Virus record (IMG/VR): IMGVR_UViG_3300022074_000081
Span: 1 to 47,460 of that record
Strand: one strand, 5' to 3'
Length of the DNA: 47,460 bases
Source of the DNA: a virus
Shown: positions 1-47,460 of the stretch, one piece after another
Layout: each line of letters opens with the position of its first letter
How positions within the stretch are numbered: position 1 is the first letter of the stretch
Program-made: the position numbers and the translations under genes
The notes under the pieces: model-generated
Database searches by the model: none
The model's input: the letters and a program-made list of their open reading frames with translations, nothing else
What the model was told of the DNA's origin: nothing

Positions 1-59
1 GTTATATATGAGTGTGTATATGAGTAGATCGGGCAGACTAGATCCCGAAGACAATAGAT

Positions 60-275
60 TCACTTTAGTTTATTCTGGTAGAGAATCCGGATGTAGTATT
101 TTCTAATGATAGATACCAAAAGAAATATGCTGGTCTGAATAAAGCTGGTTATCAGGGTAGACAAGCCAACCATTTTGCATATTGAGAGAGTAGTGAAGCC
201 AACAGGAAAGGCAATCAACAGGCCTAAGAATACATCATGTAATGTTTCTTTGAGTGCCGGTTTGTCGATTTCCAT
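60..275 (-). CDS. Small phage membrane protein (DUF7220-like)
   Basis: Protein of 71 aa when started at the ATG at 275. An open frame continues upstream to 362, but that longer version would translate through the terminator hairpin at 317-347, so the start at 275 (TAGAG upstream) is preferred. Two hydrophobic stretches (about residues 14-30 and 36-55) are followed by the basic end SIIRKYYIRILY. The pattern of a Glu-Thr near the N-terminus, two membrane segments and a closing S-I-x-R-x-Y resembles small phage membrane proteins annotated DUF7220; this is from memory, not a search. Function unknown. If the genome is circular, this gene is the first of the leftward late arm, ahead of the gene starting at 47375. 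Confidence 0.55.
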   Translation of the reverse strand: MEIDKPALKETLHDVFLGLLIAFPVGFTTLSICKMVGLSTLITSFIQTSIFLLVSIIRKYYIRILYQNKLK

Positions 276-316
276 GTTGTTAAACTCTATACTGACTAGA
301 TCGCCCATAGGTAGAT

Positions 317-386
317 AAAAAAACCCCCCAGATTGCTCCAGGGGGTTCAACTTCACTAGCAATGAAGTCTCTAACTAGGAGAGAAC
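317..386 (-). ncRNA. Candidate 70-nt three-hairpin small RNA
   Basis: Three back-to-back hairpins fill this stretch on the minus strand. The first has stem 369-372/380-383 (loop CCTAGTT), the second stem 350-355/363-368 (ACTTCA/TGAAGT, loop TTGCTAG). The third is a terminator-type hairpin (322-328/341-347, AACCCCC/GGGGGTT) followed by seven Ts (323-317). A promoter at 391-419 would start transcription near 386. A short structured RNA is thus bounded by its own promoter and intrinsic terminator. The first loop and its flank contain UCUCUCCU, complementary to Shine-Dalgarno sequences. Alternatively it is an attenuator leader for the 60-275 gene. No family recognised; the prediction is from eye-read pairing only. 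Confidence 0.5.
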
Positions 387-390
387 TTAT

Positions 391-419
391 ATGATATACG
401 ATTACATTTATTATGACAA
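391..419 (-). promoter_or_regulatory. Sigma70-like promoter, leftward
   Basis: Minus strand TTGTCA (419-414), 17-nt spacer, TATCAT (396-391). Predicted start near 386, exactly at the beginning of the three-hairpin RNA. Its -35 lies only 5 bp from the -35 of the rightward integrase promoter, so the two would compete for polymerase. Confidence 0.5.
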
Positions 420-424
420 TAGTA

Positions 425-452
425 TTGACAAGTATTATTTGATAGGTATATT
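425..452 (+). promoter_or_regulatory. Sigma70-like promoter for the integrase/early arm
   Basis: Perfect TTGACA at 425-430, 16-bp spacer, TATATT at 447-452. Predicted start near 459, about 30 nt before the integrase ATG. The box TGACAA occurs twice with a 12-bp period (414-419 and 426-431) across the divergent -35 elements and may be an operator; that is inference. Confidence 0.65.
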
Positions 453-488
453 CTGATGTTCACATAACTAAAACACTAAGGAGTGATT

Positions 489-1562
489 ATGAAAGTCAAG
501 TATCTACAGATTAGAGAGAGGGCGAATGGCAGGAATGTCTTTGCAGTAAGCCCACCGAAGTATGTTCAAGACGCAATAGATGTCGGATATGAGCAGTATG
601 ACAACAAAAAAGACGCTACAAACAGGGCTATAGAGGTAGCTGATGCCTTTAAACAGCACAAAAAAGGCAATAAAATAGATGTTTCTATCAAACAGGATAC
701 TGTAGAAGGCCTGATTTTATTCTATCAAGGCACTAATGAATGGTCTAAGCTAAAGGATAACACTAAAGCTCTCTACACTTTGATGATACGAACAGCACTA
801 GATACTCGTATTGGGGAATCTAAGATTCTATTCAAAGACTATCTAGCTAGAACTATTACCCCTACCCATGCTGACAAATTGTATGACATCATAACCAAAG
901 ATGTTAGTAGACATAGGGCTGTGCATACAGTCAAGGTTCTTCGTAAGATATGGTTTGTAGGTAAACGCCATTCCAAAGTTCAATCTAATCCTTTTGAGAA
1001 GATGGGCATTAAAGGTTTAGATAGCAGAACTGTTTTATGGACACCCGAACAGGTATCAGCCTTCATTGCTAAAGCAGATGAGCTAGGTAAACATTCTTTA
1101 GGCACTATGGCATTACTTTGTTATGATCTATGCCAACGCCCCGGAGATATGAGACAGCTTACCTGGAGTAATTTTGATGGCAATAGCTTTCGTTTCATTC
1201 AAGAGAAAACAGATACGCAGGTAAACATACCCGGCTCTCCTAGATTGATTGCTAGAGTAGACAATGGGAAGACTAATAAACCTCAAGATGAGCCTATTGT
1301 TATCTGTGAGAGTACAGGGAAAGGATATGACAGAAGGTTATATTCTAAACACGCTGCCACCATTAGAGATCAGGCAGGACTACCTAAAGAACTGAAGATT
1401 AGTGATCTAAGGAGAACAGGTGCTACCGAGATGGCTGAAAGTGGATGCACAGAAGATGAGCTTAGATCAGTAACAGGCCATCAATCAAGAGATGTCTTAT
1501 CAATATATGTAAGACCTACAGATAAATTAGCCGAAAAAGGCATAGAAAAGAGGTTTGGATAA
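489..1562 (+). CDS. int: Tyrosine recombinase (phage integrase)
   Basis: Site-specific recombinase of 357 aa that would join phage and host DNA at att sites. A GTG at 483 is possible, but it lies inside the AAGGAG at 478-483, so the ATG at 489 is chosen. The C-terminal catalytic domain shows box I Arg217 (LCQRPGDMRQLTW), a likely beta-hairpin Lys240, box II SDLRRTGAT with Arg308, His331 in TGHQS, and the nucleophile Tyr340 in LSIYVRP. The usual first His of box II (HxxR) is Ser305. Residues about 65-165 look like a SAM-like core-binding domain. It is the first gene of the rightward arm, with its own promoter at 425-452. No repressor gene is recognised beside it, so whether the phage is truly temperate is open. 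Confidence 0.93.
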   Translation: MKVKYLQIRERANGRNVFAVSPPKYVQDAIDVGYEQYDNKKDATNRAIEVADAFKQHKKGNKIDVSIKQDTVEGLILFYQGTNEWSKLKDNTKALYTLMIRTALDTRIGESKILFKDYLARTITPTHADKLYDIITKDVSRHRAVHTVKVLRKIWFVGKRHSKVQSNPFEKMGIKGLDSRTVLWTPEQVSAFIAKADELGKHSLGTMALLCYDLCQRPGDMRQLTWSNFDGNSFRFIQEKTDTQVNIPGSPRLIARVDNGKTNKPQDEPIVICESTGKGYDRRLYSKHAATIRDQAGLPKELKISDLRRTGATEMAESGCTEDELRSVTGHQSRDVLSIYVRPTDKLAEKGIEKRFG

Positions 1563-1861
1563 TGTCAATTTGCACACATAAAATAATAGATCAGATAATT
1601 GGATGGCACAGAGGTAAGAACTTAATTGAAGGCTCTACCGAGAAAGATCAAGTCCTTAAACTTATACAGGAAGTTGGAGAACTTTCTGATAATGTTTGCA
1701 AGGGGAATGACATACGAGATGATGTTGGAGATATATTAGTTATCTTAATTAACATTGTTGAGCGAAGAGGGGTAACTCTTAAAGAATGTATGGAACTAGC
1801 CTATGGAGACATCAAGGATAGGACAGGAGTAATGAGAGATGGCATCTTTATAAAAGATTAA
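1562..1861 (+). CDS. MazG-like nucleotide pyrophosphohydrolase
   Basis: All-alpha NTP pyrophosphohydrolase of 99 aa. The metal-binding signature is visible as QEVGEL (Glu37, Glu40) followed by DDVGDILV (Asp54, Asp57), the ExxE...(E/D)xxD pattern of the MazG/dUTPase-like fold. Such phage enzymes hydrolyse non-canonical or excess (d)NTPs to the monophosphate, or adjust alarmone levels; the substrate here cannot be told. Its ATG overlaps the integrase stop (TAATG), so the two are translationally coupled. Placement just before the primase and in the same arm as the ribonucleotide reductase fits a role in shaping the nucleotide pool. Confidence 0.8.
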   Translation: MSICTHKIIDQIIGWHRGKNLIEGSTEKDQVLKLIQEVGELSDNVCKGNDIRDDVGDILVILINIVERRGVTLKECMELAYGDIKDRTGVMRDGIFIKD

Positions 1862-1864
1862 GTT

Positions 1865-2674
1865 ATGTACTCTCTTAAAGAACAATACTCTATCATAAAA
1901 AAGGTAATCCTTCGTGATAACTCAAGTAAGCGAATAGATTGCCCTTTTTGTGGTGGGTATAAAACATTATCCTTATCTAAAATACAAGGAAGGTTTCTCT
2001 GGAACTGTTATAAGGCTTCTTGCAATGCTAAAGGCATTAAAGATGATAAACTTTCATTGAGTTCTATTAAAAGTCGGTTAAGTTCAAAAGAAACTGCCCA
2101 AAAGAAAAGATCTAATCCAAATGAAATACCACCAATTCTCTCTAAAATAGAAAACAATCCTAGAGCTGTAGACTACTTAAAAGAAGTAAATTGTTGGAAT
2201 GTGTATAAGACACATCAGGTACACATCAAGTACACAGCAAAAGAGGATAGGGTACTCTTTTTTATGAATAATAACGAAGGGGCTGTTGGAAGATATATTG
2301 GAGATCCCCCAACTAATAAGAAATATAAAATATCTAAATGGAAAGTTTATGGGGATACAACAGGTTGTTTTATTATTGGAGAAGGAAATCATGCAGTCGT
2401 AGTAGAGGATATTCCTTCTGCCTGTGTTGTTAGTACTATTCCAGGATATGTAGGTGTGGCTTTATTAGGAACTAATGTAGAACACAAACAAAGACAGCAG
2501 CTACAAGATTTCAAAAAGATTACTTTTGCTCTTGATAAAGACGCAAGAAAAAAGTCTATTGATGCTAGTAATAAATTTTTCTTTGGGGTTCAGCCTTCAG
2601 TTTTGTTGTTAGAAGAGGATATAAAATATATAAACAAAGACAAATTATATAATTTACTCTCTGATGTGATATGA
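1865..2674 (+). CDS. DNA primase (T7 gp4 N-terminal type, stand-alone)
   Basis: Primase of 269 aa that would lay down RNA primers at the fork. The N-terminus carries a zinc-binding module, CPFC at Cys26/Cys29 and CYKASC at Cys48/Cys53. A TOPRIM catalytic core follows: Glu181-Asp182 in VVVEDIPSA, a Gly-rich turn near 202, and the DxD motif ALDKDA at Asp224/Asp226. In T7 the primase is the N-terminal half of the gp4 primase-helicase; here the helicase is the next separate gene, 39 nt downstream. No strong ribosome-binding site precedes the ATG, suggesting coupling to the upstream gene that ends 3 nt away. Confidence 0.88.
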   Translation: MYSLKEQYSIIKKVILRDNSSKRIDCPFCGGYKTLSLSKIQGRFLWNCYKASCNAKGIKDDKLSLSSIKSRLSSKETAQKKRSNPNEIPPILSKIENNPRAVDYLKEVNCWNVYKTHQVHIKYTAKEDRVLFFMNNNEGAVGRYIGDPPTNKKYKISKWKVYGDTTGCFIIGEGNHAVVVEDIPSACVVSTIPGYVGVALLGTNVEHKQRQQLQDFKKITFALDKDARKKSIDASNKFFFGVQPSVLLLEEDIKYINKDKLYNLLSDVI

Positions 2675-2713
2675 TACTTAAATTAACCAAAACAAAAGAA
2701 AAGGCACTAGCAA

Positions 2714-3946
2714 ATGAGCATAGCAGATGATAGCAAAATACTTAAATCCCTTCTTAACTACGAGTTCTTCGATTCAAATAAAAACAGATTAAAAGCCACT
2801 CTCTTTGATGAAGAGGTTGCAGATGTTTACCAGGTAATCAATGAAGCCCACAATAAATACGAACATGATCTAAGTGAAGAAGAAGTCTTCCAACTTTGGA
2901 AAAAGAAATACCCTGTAGCCACTAGAGCTGAAATAGATTCCATGAGGGATCTTATTAATCACATTCAACAAGTCCAGCCAATCGCTTTTGATATTGCTAA
3001 TGATGTCATTGAAGACCTATGGAAAAGAGAGATAGGTCGTAAGATCGCCCACATTGGTTTAGAGATTACAGAAGGACAACATGGGGCATTAAGAAATTTA
3101 GAAGAGTTAATACACAAAACTAAAGAATCTTTTATGCCAGATGATTATGGCCCTTTAACGACAAAAGATCTCACAGAATTACTTGACTCTACTTCCGATA
3201 AAAACAGATGGCAGTTTAACCTAAGACACCTTTCTAAGAATGTTTATGGTATTGGCCCTGGAGAGTTTGGAGTTATCTTTGCTACACCAGAAGCCGGTAA
3301 GACAGCCTGTGCAGTTTCTTTTTGTGCAGCTCCTAAAGGCTTTTGCCATCAAGGGGCAAAGGTTCTTTATCTAGGTAATGAAGAGAAGACAAGTAGGACT
3401 ATGCTACGAGTTATACAGTCTTGTACCAACATGACCCAAGCACAAATATTAGCAGACCCCAAGAAGGCTTCAGAATCTTTTGACCGGATAACAAACAATA
3501 TTGATATGAAAGATATTCAAGATTGGTCTTTGGATGAAGTTGAGGGTTTTGTTGAGAAGATGAAACCAGATGTGGTTATCATTGACCAAGCAGATAAAGT
3601 CCATATAGGGGGATCTTTTGCAGCATCCCATGAAAGACTTAGAGAGCTATATAGAAGATTAAGAGAATTAGCCAAGAGATATGATTGTGCATTGTTAGTT
3701 GTATCTCAAGCAAGTGCAGAAGCTAAAGGCAGAACTAAACTATCTCCTTTTGAAATGGAAGGCAGTAAGATAGGTAAGAGTGCAGAAACAGATCTTATCC
3801 TGGGTATAGGAAAAATTGAGAATGAATCAGAGGAAGCTGAACAGGATTACACTAGATACATAACAGTATCAAAGAATAAACTCTCTGGGTGGCATGGTAC
3901 AATCGTGTGTAACATCAAACCAGAGGTTTCAAGATATGTCGATTGA
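2714..3946 (+). CDS. Replicative DNA helicase (DnaB/T7 gp4 C-terminal type)
   Basis: Hexameric RecA-fold helicase of 410 aa. Walker A is the unusual ATPEAGKT (190-197), Walker B is VVIIDQADK (287-295), and the LLVVSQAS motif (327-334) is the H3/sensor typical of DnaB-family helicases. The first 150 residues are helical and may be the primase-interacting N-terminal domain. AAAGG lies upstream of the ATG. The last 11 nt overlap the polymerase start, so helicase and polymerase are coupled, consistent with a replisome made of separate primase, helicase and polymerase polypeptides. Confidence 0.9.
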   Translation: MSIADDSKILKSLLNYEFFDSNKNRLKATLFDEEVADVYQVINEAHNKYEHDLSEEEVFQLWKKKYPVATRAEIDSMRDLINHIQQVQPIAFDIANDVIEDLWKREIGRKIAHIGLEITEGQHGALRNLEELIHKTKESFMPDDYGPLTTKDLTELLDSTSDKNRWQFNLRHLSKNVYGIGPGEFGVIFATPEAGKTACAVSFCAAPKGFCHQGAKVLYLGNEEKTSRTMLRVIQSCTNMTQAQILADPKKASESFDRITNNIDMKDIQDWSLDEVEGFVEKMKPDVVIIDQADKVHIGGSFAASHERLRELYRRLRELAKRYDCALLVVSQASAEAKGRTKLSPFEMEGSKIGKSAETDLILGIGKIENESEEAEQDYTRYITVSKNKLSGWHGTIVCNIKPEVSRYVD

Positions 3947-6050
3947 GATAGTAGTAGACTTAGAAACAACAGTTCAAGAACTTACCGACAACATAAAAGA
4001 CAATTCTCCCTTTAATCCGAGGAACAAAATTGTTTCTGCTCATTGGAGAATGATTGAAGATGGGGAACTAGGAGAACCTAAGAAAGCTATCTTTTATCAT
4101 GATGAAGTAGACTATCCAGACAGTCCTAATGAGCTAATCTTAGATCTAACAAAAGCATCTAAAGTTATAGCCCACAACGCTAAGTTTGATTTGCTGTACC
4201 TTCAAGAAGCTAACTTCCCTATCCCAAAAAAGGTACATTGCACTATGGTAGGAGAATACCTTTTAGCTAGAGGACAGCACATTGAAAAATCCCTTAAAGC
4301 AACTGCTCTTAGAAGAAAGGTACAGGAAAAGAAATCTGATCTCGTAGATGAGTTATTTAAAAAAGGTACAGGTTTTGAGTCTATGCCTTTGGATACAGTC
4401 ATTGAATATGCAGATGCTGATGTCTTAGCCTGTGGGCAAATATATCTACAACAACTAGAAGAGTTTGGTTCTCTTCAACCTGTATTAGACCTTACAAATG
4501 AAATGCTATTGTTTTTATGTGATATGGAATCCAATGGTATTAAGATTGATTTAGATGAATTGGAAAGAGTGGAGTATGAGTTTGAAAAAGAAAAGGAACA
4601 AATAGAATCTACTCTTAATCGCATTGTTTCTGATGTTATGGGAGATACACCTATCAATCTAAATAGTGGTATTGATATGACTAAGGTTGTGTATTCCAGA
4701 GTAGTAAAAGATAGGGAAGTGCATAAATCTACTTTTAATATAGGAGTAGATAGTAGAGGTAAATCTTTATACGCTCCGAAGATGAATCCTAAGAAGTTTG
4801 CTGATGCAGTAAGAAATACTACTAGGGTAGTTAAAAAGACCATTGCTCATCAATGCCCTAACTGCAAGGGTAGAGGTTTCTATCAAAGATATAAAAAGAA
4901 TGGAGATCCTTGGGCTAAGACTTCTAATTGCAAAGAGTGTGATACTCTTGGTGTTATACTAAAAGATACCCCTCAAGTTGCAGGATTAAAGTTAGTACCT
5001 AGTGGCCCGATTGATGCAAGTATAAATGGGTTCAAGACTGATAAAGGAACTATCCAAAGATTAATCTCTCAAGCTAGAGATAAAAATAATGACCAGGCTA
5101 TACAATTTTTAGAGGGTGTTACTAGGCTTAACGCTATCTCTACTTACCTAGATAGTTTTGTTAAAGGAATACAAACATGGACTAGGCATGATGGAATACT
5201 TCATGCTAACTTTAACCAGACTACGACAAGGACAGGAAGGCTATCTTCTTCTAATCCTAATTTCCAGAACCAGCCCAAAGGCTCAAAGTTTCCTGTAAGA
5301 AGATGCGTAGTTTCTCGTTTTGATGAGGGACACATAATTGAGATTGACTACTCCGGTCTAGAATTTCGTGTTGCTGGAGAGTTGTCCAAAGACCCTCAGA
5401 TTATAGAAGACATTACTAATGGTAAAGATGTGCATAAACAGACAGCAGCTATCATTAATCAATGTGATGAATCTAAGATAACTAAAGATCTTCGCCAACA
5501 GGCCAAGGCCTTCACATTCGCCCCCCTTTATGGTGGACTTGGTATGGGAGAACCGAACCACATTCGTAATTACTTTAAAGAGTATTTTAATATCTATCGT
5601 GGGTTAAAGGATTGGCATACTGAACTTGTAGACGCAGTAATGTCTGAAGGAGTGATAAGAACTCCAAGTGGTAGGGAGTTTGCTTTTCCTTATGCAGAAA
5701 GACTACATGGTGGAAGAATATCTAACCAGACTGCTGTAGTTAATTATCCTGTTCAAAGTTTTGCTACTGCTGACATTGTTCCATTATCGTGTATTCGTGC
5801 CCTTAGAAAATTCAAAGAACTAGAGCTAAAGAGTAAGATCATATTAACAGTCCACGACTCAATAGTAGTAGACTGCCACCCCCAGGAATTTAATGCAGTT
5901 ATTAAAATTCTAGTGTGGGCAATGAGCGAAATAGAAGAAGAAATGATACAAAGATTTGATTATAAACCTCTATTACCACTAGATGTAGAGGTAAATTATG
6001 GCCCTAATTGGTTGAACAATGAAGAGTTGGCACTTGACCAAATGGCATAA
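3936..6050 (+). CDS. Family A DNA polymerase with an inserted DnaJ-type zinc finger
   Basis: Replicative polymerase of 704 aa with 3'-5' exonuclease. The ATG at 3936 (AGAGG 10 nt upstream) is preferred over an in-frame start at 3894. Exonuclease motifs are VVDLETT (Asp8, Glu10), IAHNAKFDL and EYADADVL. Polymerase motif A is DYSGLEFR (Asp471), motif B RQQAKAFTFAPLYGG (Arg520, Lys524, Phe528, Tyr532), motif C TVHDSIVVD (His640, Asp641). Phe528 is at the place of E. coli Pol I Phe762. Motif C has HDS where most relatives have HDE. Between the halves is a DnaJ central-domain zinc finger, Cys307/Cys310 (CPNCKGRGF) and Cys332/Cys335. This insertion is the known mark of HMO-2011-type phages; its role is unproven. 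Confidence 0.95.
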   Translation: MSIEIVVDLETTVQELTDNIKDNSPFNPRNKIVSAHWRMIEDGELGEPKKAIFYHDEVDYPDSPNELILDLTKASKVIAHNAKFDLLYLQEANFPIPKKVHCTMVGEYLLARGQHIEKSLKATALRRKVQEKKSDLVDELFKKGTGFESMPLDTVIEYADADVLACGQIYLQQLEEFGSLQPVLDLTNEMLLFLCDMESNGIKIDLDELERVEYEFEKEKEQIESTLNRIVSDVMGDTPINLNSGIDMTKVVYSRVVKDREVHKSTFNIGVDSRGKSLYAPKMNPKKFADAVRNTTRVVKKTIAHQCPNCKGRGFYQRYKKNGDPWAKTSNCKECDTLGVILKDTPQVAGLKLVPSGPIDASINGFKTDKGTIQRLISQARDKNNDQAIQFLEGVTRLNAISTYLDSFVKGIQTWTRHDGILHANFNQTTTRTGRLSSSNPNFQNQPKGSKFPVRRCVVSRFDEGHIIEIDYSGLEFRVAGELSKDPQIIEDITNGKDVHKQTAAIINQCDESKITKDLRQQAKAFTFAPLYGGLGMGEPNHIRNYFKEYFNIYRGLKDWHTELVDAVMSEGVIRTPSGREFAFPYAERLHGGRISNQTAVVNYPVQSFATADIVPLSCIRALRKFKELELKSKIILTVHDSIVVDCHPQEFNAVIKILVWAMSEIEEEMIQRFDYKPLLPLDVEVNYGPNWLNNEELALDQMA

Positions 6051-6105
6051 GTAAGGGTATTATAGGTGTCATAGTAATTTTATTAAAATAACCGAGGAAA
6101 AAACT

Positions 6106-6960
6106 ATGCCAAAAAGTAATACACAACTAATCGACCCAGAGCAAGAAAGGAACTTAGCGATGATTCTAGGATCGACAGAAGATGCAGCACCTACAAAAGC
6201 TGAGTATCTCCCTGAGATAAAAATGAATGTAGATGATGAAGATGATGAAGGTAATCCAATTAAGAAGGGATTATTCTGGATCAAGGGAGTCGAGGGCGAA
6301 AGAGCCTTTGCTGAAACTATTACCATTAGACCTTTAGCCCACCATTACCAATACTTACATTGGAGTCAGGCTGAAAAGAAAATGGCAAACAAAACTATCC
6401 TAATCACTAATTGGGGACAAGAGCCTATTGATGAAAAGGGAACTGTTAGGTGTGGTAGACCTGATAGTAAAACTCTCAAGCAGCTAACTGATGATGAAAG
6501 AGCCAAATATTCTGAAGTCAAATGCTTTAGGCAAGTTAGATGTTTAGTAGACTTTGATGGTGCAACATCAACAGGTACTAAAGTTAAGCATGAGAACCTA
6601 CCAGCAATCATCTTACTAAAAGGAAGTAACTTTTCTCCCTTTGAAGATGAATATAAGAAGGCATTACCGAAAGGCTCAAACCTTTGGGACTATAGTGCAA
6701 CTGTTACTACTGAACGCAGAAAGCAAGGTAGTGTTGTATATTTTGTAATGCACTTTGAACCTAATCTTAAAAAGAAGATACCTGTAGATGATCTTACTCT
6801 TGAAACTATGCAAGGCATGGCTGACATGATTGTTAGAGAGAATAAGGCTATCCAAGGTAAATACCAACGAGCATTGACCGATGCTCAGAATGACATCAGA
6901 ACCATTGATGCAGTAGTCTCTAATTCTTCTGACTTGAACGAAGACTTCAACGAAAGTTAA
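6106..6960 (+). CDS. Putative single-stranded DNA-binding protein
   Basis: Protein of 284 aa with no motif I can name for certain. What points to an ssDNA-binding role is its place directly after the polymerase and before the exonuclease (where T7-like phages keep gp2.5), a body rich in alternating hydrophobic/charged beta-like segments, and a short acidic, aromatic-containing C-terminal tail (DLNEDFNES), a feature SSBs use to recruit partners. GAGGAAA precedes the ATG. It ends at an intrinsic terminator (6964-6989), which may set its dose apart from the downstream genes. It could equally be another replication accessory protein. Confidence 0.45.
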   Translation: MPKSNTQLIDPEQERNLAMILGSTEDAAPTKAEYLPEIKMNVDDEDDEGNPIKKGLFWIKGVEGERAFAETITIRPLAHHYQYLHWSQAEKKMANKTILITNWGQEPIDEKGTVRCGRPDSKTLKQLTDDERAKYSEVKCFRQVRCLVDFDGATSTGTKVKHENLPAIILLKGSNFSPFEDEYKKALPKGSNLWDYSATVTTERRKQGSVVYFVMHFEPNLKKKIPVDDLTLETMQGMADMIVRENKAIQGKYQRALTDAQNDIRTIDAVVSNSSDLNEDFNES

Positions 6961-6963
6961 TCT

Positions 6964-6989
6964 AAGCCCCGGTTCATTCTGGGGCTTTT
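6964..6989 (+). terminator. Intrinsic terminator within the early arm
   Basis: Perfect stem AAGCCCC (6964-6970)/GGGGCTT (6981-6987) with a 10-nt loop, then TT. The U-run is short, so partial read-through into the exonuclease gene is likely. Confidence 0.65.
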
Positions 6990-7005
6990 CATATAGGAGA
7001 ATGAT

Positions 7006-7788
7006 GTGGCTAGTAAATTCACAGCAGAGTCAGGCCATTGGTATGCTCAAGATGGCGAACCAATGTATACAATCGTTGGTGCAAATGGTAAGGAAAGAAA
7101 CACTACACTAAGAGATGCTAGGAAAGAAGGTTTTGTACCTTCTGTAACTACTGTCATAGGTATTGCAGCTAAACCTTCCCTAGAGAATTGGAAAATAGAT
7201 CAGGCTTTAAATTCAGCCTTAACCCTAAAACAAAACCCTGGAGAAACTCTTAATGAGTTTACTTACAGGTGTAAGCAAGATTCAAAAGAAATAGGAAGGA
7301 AAGCAGCCGAAAGAGGAACTGCTATTCATGCTATGATTGAACAAGGATTTTTAGGGGAATCCGACACTAAGCCTTACAGGGCTATAAAAGAATATTTAGA
7401 TGAACACTTCCCTGGAGAAGAATGGGTTGCAGAGGATTCTTTCTGTGCTCCTTCTGGGTATGGGGGAAAGATAGACCTATACTCAAAATCTGGAATCTTC
7501 GTGGACTTTAAAACTAAAGATGGCCTAGAAGGTAAAGAGCCTTCTCGTTTAGTCTATGATGAACATGGTATGCAACTATCGGCCTATGCTGAAGGTTGTG
7601 GCTTCTCAGAACCGGAAAGAGTTTCTATTTTTGTAGACAGACAGCAGACAGATTTAATTGCTGCTTATCTATGGGACAAAGACAGTCATACTAGACATTT
7701 AGCTATGTTCAATAACCTGTTGGATTATTGGAAATTAGTCAAAAAGTATGACCCTTCAGAGTTTAATAATAAAAAAGAAGAGGAGTAA
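7006..7788 (+). CDS. PD-(D/E)XK exonuclease (RecB/Cas4-like)
   Basis: Nuclease of 260 aa. Start is GTG at 7006, because AGGAG sits at 6995-6999 and the nearby ATGs (7001, 7004) are in another frame. The core is seen in order: His108 in GTAIHAM, Asp157 in GGKIDL, Asp167-x-Lys169 in VDFKTKDG, and the QxxxY motif GMQLSAYAEG (Gln190, Tyr194). This set is typical of RecB/Cas4-like nucleases. In T7-like phages an exonuclease (gp6) at this map position degrades host DNA for nucleotides and removes primers; an equivalent job is inferred here. Two small genes later comes endonuclease I, the usual partner in host DNA breakdown. Confidence 0.82.
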   Translation: MASKFTAESGHWYAQDGEPMYTIVGANGKERNTTLRDARKEGFVPSVTTVIGIAAKPSLENWKIDQALNSALTLKQNPGETLNEFTYRCKQDSKEIGRKAAERGTAIHAMIEQGFLGESDTKPYRAIKEYLDEHFPGEEWVAEDSFCAPSGYGGKIDLYSKSGIFVDFKTKDGLEGKEPSRLVYDEHGMQLSAYAEGCGFSEPERVSIFVDRQQTDLIAAYLWDKDSHTRHLAMFNNLLDYWKLVKKYDPSEFNNKKEEE

Positions 7789-7790
7789 TT

Positions 7791-8060
7791 ATGGGGCAGT
7801 TTAGTGAAATGGTAGAAAGACAAGCAAAGAGATTAAAAGCTGAAGAATGGGCTAAAGGAGTTAAAACTCTACACCACCACAGGCTTAAATCAATGTGGTA
7901 TGACACTCGCCCTCAAGATACAGACGAACACCATGTTACAGACATTCAGTACAACGATGGTCGTATAGAAAGAAGGCTTCATAATGGAGAGGTTGTTTGT
8001 TTTGGAGAAAAACTTTCTGGTGGTGCTTTAGTGGATGAATACATAAGAAATGCACAATGA
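7791..8060 (+). CDS. Hypothetical protein between two nuclease genes
   Basis: 89 aa, charged and His-rich (LHHHRLKSM, TDEHHVTDI), with a two-strand-like C-terminal half (DIQYNDGRIERRLHNGEVV). Not recognised. It begins 2 nt after the exonuclease and overlaps the endonuclease start by ATGA, so it is translationally coupled to both and may assist one of them; that is guilt by position only. Confidence 0.75.
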   Translation: MGQFSEMVERQAKRLKAEEWAKGVKTLHHHRLKSMWYDTRPQDTDEHHVTDIQYNDGRIERRLHNGEVVCFGEKLSGGALVDEYIRNAQ

Positions 8061-8518
8061 CCAGAAAAAAATTTGGGCCTAGACAAAGAGCTATAGCCAA
8101 AGGTTATCGGAGTGGGCTTGAAGAAAAAGTTGGAGAACAACTTAAAAAGTTAAATGTAAATGCAGAATATGAATCCTTTAAAATTCCTTATACTGTCCCT
8201 GTTATTCATAGGACTTATACACCTGACTATCTATTACCCAATGGTATTGTCTTGGAACTCAAAGGCCTATTCGTATTGGAAGATAGAAAGAAACATCTTC
8301 TTATAAAAGAGCAATACCCCCACTTAGATATTCGTTTTGTTTTTAGTAATTCAAGAACAAAACTGAGGAAGGGTGCAAAATCTAATTATGGGGAGTGGTG
8401 TGAAAAACATGGTTTTACTTATGCAGACAAGGAAGTTCCTAAATCCTGGGTAAAAGAAAAATCAAAACTAAGATCCATTAACATAGTCGAAAGACTAAAA
8501 CAGGAGCAAAAAAAATAA
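8057..8518 (+). CDS. T7-type endonuclease I (Holliday junction resolvase)
   Basis: 153 aa, about the length of T7 gp3 (149). The catalytic set matches with constant offset: Glu22 (T7 Glu20), Asp57 in YTPDYLL (T7 Asp55), Glu67 and Lys69 in VLELKG (T7 Glu65, Lys67). The enzyme resolves branched DNA before packaging and nicks host DNA to feed the exonuclease. The N-terminus is strongly basic (RKKFGPRQRAIAKGYRSG). The start codon overlaps the preceding stop in ATGA. Confidence 0.92.
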   Translation: MTRKKFGPRQRAIAKGYRSGLEEKVGEQLKKLNVNAEYESFKIPYTVPVIHRTYTPDYLLPNGIVLELKGLFVLEDRKKHLLIKEQYPHLDIRFVFSNSRTKLRKGAKSNYGEWCEKHGFTYADKEVPKSWVKEKSKLRSINIVERLKQEQKK

Positions 8519-8519
8519 T

Positions 8520-8945
8520 ATGTCTTATGATAATAACAATAAAGATAATTCAGCCCAGATAACTTTATATCTGTTAGAAGATGGGGCGATAGACTGCCAA
8601 GTAGAATGGTTCTTTCCTAAAGATACTGCTGCTAGTGATGTAGAAATAGATACCATGATTACACTAATACATGGGCTATCTGGATATATGCACACTCGTT
8701 TTTATGAAGTGTTCCAGATGGGTAAAGCTATAGAAGCAGGGCTACAAATTAAAGAACAGATGCTATCAAAAGACCTCTTCCCTGATGATCCACAGACTGA
8801 AATTGTGTTTACCCCTGACGAAGAATTTATAGAACAAATGGATAGTAAACCAAATGCTAAAAATAAAATGAATGGCAAAACAAGTAACATTGTAGATATG
8901 GAAGAATTTGTAACTACAAAGAAAGACCCTAAAAAGTTTCATTAA
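8520..8945 (+). CDS. Hypothetical acidic protein
   Basis: 141 aa, not recognised. The first third predicts beta structure (ITLYLLEDGAIDCQVEWFF), the middle a long helix, and the C-terminus is polar and probably unstructured. It starts 2 nt after the endonuclease stop in an A-rich stretch without a clear ribosome-binding site. Its position between endonuclease I and the nucleotide-metabolism genes suggests an early function. Confidence 0.75.
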   Translation: MSYDNNNKDNSAQITLYLLEDGAIDCQVEWFFPKDTAASDVEIDTMITLIHGLSGYMHTRFYEVFQMGKAIEAGLQIKEQMLSKDLFPDDPQTEIVFTPDEEFIEQMDSKPNAKNKMNGKTSNIVDMEEFVTTKKDPKKFH

Positions 8946-8957
8946 GAAGGAGAACCT

Positions 8958-9380
8958 ATGGCAGAAGATAATAAAAATAAAGAAAGTAGAAGTCGTAAAA
9001 ACGCTAGAATACCTACTGCTCATTTTCCCCCTTTTGATACTATTAAACAGGGAGATTCAATAGATGACCAAATGAGAAAGGTTCAGGACTTTGGAGAAGA
9101 GACAGAATCAATTATGACTAAGGGAGTTTACCCAGGAGAAGAATATAAAGAAGAACATGATCCTGTTAATCATCCTAGTCATTACAATCAATTCGGTATT
9201 GAGTGCCTAACTGCTATAGAAGCATCAATGACCCCTGTTGAATACAGAGGTTATCTAAAAGGCAACTGCCAGAAATATATTTGGAGATATGTCTACAAGG
9301 GTAAGCCTGTAGAAGATCTAAAGAAAGCAGCATTTTATTTAAACAAACTAATCGAAAAAGTAGAACAAAATGGCGTATGA
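8958..9380 (+). CDS. DUF3310 (SaV-like) protein
   Basis: 140 aa. The C-terminal 75 residues fit the DUF3310 pattern well: DPVNHPSHYNQFGIECLTA, then YLKGNCQKYIWRYVYKGKP and EDLKKAAFYLNKLIEKV. DUF3310 proteins are common in phages and have been described as nucleotide-kinase-like, but the biochemical role is poorly established. The first 60 residues are polar and look disordered. AAGGAG precedes the ATG. The last 11 nt overlap the start of nrdA, fitting a link to nucleotide supply. Confidence 0.85.
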   Translation: MAEDNKNKESRSRKNARIPTAHFPPFDTIKQGDSIDDQMRKVQDFGEETESIMTKGVYPGEEYKEEHDPVNHPSHYNQFGIECLTAIEASMTPVEYRGYLKGNCQKYIWRYVYKGKPVEDLKKAAFYLNKLIEKVEQNGV

Positions 9381-11145
9381 AGTAAACCTAGAGAGGGATG
9401 CTCTCTTTGATGAGTTAGGAAGAACTAGACTAAAAGAAAGTTATATGAAGGTGGATGAAGAGAGTCCACAAGAACGATTTAAGTTTGTTTGTGATTTCTT
9501 TGCATCTAATGAAGAACACGCAGAAAGATTATATGAATACTCTTCTAAACATTGGTTGAGTTTTTCTACCCCTATTCTTTCATTTAAGAATGAAAAAAGA
9601 CAGCTACCTATATCCTGTTATCTATCGTATTTAGATGATAGTTCTGAAGGATTGGTAGACTGCCTATCTGAAGTTAATTGGCTATCTATGATGGGTGGTG
9701 GTGTAGGTATTCATGTAGGTATTAGAGAATCTGATGCTAAGTCTGTAGGAGTTATGCCCCATCTAAAAGTATATGATGCTTCTACTCTAGCCTATCGACA
9801 AGGTAAAACAAGAAGGGGGTCTTATGCTACTTTCTTGGATATAAGCCACCCTGACATTATTCAGTTCTTAGAGATGAGAAAACCAACAGGGGATCAAAAT
9901 TTTAGGACATTGAACCTACATCATGGTATAAATATAAGTAATGCTTTTATGGAGAAGATTGAAAACTCCATGAGAGATCCCGATTATGATGACACCTGGA
10001 ATTTAGTTAGTCCTGCTACTGATGAAGTAGTAGACACTATAAGTGCTAGAGAATTATGGCAGCGTATTTTAGAAATGCGTATGCAGACAGGAGAGCCTTA
10101 CATTGTCTTTATTGATAATGCTAATGACCACCTACCTAATTGGTTACAATCTAAAGGATTAAAAATACATGGATCTAATCTGTGTACTGAAATCTTTTTA
10201 CCTACTAATAAAGATAGAACAGCAGTCTGTTGTTTAAGTAGTCTTAATATAGAACACTATGATGAATGGAAGGATTCCCCTCTGTTTATTCGTGATGCTA
10301 TGGAAATGTTAGACAATGTTCTTAATTACTTTATAGAACACGCCCCAGACTCAATCGCTAGAGCAAAACTAAGTGCTTTTAGAGAAAGGTCTGTAGGTTT
10401 AGGTGCGTTAGGTCTTCATGCCTACTTCCAGAAGAATATGATTCCTTTTGAAAGTGTGGTAGCCAAACTCAGAAACAAAGATATTTTTCAACACATTAAA
10501 TTAAAGTGTGCTGAAGCTGACCAATACCTATGTAATGAACGAGGGCCATGTCCAGATGCTCAAGATTATGGGGAGCTGAGAAGATTTAGTCATTGGACTG
10601 CTATAGCTCCAAATGCTTCTTCTAGCTTAATTATGGGAAACACTAGCCCTTCTATAGAACCCTATAGAGCAAATGTGTACCGACAAGATACTTTGTCTGG
10701 TGCTCATATTTATAAGAACAGGTTTTTAAAACAAAAGCTACAAGAACTAGATATGGATACAGATGAAATCTGGTCGGCTATAACTGCCAAAGATGGATCG
10801 GTACAACATATAGAAGAACTGCCCCAGGATGTTAAAGATGTCTTTAAGACTGCAACTGAATTAGACCAACGATGGATTATTGATCTTGCTTCAGACAGAC
10901 AGATTTTTATTGACCAGGGACAGTCAGTAAATCTTTTCTTTAATGCAGATGTGAATATTAAATACTTACATAGTGTTCACTTCCTTGCATGGAAAAAGGG
11001 GATGAAGTCTTTGTACTATTGTCGCTCCGACAAATTAAGAAAGGCAGATAAGGTGGGCACTCGTATAGAGCGTAAAAGGATTGAAGATGAAGTCGATTTA
11101 ACTGCTGTGGCAGATGGCGATGTATGCGTAGCCTGTGAAGGATAA
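9370..11145 (+). CDS. nrdA: Ribonucleoside-diphosphate reductase alpha subunit (class I)
   Basis: Catalytic RNR subunit, converting NDPs to dNDPs. 591 aa, shorter than cellular NrdA (about 760) because the N-terminal ATP-cone regulatory domain is missing; loss of dATP feedback would suit a phage and is inferred. The active site is complete: Cys83 (PISCYLS), NLCTE at Asn270/Cys272/Glu274, the second redox cysteine at Cys287 or Cys288 (VCCLSS), radical-transfer pair Tyr549-Tyr550 (LYYCRSD), and the C-terminal CVACEG cysteine pair (586, 589) that is re-reduced by thioredoxin/glutaredoxin. The start overlaps the DUF3310 gene; nrdB follows after 6 nt. Confidence 0.95.
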   Translation: MAYEVNLERDALFDELGRTRLKESYMKVDEESPQERFKFVCDFFASNEEHAERLYEYSSKHWLSFSTPILSFKNEKRQLPISCYLSYLDDSSEGLVDCLSEVNWLSMMGGGVGIHVGIRESDAKSVGVMPHLKVYDASTLAYRQGKTRRGSYATFLDISHPDIIQFLEMRKPTGDQNFRTLNLHHGINISNAFMEKIENSMRDPDYDDTWNLVSPATDEVVDTISARELWQRILEMRMQTGEPYIVFIDNANDHLPNWLQSKGLKIHGSNLCTEIFLPTNKDRTAVCCLSSLNIEHYDEWKDSPLFIRDAMEMLDNVLNYFIEHAPDSIARAKLSAFRERSVGLGALGLHAYFQKNMIPFESVVAKLRNKDIFQHIKLKCAEADQYLCNERGPCPDAQDYGELRRFSHWTAIAPNASSSLIMGNTSPSIEPYRANVYRQDTLSGAHIYKNRFLKQKLQELDMDTDEIWSAITAKDGSVQHIEELPQDVKDVFKTATELDQRWIIDLASDRQIFIDQGQSVNLFFNADVNIKYLHSVHFLAWKKGMKSLYYCRSDKLRKADKVGTRIERKRIEDEVDLTAVADGDVCVACEG

Positions 11146-11151
11146 CAAATA

Positions 11152-12138
11152 ATGGCAAGGAAAAAGAAATTGAAATTAATGGATACAAGGGACTACTACA
11201 AGCCCTTTAATTACCCCTGGGCGTATGATGCCTTTGTAGCTTCAGAACAAATGCATTGGCTATGGACTGAAGTTCCTATGAACGAAGATGTAAAAGATTG
11301 GCAGAAGAAACTTACTGATGATGAGAAAGATTTTCTAGCTAAGATATTTAGATTTTTTACTCAAGGAGATATTGATGTTAGTGGTGCGTATGTAAAGAAT
11401 TACTTACCTCACTTCCCTCAACCAGAAGTAAGGATGATGTTATCTAGCTTTGCTGCTAGAGAAGCCATCCATGTTGCAGCTTACTCTCACTTAATTGAGA
11501 CAGTAGGTATGCCAGAGTCCACATATAATGAGTTTTTAGAATATGGGGAGATGGTAGAGAAACATGACTTCTTTTTAAAACTTCAGGAAGAAAAAAGTCT
11601 ACCGGCACAGATTGCAGCTTTCTCTGCTTTTACTGAAGGTATGCAACTATTCAGCTCTTTCGTAATGCTACTTAATTTTGCTAGGTGGGGAAAGATGAAA
11701 GGTATGGGTCAGATTATTGCCTGGTCTATTGCTGATGAAACTCTCCATACAGAAAGTATGATTAAGTTATTTAGAACTTATATGACTGAAAACCCTAGAC
11801 TGTGGACAGATGCTTTAAAATCTAAAATCTACACTATTGCAGAGAAGATGGTTGAGCTAGAGGATCAGTTTATAGATCTAGCATTTAACAATCATAAGAT
11901 GGAAGGATTAACTAAAGAAGAAGTTAAAAAGTATATCCGGTACATTTGTGATAGGCGATTAATTGCTTTGGGTATGAAAGGAATCTTTAAAGTCAAAAAG
12001 AATAACCTTCCCTGGGTAGATGGGATGCTTGGAGTAACTCATACAAACTTCTTTGAGAACAAAGTAGTAGATTACGCTAAAGGAGCTATCAAAGGGGATT
12101 GGGGAGAAATTTGGGGGAGTGCGAGTGCCCAGGACTAA
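11152..12138 (+). CDS. nrdB: Ribonucleoside-diphosphate reductase beta subunit (class I)
   Basis: Radical-generating di-iron subunit of 328 aa, partner of the NrdA just upstream. Metal ligands are all visible at the E. coli NrdB spacing: Asp73, Glu104 and His107 (REAIHVAAY), Glu162 (FTEGMQ), Glu196 and His199 (ADETLHTE). The radical Tyr111 sits four residues after His107 as in E. coli Tyr122, so this is a tyrosyl-radical type, not a Phe-substituted class Ic. The C-terminal tail (IWGSASAQD) would dock into NrdA. Confidence 0.95.
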   Translation: MARKKKLKLMDTRDYYKPFNYPWAYDAFVASEQMHWLWTEVPMNEDVKDWQKKLTDDEKDFLAKIFRFFTQGDIDVSGAYVKNYLPHFPQPEVRMMLSSFAAREAIHVAAYSHLIETVGMPESTYNEFLEYGEMVEKHDFFLKLQEEKSLPAQIAAFSAFTEGMQLFSSFVMLLNFARWGKMKGMGQIIAWSIADETLHTESMIKLFRTYMTENPRLWTDALKSKIYTIAEKMVELEDQFIDLAFNNHKMEGLTKEEVKKYIRYICDRRLIALGMKGIFKVKKNNLPWVDGMLGVTHTNFFENKVVDYAKGAIKGDWGEIWGSASAQD

Positions 12139-12163
12139 CATTAGAAAGAAAGGGAAAAATCCA

Positions 12164-12406
12164 ATGAATACTGCCTTTTTGATGGGTAGGAAATCTTTTA
12201 TGGATGGTAGGTTCAATCATCCTTATAGGAAAGAAAGCATCTTGGCTAAAGAATGGCAAAGAGGTTGGGATAGGGCCTACTTCGACCAACAGAAAAATCC
12301 TGTCTTTAAACATACTGAAGAAGAGATAGATCGTATGTATTGGGACAAGAAGACTGAAGAGTGGCGTAATTATTTTATTGAAAAGGAGAATGATGGTAAA
12401 ATGTAA
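12164..12406 (+). CDS. Small RMF-like protein
   Basis: 80 aa from the ATG at 12164 (AAAGGG upstream); a GTG at 12119 inside nrdB is possible but would have a badly spaced ribosome-binding site. The first 45 residues follow the ribosome modulation factor pattern: A-x3-G (AFLMG), F-x2-G, then NHPY, then EWQRGWDRA (W-x2-GW-x2-A). RMF binds 70S ribosomes and drives them to inactive dimers; a phage version could act on host translation. The match is to a short motif only, so the role is a suggestion. Confidence 0.65.
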   Translation: MNTAFLMGRKSFMDGRFNHPYRKESILAKEWQRGWDRAYFDQQKNPVFKHTEEEIDRMYWDKKTEEWRNYFIEKENDGKM

Positions 12407-12545
12407 AAATACTAAGTGTGATAAACACGCTGTAATTACAGAAGATAAAAAACATTACTGTGGCTCTTGCTACATGATAAGAAAAGGGTGGACTCTGACA
12501 TTTGGTAGTGTTAAAATAAACCCTAATTATACAAAACAAAGCTAA
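12393..12545 (+). CDS. 50-aa zinc-ribbon protein
   Basis: Small gene with AAGGAG at 12383-12388 before the ATG at 12393. It overlaps the end of the RMF-like gene by 14 nt. Two cysteine pairs, Cys4/Cys9 (KCKNTKC) and Cys23/Cys26 (YCGSCY), would bind one zinc, followed by a basic tail. Such mini zinc ribbons in phages often bind nucleic acid or host RNA polymerase, but nothing here shows which. No family name is offered. Confidence 0.65.
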   Translation: MVKCKNTKCDKHAVITEDKKHYCGSCYMIRKGWTLTFGSVKINPNYTKQS

Positions 12546-12562
12546 CCGAGGATATATCACTT

Positions 12563-12874
12563 ATGGCTAAATCAAAAGAAACAAAGACTAATGAACAACC
12601 AACTGCACCAGCAGTATCAGATGTTCTTGAGGATCTAAAAGCCCAAGACTTTGAAATGGTAGTTGTGGTAGGATTGGATAAAAAAGGTAACGCTGCTGTT
12701 ACTGCAAGTAACAATGCTCTACCTATGGTTCATTGGCTATTGAATAGAGGTCTTTTTGAGATGAATCTTTTTGAGAAAAATCAAAGAGCAGCATCTAATG
12801 AAGAGGGTTCTCCCAAGGAAGAAGAGTCGGACTCTAAGATAGTAACTCCATCTTCAGAGATAATTACTCCCTAA
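12563..12874 (+). CDS. Hypothetical protein, last gene of the early arm
   Basis: 103 aa. A polar N-terminus leads to a compact alpha/beta core (FEMVVVVGLDKKGNAAVTAS, then a helix MVHWLLNRGLFEMNLF) and an acidic, Ser/Pro-rich C-terminal 30 residues. The core recalls small phage proteins of unknown function that report-like 'sense' nothing obvious; no family can be assigned. GAGG lies upstream of the ATG. The arm ends 30 nt later at a strong terminator. Confidence 0.75.
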   Translation: MAKSKETKTNEQPTAPAVSDVLEDLKAQDFEMVVVVGLDKKGNAAVTASNNALPMVHWLLNRGLFEMNLFEKNQRAASNEEGSPKEEESDSKIVTPSSEIITP

Positions 12875-12903
12875 TTGTTAAAATTACTCTTATTCCGGAA
12901 ATT

Positions 12904-12928
12904 AGCCCCTTAATTGGGGCTTTTTTTT
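12904..12928 (+). terminator. Intrinsic terminator of the early (rightward) arm
   Basis: Perfect stem AGCCCC (12904-12909)/GGGGCT (12916-12921), 6-nt loop, followed by a run of eight Ts (12921-12928). Strong Rho-independent terminator 30 nt after the last rightward protein gene. Confidence 0.88.
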
Positions 12929-13004
12929 GCCTATTGCTCTGAGAAGCCCAGAGATGCTCCCTAAGAGGTTTTAGGTGTTTTTGATGTTTTGGTATGGCTA
13001 TATA

Positions 13005-13027
13005 CAAGAAAAGCCCTGTATGGGCTT
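13005..13027 (-). terminator. Probable terminator of the late (leftward) arm
   Basis: Minus strand: AAGCCC (13027-13022), loop ATACA, GGGCTT (13016-13011), then TTCTT. It faces the rightward terminator at 12904-12928. The U-run is interrupted. On the plus strand the same hairpin has no immediate U-run. Confidence 0.5.
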
Positions 13028-13072
13028 CCTGTGAGGTCGTTTTTTAGAAATGTAGTAAAAATTTGATATATA

Positions 13073-13149
13073 GTTCTCGTAGCTCAACTGGATAGAGCAT
13101 CGGCCTTCTAAGCCGAGGGTTGCAGGTTCGAGTCCTGCCGAGAACGCCA
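13073..13149 (+). tRNA. tRNA-Arg (UCU anticodon), CCA encoded
   Basis: Full cloverleaf: acceptor 13073-13079/13139-13145, all seven pairs (GTTCTCG/CGAGAAC); D-stem GCTC/GAGC; anticodon stem TCGGC/GCCGA with loop CTTCTAA, giving anticodon TCT at 13107-13109; T-arm GCAGG-TTCGAGT-CCTGC; discriminator G13146 and CCA at 13147-13149. It reads AGA and AGG, which are the dominant Arg codons in the genes here, so it probably supports phage translation. It lies alone in the convergent junction, after the early terminator. An intact tRNA gene could also mark an attachment site, but the integrase is 11.5 kb away, which argues against that. Confidence 0.96.
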
Positions 13150-13157
13150 ATTTAAGA

Positions 13158-13304
13158 TTAAAACTTTACAGCTAGTATGACTAAAATTGCTAATTGGATT
13201 AATATTACTATTAATAGCTCTAATCCTAAGATGGTATGATACCAAATCCACCTAGTTTTATAGGCGTTGTCTACTGTTAAGTCATCTGGATCAGGTTCTT
13301 TCAC
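13158..13304 (-). CDS. 48-aa single-pass membrane protein
   Basis: Last gene of the late arm. GTG start at 13304 (purine-rich GAAGAA just before it; an in-frame stop lies upstream, so this is the only good start), overlapping the preceding gene by 14 nt. A short acidic head is followed by KTRWIWYHTILGLELL and a long hydrophobic run of Leu/Ile/Val ending VKF. The W-x-WYHT-I-L entry into the membrane segment is a pattern I associate with small membrane proteins of marine phages. Function unknown. Confidence 0.6.
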   Translation of the reverse strand: MKEPDPDDLTVDNAYKTRWIWYHTILGLELLIVILIQLAILVILAVKF

Positions 13305-13482
13305 TTCTTCGCTTTAATTCCTTTAATGCTTTTTGAATAAGTTTAGGTTTAGTATAACTCTTTTCTAGGTAATCTTTCAACTCCTGGGTAGGAGTATGAT
13401 GTAAGTAGTGTTTTATCTTAGTTACTTTCTTAGTTTGACGATCTACTCTTGTTTCGTCTGGTTTCCATTTCTCAGGTGGCAT
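13291..13482 (-). CDS. Hypothetical small basic protein
   Basis: 63 aa, rich in Lys/Arg (KKVTKIKHYLHHTP, KALKELKRRSER) with a helical C-terminal half. It begins 2 nt after the stop of the 1242-aa gene, so it is co-transcribed and probably coupled. Not recognised. The charge suggests binding of DNA, RNA or an acidic partner. Confidence 0.7.
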   Translation of the reverse strand: MPPEKWKPDETRVDRQTKKVTKIKHYLHHTPTQELKDYLEKSYTKPKLIQKALKELKRRSERT

Positions 13483-13484
13483 TT

Positions 13485-16400
13485 CTATTGAACCGGGCCA
13501 CCACTAACTCCAGGCATTTCCTGGTTTGCTTTTATATTCATAATAGCATCCATCTGTTCTGCTTCTGAACCTGTGTCTTTATATTCTGTAAAAACACCTC
13601 TCATATTATAAGTAGTAAGCATCTCTAAGAAAGATTTTTTATCAAACTTAGCACTATTATTTACAGCTTGATCTAATGCGTTTCTAGCAAAGGCTGGATT
13701 AACTAAGAAAGATACTAATAGAGCTTCTGCTGCTTCTGCATTTTTTGCAGATGCTTCGGATACTACCCCTGAAGCTATAGATCTAGCTTTAGTAGCTGTT
13801 GGGTTAAGGATACCCAAAGTCCAAGTAATAAGCTGGTTAACACCTTTCATCATTTCAGCTTCACTAATAGTAGAAGAACCCATAGTTAAAGGCCTAACTG
13901 CTTGGGGGTTGATTGCAAGACTCTGTAGTACAACTAGGTTTTTGACTCCCTGTGCAATAATCTCATCATCTGTACCTTTTTTGAATAATTCATCTAAGAT
14001 AGCAAACGACATATCATCTTGACTCAGCATCTTGTTTAGTTGAGCTGGACTTGCTTCGTTTACTCTTCCCACATTACCCTGAGTATTTACATTTAGGTCT
14101 ATGCCTTTGTTAGTAAATATTTTATCTCTTATATGTCTTAGATATTGAGCCTGTAATGCTTCTTTTAATAGAGGATCTCCAGCTTCATCCACCCTAGACA
14201 TTAGATTTTTAATATCTGTTATAGCTGTTTTAGAATTAAAGATAGAAGCAAGTTCTGCTTTAACTTCTCCAGGTGCTTTTACTACTGGAGCTTTCCCGGT
14301 TAAATTCTCTATAAATTTAGATATAGTTTCTTCTTTAGCTTCATCTAAAAGTTTTTTTGAATCTTTGGCAGTATTTGCAAGTAAATCATTAGAAGTAATA
14401 ACCCCAGACTCTACTGCTTTAATATCATCTACAGTAGTTTTAAATAACTTAACAGCATCTAATGCTTCGTCTGTTCCCATCTTTTCTAGAACTACGACAT
14501 AATCTTGTATAGCATTTATAATATTCTGGCTTCCTACTGCATCTCCTGCTTGTGTAGTTTTACCTATAGCATTAATAGCTAATCCAACTAAGTGTTTAAC
14601 ATATTGTGGAGATACTTCGTCTACACTACCTTGTCCAACAGCTTTTATCCAAGAGTTTACTATTTCAGGTGTTAAAGACTCAAAAGACGAGTTCTGCATT
14701 TTAGCACCTGTTTCAACCATGTTAGCCCACCCTTTAGGTGTTCCCATAGCTGTAGGTACTTTTAATGTCCCTGTTACTTCATCTACTGAGTCTACTACTT
14801 GTTTAGCACTCTGTTCCCAAGTGTTTAGTTGAACAGTATTACCATAAATACCTTCATGGTTTTTATACGCTGTCATAGCTGCATCAAACGAGTCATCTCC
14901 TGATTGTGCTGCTAGATTATCTATATAAGTTTTAATATTTATTAGTTTCTTATACGCTGGATTACCGGCATCTTTTAATGTGGTTATTGATCCAGATAAA
15001 GCTGGTCTAATTTCTGTGTATAGTCTTTTAAGGTCTATGTCCCCTTTAGATATTCTCTCTATTACTTCTTCAGCAGTTTCCATTACTGCTTTACCATCTT
15101 TCATTACAACTTCCCCAGCATCATCCAAGACTGCTTGAGGTTTAAATGCTTTTAGCATATCTGCTACAGGATCTGCCTTAGTAGCTGTTTGAGTTATAAT
15201 GTCGAGATCATCTACTGTTTTAAAGTTTTTATTAACAGTAGAAATAAAGTCCCCTACATCAAAAGTTATCCCATCCGGAATTGCCTGGAAAAGTTTATTA
15301 TAATTTGTATAACTATCTTTCCATCCATTGTAGAGAACTTCTCCACTTAAATCATTTAATGCTGTTCTTTCTGCAATAGAAGTACCTAGACTGTTGTTTT
15401 CTACAGCTTCATTTAACATGAGAATAATTTTATTTTTATCTTGGACAGCCCTTGCTTCTGCGTTAGCTGTATCTAAACCAAGTTCAGCCATTTCTTTAGC
15501 TGCTGCATTTTCTGTAACATCATCGGCTACTTTTTGGGCTTCTCCTAGAATATCATCAGATACCTTTGTCCCAGGTGCAATATCCTCTGCTGTCTCAGCT
15601 ATAATATTATCTACACTTTGATTTATATTAGTTGATCCAGATTTAACACTAGGATTATTTAAAAATCCACTCTTAACGCTATTTATACCTTTAATTATGT
15701 CTTCTTGTTTTTGTAGGATAAAGGCCTGAAACTCATCTTCTGGCATCAACTTCTTAAAGTGTGCATAGGCTTGTTCTGCATACTCTTTAGCACCTTGACT
15801 TATAGCCATAGCAGTATCAAGACCTACTTGTTTTTCAGCATTACCAAACATAGTAATAGCAAAGTTTTCATTGTTTGCTATAACCCTACTCAGTATACTC
15901 ATGTGATAAGCTACTTCTTCTAAAGGAGCATCATCTAATCCTTGATTTATACTCTTCATTACGATGAAAGCTGCTTCTTTTTCTGTTGGAGCTTTTAATC
16001 CTTTAACCCACCCGGCAGCTTTTTGAGGGACATTAAGACCCTTACTACCAAGAGTGTACTTACCTAAAATACCAAACGCTTTTAACCCGGCTGTGAATAT
16101 TTCATTGTCAATAAAATGGGATAAGGTTTGATTATCTTTCGGGTCTACACCAAAAGATTCTAATACCTCATCTCCGAAAAGAGTTTCTATTTCATCTGGG
16201 GTAGCTACAGCAGCTCCTGTGTTTGCACCCCTCATAACCAAATAAGCTCTAATACCAGCTTCCCATTTCTTAGAAGCATTATAAAGTTCTTCTGGGTTTT
16301 TAGCTGTTTTTCTTAATTTATCCCAAGATTTAGCAAACCCATTGGCTACTGAAGAAGTAATCCCTGGTATTTTAGTTAGTTTAGTAACAATACCTGCACC

Positions 16401-17213
16401 TGTTGCACCCCCTACTACTATACTACCTATATCAGTAACAAGGTCTTCATACTTGTTTTGAGGGGCTAATACTGCCATGTTTTGTTTTACATAGTCTGTA
16501 TCGGGATCATTAAACCCATACATTTCTAAAAGGTCTTCTCCAAACTGGGCAGTTTCTCTAAGAAACTTTTTTCCACTACCTTCAACAAAGTCAAGTGTTG
16601 CCCCTAACCCTGTTCTTTCTTGGTTATCGTCTAAACTACTTACTGCAAAGGGATTTAAAGAAAATCCACCACTAGGCCTATTAACAGCATATTTAACATT
16701 AGCGTTTGCTTCTAATTGATTTATTTTATCTTGGTCATTATCAGCTACAGCCTTTAAATACTTGTCGGATTCTTGTATTTCTTTTAATTTAGTTTGGTCA
16801 ACAACAGTTACGAATCTACCCCCTGTCAGGCTTCTTATCCCTGTTTCTTTTTCTCCTGTTCCAGAATACACTTGTTGATTAAAAGCATTAATTCCTTCTT
16901 CTATAAGATCTTGCCTTTCTTCTTGGGTAGTTGCATTTTGATATGCGTCTGAAGCAACTATTTGTTGTAGAGGTATATTACCAGGATATTTAGCTCTGAC
17001 ATCTTCTATAGTTGTTTCCATAGTAATGTCTTCAAAAGGATTAACCATATATGAAGGGTTAGCATCTTGAGCAGCTCTGTTTTTTAAATCTAATAGAAAA
17101 TCTAAGTTGTCCTTAGAAAAAGCACCCTCATCTTTTTTTTCTTCTTCTTCAACCTTTGGTTTTAAAGTATCTAAAAAATCTAGTTGGTCTTTACTTAATG
17201 TTGTATCTGCCAT
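13485..17213 (-). CDS. Giant virion protein, probable internal/ejection protein
   Basis: 1242 aa, the second largest gene. The sequence is Ala/Glu/Lys/Asp-rich and nearly all helical, like internal-core proteins that podoviruses eject ahead of their DNA (T7 gp15/gp16). I see no lysozyme/transglycosylase motif. The N-terminus carries a duplicated short motif, SKDQLDFLDTLK (7-18) and SKDNLDFLLDLK (33-44), which may be a docking peptide. A Gly/Ala-rich hydrophobic stretch (GSIVVGGATGAGIV, about 260-275) could insert in a membrane. It is the last large gene of the late arm, after the 767-aa and 187-aa proteins. The role is inferred from size, composition and order. Confidence 0.7.
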   Translation of the reverse strand: MADTTLSKDQLDFLDTLKPKVEEEEKKDEGAFSKDNLDFLLDLKNRAAQDANPSYMVNPFEDITMETTIEDVRAKYPGNIPLQQIVASDAYQNATTQEERQDLIEEGINAFNQQVYSGTGEKETGIRSLTGGRFVTVVDQTKLKEIQESDKYLKAVADNDQDKINQLEANANVKYAVNRPSGGFSLNPFAVSSLDDNQERTGLGATLDFVEGSGKKFLRETAQFGEDLLEMYGFNDPDTDYVKQNMAVLAPQNKYEDLVTDIGSIVVGGATGAGIVTKLTKIPGITSSVANGFAKSWDKLRKTAKNPEELYNASKKWEAGIRAYLVMRGANTGAAVATPDEIETLFGDEVLESFGVDPKDNQTLSHFIDNEIFTAGLKAFGILGKYTLGSKGLNVPQKAAGWVKGLKAPTEKEAAFIVMKSINQGLDDAPLEEVAYHMSILSRVIANNENFAITMFGNAEKQVGLDTAMAISQGAKEYAEQAYAHFKKLMPEDEFQAFILQKQEDIIKGINSVKSGFLNNPSVKSGSTNINQSVDNIIAETAEDIAPGTKVSDDILGEAQKVADDVTENAAAKEMAELGLDTANAEARAVQDKNKIILMLNEAVENNSLGTSIAERTALNDLSGEVLYNGWKDSYTNYNKLFQAIPDGITFDVGDFISTVNKNFKTVDDLDIITQTATKADPVADMLKAFKPQAVLDDAGEVVMKDGKAVMETAEEVIERISKGDIDLKRLYTEIRPALSGSITTLKDAGNPAYKKLINIKTYIDNLAAQSGDDSFDAAMTAYKNHEGIYGNTVQLNTWEQSAKQVVDSVDEVTGTLKVPTAMGTPKGWANMVETGAKMQNSSFESLTPEIVNSWIKAVGQGSVDEVSPQYVKHLVGLAINAIGKTTQAGDAVGSQNIINAIQDYVVVLEKMGTDEALDAVKLFKTTVDDIKAVESGVITSNDLLANTAKDSKKLLDEAKEETISKFIENLTGKAPVVKAPGEVKAELASIFNSKTAITDIKNLMSRVDEAGDPLLKEALQAQYLRHIRDKIFTNKGIDLNVNTQGNVGRVNEASPAQLNKMLSQDDMSFAILDELFKKGTDDEIIAQGVKNLVVLQSLAINPQAVRPLTMGSSTISEAEMMKGVNQLITWTLGILNPTATKARSIASGVVSEASAKNAEAAEALLVSFLVNPAFARNALDQAVNNSAKFDKKSFLEMLTTYNMRGVFTEYKDTGSEAEQMDAIMNIKANQEMPGVSGGPVQ

Positions 17214-17218
17214 AGTTA

Positions 17219-19522
17219 TTAGTATCCTATTACTGTTTCATCACTTAAAACTCTAAAATTAGGACTATTTAGATATTTGTCATCTACTTTAAATCCTCGT
17301 TCTCTAAGTTGTTCAATAAGGCCTTCATTAAGAATTACACCAGGCATATCGGTACTTATTGTAACTCCTTCAGGTAGTTCTATTTTTTCTCCAGCAGCAG
17401 TTACAGGATTATTTTTTATCCACTCATCCACAGGAGTTTGAGACCAAGTATAGGCATCTCCCCAGCCACCATCTTGAGCGTCATCTCCAACGCTTTTAAG
17501 GTTAACTTTTCCACCTAGTTCTACATACTCTTGAACATTACCATCTGATCCCCATTGTCTAATGTTTTCATTTAATTCATTAACAGATTGTCCTACGATC
17601 ATCTTTAGGTTTTTAGAGAAGGTATCATAGTCTTTAGCTCCAGATATAGAATCAAAAGTTAATTTTAAATCTTTGTCTGATAAGCCTTGACCATAGTTCC
17701 CATCTATTCTTGCAGAAGCATAGGCGAACTTAATCATTCTCATTTGGAATAATCTATGGGTTTTAGCTTCTTCTGATAATTGTCCTATACCACCATATTG
17801 ACTTGTGTAATAGCTATCTAGTTCTGTTAAAGCCTGTGTTTCCGATATTCTCTTACCTTCTCCATATCTGTCTGTAACTAACCCTATTACTGAGCTAATA
17901 TCTTTACCTAATTCTTCTACAAATGTTCCTACTGCATCTCCTGCTAATAATACCCCTGGTTGTTTCCTAACCATCTCGTCTATTTCATAGGCACTTCTTA
18001 AAGCAGTACCAACACTACCCCTACCATCTATTACTGTCTTAGATAGATTTTTAGATTGAATATTTGACCAAAGATCTCTTCGTTCTTCAGCAAACTCATC
18101 CCCTTCTGCATTATCAATAGAGCTATGCCCATGAGGTAAGTAAACAGAACTATTATTTGCACCATAGATAGGATTAGGCATCTTATAGACATTAACTCTC
18201 TGCCCAGCTTGTTCTGCGTATTCAGGATAAGCTTCAATAAAGTTTTCATCTACAAATACTGAGGTGGATAAACCAGACCTTCTTTTAAAAGTAGGCTCTG
18301 CTCCATCTTCCCCTGGTATTTTTATTCTTAATTGGTATGAAACTAAATTCTTATCATTCTTACCTGATGATGAGCTATTATCATCCCCTAGAATATCTAA
18401 GTTACCTTTTCTCATAGGCAAGATGATGTCTAACATAAACCTATTATTAGCTACAGTTTTCTCATCAAAATTATCTGGGTTTTCTAGAATCTTTTGCTCT
18501 AGTAATTCTTCACGATTTAACTCAGCAAGATATGTACCTTTGGAGTAGTTCTTACCACTTGTAATAGCTTTGTACTCTCCTTCAGCTTGAGTTAGCCATT
18601 GAGCTTTACCTAGATTATCTAATTGTTGGAAGTTCTCATTATCTTGTAGCTCTAGCCTATAGTAATCCCAACCATTAAGTTCATCTTCTTTATCTACTTT
18701 AAGATTAAACTCAGCTCTGCCTTCTCCATCAATCCTGACATAATCAGTTGGAAGGAAGCCTTTAGATATTTTTTCTCTTTCTTCAGAAGAGACCCCGGTA
18801 AGTTCATCTACTCGGTTACTAATCCTAGATGCTCTACGATCAGATTGCCTTTTTCTCATGTTTCCTAAGAATCCTAGATCGTTTGATTCATCCTTTTCTT
18901 CTTTTTTAAATTCAGTATCCCCAGATTCATCTGTTATATTAGCATTAAACCCTTTATCTCCAGATTCATCTTTTACTTCTGCATCATTATCAAAAGTATT
19001 TGTATCTATGTTTAAAGTACCTGCCCCACCATTTATTTCAGGTTCTTTGAGATCAACCTTTTCATCAACTTCATTAAGAGCTGTATTAGCAGAATTTATT
19101 AGTTCGTCTGTTTGATCGTTTATATCTTTAACTTCAGTAGAGTCTTTTGTTTCAGTTTTTACTTCAGTAGAGTCTTTTGTTTCTGTCTGCTGTATTTCTT
19201 TATAAATCCTGTCTTGCATCAAGTCTAAAGTCTTATCTATGCTATACCCAGCTCTTAGGAGTTCTACAGCATCAGTAGTTCTAGCTCTTTTATCAATATC
19301 AGCAGCCTTTGGATATAGCTGCTCAATCATAGCTTCAGCTTGTTTTATTTTTTCTTCGTCTTCTCTATTTTGTTCAAAGAAACTTTTTCTATTTTCTTCA
19401 TAACGAGCAGCAGCTACAGCAGCAGCATCCCCTTCTTCTTTTGCCCACTTATCTAAATTTTTAGCCATGCCTTCAGCAAAGCCTTTAGCAAAACCACCAC
19501 CAAATCCCATTACTTTTGACAT
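17219..19522 (-). CDS. Large virion protein, probable internal/ejection protein
   Basis: 767 aa. It starts with a Gly-rich amphipathic segment (MGFGGGFAKGFAEGMAKNL) that could associate with membrane or capsid, then a long charged helix. Residues about 110-225 are low-complexity and acidic, with a tandem 10-residue repeat (ETKDSTEVKT) and three spaced DESGD/DESND motifs. The C-terminal half looks globular. Its ATG is 1 nt into the stop of the preceding gene and it ends 5 nt before the 1242-aa gene, as expected for a pair of core proteins made together. No enzymatic motif is seen. Confidence 0.65.
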   Translation of the reverse strand: MSKVMGFGGGFAKGFAEGMAKNLDKWAKEEGDAAAVAAARYEENRKSFFEQNREDEEKIKQAEAMIEQLYPKAADIDKRARTTDAVELLRAGYSIDKTLDLMQDRIYKEIQQTETKDSTEVKTETKDSTEVKDINDQTDELINSANTALNEVDEKVDLKEPEINGGAGTLNIDTNTFDNDAEVKDESGDKGFNANITDESGDTEFKKEEKDESNDLGFLGNMRKRQSDRRASRISNRVDELTGVSSEEREKISKGFLPTDYVRIDGEGRAEFNLKVDKEDELNGWDYYRLELQDNENFQQLDNLGKAQWLTQAEGEYKAITSGKNYSKGTYLAELNREELLEQKILENPDNFDEKTVANNRFMLDIILPMRKGNLDILGDDNSSSSGKNDKNLVSYQLRIKIPGEDGAEPTFKRRSGLSTSVFVDENFIEAYPEYAEQAGQRVNVYKMPNPIYGANNSSVYLPHGHSSIDNAEGDEFAEERRDLWSNIQSKNLSKTVIDGRGSVGTALRSAYEIDEMVRKQPGVLLAGDAVGTFVEELGKDISSVIGLVTDRYGEGKRISETQALTELDSYYTSQYGGIGQLSEEAKTHRLFQMRMIKFAYASARIDGNYGQGLSDKDLKLTFDSISGAKDYDTFSKNLKMIVGQSVNELNENIRQWGSDGNVQEYVELGGKVNLKSVGDDAQDGGWGDAYTWSQTPVDEWIKNNPVTAAGEKIELPEGVTISTDMPGVILNEGLIEQLRERGFKVDDKYLNSPNFRVLSDETVIGY
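19131..19183. repeat. Tandem 30-bp repeat inside the 767-aa gene
   Basis: Unit beginning ACTTCAGTAGAGTCTTTTG at 19131-19160, repeated from 19161 with 23 identical bases. It encodes the repeated ETKDSTEVKT peptide and looks like a recent in-frame slippage duplication. Confidence 0.85.
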
Positions 19523-20085
19523 TATTCTTCTTCCTCTATGATTTCTTCTTCATCTTCTATAACATCAGTTTGACCTAACATCATTTCTTGTTCTAGTTGA
19601 GAAGGTGCTCCCATTAATCCCATTTCAGGATTAAGTATTTCATTTATATCTTCTGAAACTACTTCTGCTTCTTCTTCGTCTATTTCAGAATTATCCATTA
19701 CTTGTGTTAAATAAGCCGGGGTTACAGGTTGTGGTGTATTGTCTTTACCCATTGTGTATTCAATGTCATACATCTTAGCCATGATTTCTAAAAAACGAGC
19801 TATAGGCCCAGATATTAAAATAGCTAAATCTATTGGGAACTTACCCCTACTAATCTGAGAAGTTAAAAATATATCTACTACAGTAGGCAAACTTACATTT
19901 ACGCTTAATAGAGACATAATAGAATGACTAGCTTCAGCAGTACTAAGTTGTTCTAACGAGTAATCTATTGCTTCATCATAGTTAATAATATCTGCTGGTC
20001 TATGCCAGGGATAGTTTTTAACATCTGAAGTATAATTTTCTCCTGGTATTGGAGCATCAAAAGATTTTGTAGGTATCTGTGCCAT
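19522..20085 (-). CDS. Hypothetical structural protein with acidic tail
   Basis: 187 aa. The N-terminus is Pro/Asp-rich (SFDAPIPGENYTSD, YPWHRPADI), followed by two hydrophobic helices around residues 55-100 (IMSLLSVNVSLPTVVDIF; LAILISGPIARFLEIM), then a Met/Glu-rich end closing with EDEEEIIEEEE. It is transcribed with the large internal proteins and overlaps the start of the 767-aa gene by one base. Related marine phages carry similar proteins labelled structural, but I cannot assign a function. Confidence 0.65.
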   Translation of the reverse strand: MAQIPTKSFDAPIPGENYTSDVKNYPWHRPADIINYDEAIDYSLEQLSTAEASHSIMSLLSVNVSLPTVVDIFLTSQISRGKFPIDLAILISGPIARFLEIMAKMYDIEYTMGKDNTPQPVTPAYLTQVMDNSEIDEEEAEVVSEDINEILNPEMGLMGAPSQLEQEMMLGQTDVIEDEEEIIEEEE

Positions 20086-20090
20086 AATTA

Positions 20091-20456
20091 TTATCTTCTC
20101 CTTGGTGGATCTTGAGTTACAAATTTAGACCTATCTGTATTTGCAGCAGCGTTGGCATAAGCATCTCCTATACCCGAACTAATACTTGCTAATGCTTCTG
20201 CTCCAGCAACAGCCATAGTAAGACCCCCACCAGCCATTTTTTTAGGTTTCTTTTTTCCTTTAGTCTTTTTAGCTTCTTTTTTATCTTCTTTTTCTTTTTG
20301 TTCTAGAAGTTCTTTTTCTAACTCATCAAAATATTCAGGGGTGTATTTTAATTCGCCCCCTTCTTCTTCTAATAAGGCTTTAGTTTGTTCAGGCATTTTG
20401 CCTTTTCTAAAAGACTTAATTGATTGTCTTATTATATCTTCAAAAGTATCGGCCAT
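20091..20456 (-). CDS. Hypothetical protein, Lys/Glu-rich with Gly/Ala C-terminus
   Basis: 121 aa. The first two thirds are highly charged (KELLEQKEKEDKKEAKKTKGKKK); the end is Gly/Ala-rich and mildly hydrophobic (MAGGGLTMAVAGAEALASI) with a basic tail. The combination could tether nucleic acid to a membrane or core complex, but nothing is recognised. It sits 1 nt after the S74-containing gene and 5 nt before the next gene. Confidence 0.65.
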   Translation of the reverse strand: MADTFEDIIRQSIKSFRKGKMPEQTKALLEEEGGELKYTPEYFDELEKELLEQKEKEDKKEAKKTKGKKKPKKMAGGGLTMAVAGAEALASISSGIGDAYANAAANTDRSKFVTQDPPRRR

Positions 20457-20457
20457 T

Positions 20458-22311
20458 TTAACTTAACCCCTTATAGTTTATTGCGTAGTAACCTTCATCT
20501 GTTTCTACTACTGACATTGGATCAGTTTCATTTACTTCTTGAGCCAAGACTCCAAATGGTACTTGTGAATCTATACCTAGCTCTTTAGCTTTTTCATTCC
20601 AATCCCAACGATATAAGGTGTGTCCATCTGAAGATTTACCAACCTCTCTAATATTTTCTTTTAATCTTTCATCCGAGAATATAAATGGTAAGGCAGCAGC
20701 AGCTAATGTACCTAGTCCTTCTCCTATAGCCCCTTGTGATTGTTTTCTAGCTGAATACTTCTGCCATTCTAGTTCCATCTTAGCCAAAGCAATTTTATTT
20801 TCTCTATCTAATTCGTTTTCACTAGACTTCCAAGAATAATCTAAAAGAGAGTCTGCTCTATCCCATATTCTATTTAATTGTTCTGTAGATAGGTTAAACA
20901 TATTTTGAACATCTCTAGCATTAGCTTCAAAGAGTTGATCGTTTTCTTGTAGAGTAATTGACTGTCTCCATTTAGTATTGGCTAAGTCAATATTGTATTG
21001 CATATCTTTGTAGAATTGCTCTCTTCCATTTTCTAATTGAGAGTTAAACTGATTAATAGCATTAGCTTCACTTACATTAAATTGTTCCATACCATTAAGC
21101 TGTTCAGTATTAAACATATTAATACTAGCTGATAAATTATCATAGAACTTAGCAAAGTCGTTCTGATTTTCAGCAGTAAACATTCTTTGAGTATTAATTA
21201 CTTTCTGATCTTCTAATATTGATTGGACTCTGTTTTGATTATTAATTACATTAGCTTGTTGTTCATTATCCAAGTTAGCTAAATCCATAGTCATAAAGTT
21301 TTTAGAGTTTACGACAGCAGCAGTTTCCCTGGCATCTAAATTAGCTAGTTCCATTTTAGAAATAATGTTTGCTGTGTTAATTATTGATTCTTGTTTGTTA
21401 TCTAGGTTTTCTAAAGTAACAGTTTGATAAAATTTAGCGTCTTGTTGAGCTATAGGTAAGGATGCTTCCATGATTGCTTGAGCCATAGCTGCTGTTCCAG
21501 CAGTTCCTGTCATTCCTTTAAAAGCCATCATACGAGATACAGCCCTGGCACTACTAGCAGCCCAGGTAGGTATTTTAGGGTTGCCATTAGCATCTACAAA
21601 TTCTTTTGACAGAATATCCATCTGTCCTTTAACTGTAGCCTTAGAGTCAGTATAATTACCTTCTCCTAATTGTTCGGCTAACATTTTTCCTGCAATGGTA
21701 GAAGTATCAATTACTTTAGATATATTCTGAGTAGCAAACCCACTTACTCTTGATTCTACATCATCTACATCAACTACAATGCCATCAGCATCTACTGTAG
21801 CTGCATCACTAACTTCTCCTGTAGCAGCATCCATGTCTTGAGCAGCTACTCTATCAGCAGCAGTCTCAGCAGTATAAGTTCTAGCGTCTTCTTCTGTTAC
21901 TCCTGTAGCTTGGTTAACTACTCCTGTCTGTGCTGTAACAGATAAAGCATCAGCATCCATACTAAATTTAGGGTCTGAGCCATCTATGTTTGTTCCTACA
22001 GTATTAGGATCTACTCCTTCTACTTTATCAGCAAGAGTCATATCTCCTTGCATAAAAGAACCAGGATCGCCTACAAGCTCTCCTGCTAATCTAGTTGGGT
22101 CTATCCCTGATTGTCCTACAGTTTGATTTCCTGTAACTACAGCCGGGGCAATCGTTGTTGTAGCCCCAGGTAAAGCATCTGCGTTACCCACTACTGCATC
22201 ACTATTAGGATTTCCTGTATTTGTTTGGGTTTGAGCTTGTCCAGCCTGAACTTCCTGTTCTTCAACAGGCTCATTCATTTTTACAGGATTTTGTTGTTGT
22301 TGCTCTGCCAT
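20458..22311 (-). CDS. Virion protein with C-terminal S74 chaperone-like domain
   Basis: 617 aa. The first 200 residues are Ala/Thr/Asp-rich and look disordered. Residues about 270-480 are long helices with recurring Asn-Leu-Asp-Asn-Lys/Glu-Gln and QFN-type repeats, as in elongated coiled-coil fibres. The last 73 residues match the intramolecular chaperone (peptidase S74) start: FSDERLKENI with the Ser546/Lys551 dyad, then YRWDWN and GVLAQEV. S74 domains trimerise fibres and then cut themselves off. The domain here is short, missing the long C-terminal helices, which is seen in other marine phages. Position after the lysis genes and before the internal proteins is unusual for a receptor fibre. 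Confidence 0.75.
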   Translation of the reverse strand: MAEQQQQNPVKMNEPVEEQEVQAGQAQTQTNTGNPNSDAVVGNADALPGATTTIAPAVVTGNQTVGQSGIDPTRLAGELVGDPGSFMQGDMTLADKVEGVDPNTVGTNIDGSDPKFSMDADALSVTAQTGVVNQATGVTEEDARTYTAETAADRVAAQDMDAATGEVSDAATVDADGIVVDVDDVESRVSGFATQNISKVIDTSTIAGKMLAEQLGEGNYTDSKATVKGQMDILSKEFVDANGNPKIPTWAASSARAVSRMMAFKGMTGTAGTAAMAQAIMEASLPIAQQDAKFYQTVTLENLDNKQESIINTANIISKMELANLDARETAAVVNSKNFMTMDLANLDNEQQANVINNQNRVQSILEDQKVINTQRMFTAENQNDFAKFYDNLSASINMFNTEQLNGMEQFNVSEANAINQFNSQLENGREQFYKDMQYNIDLANTKWRQSITLQENDQLFEANARDVQNMFNLSTEQLNRIWDRADSLLDYSWKSSENELDRENKIALAKMELEWQKYSARKQSQGAIGEGLGTLAAAALPFIFSDERLKENIREVGKSSDGHTLYRWDWNEKAKELGIDSQVPFGVLAQEVNETDPMSVVETDEGYYAINYKGLS

Positions 22312-22316
22312 AGTTT

Positions 22317-22610
22317 TTAATTTCCATACATTTGTTCATGAAGCCGATCTAATTCTTTTTCTAAATAATTAATCTTCTCATTTTGTGATACATCAAGTGG
22401 TAATATTCCCCCTGACTCCCAATCTCTTGTCCATGTCTGAACTTCTTTTAAATCATCTTTCATTAACGCAACTTGGTTTTCTAATTGCGTAATCTCTGCT
22501 GTTAAAGTTACATAAGTGTAAATTACAGCCCCAATAGCACATATTATTTGAGCTAAATAGCTTAGACTAACTGTTAAATTGGATTGTTCATTTAATACTT
22601 CTTTTACCAT
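22317..22610 (-). CDS. Small membrane-anchored coiled-coil protein (possible lysis accessory)
   Basis: 97 aa. One membrane segment near the N-terminus (IICAIGAVIYTYVTL, about 22-38) is followed by a heptad-like helix (EITQLENQVALMKDDLKEV) and a second charged helix at the end. This signal-anchor plus coiled-coil form resembles i-spanins or lysis regulators. It is directly after the holin, with a one-base overlap. Lysis-related role inferred; no o-spanin lipoprotein was found next to it. Confidence 0.65.
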   Translation of the reverse strand: MVKEVLNEQSNLTVSLSYLAQIICAIGAVIYTYVTLTAEITQLENQVALMKDDLKEVQTWTRDWESGGILPLDVSQNEKINYLEKELDRLHEQMYGN

Positions 22611-22993
22611 TATTTACCATGAACATTCTTTGTTTTCTCATAGCTACGCAAACCACTCATTCCGAGCATAGCCATTAGGATTGTAGATAATTGAGAAAAC
22701 TCAAAGTCTGGAAGATCTACTTGAACTCCAAACGCTGTAAGAATAGTGTGAAGAAGTGGGTGTAGGATAAAGTGGTATGCCATTGCCACGCCACAAGTCC
22801 AACCCACGAAGGGTCTCCATGAATTTTGAAACCAATTAGTAGACTTAGCATCTTCTTTTAATATTTCTATCTGGGCTAAATTAGCCTGATGAAATAAAGT
22901 CTGTAGCTCATGATCTAGTTTAGCTTGTAAGTCTTTATCTTTTACAAACTTTCCTACAATGTCGCTTACAGGTGCTATCAGTTTTTCAATCAT
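22610..22993 (-). CDS. Holin, GTA-type 3TM family
   Basis: 127 aa. The signature stretch NWFQNSWRPFVGWTCGVA, the hydrophobic run through HPLLHTILTAFGV, then a final membrane helix LSTILMAMLGMSGLRSYEK are typical of the holin family first described for gene-transfer-agent release (WRP...G...R-x-x-EK). A basic/polar tail follows. It would form the inner-membrane lesion that lets the endolysin out. Its start overlaps the endolysin stop by 4 nt, and it sits within a four-gene lysis cassette (23847 down to 22317). Confidence 0.85.
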   Translation of the reverse strand: MIEKLIAPVSDIVGKFVKDKDLQAKLDHELQTLFHQANLAQIEILKEDAKSTNWFQNSWRPFVGWTCGVAMAYHFILHPLLHTILTAFGVQVDLPDFEFSQLSTILMAMLGMSGLRSYEKTKNVHGK

Positions 22994-23553
22994 TTTTTAA
23001 ACCATCTCCCAAATAAACTTTCTTTCTTTTCTTCTTCTATCTTCTGTGGCATTGGTTCGCCATCTTTCTCAGAAGCAAGAGGAGTACCCATACTAAATAG
23101 TGCAGCTTCTGCTGCTCTCCTTCTTGTTAGTCCAGGAAGGGCAGTTAGCACTCCATCTACTCTAGCTTTATTCCATCTCATTAACTGAGCAGGAACTTCG
23201 TCATACTCGCCTTTATTTAACTTTTTAAGAAGTGTACTTTTTTTAAAGTTGCCACCACCTAGATTAAATATAAAGCAACTAAGAGCATCAAACTGTGCTT
23301 GGTTAATAGGTACTTCTACAAGTGCGTTAATGTACTGTCCTACTTCTCTTAGATCTTCTAATAAGTATTCTTCACATTGATCTATAGTAGCTCTCATACC
23401 TGACCTTACTCCCTGAGTATGGCCCCAACCTAAAGTCCAACGACCTGCTACACATCTATAAGCTCTGACATCGCCCTCTACTGTTTGTTTATGTAGCCCT
23501 TCAAACTGCTTAATTAAATTAATGCCTGAAGGAGAAATTTTAAGATTCTCCAT
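22990..23553 (-). CDS. Endolysin, GH24 lysozyme
   Basis: 187-aa muramidase cutting peptidoglycan at lysis. AAGGAG lies upstream of the ATG. The catalytic triad can be placed as Glu18 (KQFEG), Cys34 and Thr40 in AYRCVAGRWTLGWGHT; Cys in place of the second-position Asp is known from P21/P22-like endolysins. Spacing Cys34-Thr40 equals that of the family, while Glu18-Cys34 is longer by about 7 residues. The usual QFDAL...FN-x-G (SCFIFNLGGGNF) and GLTRRRAAEAALF motifs are present. No N-terminal signal-anchor is seen, so it should depend on the adjacent holin. Confidence 0.95.
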   Translation of the reverse strand: MENLKISPSGINLIKQFEGLHKQTVEGDVRAYRCVAGRWTLGWGHTQGVRSGMRATIDQCEEYLLEDLREVGQYINALVEVPINQAQFDALSCFIFNLGGGNFKKSTLLKKLNKGEYDEVPAQLMRWNKARVDGVLTALPGLTRRRAAEAALFSMGTPLASEKDGEPMPQKIEEEKKESLFGRWFKK

Positions 23554-23571
23554 AAAATAAACTCCTTAATA

Positions 23572-23847
23572 TTATGTTCTAAAAATCCAAAATAAAGTTC
23601 CGACTAATCCTGTTAGAACTACCCAAAACAATCTCTCTCCGAACATAACAGCACTCTTATTTGTTCGTACTTCTGATTTTAAATCATCTACCCTGGATTC
23701 AAGTTTTATTTGTCTTGTTTCCCAGCTATCCATACGATTAAATAAAGTAACCAATCGTTCTTCCATTCTTGCTAGTTGAACTACTGCTTCTGCTAGTTTA
23801 TCGAGTTTTAACTCAATTCGATGAAGTCTATTTTCTCCTTCTGCCAT
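23572..23847 (-). CDS. Coiled-coil protein with C-terminal membrane anchor
   Basis: 91 aa. Residues 5-62 are a continuous charged coiled coil (LHRIELKLDKLAEAVVQL...); residues about 68-88 form a tail anchor (ERLFWVVLTGLVGTLFWIF). Similar small tail-anchored coiled-coil proteins accompany endolysins in many phages. It heads the lysis cassette, 18 nt before the endolysin. Function inferred only from place. Confidence 0.7.
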   Translation of the reverse strand: MAEGENRLHRIELKLDKLAEAVVQLARMEERLVTLFNRMDSWETRQIKLESRVDDLKSEVRTNKSAVMFGERLFWVVLTGLVGTLFWIFRT

Positions 23848-23851
23848 GTCT

Positions 23852-25450
23852 CTATGCTACTTCCCTCGTTTGAGTGAAAGGAGTCATGAGACCTCTTCCA
23901 GACTGAACATAAGCAGGTTGAACTCGTCTACCTGCTGGTGCTAAATTACCCATGTTTCTATTAGATCCTGGGCGATAGCCAAACTGTTCCATCTGTCCCA
24001 TCATCTGATTAATGCTTAGAGACTGTTGATCTAGTTTATTACCTGACTCATTAAATGTGGCTATAAGAAGATTTCCTTGAGCATCTAAAGCTCTTGAAAT
24101 TCTATTACCAAAAGTATCAGTTGAGTTGGCTATAAGTTTACCTTGTTCATCAAAAGCATCTGATAGCTTAGTATAAGAATCTCTTACGCTGTCATTTAAC
24201 TGATCCCCTTGAACATTAAGGACATTATCAATAGCAGCTAGTCTATTAGTAAAGTCTGTTTGAGCAGCTTTAGCTTCGACTGAGCCATCATCAAATCCTA
24301 CAGTTAACTCTTTAGCTATCCTTGCAAAAGTTTTATTTTGAACCCCTACAATGTTTCCTTCAGCATCTTGGACATAGTTAGCTGTTTTAGAAATAATATT
24401 TCCTTGAGCATCTCTGATAGCAGTATCTACATCGGCAGCACTTTGTACTGTTTGTCCGATAACATTACCAGCTTCATCTCTAACTAATTTACCCATGCCT
24501 TTGAAACCTGATCCTAGAGCATCGCCTAAACCAGCTTGTCCTGCACCTAAGTCAGTTAAACCTTGGGATAGATTCATTCTTTCAGTTGCTGCTGAATTAG
24601 CTATATTACCAGCTTGTTCTGCTGCTTGTTTGAAACCACCTTCAATACCAGAAGTCATTTCATTTCTTTGTTGAGCAGCGAGTGTGTAATCATCTGCGTA
24701 CTGTTCAGCAAAAGTATCTAACCCTGTTTGTAGAGTTCCTACTTGTTCTTGAGCAGCAGCCTGACCTTCAAGCAATGCAGTAGCATAGGCATCAAGATTA
24801 CCACCATACTCATTAATAAGAGTAGTCATGTCTCCTTGACCAGCTACGATTGCAGCCTTTGTTTCATCAATGTTTGTTTTAGTAGCATCAAATCCAGCTT
24901 CTGCTTGAGTACCTAAAGCATCGCCTGTTTTAGTAATCTGATCCCCTAGAGCTGTATTACCTGTAGTAACTACATCAGTAAGATCTGTGAAGCCTGTACC
25001 CATGTCAGTACCTAGATCAGTAAATCCTGTACCTATTTGGTCGCTTAGTTCTCCTGTACGAGTGTCTACATTTTCTGTAATAGCTGTTGCTTCTTCTCCT
25101 AGAGATGTTCCTAGAGTATCAAAGCCTGTAGCTATTGTTTCGTCTTGACCCTCAAATAGTTTACCTACATCTGTGCCTAGACCTGCGATACCTTCATTGA
25201 CACCAGCAAAGCCTGTACCCATATCTGTACCTATAGTATCGAGAGAGCTGTCTACTGTATCAAAACGATCTCCCATATCTCCAAAGCCGGTATCAAGAGT
25301 TTCATCTATAGTATCGGCTCTAGTATCAAGATTAGTACTTAGATCAGTTACCTGACCACTAATACCTTCTTGACCTTGTGTTAAGGTAGTAAATTGATCT
25401 TCGGCTATACCTGGATCAGCTTCTACTACTGTTTTCTTTTTAGATCCCAT
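23852..25450 (-). CDS. Repeat-rich structural protein, probable fibre/stalk
   Basis: 532 aa. Residues 30-200 are built of short repeats around GF-x-DLGTDMGTGF and DTxLDT, with hydrophobics spaced 7 or 11 apart as in right-handed or trimeric coiled coils. The middle has helical Ala/Gln-rich segments and two 'DAQGNI/DAEGNI' beta-turn repeats, and the end is basic and Gly/Pro/Arg-rich. No catalytic motif. It lies between the acyltransferase-like gene and the lysis cassette. A stalk or fibre is likely, but an internal or assembly role is possible. Confidence 0.65.
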   Translation of the reverse strand: MGSKKKTVVEADPGIAEDQFTTLTQGQEGISGQVTDLSTNLDTRADTIDETLDTGFGDMGDRFDTVDSSLDTIGTDMGTGFAGVNEGIAGLGTDVGKLFEGQDETIATGFDTLGTSLGEEATAITENVDTRTGELSDQIGTGFTDLGTDMGTGFTDLTDVVTTGNTALGDQITKTGDALGTQAEAGFDATKTNIDETKAAIVAGQGDMTTLINEYGGNLDAYATALLEGQAAAQEQVGTLQTGLDTFAEQYADDYTLAAQQRNEMTSGIEGGFKQAAEQAGNIANSAATERMNLSQGLTDLGAGQAGLGDALGSGFKGMGKLVRDEAGNVIGQTVQSAADVDTAIRDAQGNIISKTANYVQDAEGNIVGVQNKTFARIAKELTVGFDDGSVEAKAAQTDFTNRLAAIDNVLNVQGDQLNDSVRDSYTKLSDAFDEQGKLIANSTDTFGNRISRALDAQGNLLIATFNESGNKLDQQSLSINQMMGQMEQFGYRPGSNRNMGNLAPAGRRVQPAYVQSGRGLMTPFTQTREVA

Positions 25451-25465
25451 AATAATTTATCCTAA

Positions 25466-25894
25466 TTAAAAATACCCTGTACCTTTGTAGTCCATTCTGC
25501 CAAATCGTTTCCAACTTGTTTTATGTCCCCTTGGGTAAAGGTTTCGGAAATGCTGTTGCATCCCTCTAGCGACTTTGAGAGTGTTACTATATGGAGCAAT
25601 AAATTCTATGCACCAGAGCTGATCTCCCTCATCAGCTAAATAATCTTCTTCTTGGACAATGTAATCATCTTTGAAGAAGGCTTCTGATTTTTCATGTGAG
25701 AGAAAGCACCAGGTTACTAAACCTCTAGGTTGACTATTCTCATAAAAAAATCGAATCTTTCTATGGTTTAAGGGATACAAAAAATAGTTTGTGAACTCCC
25801 TTAGTGTGTAGTTTTTATGATTGTCTGATAAACTAAATAGCTTTAATCCATCTACCACAAAAGCATCATAGGTTTGTTTGTGTTCGGAAGGCAT
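25466..25894 (-). CDS. HlyC-like (toxin-activating) lysine acyltransferase homologue
   Basis: 142 aa. The sequence follows the RTX toxin acyltransferase (HlyC) pattern: a His early in the chain (His26 in SDNHKNY, at the place of HlyC His23), a beta-strand pair ending RGLVTWCFLSHE (HlyC VAYCSWANLS), and QLWCIEFIAPYS matching HlyC WFIDWIAPFG. The catalytic Asp92 of HlyC is Glu97 here; the His-to-acid spacing is 71 versus 69. HlyC transfers fatty acyl groups from acyl-ACP to toxin lysines. Here it would more likely modify a phage structural or host protein. It has its own strong promoter at 25949-25977. Homology is by eye; activity unknown. Confidence 0.75.
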   Translation of the reverse strand: MPSEHKQTYDAFVVDGLKLFSLSDNHKNYTLREFTNYFLYPLNHRKIRFFYENSQPRGLVTWCFLSHEKSEAFFKDDYIVQEEDYLADEGDQLWCIEFIAPYSNTLKVARGMQQHFRNLYPRGHKTSWKRFGRMDYKGTGYF

Positions 25895-25948
25895 AATGAG
25901 TAGGTATCCTATGTGTACTCTACATCATTGCTAGTATCTGCTATACTA

Positions 25949-25977
25949 ATTATACTATATTTAGTATATCTCCTCAA
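25949..25977 (-). promoter_or_regulatory. Strong sigma70-like promoter for the acyltransferase-like gene
   Basis: Minus strand TTGAGG (25977-25972), exactly 17 nt, perfect TATAAT (25954-25949). Predicted start near 25942, leaving a leader of about 48 nt. It would feed the acyltransferase, the 532-aa protein and the lysis genes. Confidence 0.7.
25951..25968. repeat. Inverted repeat overlapping the -10 box
   Basis: Perfect 7-bp inverted repeat TATACTA-TATT-TAGTATA; a further direct TATACTA lies at 25942-25948. Its left arm overlaps the -10 of the promoter at 25949-25977, so it could be an operator. The same heptamer forms an inverted repeat at 45822-45840. Confidence 0.6.
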
Positions 25978-25990
25978 TCAGAAACTGATC

Positions 25991-26458
25991 CTAGTTACCA
26001 AATTCATCAAATACTTTAGACATATCAGAAGTATCTGTCTTTGGACTATCTTCTTTTATTTTATCTACAGTTTCTTTCCAAACTTCAGTATTATTAATTT
26101 TATCCCAATATAACATATCTAATTGTTCTTCTATAGAAGGATATTTCCTTTCGTGTATGTGTTTATTTTTTAAATATTCAAAATGACTAAATCTTTGAAC
26201 CAGAGTAAAATCTGTTCCATCTACTTCTTTTAGTTCTCTATCATCATCTAACTCATGTTTTTCAGCTTCTACAGGTTTTGGTGTTGCTACCTCTGATTCA
26301 AGAAGTTCAGTTTCTACCCCATCTACAAAAACTTTTATTTTTTTGTCTGTAATTTGATTATTAGAAACTTTACTCTGTTCTTCTTCAGTAAGTCCCACTT
26401 CTTCAGTAAGTCCCACTTCTTCAGTAAGTTCAGTTTTTACATTTTCATTATCACTCAT
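25991..26458 (-). CDS. Probable tail-fibre assembly/chaperone-type protein
   Basis: 155 aa. An acidic N-terminus has hexapeptide repeats (LTEEVG). The C-terminal 50 residues contain ERKYPSIEEQLDMLYWDKI, a motif common in small phage proteins next to tail fibres, often annotated as tail assembly chaperones. It directly follows the 628-aa fibre gene (12-nt gap), as expected for such a helper. The role is inferred from motif and position. Confidence 0.6.
   Translation of the reverse strand: MSDNENVKTELTEEVGLTEEVGLTEEEQSKVSNNQITDKKIKVFVDGVETELLESEVATPKPVEAEKHELDDDRELKEVDGTDFTLVQRFSHFEYLKNKHIHERKYPSIEEQLDMLYWDKINNTEVWKETVDKIKEDSPKTDTSDMSKVFDEFGN
26380..26429. repeat. 18-bp tandem repeat
   Basis: Unit CTTCTTCAGTAAGTCCCA at 26380-26397 and 26398-26415, then a 14-bp partial copy 26416-26429. 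It is in frame and encodes the LTEEVG repeats of the 155-aa protein. Confidence 0.9.
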
Positions 26459-26470
26459 ATTAGTTCCCTA

Positions 26471-28357
26471 TTAAATTAATGCTGAAATAGCTCCATTTTC
26501 TACTGTTACACCAGAATCGCCCCATATATACGCTGCAATATAGTATGAAGCAGAATACCCAGAATTATTACTCCAATTTAAACCTTGTCTACCTGAAGCT
26601 ACAGAGTAATTATTAAAATTAGCCCCACTACCTGTGTTTGTTGCATTCCACCCATATCCCCCTATAGTTCCTATACTTGTTCTGTAGGTTCTACCTGAAT
26701 GGAAGGCTTCTAAAACCATCCAATAATGAATATCTGTATGAGCAGAAGAATTATTAAATAGATTTAAAGTAGAACCATTATTTAGAGTACCTTCTGCAAC
26801 ATAGACTCTAACATGGCCCTGGGCATAACTTCCTGTTGCTAGAGACCACAATCTATCAGACCCAGCTCTAAAGACTTCATTATCATCTCCCATTATGCTA
26901 GTACGACCATCTTGCATCATAATCTGATGATAATGACTTGCTGTACCAAACCTATAACTTTCATCCGATCCTAGTGTTAAAGCAGAACCCAATACAGTAG
27001 ATGTACCTGGTTTGTGGACTACAAAACCAGATCTATTAGACCCCCCACTTTGACTTTTAAAAGCTACTCCAAAATCAGTACCACCATTTTCAATAGTTGT
27101 GAATCCCCCAGAAGCTATTGAAAGTCTAGCTGTACCATCTTCTTCAATAAAAATTCCACCATTAGCAGCAGCGTTTAATTTAAGGTTGTCATTATCTCCA
27201 CGAATATGAACTGTATTATTTGAAACAGCAGCGTTACCAGAACCACTTGTGCTTAATTGTATTCTTGCATCTGAACCCCCAACTAAATGAAGGTTGCTAC
27301 CATCAAATCTAAATTTTTCTACCCCATCCCTAGATAGTATATGGGCATTAGCATTAGCCCCATATCCAATATTTGCTGTACTTGAATTATCTCTTAGAGA
27401 AACTATACAGTTAGCGTCTGAACTTTCTCCATAAAATACATTATCGTTTGAACCAGCTTTTACTGATAGTACTTGACCATCATACCCATTGTTACCTGCA
27501 CCAATAGCAATTCCACCATGATGATTAATTTTTAGGTGGTGGGTAAATGTTGAATCATCTTTTGTATAAAATTCTAATGCTGCTTCTTTTGCACTTACAT
27601 CAGTCCAAACACTTTTTATTGATGAACCATAAACAGAGTTAGTTCCTGAATAGTACCCACCAAAATTAATTACACCATGAACATCATCATCGGCAGGACT
27701 TGAAGTAAAATGTAATAAGTCTACTTGTGCTCCACCTGCTCCTGTATTAGTTGATTCAACTCGTATTGCATCGCCTGACCCATTTATATGTAATAGAGTT
27801 GTTGGACTTACTCCAATACCCACAGAACCAACATTAGCACTACCAGATAAATGTAAATCTTTAAATTTATTTCCACTTCCCCCTAAGTCTTCTGTACCAT
27901 TGGCTACTGCTCCTGTTTGATCGGCTGGTAAAATAGCATTTGTAGAAAAATGAAAACCTGAACCATCAGATCCTGTTCGATAAATACTAGCAGAGGATGT
28001 ACCCCCACCCATTTCCATAGCAGTAGTTACAACTTTACCTGTAACAGATATGCCTGTTGAGGTTGTGGCTAGTTTTGCAGCGTTGTCGTAGTAAAGTGTT
28101 ACTGCTCCGTTTTCTGTTGCTGTTAAAAGATTTTCCGTATCAGCAGCATTGTTTACCATTAATGATGGTGTTCTTAGTCGTATCCTTGAATCATCTTGCA
28201 GTATTAAATCATTAGTTGTGTTTACAATGTAACTGCTAGTACCATCATGATAGATCTGAAGATCATTACCTGTACCAATCTTAATCTTCTGATTATCTAC
28301 AAGGGTAACTGAGCCATCTGACTCTATAAAATCTGATAAACTTCTTGCTTTAGTCAT
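26471..28357 (-). CDS. Second tail fibre/receptor-binding protein
   Basis: 628 aa, Gly/Ser/Asn/Thr-rich beta-structure typical of phage fibres. The N-terminal 110 residues are related to a segment of the 1493-aa fibre: DNQKIKIGTGNDLQIYHDG here, DLQIYHNG there, and the shared LYY/LYH...KLATTSTGI. The C-terminus (YNASYYIAAYIWGD-like, rich in Tyr/Trp/Asn) is probably the receptor-binding tip. It is transcribed just after the 1493-aa fibre and the 95-aa protein. A branched fibre with two paralogous components, or alternate host ranges, are both possible. Confidence 0.8.
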   Translation of the reverse strand: MTKARSLSDFIESDGSVTLVDNQKIKIGTGNDLQIYHDGTSSYIVNTTNDLILQDDSRIRLRTPSLMVNNAADTENLLTATENGAVTLYYDNAAKLATTSTGISVTGKVVTTAMEMGGGTSSASIYRTGSDGSGFHFSTNAILPADQTGAVANGTEDLGGSGNKFKDLHLSGSANVGSVGIGVSPTTLLHINGSGDAIRVESTNTGAGGAQVDLLHFTSSPADDDVHGVINFGGYYSGTNSVYGSSIKSVWTDVSAKEAALEFYTKDDSTFTHHLKINHHGGIAIGAGNNGYDGQVLSVKAGSNDNVFYGESSDANCIVSLRDNSSTANIGYGANANAHILSRDGVEKFRFDGSNLHLVGGSDARIQLSTSGSGNAAVSNNTVHIRGDNDNLKLNAAANGGIFIEEDGTARLSIASGGFTTIENGGTDFGVAFKSQSGGSNRSGFVVHKPGTSTVLGSALTLGSDESYRFGTASHYHQIMMQDGRTSIMGDDNEVFRAGSDRLWSLATGSYAQGHVRVYVAEGTLNNGSTLNLFNNSSAHTDIHYWMVLEAFHSGRTYRTSIGTIGGYGWNATNTGSGANFNNYSVASGRQGLNWSNNSGYSASYYIAAYIWGDSGVTVENGAISALI

Positions 28358-28363
28358 TTTTAA

Positions 28364-28651
28364 TTATTCTCCTGAATTAGTCTCATCAGAACTTGCCATA
28401 TTTGCTTGTAGTTCTTGTTGATGGGCTTCCCAAGCAGCAATTATTTCAGGGGTATGAACTGCATTACAAATTGCTTGTACTTCAGCACTTTGCTCTGAAA
28501 GATCCTCTCCTGGGCTAACTGCATGACGATGAAACGAGCTTGATAATTCAACTCCATCTTCTTCAATTACAGTAGCTGTCCTTATTTGAACTATTTTATA
28601 ATCTCCGACAATTTCTATTTTGTCTTCTTTTACTATTTTTTCTAATGCCAT
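28364..28651 (-). CDS. Hypothetical protein between the two tail fibres
   Basis: 95 aa. A beta-rich first half (IEIVGDYKIVQIRTATVIEEDG) contains SSSFHRHAVSPGEDL, and the second half is helical and acidic. Proteins of this look are frequent next to tail fibres in marine phages, and a helper role is likely, but no family name is given. AAGGAG precedes the ATG; it lies 6 nt before the 628-aa fibre. Confidence 0.7.
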   Translation of the reverse strand: MALEKIVKEDKIEIVGDYKIVQIRTATVIEEDGVELSSSFHRHAVSPGEDLSEQSAEVQAICNAVHTPEIIAAWEAHQQELQANMASSDETNSGE

Positions 28652-28703
28652 TTTTTTTCTCCTTATTGTCTGTGCCTAGAATCCACTAAGCATATATAAT
28701 TTA

Positions 28704-31700
28704 TTACCCATCTGTCATATAGGTCATAGATCCTGTGAGGTATCTATTACTCCCACCACTTAAACAAGATACAGCTTCCCAGCCCCATGTTGCACCATTG
28801 TCTACAGTTAAAATTCCTAAAGCAGTTCCACTATAAGTTCTAAGTGCAATACTACCATTACTACCCCTTGCAAAAGTAACATTGTAGTGTGATAAAACAT
28901 CGCCATTTTGTGAACCAAATGCCCCATGTGCGTAAGGCAGACCACCTATATTCAAAGTACCACTAGTAGTTCCAGTAACAGTAAAGTTGGGTATGTAAAA
29001 ATTAACATTAACCACTCTGCCTATTTTGGTGTAATATCCTGAAACTACATATCCACTTGCAAAAGTAACAGTTGGTTGAGTTCCACTATTTGCAACTATA
29101 GTAGGAGTCCAAGTACCTTCTTCATAATCGTCAAGTAGTTCTGAACCACCTGAACCATTTGTAGGCCCACCGGTAGAACTAAAGTCTATGCCCTTTCCAT
29201 TAGATACAACTAAATTTCCTGATGATAGACCTAAATCCCCTGAACTATTGTTCAAAGTCATTTTTGTGCCAGTAGTAGAGTACCATGTCAAAATACTACT
29301 GTTAGCTGCTAGATAGTTCCACCAAACATTAGAAACATTATTATTCCATGTATAACCAACTTCTCCTTGCGACTCGGCTGCTCTACTTACACCAATATAA
29401 GAATGTCCACTTGTTCCTTTAACCCTTAAATTACCTATAGAAGAACCTGAACTAGCATCAATGGTTGTCATCCCATTGCTGTAAATAAACATTCTTGAAC
29501 TTCCTGCTGTATCTATTCTTAAAGAATTATCATTATGGTTATAGTAAAACATTCCTGACCTAGCTAAGTCAGCATCCCCAAATCTTAAAGAACTTACAGA
29601 GTTAGATGCAGAAGATATAGTTATACCACTACCCCCACTTGTATTCATTACAACTAGATCATTGGCATCGCCATCAACTGGGCTATCTCCTGTTCCAATT
29701 TTTATACCTGTGCTAGTTGTAGCTAGTTTTGAATTCCCATTATGATAAAGTTGAACTGCACCATCTCCAGCACAATGAATCATATTTTCGCCATCAGTTT
29801 TTTCTAAAACTATGTTGTTTGATTGTATGAGTAGATCAGAAGAAGCGTTACTATCTTGAATATAACTATTAGAACCATTATGATAAATCTGTAAATCATC
29901 TCCACTACCAACTACAATCTTTGCGTTGTCTACAAAATCTACATTACCATTAAAGGCTGCACCACTATTGAATAGGGCTTTACCTGCTGCTGACATATCA
30001 AGGGTAAGGGCTACAACATTACTGCCACCATCTTCTCCTTTAAAAATAATGTCTTTATCATCAACCATTGATTTAATAACAAGATCACTAGAACTATTTT
30101 CAATTCTACCAATACTTGTACCACCATCTTTGAAGATTACTTGTCCACCATCGGCATCAAGTTCTATATTTCCTGATGAGTCTAGGGTTATTGTTCCACC
30201 ATCATCTGTAATTGTGTCTAACGCAATACTACCTATATTAGTAATATTGGCATCACTCATATCAAAACTTCCAGTAACATCTAAGTTACCACCTACAGAT
30301 ACATTACCTGTAGTTGTTAGTGAAGTTAGTGTTGGAGTTAAGGTAGGTTCAAATCTTGAATCGGTACTATCAAAAGCTAGGATAGCATTGTTAGCGTTTC
30401 CTGTTAGGTCTACATCATTAGATTCAGATATTGACCAATTTGCTAAGTTAAATGTTCCATAACCTACGATGGATATATTATCTCCTGTCGCTGCTGCCGA
30501 AGCTAGAACTACAGTAGTTCCTGAAGTAGCTGTTACATCTGTTCCTACTACGAGCTTAACACCATTAAGGTAAACATCTACGAAACCAGCATCATAAGTA
30601 CATGGGAAAGTTGTTGTTGAACTATCTGTGTAAGATCCTGAGTTAGTACCTACAACATAATCAAATCTTTGTGATGTACCATTAACTGAAGAACCAGCAG
30701 CTACCCATCCACCTGAAGAGTAAACCTTCATAGAGTTAGAGCTAGTATCAAAGAATAATGCACCTACAACTAGAGCATCTCCATCGTTATCAACTGTTGG
30801 AGCTGAAGACTTAGCACCTAAATATCTGTCATCGAAATCATCATACGAAGCAGCAGCAGCAGTCGCTGAGTTTGCCGAAGCAGTAGCTGAAGCAGCCGAA
30901 GCTGTGGCTGAATTGGCCGAAGCAGTTGCCGAGGTTGCAGCAGCACTTGCTGAACTTGCAGCAGAAGAGGTACTACCAAATAGTGTGTCAATGTAGTTCT
31001 TAGTAGCTACATCTTGTGCTGAAGTAGGATCTCCTGCACCTGTAATTTTATTTGTACCCATAGCGATAGCACCAGACATAGTGCCACCAGCAGTAGCAAG
31101 TCTAGTATCTCTTTGAGTATCTGTGTAAGCCTTTGTTGCAGCGTCTTGATTTGATGTTGGGTCTCCCATTCCTGTGATCTTGGAAGTTCCCATAGCAATC
31201 GCACCACTCATAGTTCCACCTGAGAGGTTTAATTTAAGAGCGTCTGCTGTATCTGTGTATGCTTTTGTAGCAGGATGAAGATTGGCTGAAGGTGCTCCAG
31301 CTAAAGTTATATTTCCTGTCATTGTTCCACCGGCTAGTGGAAGTTTAGTAGCTATTGAATTTGTAATTGTTGTAGCAAAGTCTGGATCATCTCCAAGAGC
31401 AGCAGCTAGTTCATTAAGTGTATCTAGTGTCCCAGGAGCTGAGTCTACTAAGTTTGAAACTGCTGTTGATACAAACGCTGTTGTAGCTATTTGAGTTGTG
31501 TTAGTAGAAGCAGAAGCAGTAGGAGCTAAAGGTGTTCCTGTTAGACTTGGGGAGTTTATGTTTGCTTTTAGAGCATCGGCAGTATCTACATAATTTTTAG
31601 TAGCAGCGTCTTGAGCATTTGAAGGATCAGAAATGTTTGTAAGAGGAGTGTTAGTAAAGTTTGCAGTTCCATCTACAACTAAATCATGAACTGTAGAAGT

Positions 31701-33185
31701 TCCTGAAGAAGAAGTAATGTTACCTGTTACATCTCCTGTAAGATTTCCTGTAACATTTCCAGTTACATTACCTGTTAGGTTTCCTGTTACATTACCTGTA
31801 ACTCCACCTACGAATCCTGTGTTAGCAGTAATTGTTGTACCTGTAATTGCTTGAGGAGTAGAGTTTCCTATTACAGTACCATCAATATTACCACCATTGA
31901 CATCAACAGAAGCTAATGTGGCTAATCCACTTGTACCTACTGTTGTAAATAAACCTGTTGAAGCTGTTGAAGCTCCTATAGAAGTATTGTCGATTGTTCC
32001 TGAATCAATATCGACTTTCGATATATCAACTTCTCCAGAACCATTTGGAGTAATAGAAATATTACCATTGGTATTTGTTGAAGTAATTGCAGAACCATTG
32101 ATATTAATATTATCAATTTGAGCATTAGTGATGGGAGAACTAACTCCGAGTGTTACACCATCAATAGTACCCCCATCTATATTGGCAGTAGTTACTGTAC
32201 CTAGATTTGAGATAGTAGCTGCTGCAAAAGAAATTGCACCTGAAGCTGTTAGGTTTGTTGAAGTAACAGAACTGAACTGTCCAGAGGTTTGAACAGCTCC
32301 ACCAATAACTGTACCATCAATAGAACCACCATTAATATCGGCTGTATCAGCAACCAAGCTATCAATGTTTGCAGTTCCATCAATGTATAAATCTTTCCAT
32401 TCTTTAGATGAACTTCCTAGATCTCTTGCATTGTCTGAGGATGGGACTAAATCACTAGCTACTTGAGCAGTAACTGTAACTGTGTCCGAAGAAGCGTTAC
32501 CGATTGTGGTATTGCCATTTAATGTTGTAGCTCCTGCAACTGTAGTAGTTCCAGAAACTGTTAAATTGTCTGATAGAGTAGTAGCACCTGTTACGCCAAG
32601 AGTACCACCGATTGTGGTATTTCCTGTAATAGCTGCTGTGGATGCAAAGGTAACTGCACCAGTAACTCCAAGAGTAGTACCAATAGAAGCAGCATCAGCA
32701 TTTAAACTATCTATATATGCTGTTCCATCTATGTATAAATCTTTAAATTCTTTTGAAGACGAGCCTAAGTCTACAGTATTGTCTGTATGGGGTAATACTT
32801 TATTAGAAGCATCATTTAAAAGATACTCTGCCCAAACTGCTGCACCAGCAGAATTATTAAGGTTTACGAAAAGTCTGTTATTAGTTCCATTTAACCAAAT
32901 AGAACCTGGGGCATACCCATCATTAGCGTCATCTCCGACAACAGGATTAGCTGATTTTGCATTGGAATTTAATCCACCAACACCACCATTAGCAGGTAAT
33001 AAGTAGCCACTTACTGAAGTAGCTAAAGGAATCTGTGGAGCATCTCCTGATCCACCTGTATGTCCATGTCCTGTAGAACCTGAAAACGCTGCTAGTAATT
33101 GGTTAAATTCAGCATTAAGTGGTGGTGCTGTAATATTAGCACCATTAATAATTGAAGCTACTGACTGTCTAGTATATCCTGCCAT
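28704..33185 (-). CDS. Major tail fibre protein
   Basis: 1493 aa, the largest gene. The N-terminus (residues 1-75, including STGHGHTGGSGDAP) is likely the tail-attachment part. Next come long runs of Gly/Thr/Asn/Ala beta-helix repeats (GTxxIGGTLGVTG, SSKEFKDLYIDGTA twice), a 7-unit TGNV/TGNL repeat, an Ala/Ser-rich coiled segment (SASAAATSATASANSATAS), then RYLGAKSSAPTVDNDGDAL and a C-terminal block with DYEEGTWTPT, all common in marine phage fibres. It binds the host surface. It follows the nozzle gene by 3 nt, the usual podovirus order. Confidence 0.9.
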   Translation of the reverse strand: MAGYTRQSVASIINGANITAPPLNAEFNQLLAAFSGSTGHGHTGGSGDAPQIPLATSVSGYLLPANGGVGGLNSNAKSANPVVGDDANDGYAPGSIWLNGTNNRLFVNLNNSAGAAVWAEYLLNDASNKVLPHTDNTVDLGSSSKEFKDLYIDGTAYIDSLNADAASIGTTLGVTGAVTFASTAAITGNTTIGGTLGVTGATTLSDNLTVSGTTTVAGATTLNGNTTIGNASSDTVTVTAQVASDLVPSSDNARDLGSSSKEWKDLYIDGTANIDSLVADTADINGGSIDGTVIGGAVQTSGQFSSVTSTNLTASGAISFAAATISNLGTVTTANIDGGTIDGVTLGVSSPITNAQIDNININGSAITSTNTNGNISITPNGSGEVDISKVDIDSGTIDNTSIGASTASTGLFTTVGTSGLATLASVDVNGGNIDGTVIGNSTPQAITGTTITANTGFVGGVTGNVTGNLTGNVTGNVTGNLTGDVTGNITSSSGTSTVHDLVVDGTANFTNTPLTNISDPSNAQDAATKNYVDTADALKANINSPSLTGTPLAPTASASTNTTQIATTAFVSTAVSNLVDSAPGTLDTLNELAAALGDDPDFATTITNSIATKLPLAGGTMTGNITLAGAPSANLHPATKAYTDTADALKLNLSGGTMSGAIAMGTSKITGMGDPTSNQDAATKAYTDTQRDTRLATAGGTMSGAIAMGTNKITGAGDPTSAQDVATKNYIDTLFGSTSSAASSASAAATSATASANSATASAASATASANSATAAAASYDDFDDRYLGAKSSAPTVDNDGDALVVGALFFDTSSNSMKVYSSGGWVAAGSSVNGTSQRFDYVVGTNSGSYTDSSTTTFPCTYDAGFVDVYLNGVKLVVGTDVTATSGTTVVLASAAATGDNISIVGYGTFNLANWSISESNDVDLTGNANNAILAFDSTDSRFEPTLTPTLTSLTTTGNVSVGGNLDVTGSFDMSDANITNIGSIALDTITDDGGTITLDSSGNIELDADGGQVIFKDGGTSIGRIENSSSDLVIKSMVDDKDIIFKGEDGGSNVVALTLDMSAAGKALFNSGAAFNGNVDFVDNAKIVVGSGDDLQIYHNGSNSYIQDSNASSDLLIQSNNIVLEKTDGENMIHCAGDGAVQLYHNGNSKLATTSTGIKIGTGDSPVDGDANDLVVMNTSGGSGITISSASNSVSSLRFGDADLARSGMFYYNHNDNSLRIDTAGSSRMFIYSNGMTTIDASSGSSIGNLRVKGTSGHSYIGVSRAAESQGEVGYTWNNNVSNVWWNYLAANSSILTWYSTTGTKMTLNNSSGDLGLSSGNLVVSNGKGIDFSSTGGPTNGSGGSELLDDYEEGTWTPTIVANSGTQPTVTFASGYVVSGYYTKIGRVVNVNFYIPNFTVTGTTSGTLNIGGLPYAHGAFGSQNGDVLSHYNVTFARGSNGSIALRTYSGTALGILTVDNGATWGWEAVSCLSGGSNRYLTGSMTYMTDG
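31718..31804. repeat. 12-bp tandem repeats in the tail fibre gene
   Basis: About seven degenerate 12-bp units encoding Thr-Gly-Asn-Val/Leu repeats. Slippage here could change fibre length by four residues per unit. Confidence 0.8.
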
Positions 33186-33188
33186 TTA

Positions 33189-34826
33189 TTATTTTCTCCC
33201 TGCTGCTGAGAACTCAAAAACTATTCCTTGAATTGAATAGGGGTCGAACTGTCCAACTGTTACAAATGTAACCTGTGCTGCGAAACCTGATCCTTGAACA
33301 TTTGTTACCATGATCGGTTTATCATTTCCCCCATAGTTAATGTTAGCTCCTGCATAATTAATATTAGTACCTTTGTATCTAACTGGTGCTCCTTGAGACT
33401 CTTCTGAGTACGAACTAGGAACTGCTGTATTTGGGTCATCCCAATCATAAGTTACAGCTAGGTTCATTGTGAAAGGGCCTTCAGCTCTAACAAAAGTATT
33501 AATCTTTCTAAGTGTCTTTCTAACTTCAGTATCTCCGAAGTCAAAATAAGGAGTAGTATAAATTCCTACTATATCTGCCCCATTGAAAGTTTTACCATTT
33601 TCTTGTTTGTAAATCTTTCCATCGTAATCGCCATGTAAAACAATCTCATTTGTACCTACATAACCTGAAGTGCAGCATGAAGCTCTTATACCTATAAGCT
33701 CCCCAAACTCCCAACCTATTCTTTGATCTGATGTCCTCAAGCCACCGATAATTCCAAAACTATCTATGACTGCTGTATCATCATCTCCGACAAAGTATCT
33801 TAGTTGAGACTTAGATCTTATGACTAAGCCATTTAAAGTATCTAAATCAAAATCTTTAGATAGAGTACTTAATATTAATTGAATTGGTTTTGATATTGTT
33901 TCTAATTCAACATCTCCAATCCTTGATGTTCCTGCTACTGGTCTTAAACCATCCGGAGCTAAGAACACTAAGTCTCCACCTATTTCTAAAACTGAGTCTC
34001 TAGCTATACAACCTACATTGGCTGTTACTTGTCCTAGATTAAATCCAGAAGAAACATCAGCAGTTAATTTTTTAATTTCATTAGATCCGAATAAAAATAA
34101 ATCATCTCTAAAAGGTTTAAAATTAACTAAATCAAAACCTATCTGTGCTTGTCCTGAACCTGCTGCTGCTGTCCATGTAAAAGGATCTTGAGGTGCAGAG
34201 TAGGCTACTACTGACAACTTTGTTCTTTGAGAACCTAGAAATAAATGGTTTTCAAAGACTTCTACTACAGTCGGAGCATCTAAAGCCATCACACCACCTG
34301 GGGAACTTGTGCCACCAGAGTTGCTTACTTTTATCTCCTTCCAATTAGTTCCATCAAATACGACAGCATGATTAACGCCATCTACAAAAACTATATGGTT
34401 TCCTGATCCAAAGTTAAACTTAGTGTGTCTAATTTTAGATACAGTCAGGGTATTCTTTACAGTATTATGGGTAATACCTGTTGATTGTGCTACCCAACCT
34501 GCTCCAAAAACATACTTATAAAATTTGTAAGTATTAGCTCCTGTGTCTTTTCTTGCAGCAAGAATCATATCTTGTTGCGTTGTAGTATCTTTAAATAAAA
34601 ATACTCCTAAAACTTTACCTTCTGCTGATCCAACTCCTACTTCTCCATAATTGGTATCGTATTCGTCAAAACCTTCTATCCTTCTGTACCCACCATAATC
34701 AGATACTTCGTAATTAACTAGACGAGTTGCTACGCCTGGGTAATTTTCAGCAAGATCTAAGTGATTCTCGTTGCTGTTTAATCCCCCACTACATATTACT
34801 TTGTAGGATTGGACACGATCAGCCAT
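33189..34826 (-). CDS. Tail tubular protein B (nozzle, T7 gp12-like)
   Basis: 545 aa, shorter than T7 gp12 (794). It is beta-rich, with repeated blocks on the pattern 'hIVFVDG-x-NHAVVFDGTNW', 'RDDLFLFGSNEIKKL' and 'LVFLAPDGLRPVAG', which read like the beta-propeller of podovirus nozzle proteins. The N-terminus contains GLNSNENHLDLAENYPGVATRLVNYEVS, a stretch common to such proteins in marine podoviruses. Gene order adaptor, nozzle, fibre supports the call. It would form the distal tail tube and fibre attachment point. Confidence 0.78.
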   Translation of the reverse strand: MADRVQSYKVICSGGLNSNENHLDLAENYPGVATRLVNYEVSDYGGYRRIEGFDEYDTNYGEVGVGSAEGKVLGVFLFKDTTTQQDMILAARKDTGANTYKFYKYVFGAGWVAQSTGITHNTVKNTLTVSKIRHTKFNFGSGNHIVFVDGVNHAVVFDGTNWKEIKVSNSGGTSSPGGVMALDAPTVVEVFENHLFLGSQRTKLSVVAYSAPQDPFTWTAAAGSGQAQIGFDLVNFKPFRDDLFLFGSNEIKKLTADVSSGFNLGQVTANVGCIARDSVLEIGGDLVFLAPDGLRPVAGTSRIGDVELETISKPIQLILSTLSKDFDLDTLNGLVIRSKSQLRYFVGDDDTAVIDSFGIIGGLRTSDQRIGWEFGELIGIRASCCTSGYVGTNEIVLHGDYDGKIYKQENGKTFNGADIVGIYTTPYFDFGDTEVRKTLRKINTFVRAEGPFTMNLAVTYDWDDPNTAVPSSYSEESQGAPVRYKGTNINYAGANINYGGNDKPIMVTNVQGSGFAAQVTFVTVGQFDPYSIQGIVFEFSAAGRK

Positions 34827-35515
34827 TAGAATCTAACTCGTCTATCTCTCACACTTTCATACTTATTGATGTGAATGGACTGCATTTCTTTGATTCCTTG
34901 TTGGAATGAACCAGCAGAAATCTGAGCAGCTTCCATATTATCTTTAAATAAGTACATATAGAAAAGTGCACCATCAATAACTACAGCATCATGATTAGTT
35001 GGTATCCTTGAAGTGTCTGAATACAAATCAAGATCTGTATGTGTTAAATAATATCTAAACTTAACTGTGTAAGCCTTGTCTGGGCTAGGGCTAACGCCAT
35101 AACCATTACCATGAGAAGGGAATACAAAATCAGGTATGCTTGTTCCTGAAGTACCAGCACTATCATCCTGGTCTCGATAATCTCTATACCAGACATCTCT
35201 TTCTATAAATTGTAAAGATTTGTAGTCTGATCCAATACTATCGTCTTTTTGTATTTGAAAACTGTTCCATTCAGCCACTTTAAAAAAAGTAGGCCAAGTA
35301 TATTCTTCTTGACCAACAGCCATAACTTGAGTGTGTTCGGCTGAGTTAAAAGGCCATTCAAATTCTGCTTGATTAACTTTAGCTATCGAATCTCTTACTG
35401 AGTCTTTTGCTAAAGCCTGGACACCTGTTGCACTACTAAAGTCTGATGAAGTGAGTTCTACTTCATTTAAGCGTCTTAGTACTTTATTTGTAAGGTCTAT
35501 GAAAGTAGTTGCCAC
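34826..35515 (-). CDS. Tail tubular protein A (head-tail adaptor, T7 gp11-like)
   Basis: 229 aa, close to T7 gp11 (196). The N-terminal helix (FIDLTNKVLRRLNEVEL) and the end (GIKEMQSIHINKYESVRDRRVRF) are typical of adaptor proteins that ring the portal and link it to the nozzle. The stop overlaps the nozzle start by one base. It lies after the capsid gene and its terminator. Confidence 0.82.
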   Translation of the reverse strand: MATTFIDLTNKVLRRLNEVELTSSDFSSATGVQALAKDSVRDSIAKVNQAEFEWPFNSAEHTQVMAVGQEEYTWPTFFKVAEWNSFQIQKDDSIGSDYKSLQFIERDVWYRDYRDQDDSAGTSGTSIPDFVFPSHGNGYGVSPSPDKAYTVKFRYYLTHTDLDLYSDTSRIPTNHDAVVIDGALFYMYLFKDNMEAAQISAGSFQQGIKEMQSIHINKYESVRDRRVRF

Positions 35516-35543
35516 GATTAGGTTATCCGATAAATCTATATAT

Positions 35544-35576
35544 AAAAAATGGGTGTAGCCCCAAAAGTGGAGCTAC
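35544..35576 (-). terminator. Intrinsic terminator after the capsid gene
   Basis: Minus strand GTAGCTCCA (35576-35568), loop CTTT, TGGGGCTAC (35563-35555), one G-U pair, then ACCCA and six Ts (35549-35544). The short gap between stem and T-run may make it leaky, like T7 T-phi after gene 10, so capsid mRNA would exceed tail mRNA. Confidence 0.75.
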
Positions 35577-35592
35577 CCCAAAGTGCTACCTA

Positions 35593-36663
35593 TTAAGTGC
35601 TGTACTTGTTGTACTGAGCAGTAACAATAGCTTCTGGTCTAAGAATCTTACGACCATAGAGTTGAAGTCCTCTCACAATATCTGCGAAAGAAGCTGTATC
35701 TCTATAGCTTTCAGTTTTAGACAGTTGCTGTGCAGTCGCTACAGCAGAGTCATGTCCTGCGACAAGAACTCCGAAGTTAGTTTCTGAACCAGCAGTTGCT
35801 ACAGTTCCTGGGCCTGTACCTAAGTATGGAAGGTTGTTAGATTTATATACTCTAAACCCTCTAATCATACCTTGAGTAGCTTTACCATTCCTTAGAATGT
35901 CTCCAGCATCTTGACCACCAGCGAAATCGTTGCTGATAAATTTGCTGTTTTCATCCATTAGAATTTCCCAGAAAACCGGGTCGGCTACAAACCATCTACC
36001 ATCAGAAGGTACATCAGCAGCATCAAGCAATCTTGCCATTCTGTTAAGAATATCAAGAGGTGTTGCTACATTACCTGCTGCATTTACAGGGATAGATGTA
36101 AGACTAGAATCGCCACCAATATCAGAACCACCGAAATCAGTAATATCTAATTTGTTAGCTGCTAGAAGTTCATCATTACCTGCACCTGAGTTGGCTTTAG
36201 TACTTCCTGTTTCAAGAGCTGACCTTTCAGCGTATGAACCTGCACTACCTGTGAAACCAGACAAATGACCAAGAATTTCTGCATCGAAAGTATCTTTTAG
36301 TTTGTATGCTGCACGATCAGTAGCTAGATCCATGAAGTTAACATGAGAATGTTTCGCTTCAATGTCATCAACTTTGAACATAAAATAGTTAGCTTGGTTA
36401 ATAACCATACTAAAATCAGCATCAGCTAAGTTTTGGGCAGCTACTGCTGTTCCTCTTTCATAAGCTGTTACTGTGATTTCTGGTTCTTTGATAATTTTTA
36501 CACTATCACCGAAGTCAGAGATCTCACCGAAATAGTCGGTGTTACTAATGTCCTCAACAACGCTTAGTTTCCTAAATGTTTTTTGGACTTTTTGTGAGTA
36601 GATTACTGGACTAAAATTACCATTAGGTAAGTTAGCGTATCCACTAGCTTTTGCAAATGCCAT
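35593..36663 (-). CDS. Major capsid protein (HK97 fold)
   Basis: 356 aa, similar in size to T7 gp10A (345). The sequence MAFAKASGYANLPNGNFSP at the start, an E-loop-like region around SDFGDSVKIIKEPEITVTAY, the P-domain helix NFMDLATDRAAYKLKDTFD, and a C-terminal VARGLQLYGRKILRPEAIVT-like stretch fit podovirus capsid proteins. AAGGAG lies 7 nt before the ATG. It follows the scaffold gene and a 294-nt leader, and is followed by a terminator, an arrangement for high expression. Confidence 0.9.
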   Translation of the reverse strand: MAFAKASGYANLPNGNFSPVIYSQKVQKTFRKLSVVEDISNTDYFGEISDFGDSVKIIKEPEITVTAYERGTAVAAQNLADADFSMVINQANYFMFKVDDIEAKHSHVNFMDLATDRAAYKLKDTFDAEILGHLSGFTGSAGSYAERSALETGSTKANSGAGNDELLAANKLDITDFGGSDIGGDSSLTSIPVNAAGNVATPLDILNRMARLLDAADVPSDGRWFVADPVFWEILMDENSKFISNDFAGGQDAGDILRNGKATQGMIRGFRVYKSNNLPYLGTGPGTVATAGSETNFGVLVAGHDSAVATAQQLSKTESYRDTASFADIVRGLQLYGRKILRPEAIVTAQYNKYST

Positions 36664-36957
36664 ATCATTTCTCCTTTGAAATATAGCTAAAGCAAAGCAT
36701 TAGAGCTTTACTTATATACATATACAAAAAAATCCACGCAAAAGGGCTTAACTAACTTAGAGTAACACTTTAAAGGTCTAGTGGGTCTAAGGGTAAGGTT
36801 GTCTTATTCGTTGTTTTCTTGAAATAAAAGTACTTGAGGTAGGAACGAATCGGCTCGTTAGTACTTTGGGCGAACTGTACCGAAATACAATTCATTCCAC
36901 TTATATATAACAGAATATAAGTGAATTAGCAAGTGCTACTATTTAATTATACATTAA
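36664..36957 (-). promoter_or_regulatory. Structured 294-nt leader of the capsid gene
   Basis: The largest non-coding gap in the late arm. In transcript order it holds hairpin A 36923-36915/36906-36898 (CACTTATAT arms, 8-nt loop). Element B spans 36867-36827: an 8-bp outer helix AAAGTACT/AGTACTTT stacked directly on a 5-bp inner helix AACGA/TCGTT, with loop GCCGAT and a 9-nt one-sided bulge CCTACCTCA. A candidate promoter follows (36741-36713), then hairpin C 36710-36705/36693-36688 (TAAAGC/GCTTTA) just before the ribosome-binding site. A 41-codon open frame (36895-36770) overlaps B but lacks a ribosome-binding site. Possible roles are mRNA stabilisation, translational control of capsid, or processing; not tested. 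Confidence 0.6.
36713..36741 (-). promoter_or_regulatory. Candidate promoter for the capsid gene
   Basis: Minus strand TTGCGT (36741-36736), 17 nt, TATATA (36718-36713). The -35 matches only 3 of 6. A start near 36706 would place hairpin C at the 5' end of the capsid mRNA. Confidence 0.35.
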
Positions 36958-37749
36958 TTATCTAGCTGCACCTGATAAATCGTATTCAAATTTTCCTGTC
37001 TTCATGGCTTCCATAATTGCATCTTCATTAGCGTCATACTCTTGAGCAGACATTTTAGAAACCATACTTTCAGAAAAAGTTGCTTGAACTGAACCTTGAG
37101 GGGCTGTTCTAGTAGAACGACCTACAGATTGAGCAGCATCTTTTCTACTAGGTTTTTTACCTTTAGTTTTAAGAATACCCATGTCTGCTTTATACAGATC
37201 AATAGATCTTGCAGCCACTCTTGCATCAGTTGTGTTTTTATATAAAGAATCTTGAATAGATTGTGGTTGCGTAGCCACCCATTCGTGAAATCCTTTATCC
37301 ATGCGAATCTCATCAAAATCTGGATGAGCGTCTTTAAGTTCTTTTTCAGCTCTTTCCCTGACGATAGTATCTTCAAGATTTTTCAACCTTTCCATTTTTT
37401 GTTCGCCAATCTCAAGAACTTCAAGAGATCGTTTCTTCGCAATAGTATCAATAACTGCTGCTACATCCGGGTAGCGTTTTGACCAGCTATCAATTTCCTC
37501 TTCTGTCTTAGGAAACTTTATTTGGGCTTTAGTAGCATCTGCTAATTGTCCCTGAAGTTTAGCGAGTTCATCCTCGTATTTTTGTTTAACACCTTGAGAA
37601 TGTCTACGCAAATCTCCATAACGCTTTTTAAAAGTATCTTCTTCAGCATTAAGAGGGGCAGTATTTACTGCTTCTTCTTGTTGTTCCTGTTGAGGAACTT
37701 CATCTTCTTTATCGAGATCGGCTCGATAAGCACCTTGATATTTTGCCAT
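36958..37749 (-). CDS. Capsid assembly scaffolding protein
   Basis: 263 aa, acidic N-terminus, highly helical and charged throughout (FKKRYGDLRRHSQGVKQKYEDELAKLQ...), no cysteines. Position directly before the major capsid gene, composition and length (T7 gp9 is 307) identify a scaffold. The C-terminal part (MSAQEYDANEDAIMEAMKTG) is the usual end where scaffold binds capsid protein. AAGGAG precedes the ATG. Confidence 0.82.
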   Translation of the reverse strand: MAKYQGAYRADLDKEDEVPQQEQQEEAVNTAPLNAEEDTFKKRYGDLRRHSQGVKQKYEDELAKLQGQLADATKAQIKFPKTEEEIDSWSKRYPDVAAVIDTIAKKRSLEVLEIGEQKMERLKNLEDTIVRERAEKELKDAHPDFDEIRMDKGFHEWVATQPQSIQDSLYKNTTDARVAARSIDLYKADMGILKTKGKKPSRKDAAQSVGRSTRTAPQGSVQATFSESMVSKMSAQEYDANEDAIMEAMKTGKFEYDLSGAAR

Positions 37750-37782
37750 AATAATTTTACTCCTTATGGGGCTGTTAAGTAG

Positions 37783-37798
37783 CTCATATAAATATGAG
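37783..37798. repeat. 16-bp perfect palindrome upstream of the scaffold gene
   Basis: CTCATATAAATATGAG, 7-bp arms with a 2-nt centre, framed by direct GTTAAG copies (37774-37779 and 37800-37805). It lies in the 85-nt gap between the 77-aa and scaffold genes; no T-run follows. It may be an operator or an RNA processing hairpin. Confidence 0.55.
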
Positions 37799-37834
37799 GG
37801 TTAAGCAGGTAGCCATTCTGCAAAATTCTTATAA

Positions 37835-38068
37835 TTAATCTTGATCGGAAGAAAAGGTTTTACTTTTTTCTCTAGCCGAATCTATTTCTGTTTTATGCTT
37901 TTTATTTCCAAAGATTTTATCGTAATTATCTTTGTATTGTTGGGAATAGTATCCTGGGCGTGGAGAACTTCCCTTTCCCCCATGCCACTTTTTACTGACA
38001 TACTCTTTTCGTAGCTTTTCTCTAGCCACATTTTGACTATCAACAAACTCATGTCCTTGACGAGCCAT
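37835..38068 (-). CDS. Hypothetical small basic protein
   Basis: 77 aa, hydrophilic, rich in Lys, Ser and Gly (KKWHGGKGSSPRPGYYSQQY), probably little structure. It starts directly after the 337-aa gene stop and lies before the scaffold. Not recognised; a minor head component is possible. Confidence 0.65.
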   Translation of the reverse strand: MARQGHEFVDSQNVAREKLRKEYVSKKWHGGKGSSPRPGYYSQQYKDNYDKIFGNKKHKTEIDSAREKSKTFSSDQD

Positions 38069-39082
38069 CTATCTTCCCATTAAACCTTTAACAAATAGTT
38101 TTATAATAGAACTATCTCCAAGTTCCATCATATCTATATCGTCTTTTTCTGTTGGATAGGATTTAACTCCTTCAGAGTCTTCTTTAAGATCCATACCCTC
38201 TTCTTCAACAGAGACTTCAACTTCTTCTACATTACTAGAAGCCATTAACTCATCATGATTTTGTTTGGCGTATTCGTTAGCTTCTTTTTTAGTTTTAAAC
38301 TCTTTAACTTTGTTGCCATCATTATCATAAACACAATACATTCCTGTATCTTCATTTTTTTCAACATGATCGGTTGGATTCATTTCATAGTCTTCATCAT
38401 ATTCTTCTTCTGATTCTTCTTCATTTAAAGATACAATTTGACCTTCTGCCATCATAGACATAAGACCCATCTTTGCTTCCATACGCATATCTTCATACGC
38501 TTTTAGACCATGATACCTGACTACATCAGCAGGAATAACTAATTCGCCTTCAGATAAAGCAGCAGGAATATCATCACGAACATTCTCTGCATCTGAACCT
38601 GGTGGAATTTCATTTCCTGAAACCTCATCAATACCTACGATCATCTCTGGCATCATCATACCACCATGATACATTTCTTTTTTCATTTTTTTATTCATTG
38701 TCTCCCCACTCATAAGTCCTTCATTTGGTTCTGGACTATAAAATTGATTAAACCCAGAGTCTTGTGGGCCTTTATAATTCTGTGAAAAATTATCTGCTTC
38801 TACTATAGAATCAAATTCTATATACTCTCCTGTAGTACGAGCATGATTCTTAGCTTCTTCTAAAGATAATTTAGTAAGCTCTCCTTCTTCTGTTTCAATA
38901 ACTCTAGGAAATACTGCTGGTATTTTATCTTCTTCTCCTAAAAATTCAGCACTCATAAAATGAGTTTGTTTTTGTCCTTCTACTATTAAAGGCTCTGGAG
39001 CATTTTCTGGATTCAATATTCTTTGAACAAAGTTTTTAGTTCGATGTTCTTTTAGAATTTTATCTATTTGTTCTTGATCCAT
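38069..39082 (-). CDS. Probable minor virion protein between portal and scaffold
   Basis: 337 aa. The N-terminus contains FVQRILNPENAPEPLIVEG. The middle has GSDAENVRDDIPAALSEGE followed by LVIPADVVRYHGLKAYEDMR, a motif frequent in structural proteins of marine podoviruses. A later 40-residue block (GMYCVYDNDGNKVKEFKTKKEA) looks like a small beta-beta-alpha module. Long acidic segments separate these parts. Gene order suggests a head or packaging-related structural protein; exact role unknown. Confidence 0.7.
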   Translation of the reverse strand: MDQEQIDKILKEHRTKNFVQRILNPENAPEPLIVEGQKQTHFMSAEFLGEEDKIPAVFPRVIETEEGELTKLSLEEAKNHARTTGEYIEFDSIVEADNFSQNYKGPQDSGFNQFYSPEPNEGLMSGETMNKKMKKEMYHGGMMMPEMIVGIDEVSGNEIPPGSDAENVRDDIPAALSEGELVIPADVVRYHGLKAYEDMRMEAKMGLMSMMAEGQIVSLNEEESEEEYDEDYEMNPTDHVEKNEDTGMYCVYDNDGNKVKEFKTKKEANEYAKQNHDELMASSNVEEVEVSVEEEGMDLKEDSEGVKSYPTEKDDIDMMELGDSSIIKLFVKGLMGR

Positions 39083-39307
39083 TTACTTTTTCTTTTCAAG
39101 TTCTCCCCTAACTTCTGCTTTTAGGGTAAATATACGCTTTATCTCAGCTATAGCTCCTTGGAGTTCAGACATCTTTTGAGGGTTCTTTTCTGTCTCTAAA
39201 TGTTGTCTTAAAATCTCTAATCTTTGCTCGGCATATTGAATTAACCGAGGGTGCATCTCAGGATCATTTACGAGAGGTAGTATCTCTCTAGCCTGTTCTT
39301 TTATCAT
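39083..39307 (-). CDS. Hypothetical small helical protein
   Basis: 74 aa, almost entirely helical and charged (QYAEQRLEILRQHLETEKN). It sits between the portal and the 337-aa gene with gaps of 3 and 0 nt. A dimeric helical helper of head assembly is plausible but not shown. Confidence 0.65.
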   Translation of the reverse strand: MIKEQAREILPLVNDPEMHPRLIQYAEQRLEILRQHLETEKNPQKMSELQGAIAEIKRIFTLKAEVRGELEKKK

Positions 39308-39310
39308 CTA

Positions 39311-41446
39311 CTAACCCTGTGGTTCTTCTGGGGGTGGAGTGTTTGCTCCCCCACCTGCTCCTGTGAATCCAGGTGCTCCTGGTTCTGGTGCATTACCTGG
39401 GGCTATGTTTCCACCACCTGTCCCTGTTGGATCTTGTGGGCTTGGTGCACCACCACCTTCCGGTGGTTGAGGTGCTTGTTGAGGTGGTTGTGGCATCAAT
39501 GCAGCTAACTCAGCCATCATCTTAGCCTGTATTGCTGCTTCTCTAGGATCATTAAGAATCTTATCTTCATCTAAGTCCATTGAAGAAGCTAGTTCTCTTA
39601 GTATGTAATCATACTTAACAAATGGGGCCATCTGAGGATTAGCCGACATCTGCATAAACTGAATAAGTCTTTGAGATCTTATTTCATTTCTCATAAGACT
39701 TTCTGTGCCTTTAGCAACTACTTCTAAATCTCCGATTAGGTCTTTGTCAAAGTTAAATTGCATATTAAACGCAAACAAAGATTTACCTAGAGGAGCTAGT
39801 AAATAGTCATCTATGTTTCTTACTACTGCTTTAATATTTTGTGCAGCAGCTCCCATTAGCATAGACATTCCTGATGCAGTTCTACCTACACTCATTACTC
39901 CTGTCATACCATGTGCATAAGAAGGCATACCTGTTGATTCATCTGCTAGTTGCCTAGCTTTATCAAACATCTGTAAACATTCTTGCGTTACATTAGGGAA
40001 CTTAGTTCCGAAGATTGCTTGTCCTGGTGCTCCTGCTTGTCTACGAAATATTTTGCCAGGATATACCGATAAGTCCTGTCCAGGAACTAAATTCGTTTCG
40101 TCAACTTCTATAAGTAAGTTTGAAGATAGTGCAGCATTATCAACTGCCATTCTCATAAACCCATTCATAAGTAATTGGGTGTCATCCATGTTTTCAGCAA
40201 GACCAATACCAAAGAATGAATAAGGGTTTAACTCATAAGGTGTCGCATGATATGGTAATCTTGTTGGAGTAAATGGGTTAAGTACTAATCGTAGTACCTC
40301 TCCATTACATATCCACGCATTGACTTGAACCTCATCTTTATCTTCTAATTCTTCTGGGATGTCAAGATCTGCTAGTTCAGCAGTCTCAGCATCCATTGTA
40401 CCCCAATACTCTAAGACTTCATAACGATCTACTTCAAAAGTAGAGTTATTATCTTCTAGTTCATTTTCCCAATATTCTTTAATATAGTTAGCACCATTTT
40501 CAATAGCTAATTCTATACTCTCTTCTCTAAAGTAAGGTCTATTCTTTAGACCTCTAAGTTCTGATTTATTCATACGATGTCTTTCAATCGCAAATTCAGA
40601 ATCAGCCATACTTCTAGCATCATAATCTGGATAGAAATTCCAGATACTAACTGACTCTACCTTAGGTATAGTTTCAAAGATAGGATCGTACTCTCCATCT
40701 TCATTCCATCTAGGATATTCTTTATCAAAAGCAAAAGGCCCTTTAAGAACACCTGTACCAAATAAAGACATATCAAAAGCAACAGATCTTAAATGTTTAC
40801 TTGCATGAGATTCTTCTAGTTGGTCATGAATTTTCTTTTCCATACCCATTGCAGCTTTTTTAGCTGGTTCAAAAGTAAAAGATGTTGGCGTTACTCCAGC
40901 ACCTTCTTGTAATTCGTCTTCAATGCTTTTTAGTGCATCTTCGTAAGCACCTACTTCTTTAAGAATATCTTTTCTTTTAACAGTACCAGATTTCTTTCCG
41001 GTAATTTCTGCTATCTTAGCTTCTGTTGGTTCTTTAGGATCAAAATAAGCAGACTCTAAAACATTATTAGGAAATAGAGTTGAGTTAATACCTATAGGAA
41101 ATTTATTACCAGCAAATAAAACATCTATAATTTGTGCGTAGGCTGCTAATACTTTAGTCTTGGTAATTTTAATAAAAGCCCTAGACTTTTCTGTATCATT
41201 AAATTGAACATCGGTAGAATAAATACCACGATAGTTTCTGTAAGAGTTTAACCAACGCTCCTCGTCAGAATACCTACTGTCTTTTGATTTGGTAAATTTA
41301 CTTTCAATATAATCTACTAATCCTGAGTAAGAAAGATTTTGGTTCTCAACATCTCCACTTTCATCAAGAGATATTACTGAATCATTATCTTTCTTTGCAT
41401 CAAAAGATAAATTTTCATCATCGGTTGGTTTTTTTACTAATGCCAT
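39311..41446 (-). CDS. Portal (head-tail connector) protein
   Basis: 711 aa, longer than T7 gp8 (536) partly through a Pro/Gly-rich C-terminal tail of about 80 residues. Features seen in podovirus portals: an N-terminal helical wing (WLNSYRNYRGIY), SVSIWNFYPDYDARSMADSE, HATPYELNPYSFFGIGLAE, and MTGVMSVGRTASGMSMLMGAA (clip/stem). It forms the 12-mer at the packaging vertex and docks the terminase whose gene lies 6 nt upstream. Confidence 0.92.
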   Translation of the reverse strand: MALVKKPTDDENLSFDAKKDNDSVISLDESGDVENQNLSYSGLVDYIESKFTKSKDSRYSDEERWLNSYRNYRGIYSTDVQFNDTEKSRAFIKITKTKVLAAYAQIIDVLFAGNKFPIGINSTLFPNNVLESAYFDPKEPTEAKIAEITGKKSGTVKRKDILKEVGAYEDALKSIEDELQEGAGVTPTSFTFEPAKKAAMGMEKKIHDQLEESHASKHLRSVAFDMSLFGTGVLKGPFAFDKEYPRWNEDGEYDPIFETIPKVESVSIWNFYPDYDARSMADSEFAIERHRMNKSELRGLKNRPYFREESIELAIENGANYIKEYWENELEDNNSTFEVDRYEVLEYWGTMDAETAELADLDIPEELEDKDEVQVNAWICNGEVLRLVLNPFTPTRLPYHATPYELNPYSFFGIGLAENMDDTQLLMNGFMRMAVDNAALSSNLLIEVDETNLVPGQDLSVYPGKIFRRQAGAPGQAIFGTKFPNVTQECLQMFDKARQLADESTGMPSYAHGMTGVMSVGRTASGMSMLMGAAAQNIKAVVRNIDDYLLAPLGKSLFAFNMQFNFDKDLIGDLEVVAKGTESLMRNEIRSQRLIQFMQMSANPQMAPFVKYDYILRELASSMDLDEDKILNDPREAAIQAKMMAELAALMPQPPQQAPQPPEGGGAPSPQDPTGTGGGNIAPGNAPEPGAPGFTGAGGGANTPPPEEPQG

Positions 41447-41452
41447 AATTTT

Positions 41453-43345
41453 TTAATATCCAAATGTTGTATCGGCAGGTCTCCACTTATACTGTGGCTT
41501 TTCCCTGTCGAATAAAGATACAGTTCTTGGTCTTGTTTGGATTCCATACCTAATACTGTCGTAGGCGTGATCTGAAGCATATCTCTTATCAATATCATCA
41601 GTCCCTTTTGGGTCTGAAGGTATAACAGGCAAATCAGAAATAACTTGCCTACAAGTTTCAAAAAAACAAATGCCAGGTACATCTGTTACTTCATCTACTT
41701 TTAATAGTTCATGTAACCTGTTTTTCCCTGCTATCCTAGAACCTGCTGTTCTATCTGAAGGTCTCCACCTGACTCCTTCAGCCATCATTTCTTCTGCGAT
41801 ACTAGGGCCAAACTGTCCTCTATTATGCCAACAAGAAGAATCTAATACTCCATACGCCATTTGTTCTTTAGCTTCTGTTTCTATTGCTAAAATTCTTCTA
41901 GCTAGATCTCTTGCTGTATGTTTAGCGACATATAACTCTCGATAAACAATTAAATTCTCGTAAGCTGGGTCAATAGCATACCAATGTACTGCACTAAAAC
42001 TAGAGTAACCAAAGTCGCAAGACCTGAACCTAGTCCAATCGTAAGGTATTTCAAAAGGTTCGACAACATGGACACTATTTTTAAACTCTGAAAAAGCAGC
42101 ACCTTCGGCTACTGACCAATCTCCCTCTAGGAGTTGCCTTCTTTGCATTTCTGGTAATGAAAGCAAGTTGGCTTCATAAGCCCCATCTCTAACTAAGTAT
42201 GGGTTATCTTTTAATTTAGCCGGTATAAACTTTCTGTCAAATAGAGTTTGACCAGCTTTTTCATGTCCTTCAGGATACTCTAATACCTCTCCTGTGTCAA
42301 TGTCAGTTGCAGGGAAGCTCCTGTTTTCTGGAGCTGGTTTTATAAACATTTCCCTTACCCAATTATGCCCAGGGCCACCTGGGTTAGTCGTTGCCCTCAT
42401 AAAGATTGGAAGTTCTGGATCTGTAGTTCTTAACCTAGATCTCATGTAATTCCACGCAAAAGGCGTTGGGTGTTGGGTTAATTCATCAAAACCAATGTAA
42501 CTAAACGCTTGTCCTTGATACCTTAAACAATCTTCATCCCTTTCTAAGTAAGTAAGCCATAATCTAGCTCCACTAGGAAAAGTCCATTGAGATTTCTTTT
42601 CCCCCCACTTAGCTCCTGGAAACGCTCTAGGATATAATTCCTGAGTCTTCCAGATCATCTCTCTTAATTCATCGTTTGTCCTTCTGAGGATCAATCCATT
42701 AAAATTCTTATTATGGAAATACCTCATGGGGTCGGCTATTAAACTATAAGTCTTGCCACCCCCGGCACTACCACCATATAAAACTTCTCTTTCGTTTGCT
42801 GCGAGAAATTCTGTTTGTGGCCCCGGATTAGGTTTAAATAAAATCTCTTTGCTTTGAGGTATAGTATCTATACTCTCAGTACCACCTAACCCATTGGGTG
42901 CGACACTATCTGTCGCTTTAGTAATCTCTTTTAATTTTTTTTCTGCAACAGTAACTGATCGTTTTCCTGCTGCTCTTTTCTGTCGAAGTGCATACTCTTC
43001 CTTCGCCTTCTTTGTCTTAGGAGTATTTTTCTTCTTCCTCTCCGATAGTTTCTTTGCCCTTGGGTTATTTTTAGTATCTCCTCTAAAACGCTTCCAAATA
43101 TTAGAAAGCCCTTGATGAGATATAGTATGTCCAGATTCTTCAGATAACCACCGGGCAGTTTCTCTTAAAGAATGTCCATTATCTAAATACGATAATGCAA
43201 CACTAACCTTCTCAACCACCTCTTGAATAGGCTCAAGAAGTAGTGGGTCTTCTTTGTTTGCTTGATACCCATAAGGTATCTTAGCTGTAGGATTAGGGCG
43301 AGTCTTACTCTCCCATTTCTCCTGAATTATTATCTTCTGAGTCAT
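41453..43345 (-). CDS. Terminase large subunit with N-terminal HTH-like extension
   Basis: 630 aa from the ATG at 43345 (AAGGA upstream); a GTG at 43378 would add 11 residues. The packaging ATPase is clear: Walker A GGSAGGGKT (191-199), Walker B YIGFDE (283-288), and C-terminal RNase H-like nuclease segments RSCDFGYSSFSAVHW and GVLDSSCWH. The first 150 residues are an extra domain: DNGHSLRETARWLSEESG...ISHQGLSNIWKRFR reads as a resolvase-type helix-turn-helix, followed by a very basic linker. This may bind pac/end DNA in addition to the separate small subunit just upstream (40-nt overlap). Confidence 0.93.
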   Translation of the reverse strand: MTQKIIIQEKWESKTRPNPTAKIPYGYQANKEDPLLLEPIQEVVEKVSVALSYLDNGHSLRETARWLSEESGHTISHQGLSNIWKRFRGDTKNNPRAKKLSERKKKNTPKTKKAKEEYALRQKRAAGKRSVTVAEKKLKEITKATDSVAPNGLGGTESIDTIPQSKEILFKPNPGPQTEFLAANEREVLYGGSAGGGKTYSLIADPMRYFHNKNFNGLILRRTNDELREMIWKTQELYPRAFPGAKWGEKKSQWTFPSGARLWLTYLERDEDCLRYQGQAFSYIGFDELTQHPTPFAWNYMRSRLRTTDPELPIFMRATTNPGGPGHNWVREMFIKPAPENRSFPATDIDTGEVLEYPEGHEKAGQTLFDRKFIPAKLKDNPYLVRDGAYEANLLSLPEMQRRQLLEGDWSVAEGAAFSEFKNSVHVVEPFEIPYDWTRFRSCDFGYSSFSAVHWYAIDPAYENLIVYRELYVAKHTARDLARRILAIETEAKEQMAYGVLDSSCWHNRGQFGPSIAEEMMAEGVRWRPSDRTAGSRIAGKNRLHELLKVDEVTDVPGICFFETCRQVISDLPVIPSDPKGTDDIDKRYASDHAYDSIRYGIQTRPRTVSLFDREKPQYKWRPADTTFGY

Positions 43346-43715
43346 TTTCCTTCTTCGGTGGCAATATAAATAGCCCACCTGTATCTGTAGTTACTTGTAT
43401 TTGTTCTTTCTTAACAAGCCCTGTTCGATCTAAAATTTGGGTCGCTGCCGAAACTGCGTTTCGTGCACCCATCTGTCCAGGATCATCTAATACATCTACC
43501 ATACTAAAGGTAGCTTTAGGGGCGTTCATTGCTAATAACAAAGAAGATCTTTCTACTATTTCATCTTTTAGTGAACTTACTATTTCACTTACTTTAGTAT
43601 TCTCAGAATATCCAGCTATATTCATAGCACCACGAATATTACCTTTGGCTTCTCCACACAGAGCTTCCAAAAAGGCTTCTTGTTTTTCTGTTAATTTTTT
43701 AGTTTCTTCTACCAC
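43305..43715 (-). CDS. Terminase small subunit-like protein
   Basis: 136 aa. GTG start at 43715 inside the end of the upstream gene. The N-terminus LTEKQEAFLEALCGEAKGN followed by RGAMNIAGYS is the helix-turn-helix of Terminase_2-type small subunits. The C-terminal region ends in an acidic tail (KENDSEDNNSGEMGE) that would contact the large subunit. The gene order TerS then TerL with overlap supports the call. Confidence 0.75.
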   Translation of the reverse strand: MVEETKKLTEKQEAFLEALCGEAKGNIRGAMNIAGYSENTKVSEIVSSLKDEIVERSSLLLAMNAPKATFSMVDVLDDPGQMGARNAVSAATQILDRTGLVKKEQIQVTTDTGGLFILPPKKENDSEDNNSGEMGE

Positions 43716-44002
43716 TTTGTTTTATGACTCCAATATCGTGCACTAAACTTATCCGGTTTAGCATCTTGAGCATTATGTCTAGCGTAATAAGATTTTTTTC
43801 TTGCTTTATCTTTTGCACTCTTAGGGTTTTTACCTGCCCCTGTAACGCCTTGCTGTCCAAATCGAATTAGCTTTAACTCATGCCCTTTCTGGGCTAATAC
43901 CACATGAGACTTGGTTTTATGTTTGGGTGTTCTCTTAGGTTTATTTACACCCTTTAGCCCATGTTTTTTGAGCATTGCAGCTCGTCTTTTTTCATGAGCC
44001 AC
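43709..44002 (-). CDS. Conserved-looking small basic phage protein
   Basis: 97 aa, strongly basic. The C-terminal half contains LKLIRFGQQGVTGAG and KARKKSYYARHNAQDAKPDK followed by SARYWSHKTKW, a pattern I have seen in phage hypothetical proteins near the packaging genes; no function known. GTG start, with AAGG upstream inside the end of the 47-aa gene. It overlaps the TerS start. Confidence 0.7.
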   Translation of the reverse strand: MAHEKRRAAMLKKHGLKGVNKPKRTPKHKTKSHVVLAQKGHELKLIRFGQQGVTGAGKNPKSAKDKARKKSYYARHNAQDAKPDKFSARYWSHKTKW

Positions 44003-44005
44003 TAC

Positions 44006-44149
44006 TTATGCCTTTTTCTTAGGTTTCTTTTTCTTTTTAGGAAAACCTGCTTTCATATTCTTATATGCTTTATCGGATATAGTAGATTTACTTTTAGGTC
44101 TACTTGTACCAGCTTTTTTTCTTTTGTTTATATTTCTATATAAAGACAT
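44006..44149 (-). CDS. 47-aa lysine-rich protein
   Basis: Short gene with TAGGAG before the ATG at 44149. The sequence begins MSLYRNINKRKKAGTSR and contains STISDKAYKNMKAGF, then an all-Lys/Pro tail. Small basic proteins of this form (RNI-x-x-RK-x-AGTSR...STIS) recur in phages. The charge points to nucleic-acid or portal contact. Function unknown. Confidence 0.7.
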   Translation of the reverse strand: MSLYRNINKRKKAGTSRPKSKSTISDKAYKNMKAGFPKKKKKPKKKA

Positions 44150-44157
44150 ACTTACTC

Positions 44158-44316
44158 CTAGCGTCTAATTTTAAAGTTTAACGCAATAATATCTAAATAC
44201 CCATATAGCTTAGAGATCCACCGATCATCTTTCTCACTAGGAGTGTAAGCAGCAATAATTGATGCTATTGTAACTATATAAGTACAAGTTGTTATAAAAT
44301 CATAAATAAATTCCAT
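44158..44316 (-). CDS. 52-aa membrane protein
   Basis: ATG at 44316 with AGGG upstream. The first 23 residues are hydrophobic (FITTCTYIVTIASIIAAY) and are followed by TPSEKDDRWISKLYGYLDI and IALNFKIRR. The hydrophobic helix plus TP-x-x-KDD...LY-x-x-LDIIALN is a pattern of small phage membrane proteins, sometimes proposed as holin-like or superinfection proteins; not proven. It lies 3 nt after the oxygenase gene. Confidence 0.7.
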   Translation of the reverse strand: MEFIYDFITTCTYIVTIASIIAAYTPSEKDDRWISKLYGYLDIIALNFKIRR

Positions 44317-44319
44317 GTT

Positions 44320-44985
44320 CTATTCCCTGGTTAAGTCAAAGCTATAATTATAACCTTTTATCCACATAACTAATAAATATCGTTGTCCTTTTGTTACAGC
44401 TAGACCTCTATGCTTATTAGTAAAAGAATCAAAAAATAAAGCTGTTCCATTTGGTAATGGTTCAACTATACCTCGATTCAAAAATTCTGTTCCCCCACCT
44501 TCGTACTCTCCTGTATTAAGTGGGACTACTACTGAAACATCTCCAGCACTATCGAAGTGATACGATATTTCAGATATTTCTTTAGGACTGTAATTAGCTA
44601 TCTGTATAGTAGCTTCATAATACTTAGCTCTGCCCCATAGATGATTAAATATAGGTACTAAGTTTTCTTTTACAGCTCTAATAATTAAATTATAAACACC
44701 TGGAACTTTTTTAAAGTTAAACTCAGGCACTTGAACTGATCCCACTTCTGTAGGATTTACTTCAAAGGTATCTTCTTTTGTAGATAACCTTATTGACTCT
44801 TCTAATAATTCTTTACAAAACTCTGCACTTAGAAAAGGAGTTGTATAAACTCTTGGGATAACCTCGTTATACTTTTTTATATTTGGGTTATCGTTATCAA
44901 TGACAAAACTAGCATCATACGATGTTAGCTTTTCATTTTCACAGATGATTTTTTTCTGTGCATAATACGAATCTTCAATATTCAA
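44320..44985 (-). CDS. 2-oxoglutarate/Fe(II)-dependent oxygenase (prolyl-hydroxylase-like)
   Basis: 221 aa. TTG start at 44985 with AAGGA 7-8 nt upstream. The iron triad is His143-x-Asp145 (SYHFDSAGD) and His192 (NKHRGLAV), with the 2OG-binding Arg202 (GQRYLLVMW). The GGGTEF and ALFFDS strands between them are standard for this double-stranded beta-helix family. Phage members hydroxylate proteins or bases; the substrate here is unknown. A second enzyme of the same superfamily lies at 45875-46411. Confidence 0.88.
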   Translation of the reverse strand: MNIEDSYYAQKKIICENEKLTSYDASFVIDNDNPNIKKYNEVIPRVYTTPFLSAEFCKELLEESIRLSTKEDTFEVNPTEVGSVQVPEFNFKKVPGVYNLIIRAVKENLVPIFNHLWGRAKYYEATIQIANYSPKEISEISYHFDSAGDVSVVVPLNTGEYEGGGTEFLNRGIVEPLPNGTALFFDSFTNKHRGLAVTKGQRYLLVMWIKGYNYSFDLTRE

Positions 44986-45001
44986 TAGTAAGTTCCTTCT
45001 T

Positions 45002-45139
45002 TTAGAAAGATAGCAATACTATTATTATAGTCGCTATTATGGTTATTTTAAACACTCGCATCATCTGTAAGTATTTTTTATTTGTGGGTACTAAATTAGC
45101 TTTCTTACAAAATTTTATAGGGTTAAAGTTACTCCCCAT
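45002..45139 (-). CDS. Possible 45-aa tail-anchored protein
   Basis: Open frame from ATG 45139, 3 nt after the upstream stop, ending 16 nt before the oxygenase start. A polar, basic first half is followed by a C-terminal hydrophobic run (ITIIATIIIVLLSF). No ribosome-binding site, so it would rely on coupling. It fills an otherwise empty 157-nt gap. Not certain to be real. Confidence 0.35.
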   Translation of the reverse strand: MGSNFNPIKFCKKANLVPTNKKYLQMMRVFKITIIATIIIVLLSF

Positions 45140-45142
45140 ACA

Positions 45143-45484
45143 TTAGTAAGACTTCTTCTTTTTCTTCATCATGTGCTTTCCACCATACGCCTTAATCTCA
45201 TCTTTCTTTTTTAGAGACTGAACAGTTTTAGCTTTAGATCCTTTTTGAGCACCCTTTTTCATAGACTCAGTTTTTTTGTCAGCAGCTTTCTTAGCGTCAG
45301 ATTTTTCTCTACGCTCTACCATAGCTCCTGTGCTTAACCCCATCTTTTTAAGTTTTTGCTCTCTATCTTGATCTTTAGATAGTCGGCTAGTGTTAGAAAC
45401 ACTTTGATACCCACCACCCATACTAAACCCTTTATGGGCTTTGACTGATGCACCACAATTTGATTTTTCAACTTTAAGTTTCAT
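45143..45484 (-). CDS. Hypothetical lysine-rich protein
   Basis: 113 aa, very basic and low in hydrophobics (KKAADKKTESMKKGAQKGSKAKT, ending KKKKKSY). The N-terminus has a Gly-rich patch (KGFSMGGGYQSVSNTSRLS). Probably disordered in isolation. It overlaps the stop of the 75-aa gene by one base. Not recognised. Confidence 0.65.
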   Translation of the reverse strand: MKLKVEKSNCGASVKAHKGFSMGGGYQSVSNTSRLSKDQDREQKLKKMGLSTGAMVERREKSDAKKAADKKTESMKKGAQKGSKAKTVQSLKKKDEIKAYGGKHMMKKKKKSY

Positions 45485-45711
45485 TATTTTTCCTCGTTGG
45501 ATGAGCCACCACTAGAAGATGACTTACCAATAGTATAGTCATCGTAGTACTCGCTATAATTTTTTAATATCTTTATTTTACTCGCTTGGGACTGAGTTAT
45601 GAGTTTTTCTTCGACAAGAAGTTTTTTTATCTCATCAAACCCAAGATCTACTCCGGTGTTCGCCAGAATAGCAGCACGAATATAATGAAGGTTAATCTGA
45701 GTTGTGCTCAT
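45484..45711 (-). CDS. Hypothetical protein with a possibly leaderless mRNA
   Basis: 75 aa. A helical body (HYIRAAILANTGVDLGFDEIKKLLVEEKLI) with a Ser/Gly/Glu tail. No ribosome-binding site precedes the ATG; instead a strong promoter places the -10 box only 4 nt upstream (45716-45721), so the transcript should start at or next to the A of the ATG. Not recognised. Confidence 0.65.
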   Translation of the reverse strand: MSTTQINLHYIRAAILANTGVDLGFDEIKKLLVEEKLITQSQASKIKILKNYSEYYDDYTIGKSSSSGGSSNEEK

Positions 45712-45715
45712 AGTA

Positions 45716-45745
45716 TTTATATCATTAAGGGCATAGTTATGTCAA
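45716..45745 (-). promoter_or_regulatory. Strong sigma70-like late promoter
   Basis: Minus strand perfect TTGACA (45745-45740), 18-nt spacer, TATAAA (45721-45716); with ATATAA as -10 the spacer is 17. Predicted start lies at 45711-45708, the start codon of the 75-aa gene. It would drive the accessory cluster, terminase and perhaps portal genes. Confidence 0.75.
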
Positions 45746-45821
45746 CAGATGAAATTAATTAAAATTTAGTTTGACCGATTGCAAATTACATGGTATAACA
45801 GGATGGCAGTCCGGGGGGGTA

Positions 45822-45848
45822 TAGTATATAGGATATACTAACTCCCTT
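45822..45848 (+). repeat. Perfect inverted repeat with trailing T-run
   Basis: TAGTATAT-AGG-ATATACTA (45822-45840), preceded by seven Gs (45813-45819) and followed by ACTCCC and seven Ts. On the plus strand it looks like an intrinsic terminator although no rightward gene lies nearby. The arms use the same TATACTA heptamer as the element at 25951-25968. It sits in the 163-nt gap upstream of the late promoter, where nothing else but A/T-rich DNA is seen. Confidence 0.55.
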
Positions 45849-45874
45849 TTTTTATACCTATTATTACATTCTTT

Positions 45875-46411
45875 TTATAGGTCAAGGCTGTAATCCCATA
45901 AATTAGATACGATACTCTTTCTAGGGCTAGTCTCTAATCCATTAGTAACTCGGTGGGGTGTTCCACTCTTAAATATAATTAGTCTATTAGGAACAGGTTT
46001 GATTCTTTCTGATCCTGGGGGAATACCTATTTCTAACATTCCCATATCATCTATTAGACTAATATCTTGATGGCAGTAAAATATACTTCCATATACAGGG
46101 GTCTTTATGATCCCTTTTTCTTCATATAGCTTTTCGTCTTTGTCTATATGCCAATCTAATCCTTTATCTCTATCTGGACTTATGATGTGAGTCCACATTT
46201 CTATACCTGATCTATTTAAGTAGGCATTTCTAATCCTATCATCTAAAGTACTTACTTTTTCCCAGCTATCTTTAATTACATTTAGAATTAAATCATCATG
46301 GGGTTCTTTATCTTTATGTATGAAGTCTGAAGCTAGGGGTTTCTTCCAAAGAATAGGATCTTGCAGCAAGTAAAAAGTACCTGGGTCTAAAAAGTTATCT
46401 AATATTATCAT
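45875..46411 (-). CDS. Second 2-oxoglutarate/Fe(II)-dependent oxygenase
   Basis: 178 aa. GGAGAT precedes the ATG. Iron triad His88-x-Asp90 (LDWHIDKDE) and His153 (GTPHRVTNG), with Arg164 (SPRKSIVSNLW) for 2OG. The PVYGSIFYCH strand and RLIIFKSG strand complete the jelly-roll core. It is compact and only distantly like the 221-aa enzyme (different spacing and flanks), so the pair is probably not a recent duplication. Substrate unknown; protein or nucleic-acid hydroxylation are both possible. Confidence 0.85.
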   Translation of the reverse strand: MIILDNFLDPGTFYLLQDPILWKKPLASDFIHKDKEPHDDLILNVIKDSWEKVSTLDDRIRNAYLNRSGIEMWTHIISPDRDKGLDWHIDKDEKLYEEKGIIKTPVYGSIFYCHQDISLIDDMGMLEIGIPPGSERIKPVPNRLIIFKSGTPHRVTNGLETSPRKSIVSNLWDYSLDL

Positions 46412-46412
46412 T

Positions 46413-46652
46413 TTATCTCCAAGGTAACATTGTCATACCAAGTTGATTTAAACCTAACTCTAATAATATGAATACCAATAGACATGGCCCTAATTGCCAT
46501 GCCCACCATTTCCAACCTTTTAAACTATCTACCCATTGTCTGAGTTTACTGTTTCTTGCTTTATCATAAGCACCACTCTTTTCGCCTATTTTGGTTGCCC
46601 AATAGTTAGGGTCTACCCAATCTTTTAGTGCTTTTAAAAATTTAATTATCAT
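46413..46652 (-). CDS. Small single-pass membrane protein
   Basis: 79 aa. A basic, Trp-rich amphipathic first half (LRQWVDSLKGWKWWAWQLG) leads into one membrane helix (CLLVFILLELGLNQLGM). The stop is 1 nt before the oxygenase start, and the start overlaps the HNH-like gene by 4 nt. Function unknown. Confidence 0.65.
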   Translation of the reverse strand: MIIKFLKALKDWVDPNYWATKIGEKSGAYDKARNSKLRQWVDSLKGWKWWAWQLGPCLLVFILLELGLNQLGMTMLPWR

Positions 46653-47029
46653 TTGTCCATATATTCTACGATTGCTTCTAATTCTTCTTTCGTAGCATTT
46701 TGTTTTAGTCTATTAGCTTTCTGACTGACTATTCTTACATTGCCTGGAACATATCCTAAGTCTGGTTTCATACGATCTATTGATGGAGAATCATTTGATG
46801 GGCCTTGTCCTTCTTTCAACCAATCAATAGGGGTATCAAATACAGGGCAGGTAAGGGGGAAAGGTTTTAAATCCTCTAAGGTAATATTATAGGGGATTTT
46901 ATTTTTCTTACACCAGGCTTTTACTGTAGTAAGAGTATTAGACAGCTTTTGTTTTATTGCATATTCTAATAATTGTTCTAGGTCTATCCTGTCTAGTTCA
47001 CTTTTCTTCCATGTCATAGGAATTTCCAT
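46649..47029 (-). CDS. HNH-like nuclease family protein, possibly degenerate
   Basis: 126 aa. The C-terminal half has the phage HNH-type signature SPSIDRMKPDLGYVPGNVRIV followed by SQKANRLKQNAT. Upstream, LTCPVFDTPIDW is where the first zinc cysteine pair and the His would be expected; only one Cys and no clear catalytic His are seen, so it may be inactive or use another metal site. A start at 47017 is also possible. It overlaps the preceding gene by 32 nt. Confidence 0.65.
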   Translation of the reverse strand: MEIPMTWKKSELDRIDLEQLLEYAIKQKLSNTLTTVKAWCKKNKIPYNITLEDLKPFPLTCPVFDTPIDWLKEGQGPSNDSPSIDRMKPDLGYVPGNVRIVSQKANRLKQNATKEELEAIVEYMDK

Positions 47030-47375
47030 TTACTTCATCTTCCTCATAAAGAGGTGGATGATAGTTCTCTTCAGATTCCTCTATTTTAGAAGCTACAGCT
47101 CTCAAGCGTTCTGCTTGTCGAGTCAATTCGTGTGCTATCGAATATATCTGATTAAGATTATCCCTATCTTCTGATGTTTCGTAGTAGTTAATTAACTTAT
47201 CTATTACTTCTTCAAACTCTATTCTACATTCTGCACAAGTATCTTCTTGTCGAGGGAAGATATAGGCAATGATATTAAGTATATTCTCGGAGTTAATGTC
47301 GAGATCTATTTCAGTTACGATGGGGACAGTTAAATCAGCATGGTCATTAGTTATAAAACTGTCATTAGAAGCCAT
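46998..47375 (-). CDS. Hypothetical acidic protein
   Basis: 125 aa, acidic at both ends. The middle is helical with CAECRIEFEEVIDKLINYYE and a long helix LTRQAERLRAVASKIEE. AAAGG precedes the ATG. It is the rightmost gene in the window; the remaining 85 nt to the edge hold A/T-rich DNA with no clear gene. Not recognised. Confidence 0.65.
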   Translation of the reverse strand: MASNDSFITNDHADLTVPIVTEIDLDINSENILNIIAYIFPRQEDTCAECRIEFEEVIDKLINYYETSEDRDNLNQIYSIAHELTRQAERLRAVASKIEESEENYHPPLYEEDEVNGNSYDMEEK

Positions 47376-47460
47376 TATTTACCTTTTTTTAAGGCATACC
47401 TGTAAGTGTCATTACAGTATAGCTAATTTTTCTTTAACTACGCCATCTATTATTACATTA

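Follow-up and report, generated by a model that had tools for sequence, protein, structure and literature searches.

The sRNAs of the alpha-r8 family (MmgR, SisA-D; RF00519) combine a terminator with a single-stranded UUUCCUCCCU of anti-Shine-Dalgarno (anti-SD) character (PMC12559287), and those of the alpha-r14 family (NfeR1; RF02344) consist of hairpins that present anti-SD motifs in their loops and vary strongly in their stems (PMC10746234). The anti-hemB family (Burkholderia RNA 7, RF02837) is built, like the unit in relatives of the phage described here, from a hairpin with a UCuCCUCCCUG loop, a further hairpin and a terminator; we found no function for it in the literature examined. Among enterobacterial phages, AsxR, AgvB and C4 are known as short phage-encoded regulatory RNAs (PMC12559287; PMC12197685). 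AsxR and AgvB antagonise host sRNAs, and neither is an anti-SD unit linked to an integrase gene. C4 is described as an antisense RNA, which also sets it apart from such a unit. The sequence comparisons below point to a real, conserved family of phage sRNA genes, of which the copy analysed here is a derived member. The RNA libraries and literature that we searched do not list this family, and the term small RNA is not used in the literature that we examined on the HMO-2011-type group of phages.

The window, that is, the whole 47,460-nucleotide stretch of viral DNA analysed, is from a marine HMO-2011-type podovirus, judging from its terminase: TerL is 65–68% identical to those of the nearest roseophages, CRP-3, CRP-212, CRP-235 and CRP-738, and 58% identical to that of HMO-2011. 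The nearest isolates infect Rhodobacteraceae. The integrase of the window is 57% identical to that of CRP-235, and a blastn search against the phage collection returned no DNA match to the window. A tRNA was the only match at the cut-off in an Rfam search of the window. An intact tRNA-Arg (TCT) lies at 13073–13149 (+), where the early and late gene blocks converge, and roseophage CRP-7 has been reported to carry a tRNA-Arg (TCT) as well (PMC6918029).

The initial annotation had described a TTGTCA-17-TATCAT promoter on the minus strand, followed by 70 nt with three stem-loops, the last of them an intrinsic terminator, and our analysis bore this out. The predicted promoter (391–419 (-); TTGTCA at 419–414, a 17 nt spacer, TATCAT at 396–391) matches the consensus at 10 of 12 positions. 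Its boxes are identical in three close relatives (L001–L003), and promoter-like sites lie 5' of hairpin 1 in nearly all relatives; since such sites are common in the region (14 found vs. 11.3 expected), the promoter match by itself is weak evidence. The putative sRNA, about 70 nt with predicted ends at 386 and 317 (-), is supported by its fold, by its conservation and by a match to the covariance model R1 introduced below. The 70 nt at 386–317 (-) fold with –27.6 kcal/mol (z = –3.34), and none of 200 shuffled sequences was as stable; the plus strand of 317–386 folds less markedly (z = –2.03). Hairpin 1 (369–383 (-), CUCUCCUAGUUAGAG) is weak and carries the anti-SD-like UCUCUCCU; it is a derived form of a CUCCC hairpin present in the relatives. 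Hairpin 2 (351–367 (-), CUUCAUUGCUAGUGAAG) is conserved across clades. The intrinsic terminator (317–348 (-), GAACCCCCUGGAGCAAUCUGGGGGGUU plus a T-run) has a stem of 12 pairs at 348–321 and a TTTT tail, and is the best terminator of the region.

On the other side, the predicted integrase promoter (425–452 (+), TTGACA-16-TATATT, 11 of 12 matches) stands back to back with the sRNA promoter, the two facing in opposite directions with five bases between the integrase promoter and the sRNA –35 box. A GTCAA box (TTGAC on the integrase strand) is present in the integrase leader of 59 of 60 relatives. The tyrosine integrase gene (489–1562 (+); phrog_1, E = 2e-28) has an SD sequence, AAGGAG, at 477–482, and its start is most likely ATG 489 rather than GTG 483. 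Between the integrase promoter and the ribosome-binding site, TTAGTTATG recurs at 454–482 (+) of the window and in the integrase leaders of relatives, some of which also carry an inverted ATAACTAA 15–25 nt from TTAGTTATG; these elements could possibly form an operator or a leader hairpin. A scan of species genomes of bacteria and archaea, about 85,000 in all, yielded a single weak integrase relative (L150, 29%) and none that was close, so integrated copies look rare. Past the sRNA terminator, outside the sRNA unit, lies a gene for a small protein (63–272 (-); phrog_4276, E = 8e-9, function unknown). In L002 and L076 its place is taken by other genes, which by eye look methyltransferase-like, as in a cargo slot.

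Relatives were gathered through integrase searches and from annotated isolates, which together supplied about 68 different upstream regions of sufficient length for assessment. A unit of promoter, hairpin(s) and terminator, divergent from the integrase gene, was found at the same place in about 62 of these, among them the isolates CRP-3, CRP-235 and CRP-212. This homologous position indicates that the unit is more than a chance arrangement, and the original proposal of a free-standing RNA with its own promoter and terminator beside the integrase promoter is strengthened by it. Five lineages (L015, L082, L085, L087 and L093) lack the unit. Scans of parts of CRP-738, CRP-345 and HMO-2011, which have more distant integrases, did not reveal it either. 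The units of the relatives measure 68 to about 150 nt and have one to three hairpins ahead of the terminator, which was identified by eye in L077, L078 and L084 and by script in the others. A descriptor consisting of a CUCCC hairpin and a terminator located the unit in nine of nine near-complete phage genomes, with three extra matches in total over the nine, and matched 0.17 times per resampled genome. Different relatives have different genes past the terminator, and in the CRP isolates these genes are convergent, which argues that the unit stands alone.

Within the window clade (the window, L001–L003 and L076), the sRNA of L001–L003 is 98.5–100% identical to that of the window, compared with 80–91% for the integrase. 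Between the window and L003, the sRNA is identical at 69 of 69 positions, the integrase gene at 80% and the 3' flank at 67%; the corresponding values for L002 are 67 of 68, 81% and 68%. A covariance search across related podoviruses had been suggested as a check, and compensatory stem changes are indeed present in two further clades, B (L006–L009, L088, L089 and L094) and F (L011, L111 and others). We assigned clades by eye ahead of alignment, took structures from folds of single sequences and counted cells by sequence, not by event; the pairing figures therefore support the structure and are not exact probabilities. In clade B, 9 of 40 pairs had changed on both sides among six distinct sequences and 99.2% of cells paired, as high as in no shuffle and compared with 31–42% in slid controls, and in clade F pairing was 100%, with three pairs changed on both sides.

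R1, a covariance model of clade B built without the window, found the window unit at 428–318 with 31.7 bits (E = 3.4e-7). Of its 24 matches, 23 fell on sRNA units (the window and 22 others), crossing into other clades (among them L077/L078/L084, L090, L079 and CRP-235, as well as two clade F members). The top match, in L166, was considered as a second sRNA and rejected, as it is the terminator of an early operon, nested in the same way and preceding a tRNA. Model R2, of clade F, detected other clades weakly. Terminators with a nested inner hairpin and the loop (A/G)CUAACC or CUGACC occur at the sRNA in L006–L009, L077, L078 and L084, and the same type is found at the end of the early operon before tRNA-Arg at L166:8784–8840 (-).

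CUUCAUUGCUAGUGAAG, the hairpin that links the window clade with clade B, has an invariant TTGCTAGT and variable flanks. Hairpin 2 is identical at 17 of 17 positions in L006–L010, L035, L036 and L059, despite integrases that are only 54–55% identical, and variants of it occur in L005, L076, L077, L090 and L099. Its shape of 5+7+5 resembles a tRNA anticodon arm; as a guess, the conserved UUGCUAG hairpin may serve stability or protein binding. The initial annotation had placed CTAG in the first two loops and suggested that these pair loop to loop. Both hairpins do carry CTAG, but in the predicted fold of hairpin 2 it is part of the stem, with GCU as the triloop. Hairpin 1 of L076, clade B and L005 is without CTAG, so the pairing is not conserved and the loop–loop contact is unsupported.

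Complementarity to SD sequences, noticed earlier in the first stem-loop of the window, turned out to be conserved in the family. Ahead of the terminator, CUCCC or CCUCC is unpaired in 34 of 44 non-redundant units, compared with 6.7 when the bodies were shuffled, and the usual loop, (U)UCCUCCCUG, is complementary to SD sequences. In the window clade, the short hairpin 1 reads UCUCUCCUAG, without CUCCC and still complementary to AGGAGA. In the window itself, the predicted stem of hairpin 1 has only 4 bp (CUCU/AGAG), and with this weak hairpin half of UCUCUCCU lies inside the stem, which qualifies the earlier claim for the window copy. By comparison of these sequences, the window clade has a derived form of the family sRNA, with UCUCUCCU and no CUCCC. 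Since the loop matches the ribosome start sequence in most relatives, the RNA probably switches off messages. The unit also has, by sequence, the own promoter and intrinsic terminator of the trans-acting anti-SD sRNA class.

Among the described RNAs, anti-hemB is the closest: its best sub-threshold match sits on the sRNA unit in most phages with a match (contig coordinates converted by hand). The phage matches score 11–26 bits and the window 21.3 bits (single-genome E = 2.7e-4), below the cut-off of 49.5. The anti-hemB layout of CCUCCCUG-loop hairpin, hairpin and terminator is found in relatives, whereas the window has no CCUCCCUG; anti-hemB is also, unlike the phage unit, a betaproteobacterial chromosomal RNA. 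A covariance search with alpha-r8 (RF00519) brought none of 39 phages to the cut-off of 41 bits and gave no match in the window, and the weak alpha-r8 matches in phages lie mostly away from the sRNA unit. Motifs like those of alpha-r8 do occur in relatives (UUUCCUCCCU in L013, CUUCCUCCCU in clade B). Where alpha-r8 has its single-stranded UUUCCUCCCU after a weak hairpin, however, the window has UCUCUCCU, and near matches are confined to other clades. Alpha-r14 RNAs have three hairpins, each with CCUCCUCCC, whereas the phage units usually have one motif and the window has no CCUCCUCCC; the best alpha-r14 score among relatives was 22.8 (L109), against a cut-off of 58.8. Membership in alpha-r8, alpha-r14 or anti-hemB was rejected because all scores fall below the family cut-offs. 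A CRP-3-like phage contig carries a predicted Hammerhead type II ribozyme (L143:191–273 (-), 38.8 bits vs. a cut-off of 37).

The sequence itself shows the promoter, the hairpins and the terminator, their conservation, compensatory changes, and their constant position next to the integrase promoter, and we consider it reasonably probable that 386–317 (-) encodes a free-standing, trans-acting anti-SD sRNA of this marine HMO-2011-type podovirus. The hairpins might instead belong to the next gene to the left as its 5' leader, with controlled read-through of the terminator, an arrangement that would suit the window clade, where the next gene runs in the same direction (in the window, about 45 nt past the terminator). 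This gene is replaced in the close relatives L002 and L076, however, while the sRNA unit stays identical, and in CRP-3, CRP-235 and CRP-212 the next gene is convergent. There is no leader peptide, and the 5' part contains nothing that could form an antiterminator fold by pairing with the C-rich 5' arm of the terminator. We believe that attenuation of this kind is improbable.

Less credible still is a role of the locus as a DNA site, with the CTTCATTGCTAGTGAAG palindrome as the attP core or as a binding site of integrase or repressor. Most sRNA units have no CTTCATTGCTAGTGAAG palindrome and the other hairpins show RNA-type compensation, even though CTTCATTGCTAGTGAAG is invariant beside the tyrosine integrase in several clades and has the shape of a crossover site (arms of 5 bp around a spacer of 7 bp, as in a tRNA anticodon arm). 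Nor does CTTCATTGCTAGTGAAG run on as a tRNA 3' half, none of which is present at 351–367. CRP-3 integrates in tRNA-Met (PMC6918029), and CRP-3, CRP-235 and CRP-212 each have a tRNA-Met 3' half (GGTTCAAATCCT..CCCGCAACCA) in front of the primase gene, at about 2.8–3.2 kb (L151 near 3194, L152 near 3021 and L153 near 2834, all (-)) and some 2.8 kb from the sRNA. This half site is evidently attP in the three phages, matching the published integration of CRP-3, and together these data rule out an attP core at the sRNA hairpin in the three CRP isolates. A search for attP of the window phage itself did not find it.

As a trans-acting anti-SD sRNA, the RNA would be transcribed by host RNA polymerase and would end at its own terminator. 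Through its C-rich loop, which reads CUCCC in most relatives and UCUCUCCU in the window clade, it would pair with SD sequences and thereby lower translation of selected mRNAs, as reported for alpha-r8 and alpha-r14 sRNAs. From the design shared with these RNAs (anti-SD loop, variable stems, terminator and own promoter), we infer a trans-acting blocker of ribosome binding. Its targets would more probably lie in the host, among mRNAs or among sRNAs and their sponges, than among phage mRNAs. In the class to which a Methyloceanibacter MAG belongs (Alphaproteobacteria), 52 of 96 sampled genomes contain alpha-r8 RNAs, so the hosts probably own RNAs of this kind.

Regulation of phage genes, in which the loop would block the start of the tail fibre, integrase or another phage mRNA, appears unlikely. 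The fibre SD, CAGGGAG, is complementary to CUCCCUG, and the fibre ranks first or second among start regions in CRP-235, CRP-3 and CRP-212; this attractive candidate was dropped for lack of co-variation: where the motif changes in other clades, the fibre SD does not change with it. The fibre SD also overlaps the coding end of the preceding gene. The integrase start region ranks low as a target. A window gene at 38069–39082 (-) could form 10 pairs with the sRNA (AGGGGAGAAC), which 1.7% of shuffled cores equalled, and is a lead only. A comparison of own with swapped sRNAs was null overall and per gene: in the permutation test, which took in 31 gene groups from 8 genomes, the own value was –8.93 kcal/mol compared with –9.02 kcal/mol for permuted ones (fraction 0.72). 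In the target search by SD complementarity proposed at the outset, no phage start region, that of the integrase included, co-varied with the loop. Since phage mRNAs show no co-evolution with the loop, the targets of the anti-SD sRNA are perhaps host mRNAs.

It is possible, though doubtful, that a dedicated anti-SD RNA in this lineage of abundant marine phages imitates alpha-r8 and alpha-r14, rewires host translation and sets the outcome of infection. The RNA might also act in lysis–lysogeny or early–late control, as proposed initially. An abundant ocean phage group would gain an RNA-level regulator that has so far apparently gone undescribed, and the covarying sRNA beside the integrase gene would offer a concrete, testable control element in cultured phage–host pairs, namely CRP-3, CRP-235 and CRP-212 on FZCC0040. 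The finding suggests that anti-SD riboregulation, which is widespread in the alphaproteobacterial hosts, has been acquired or re-invented by their phages.
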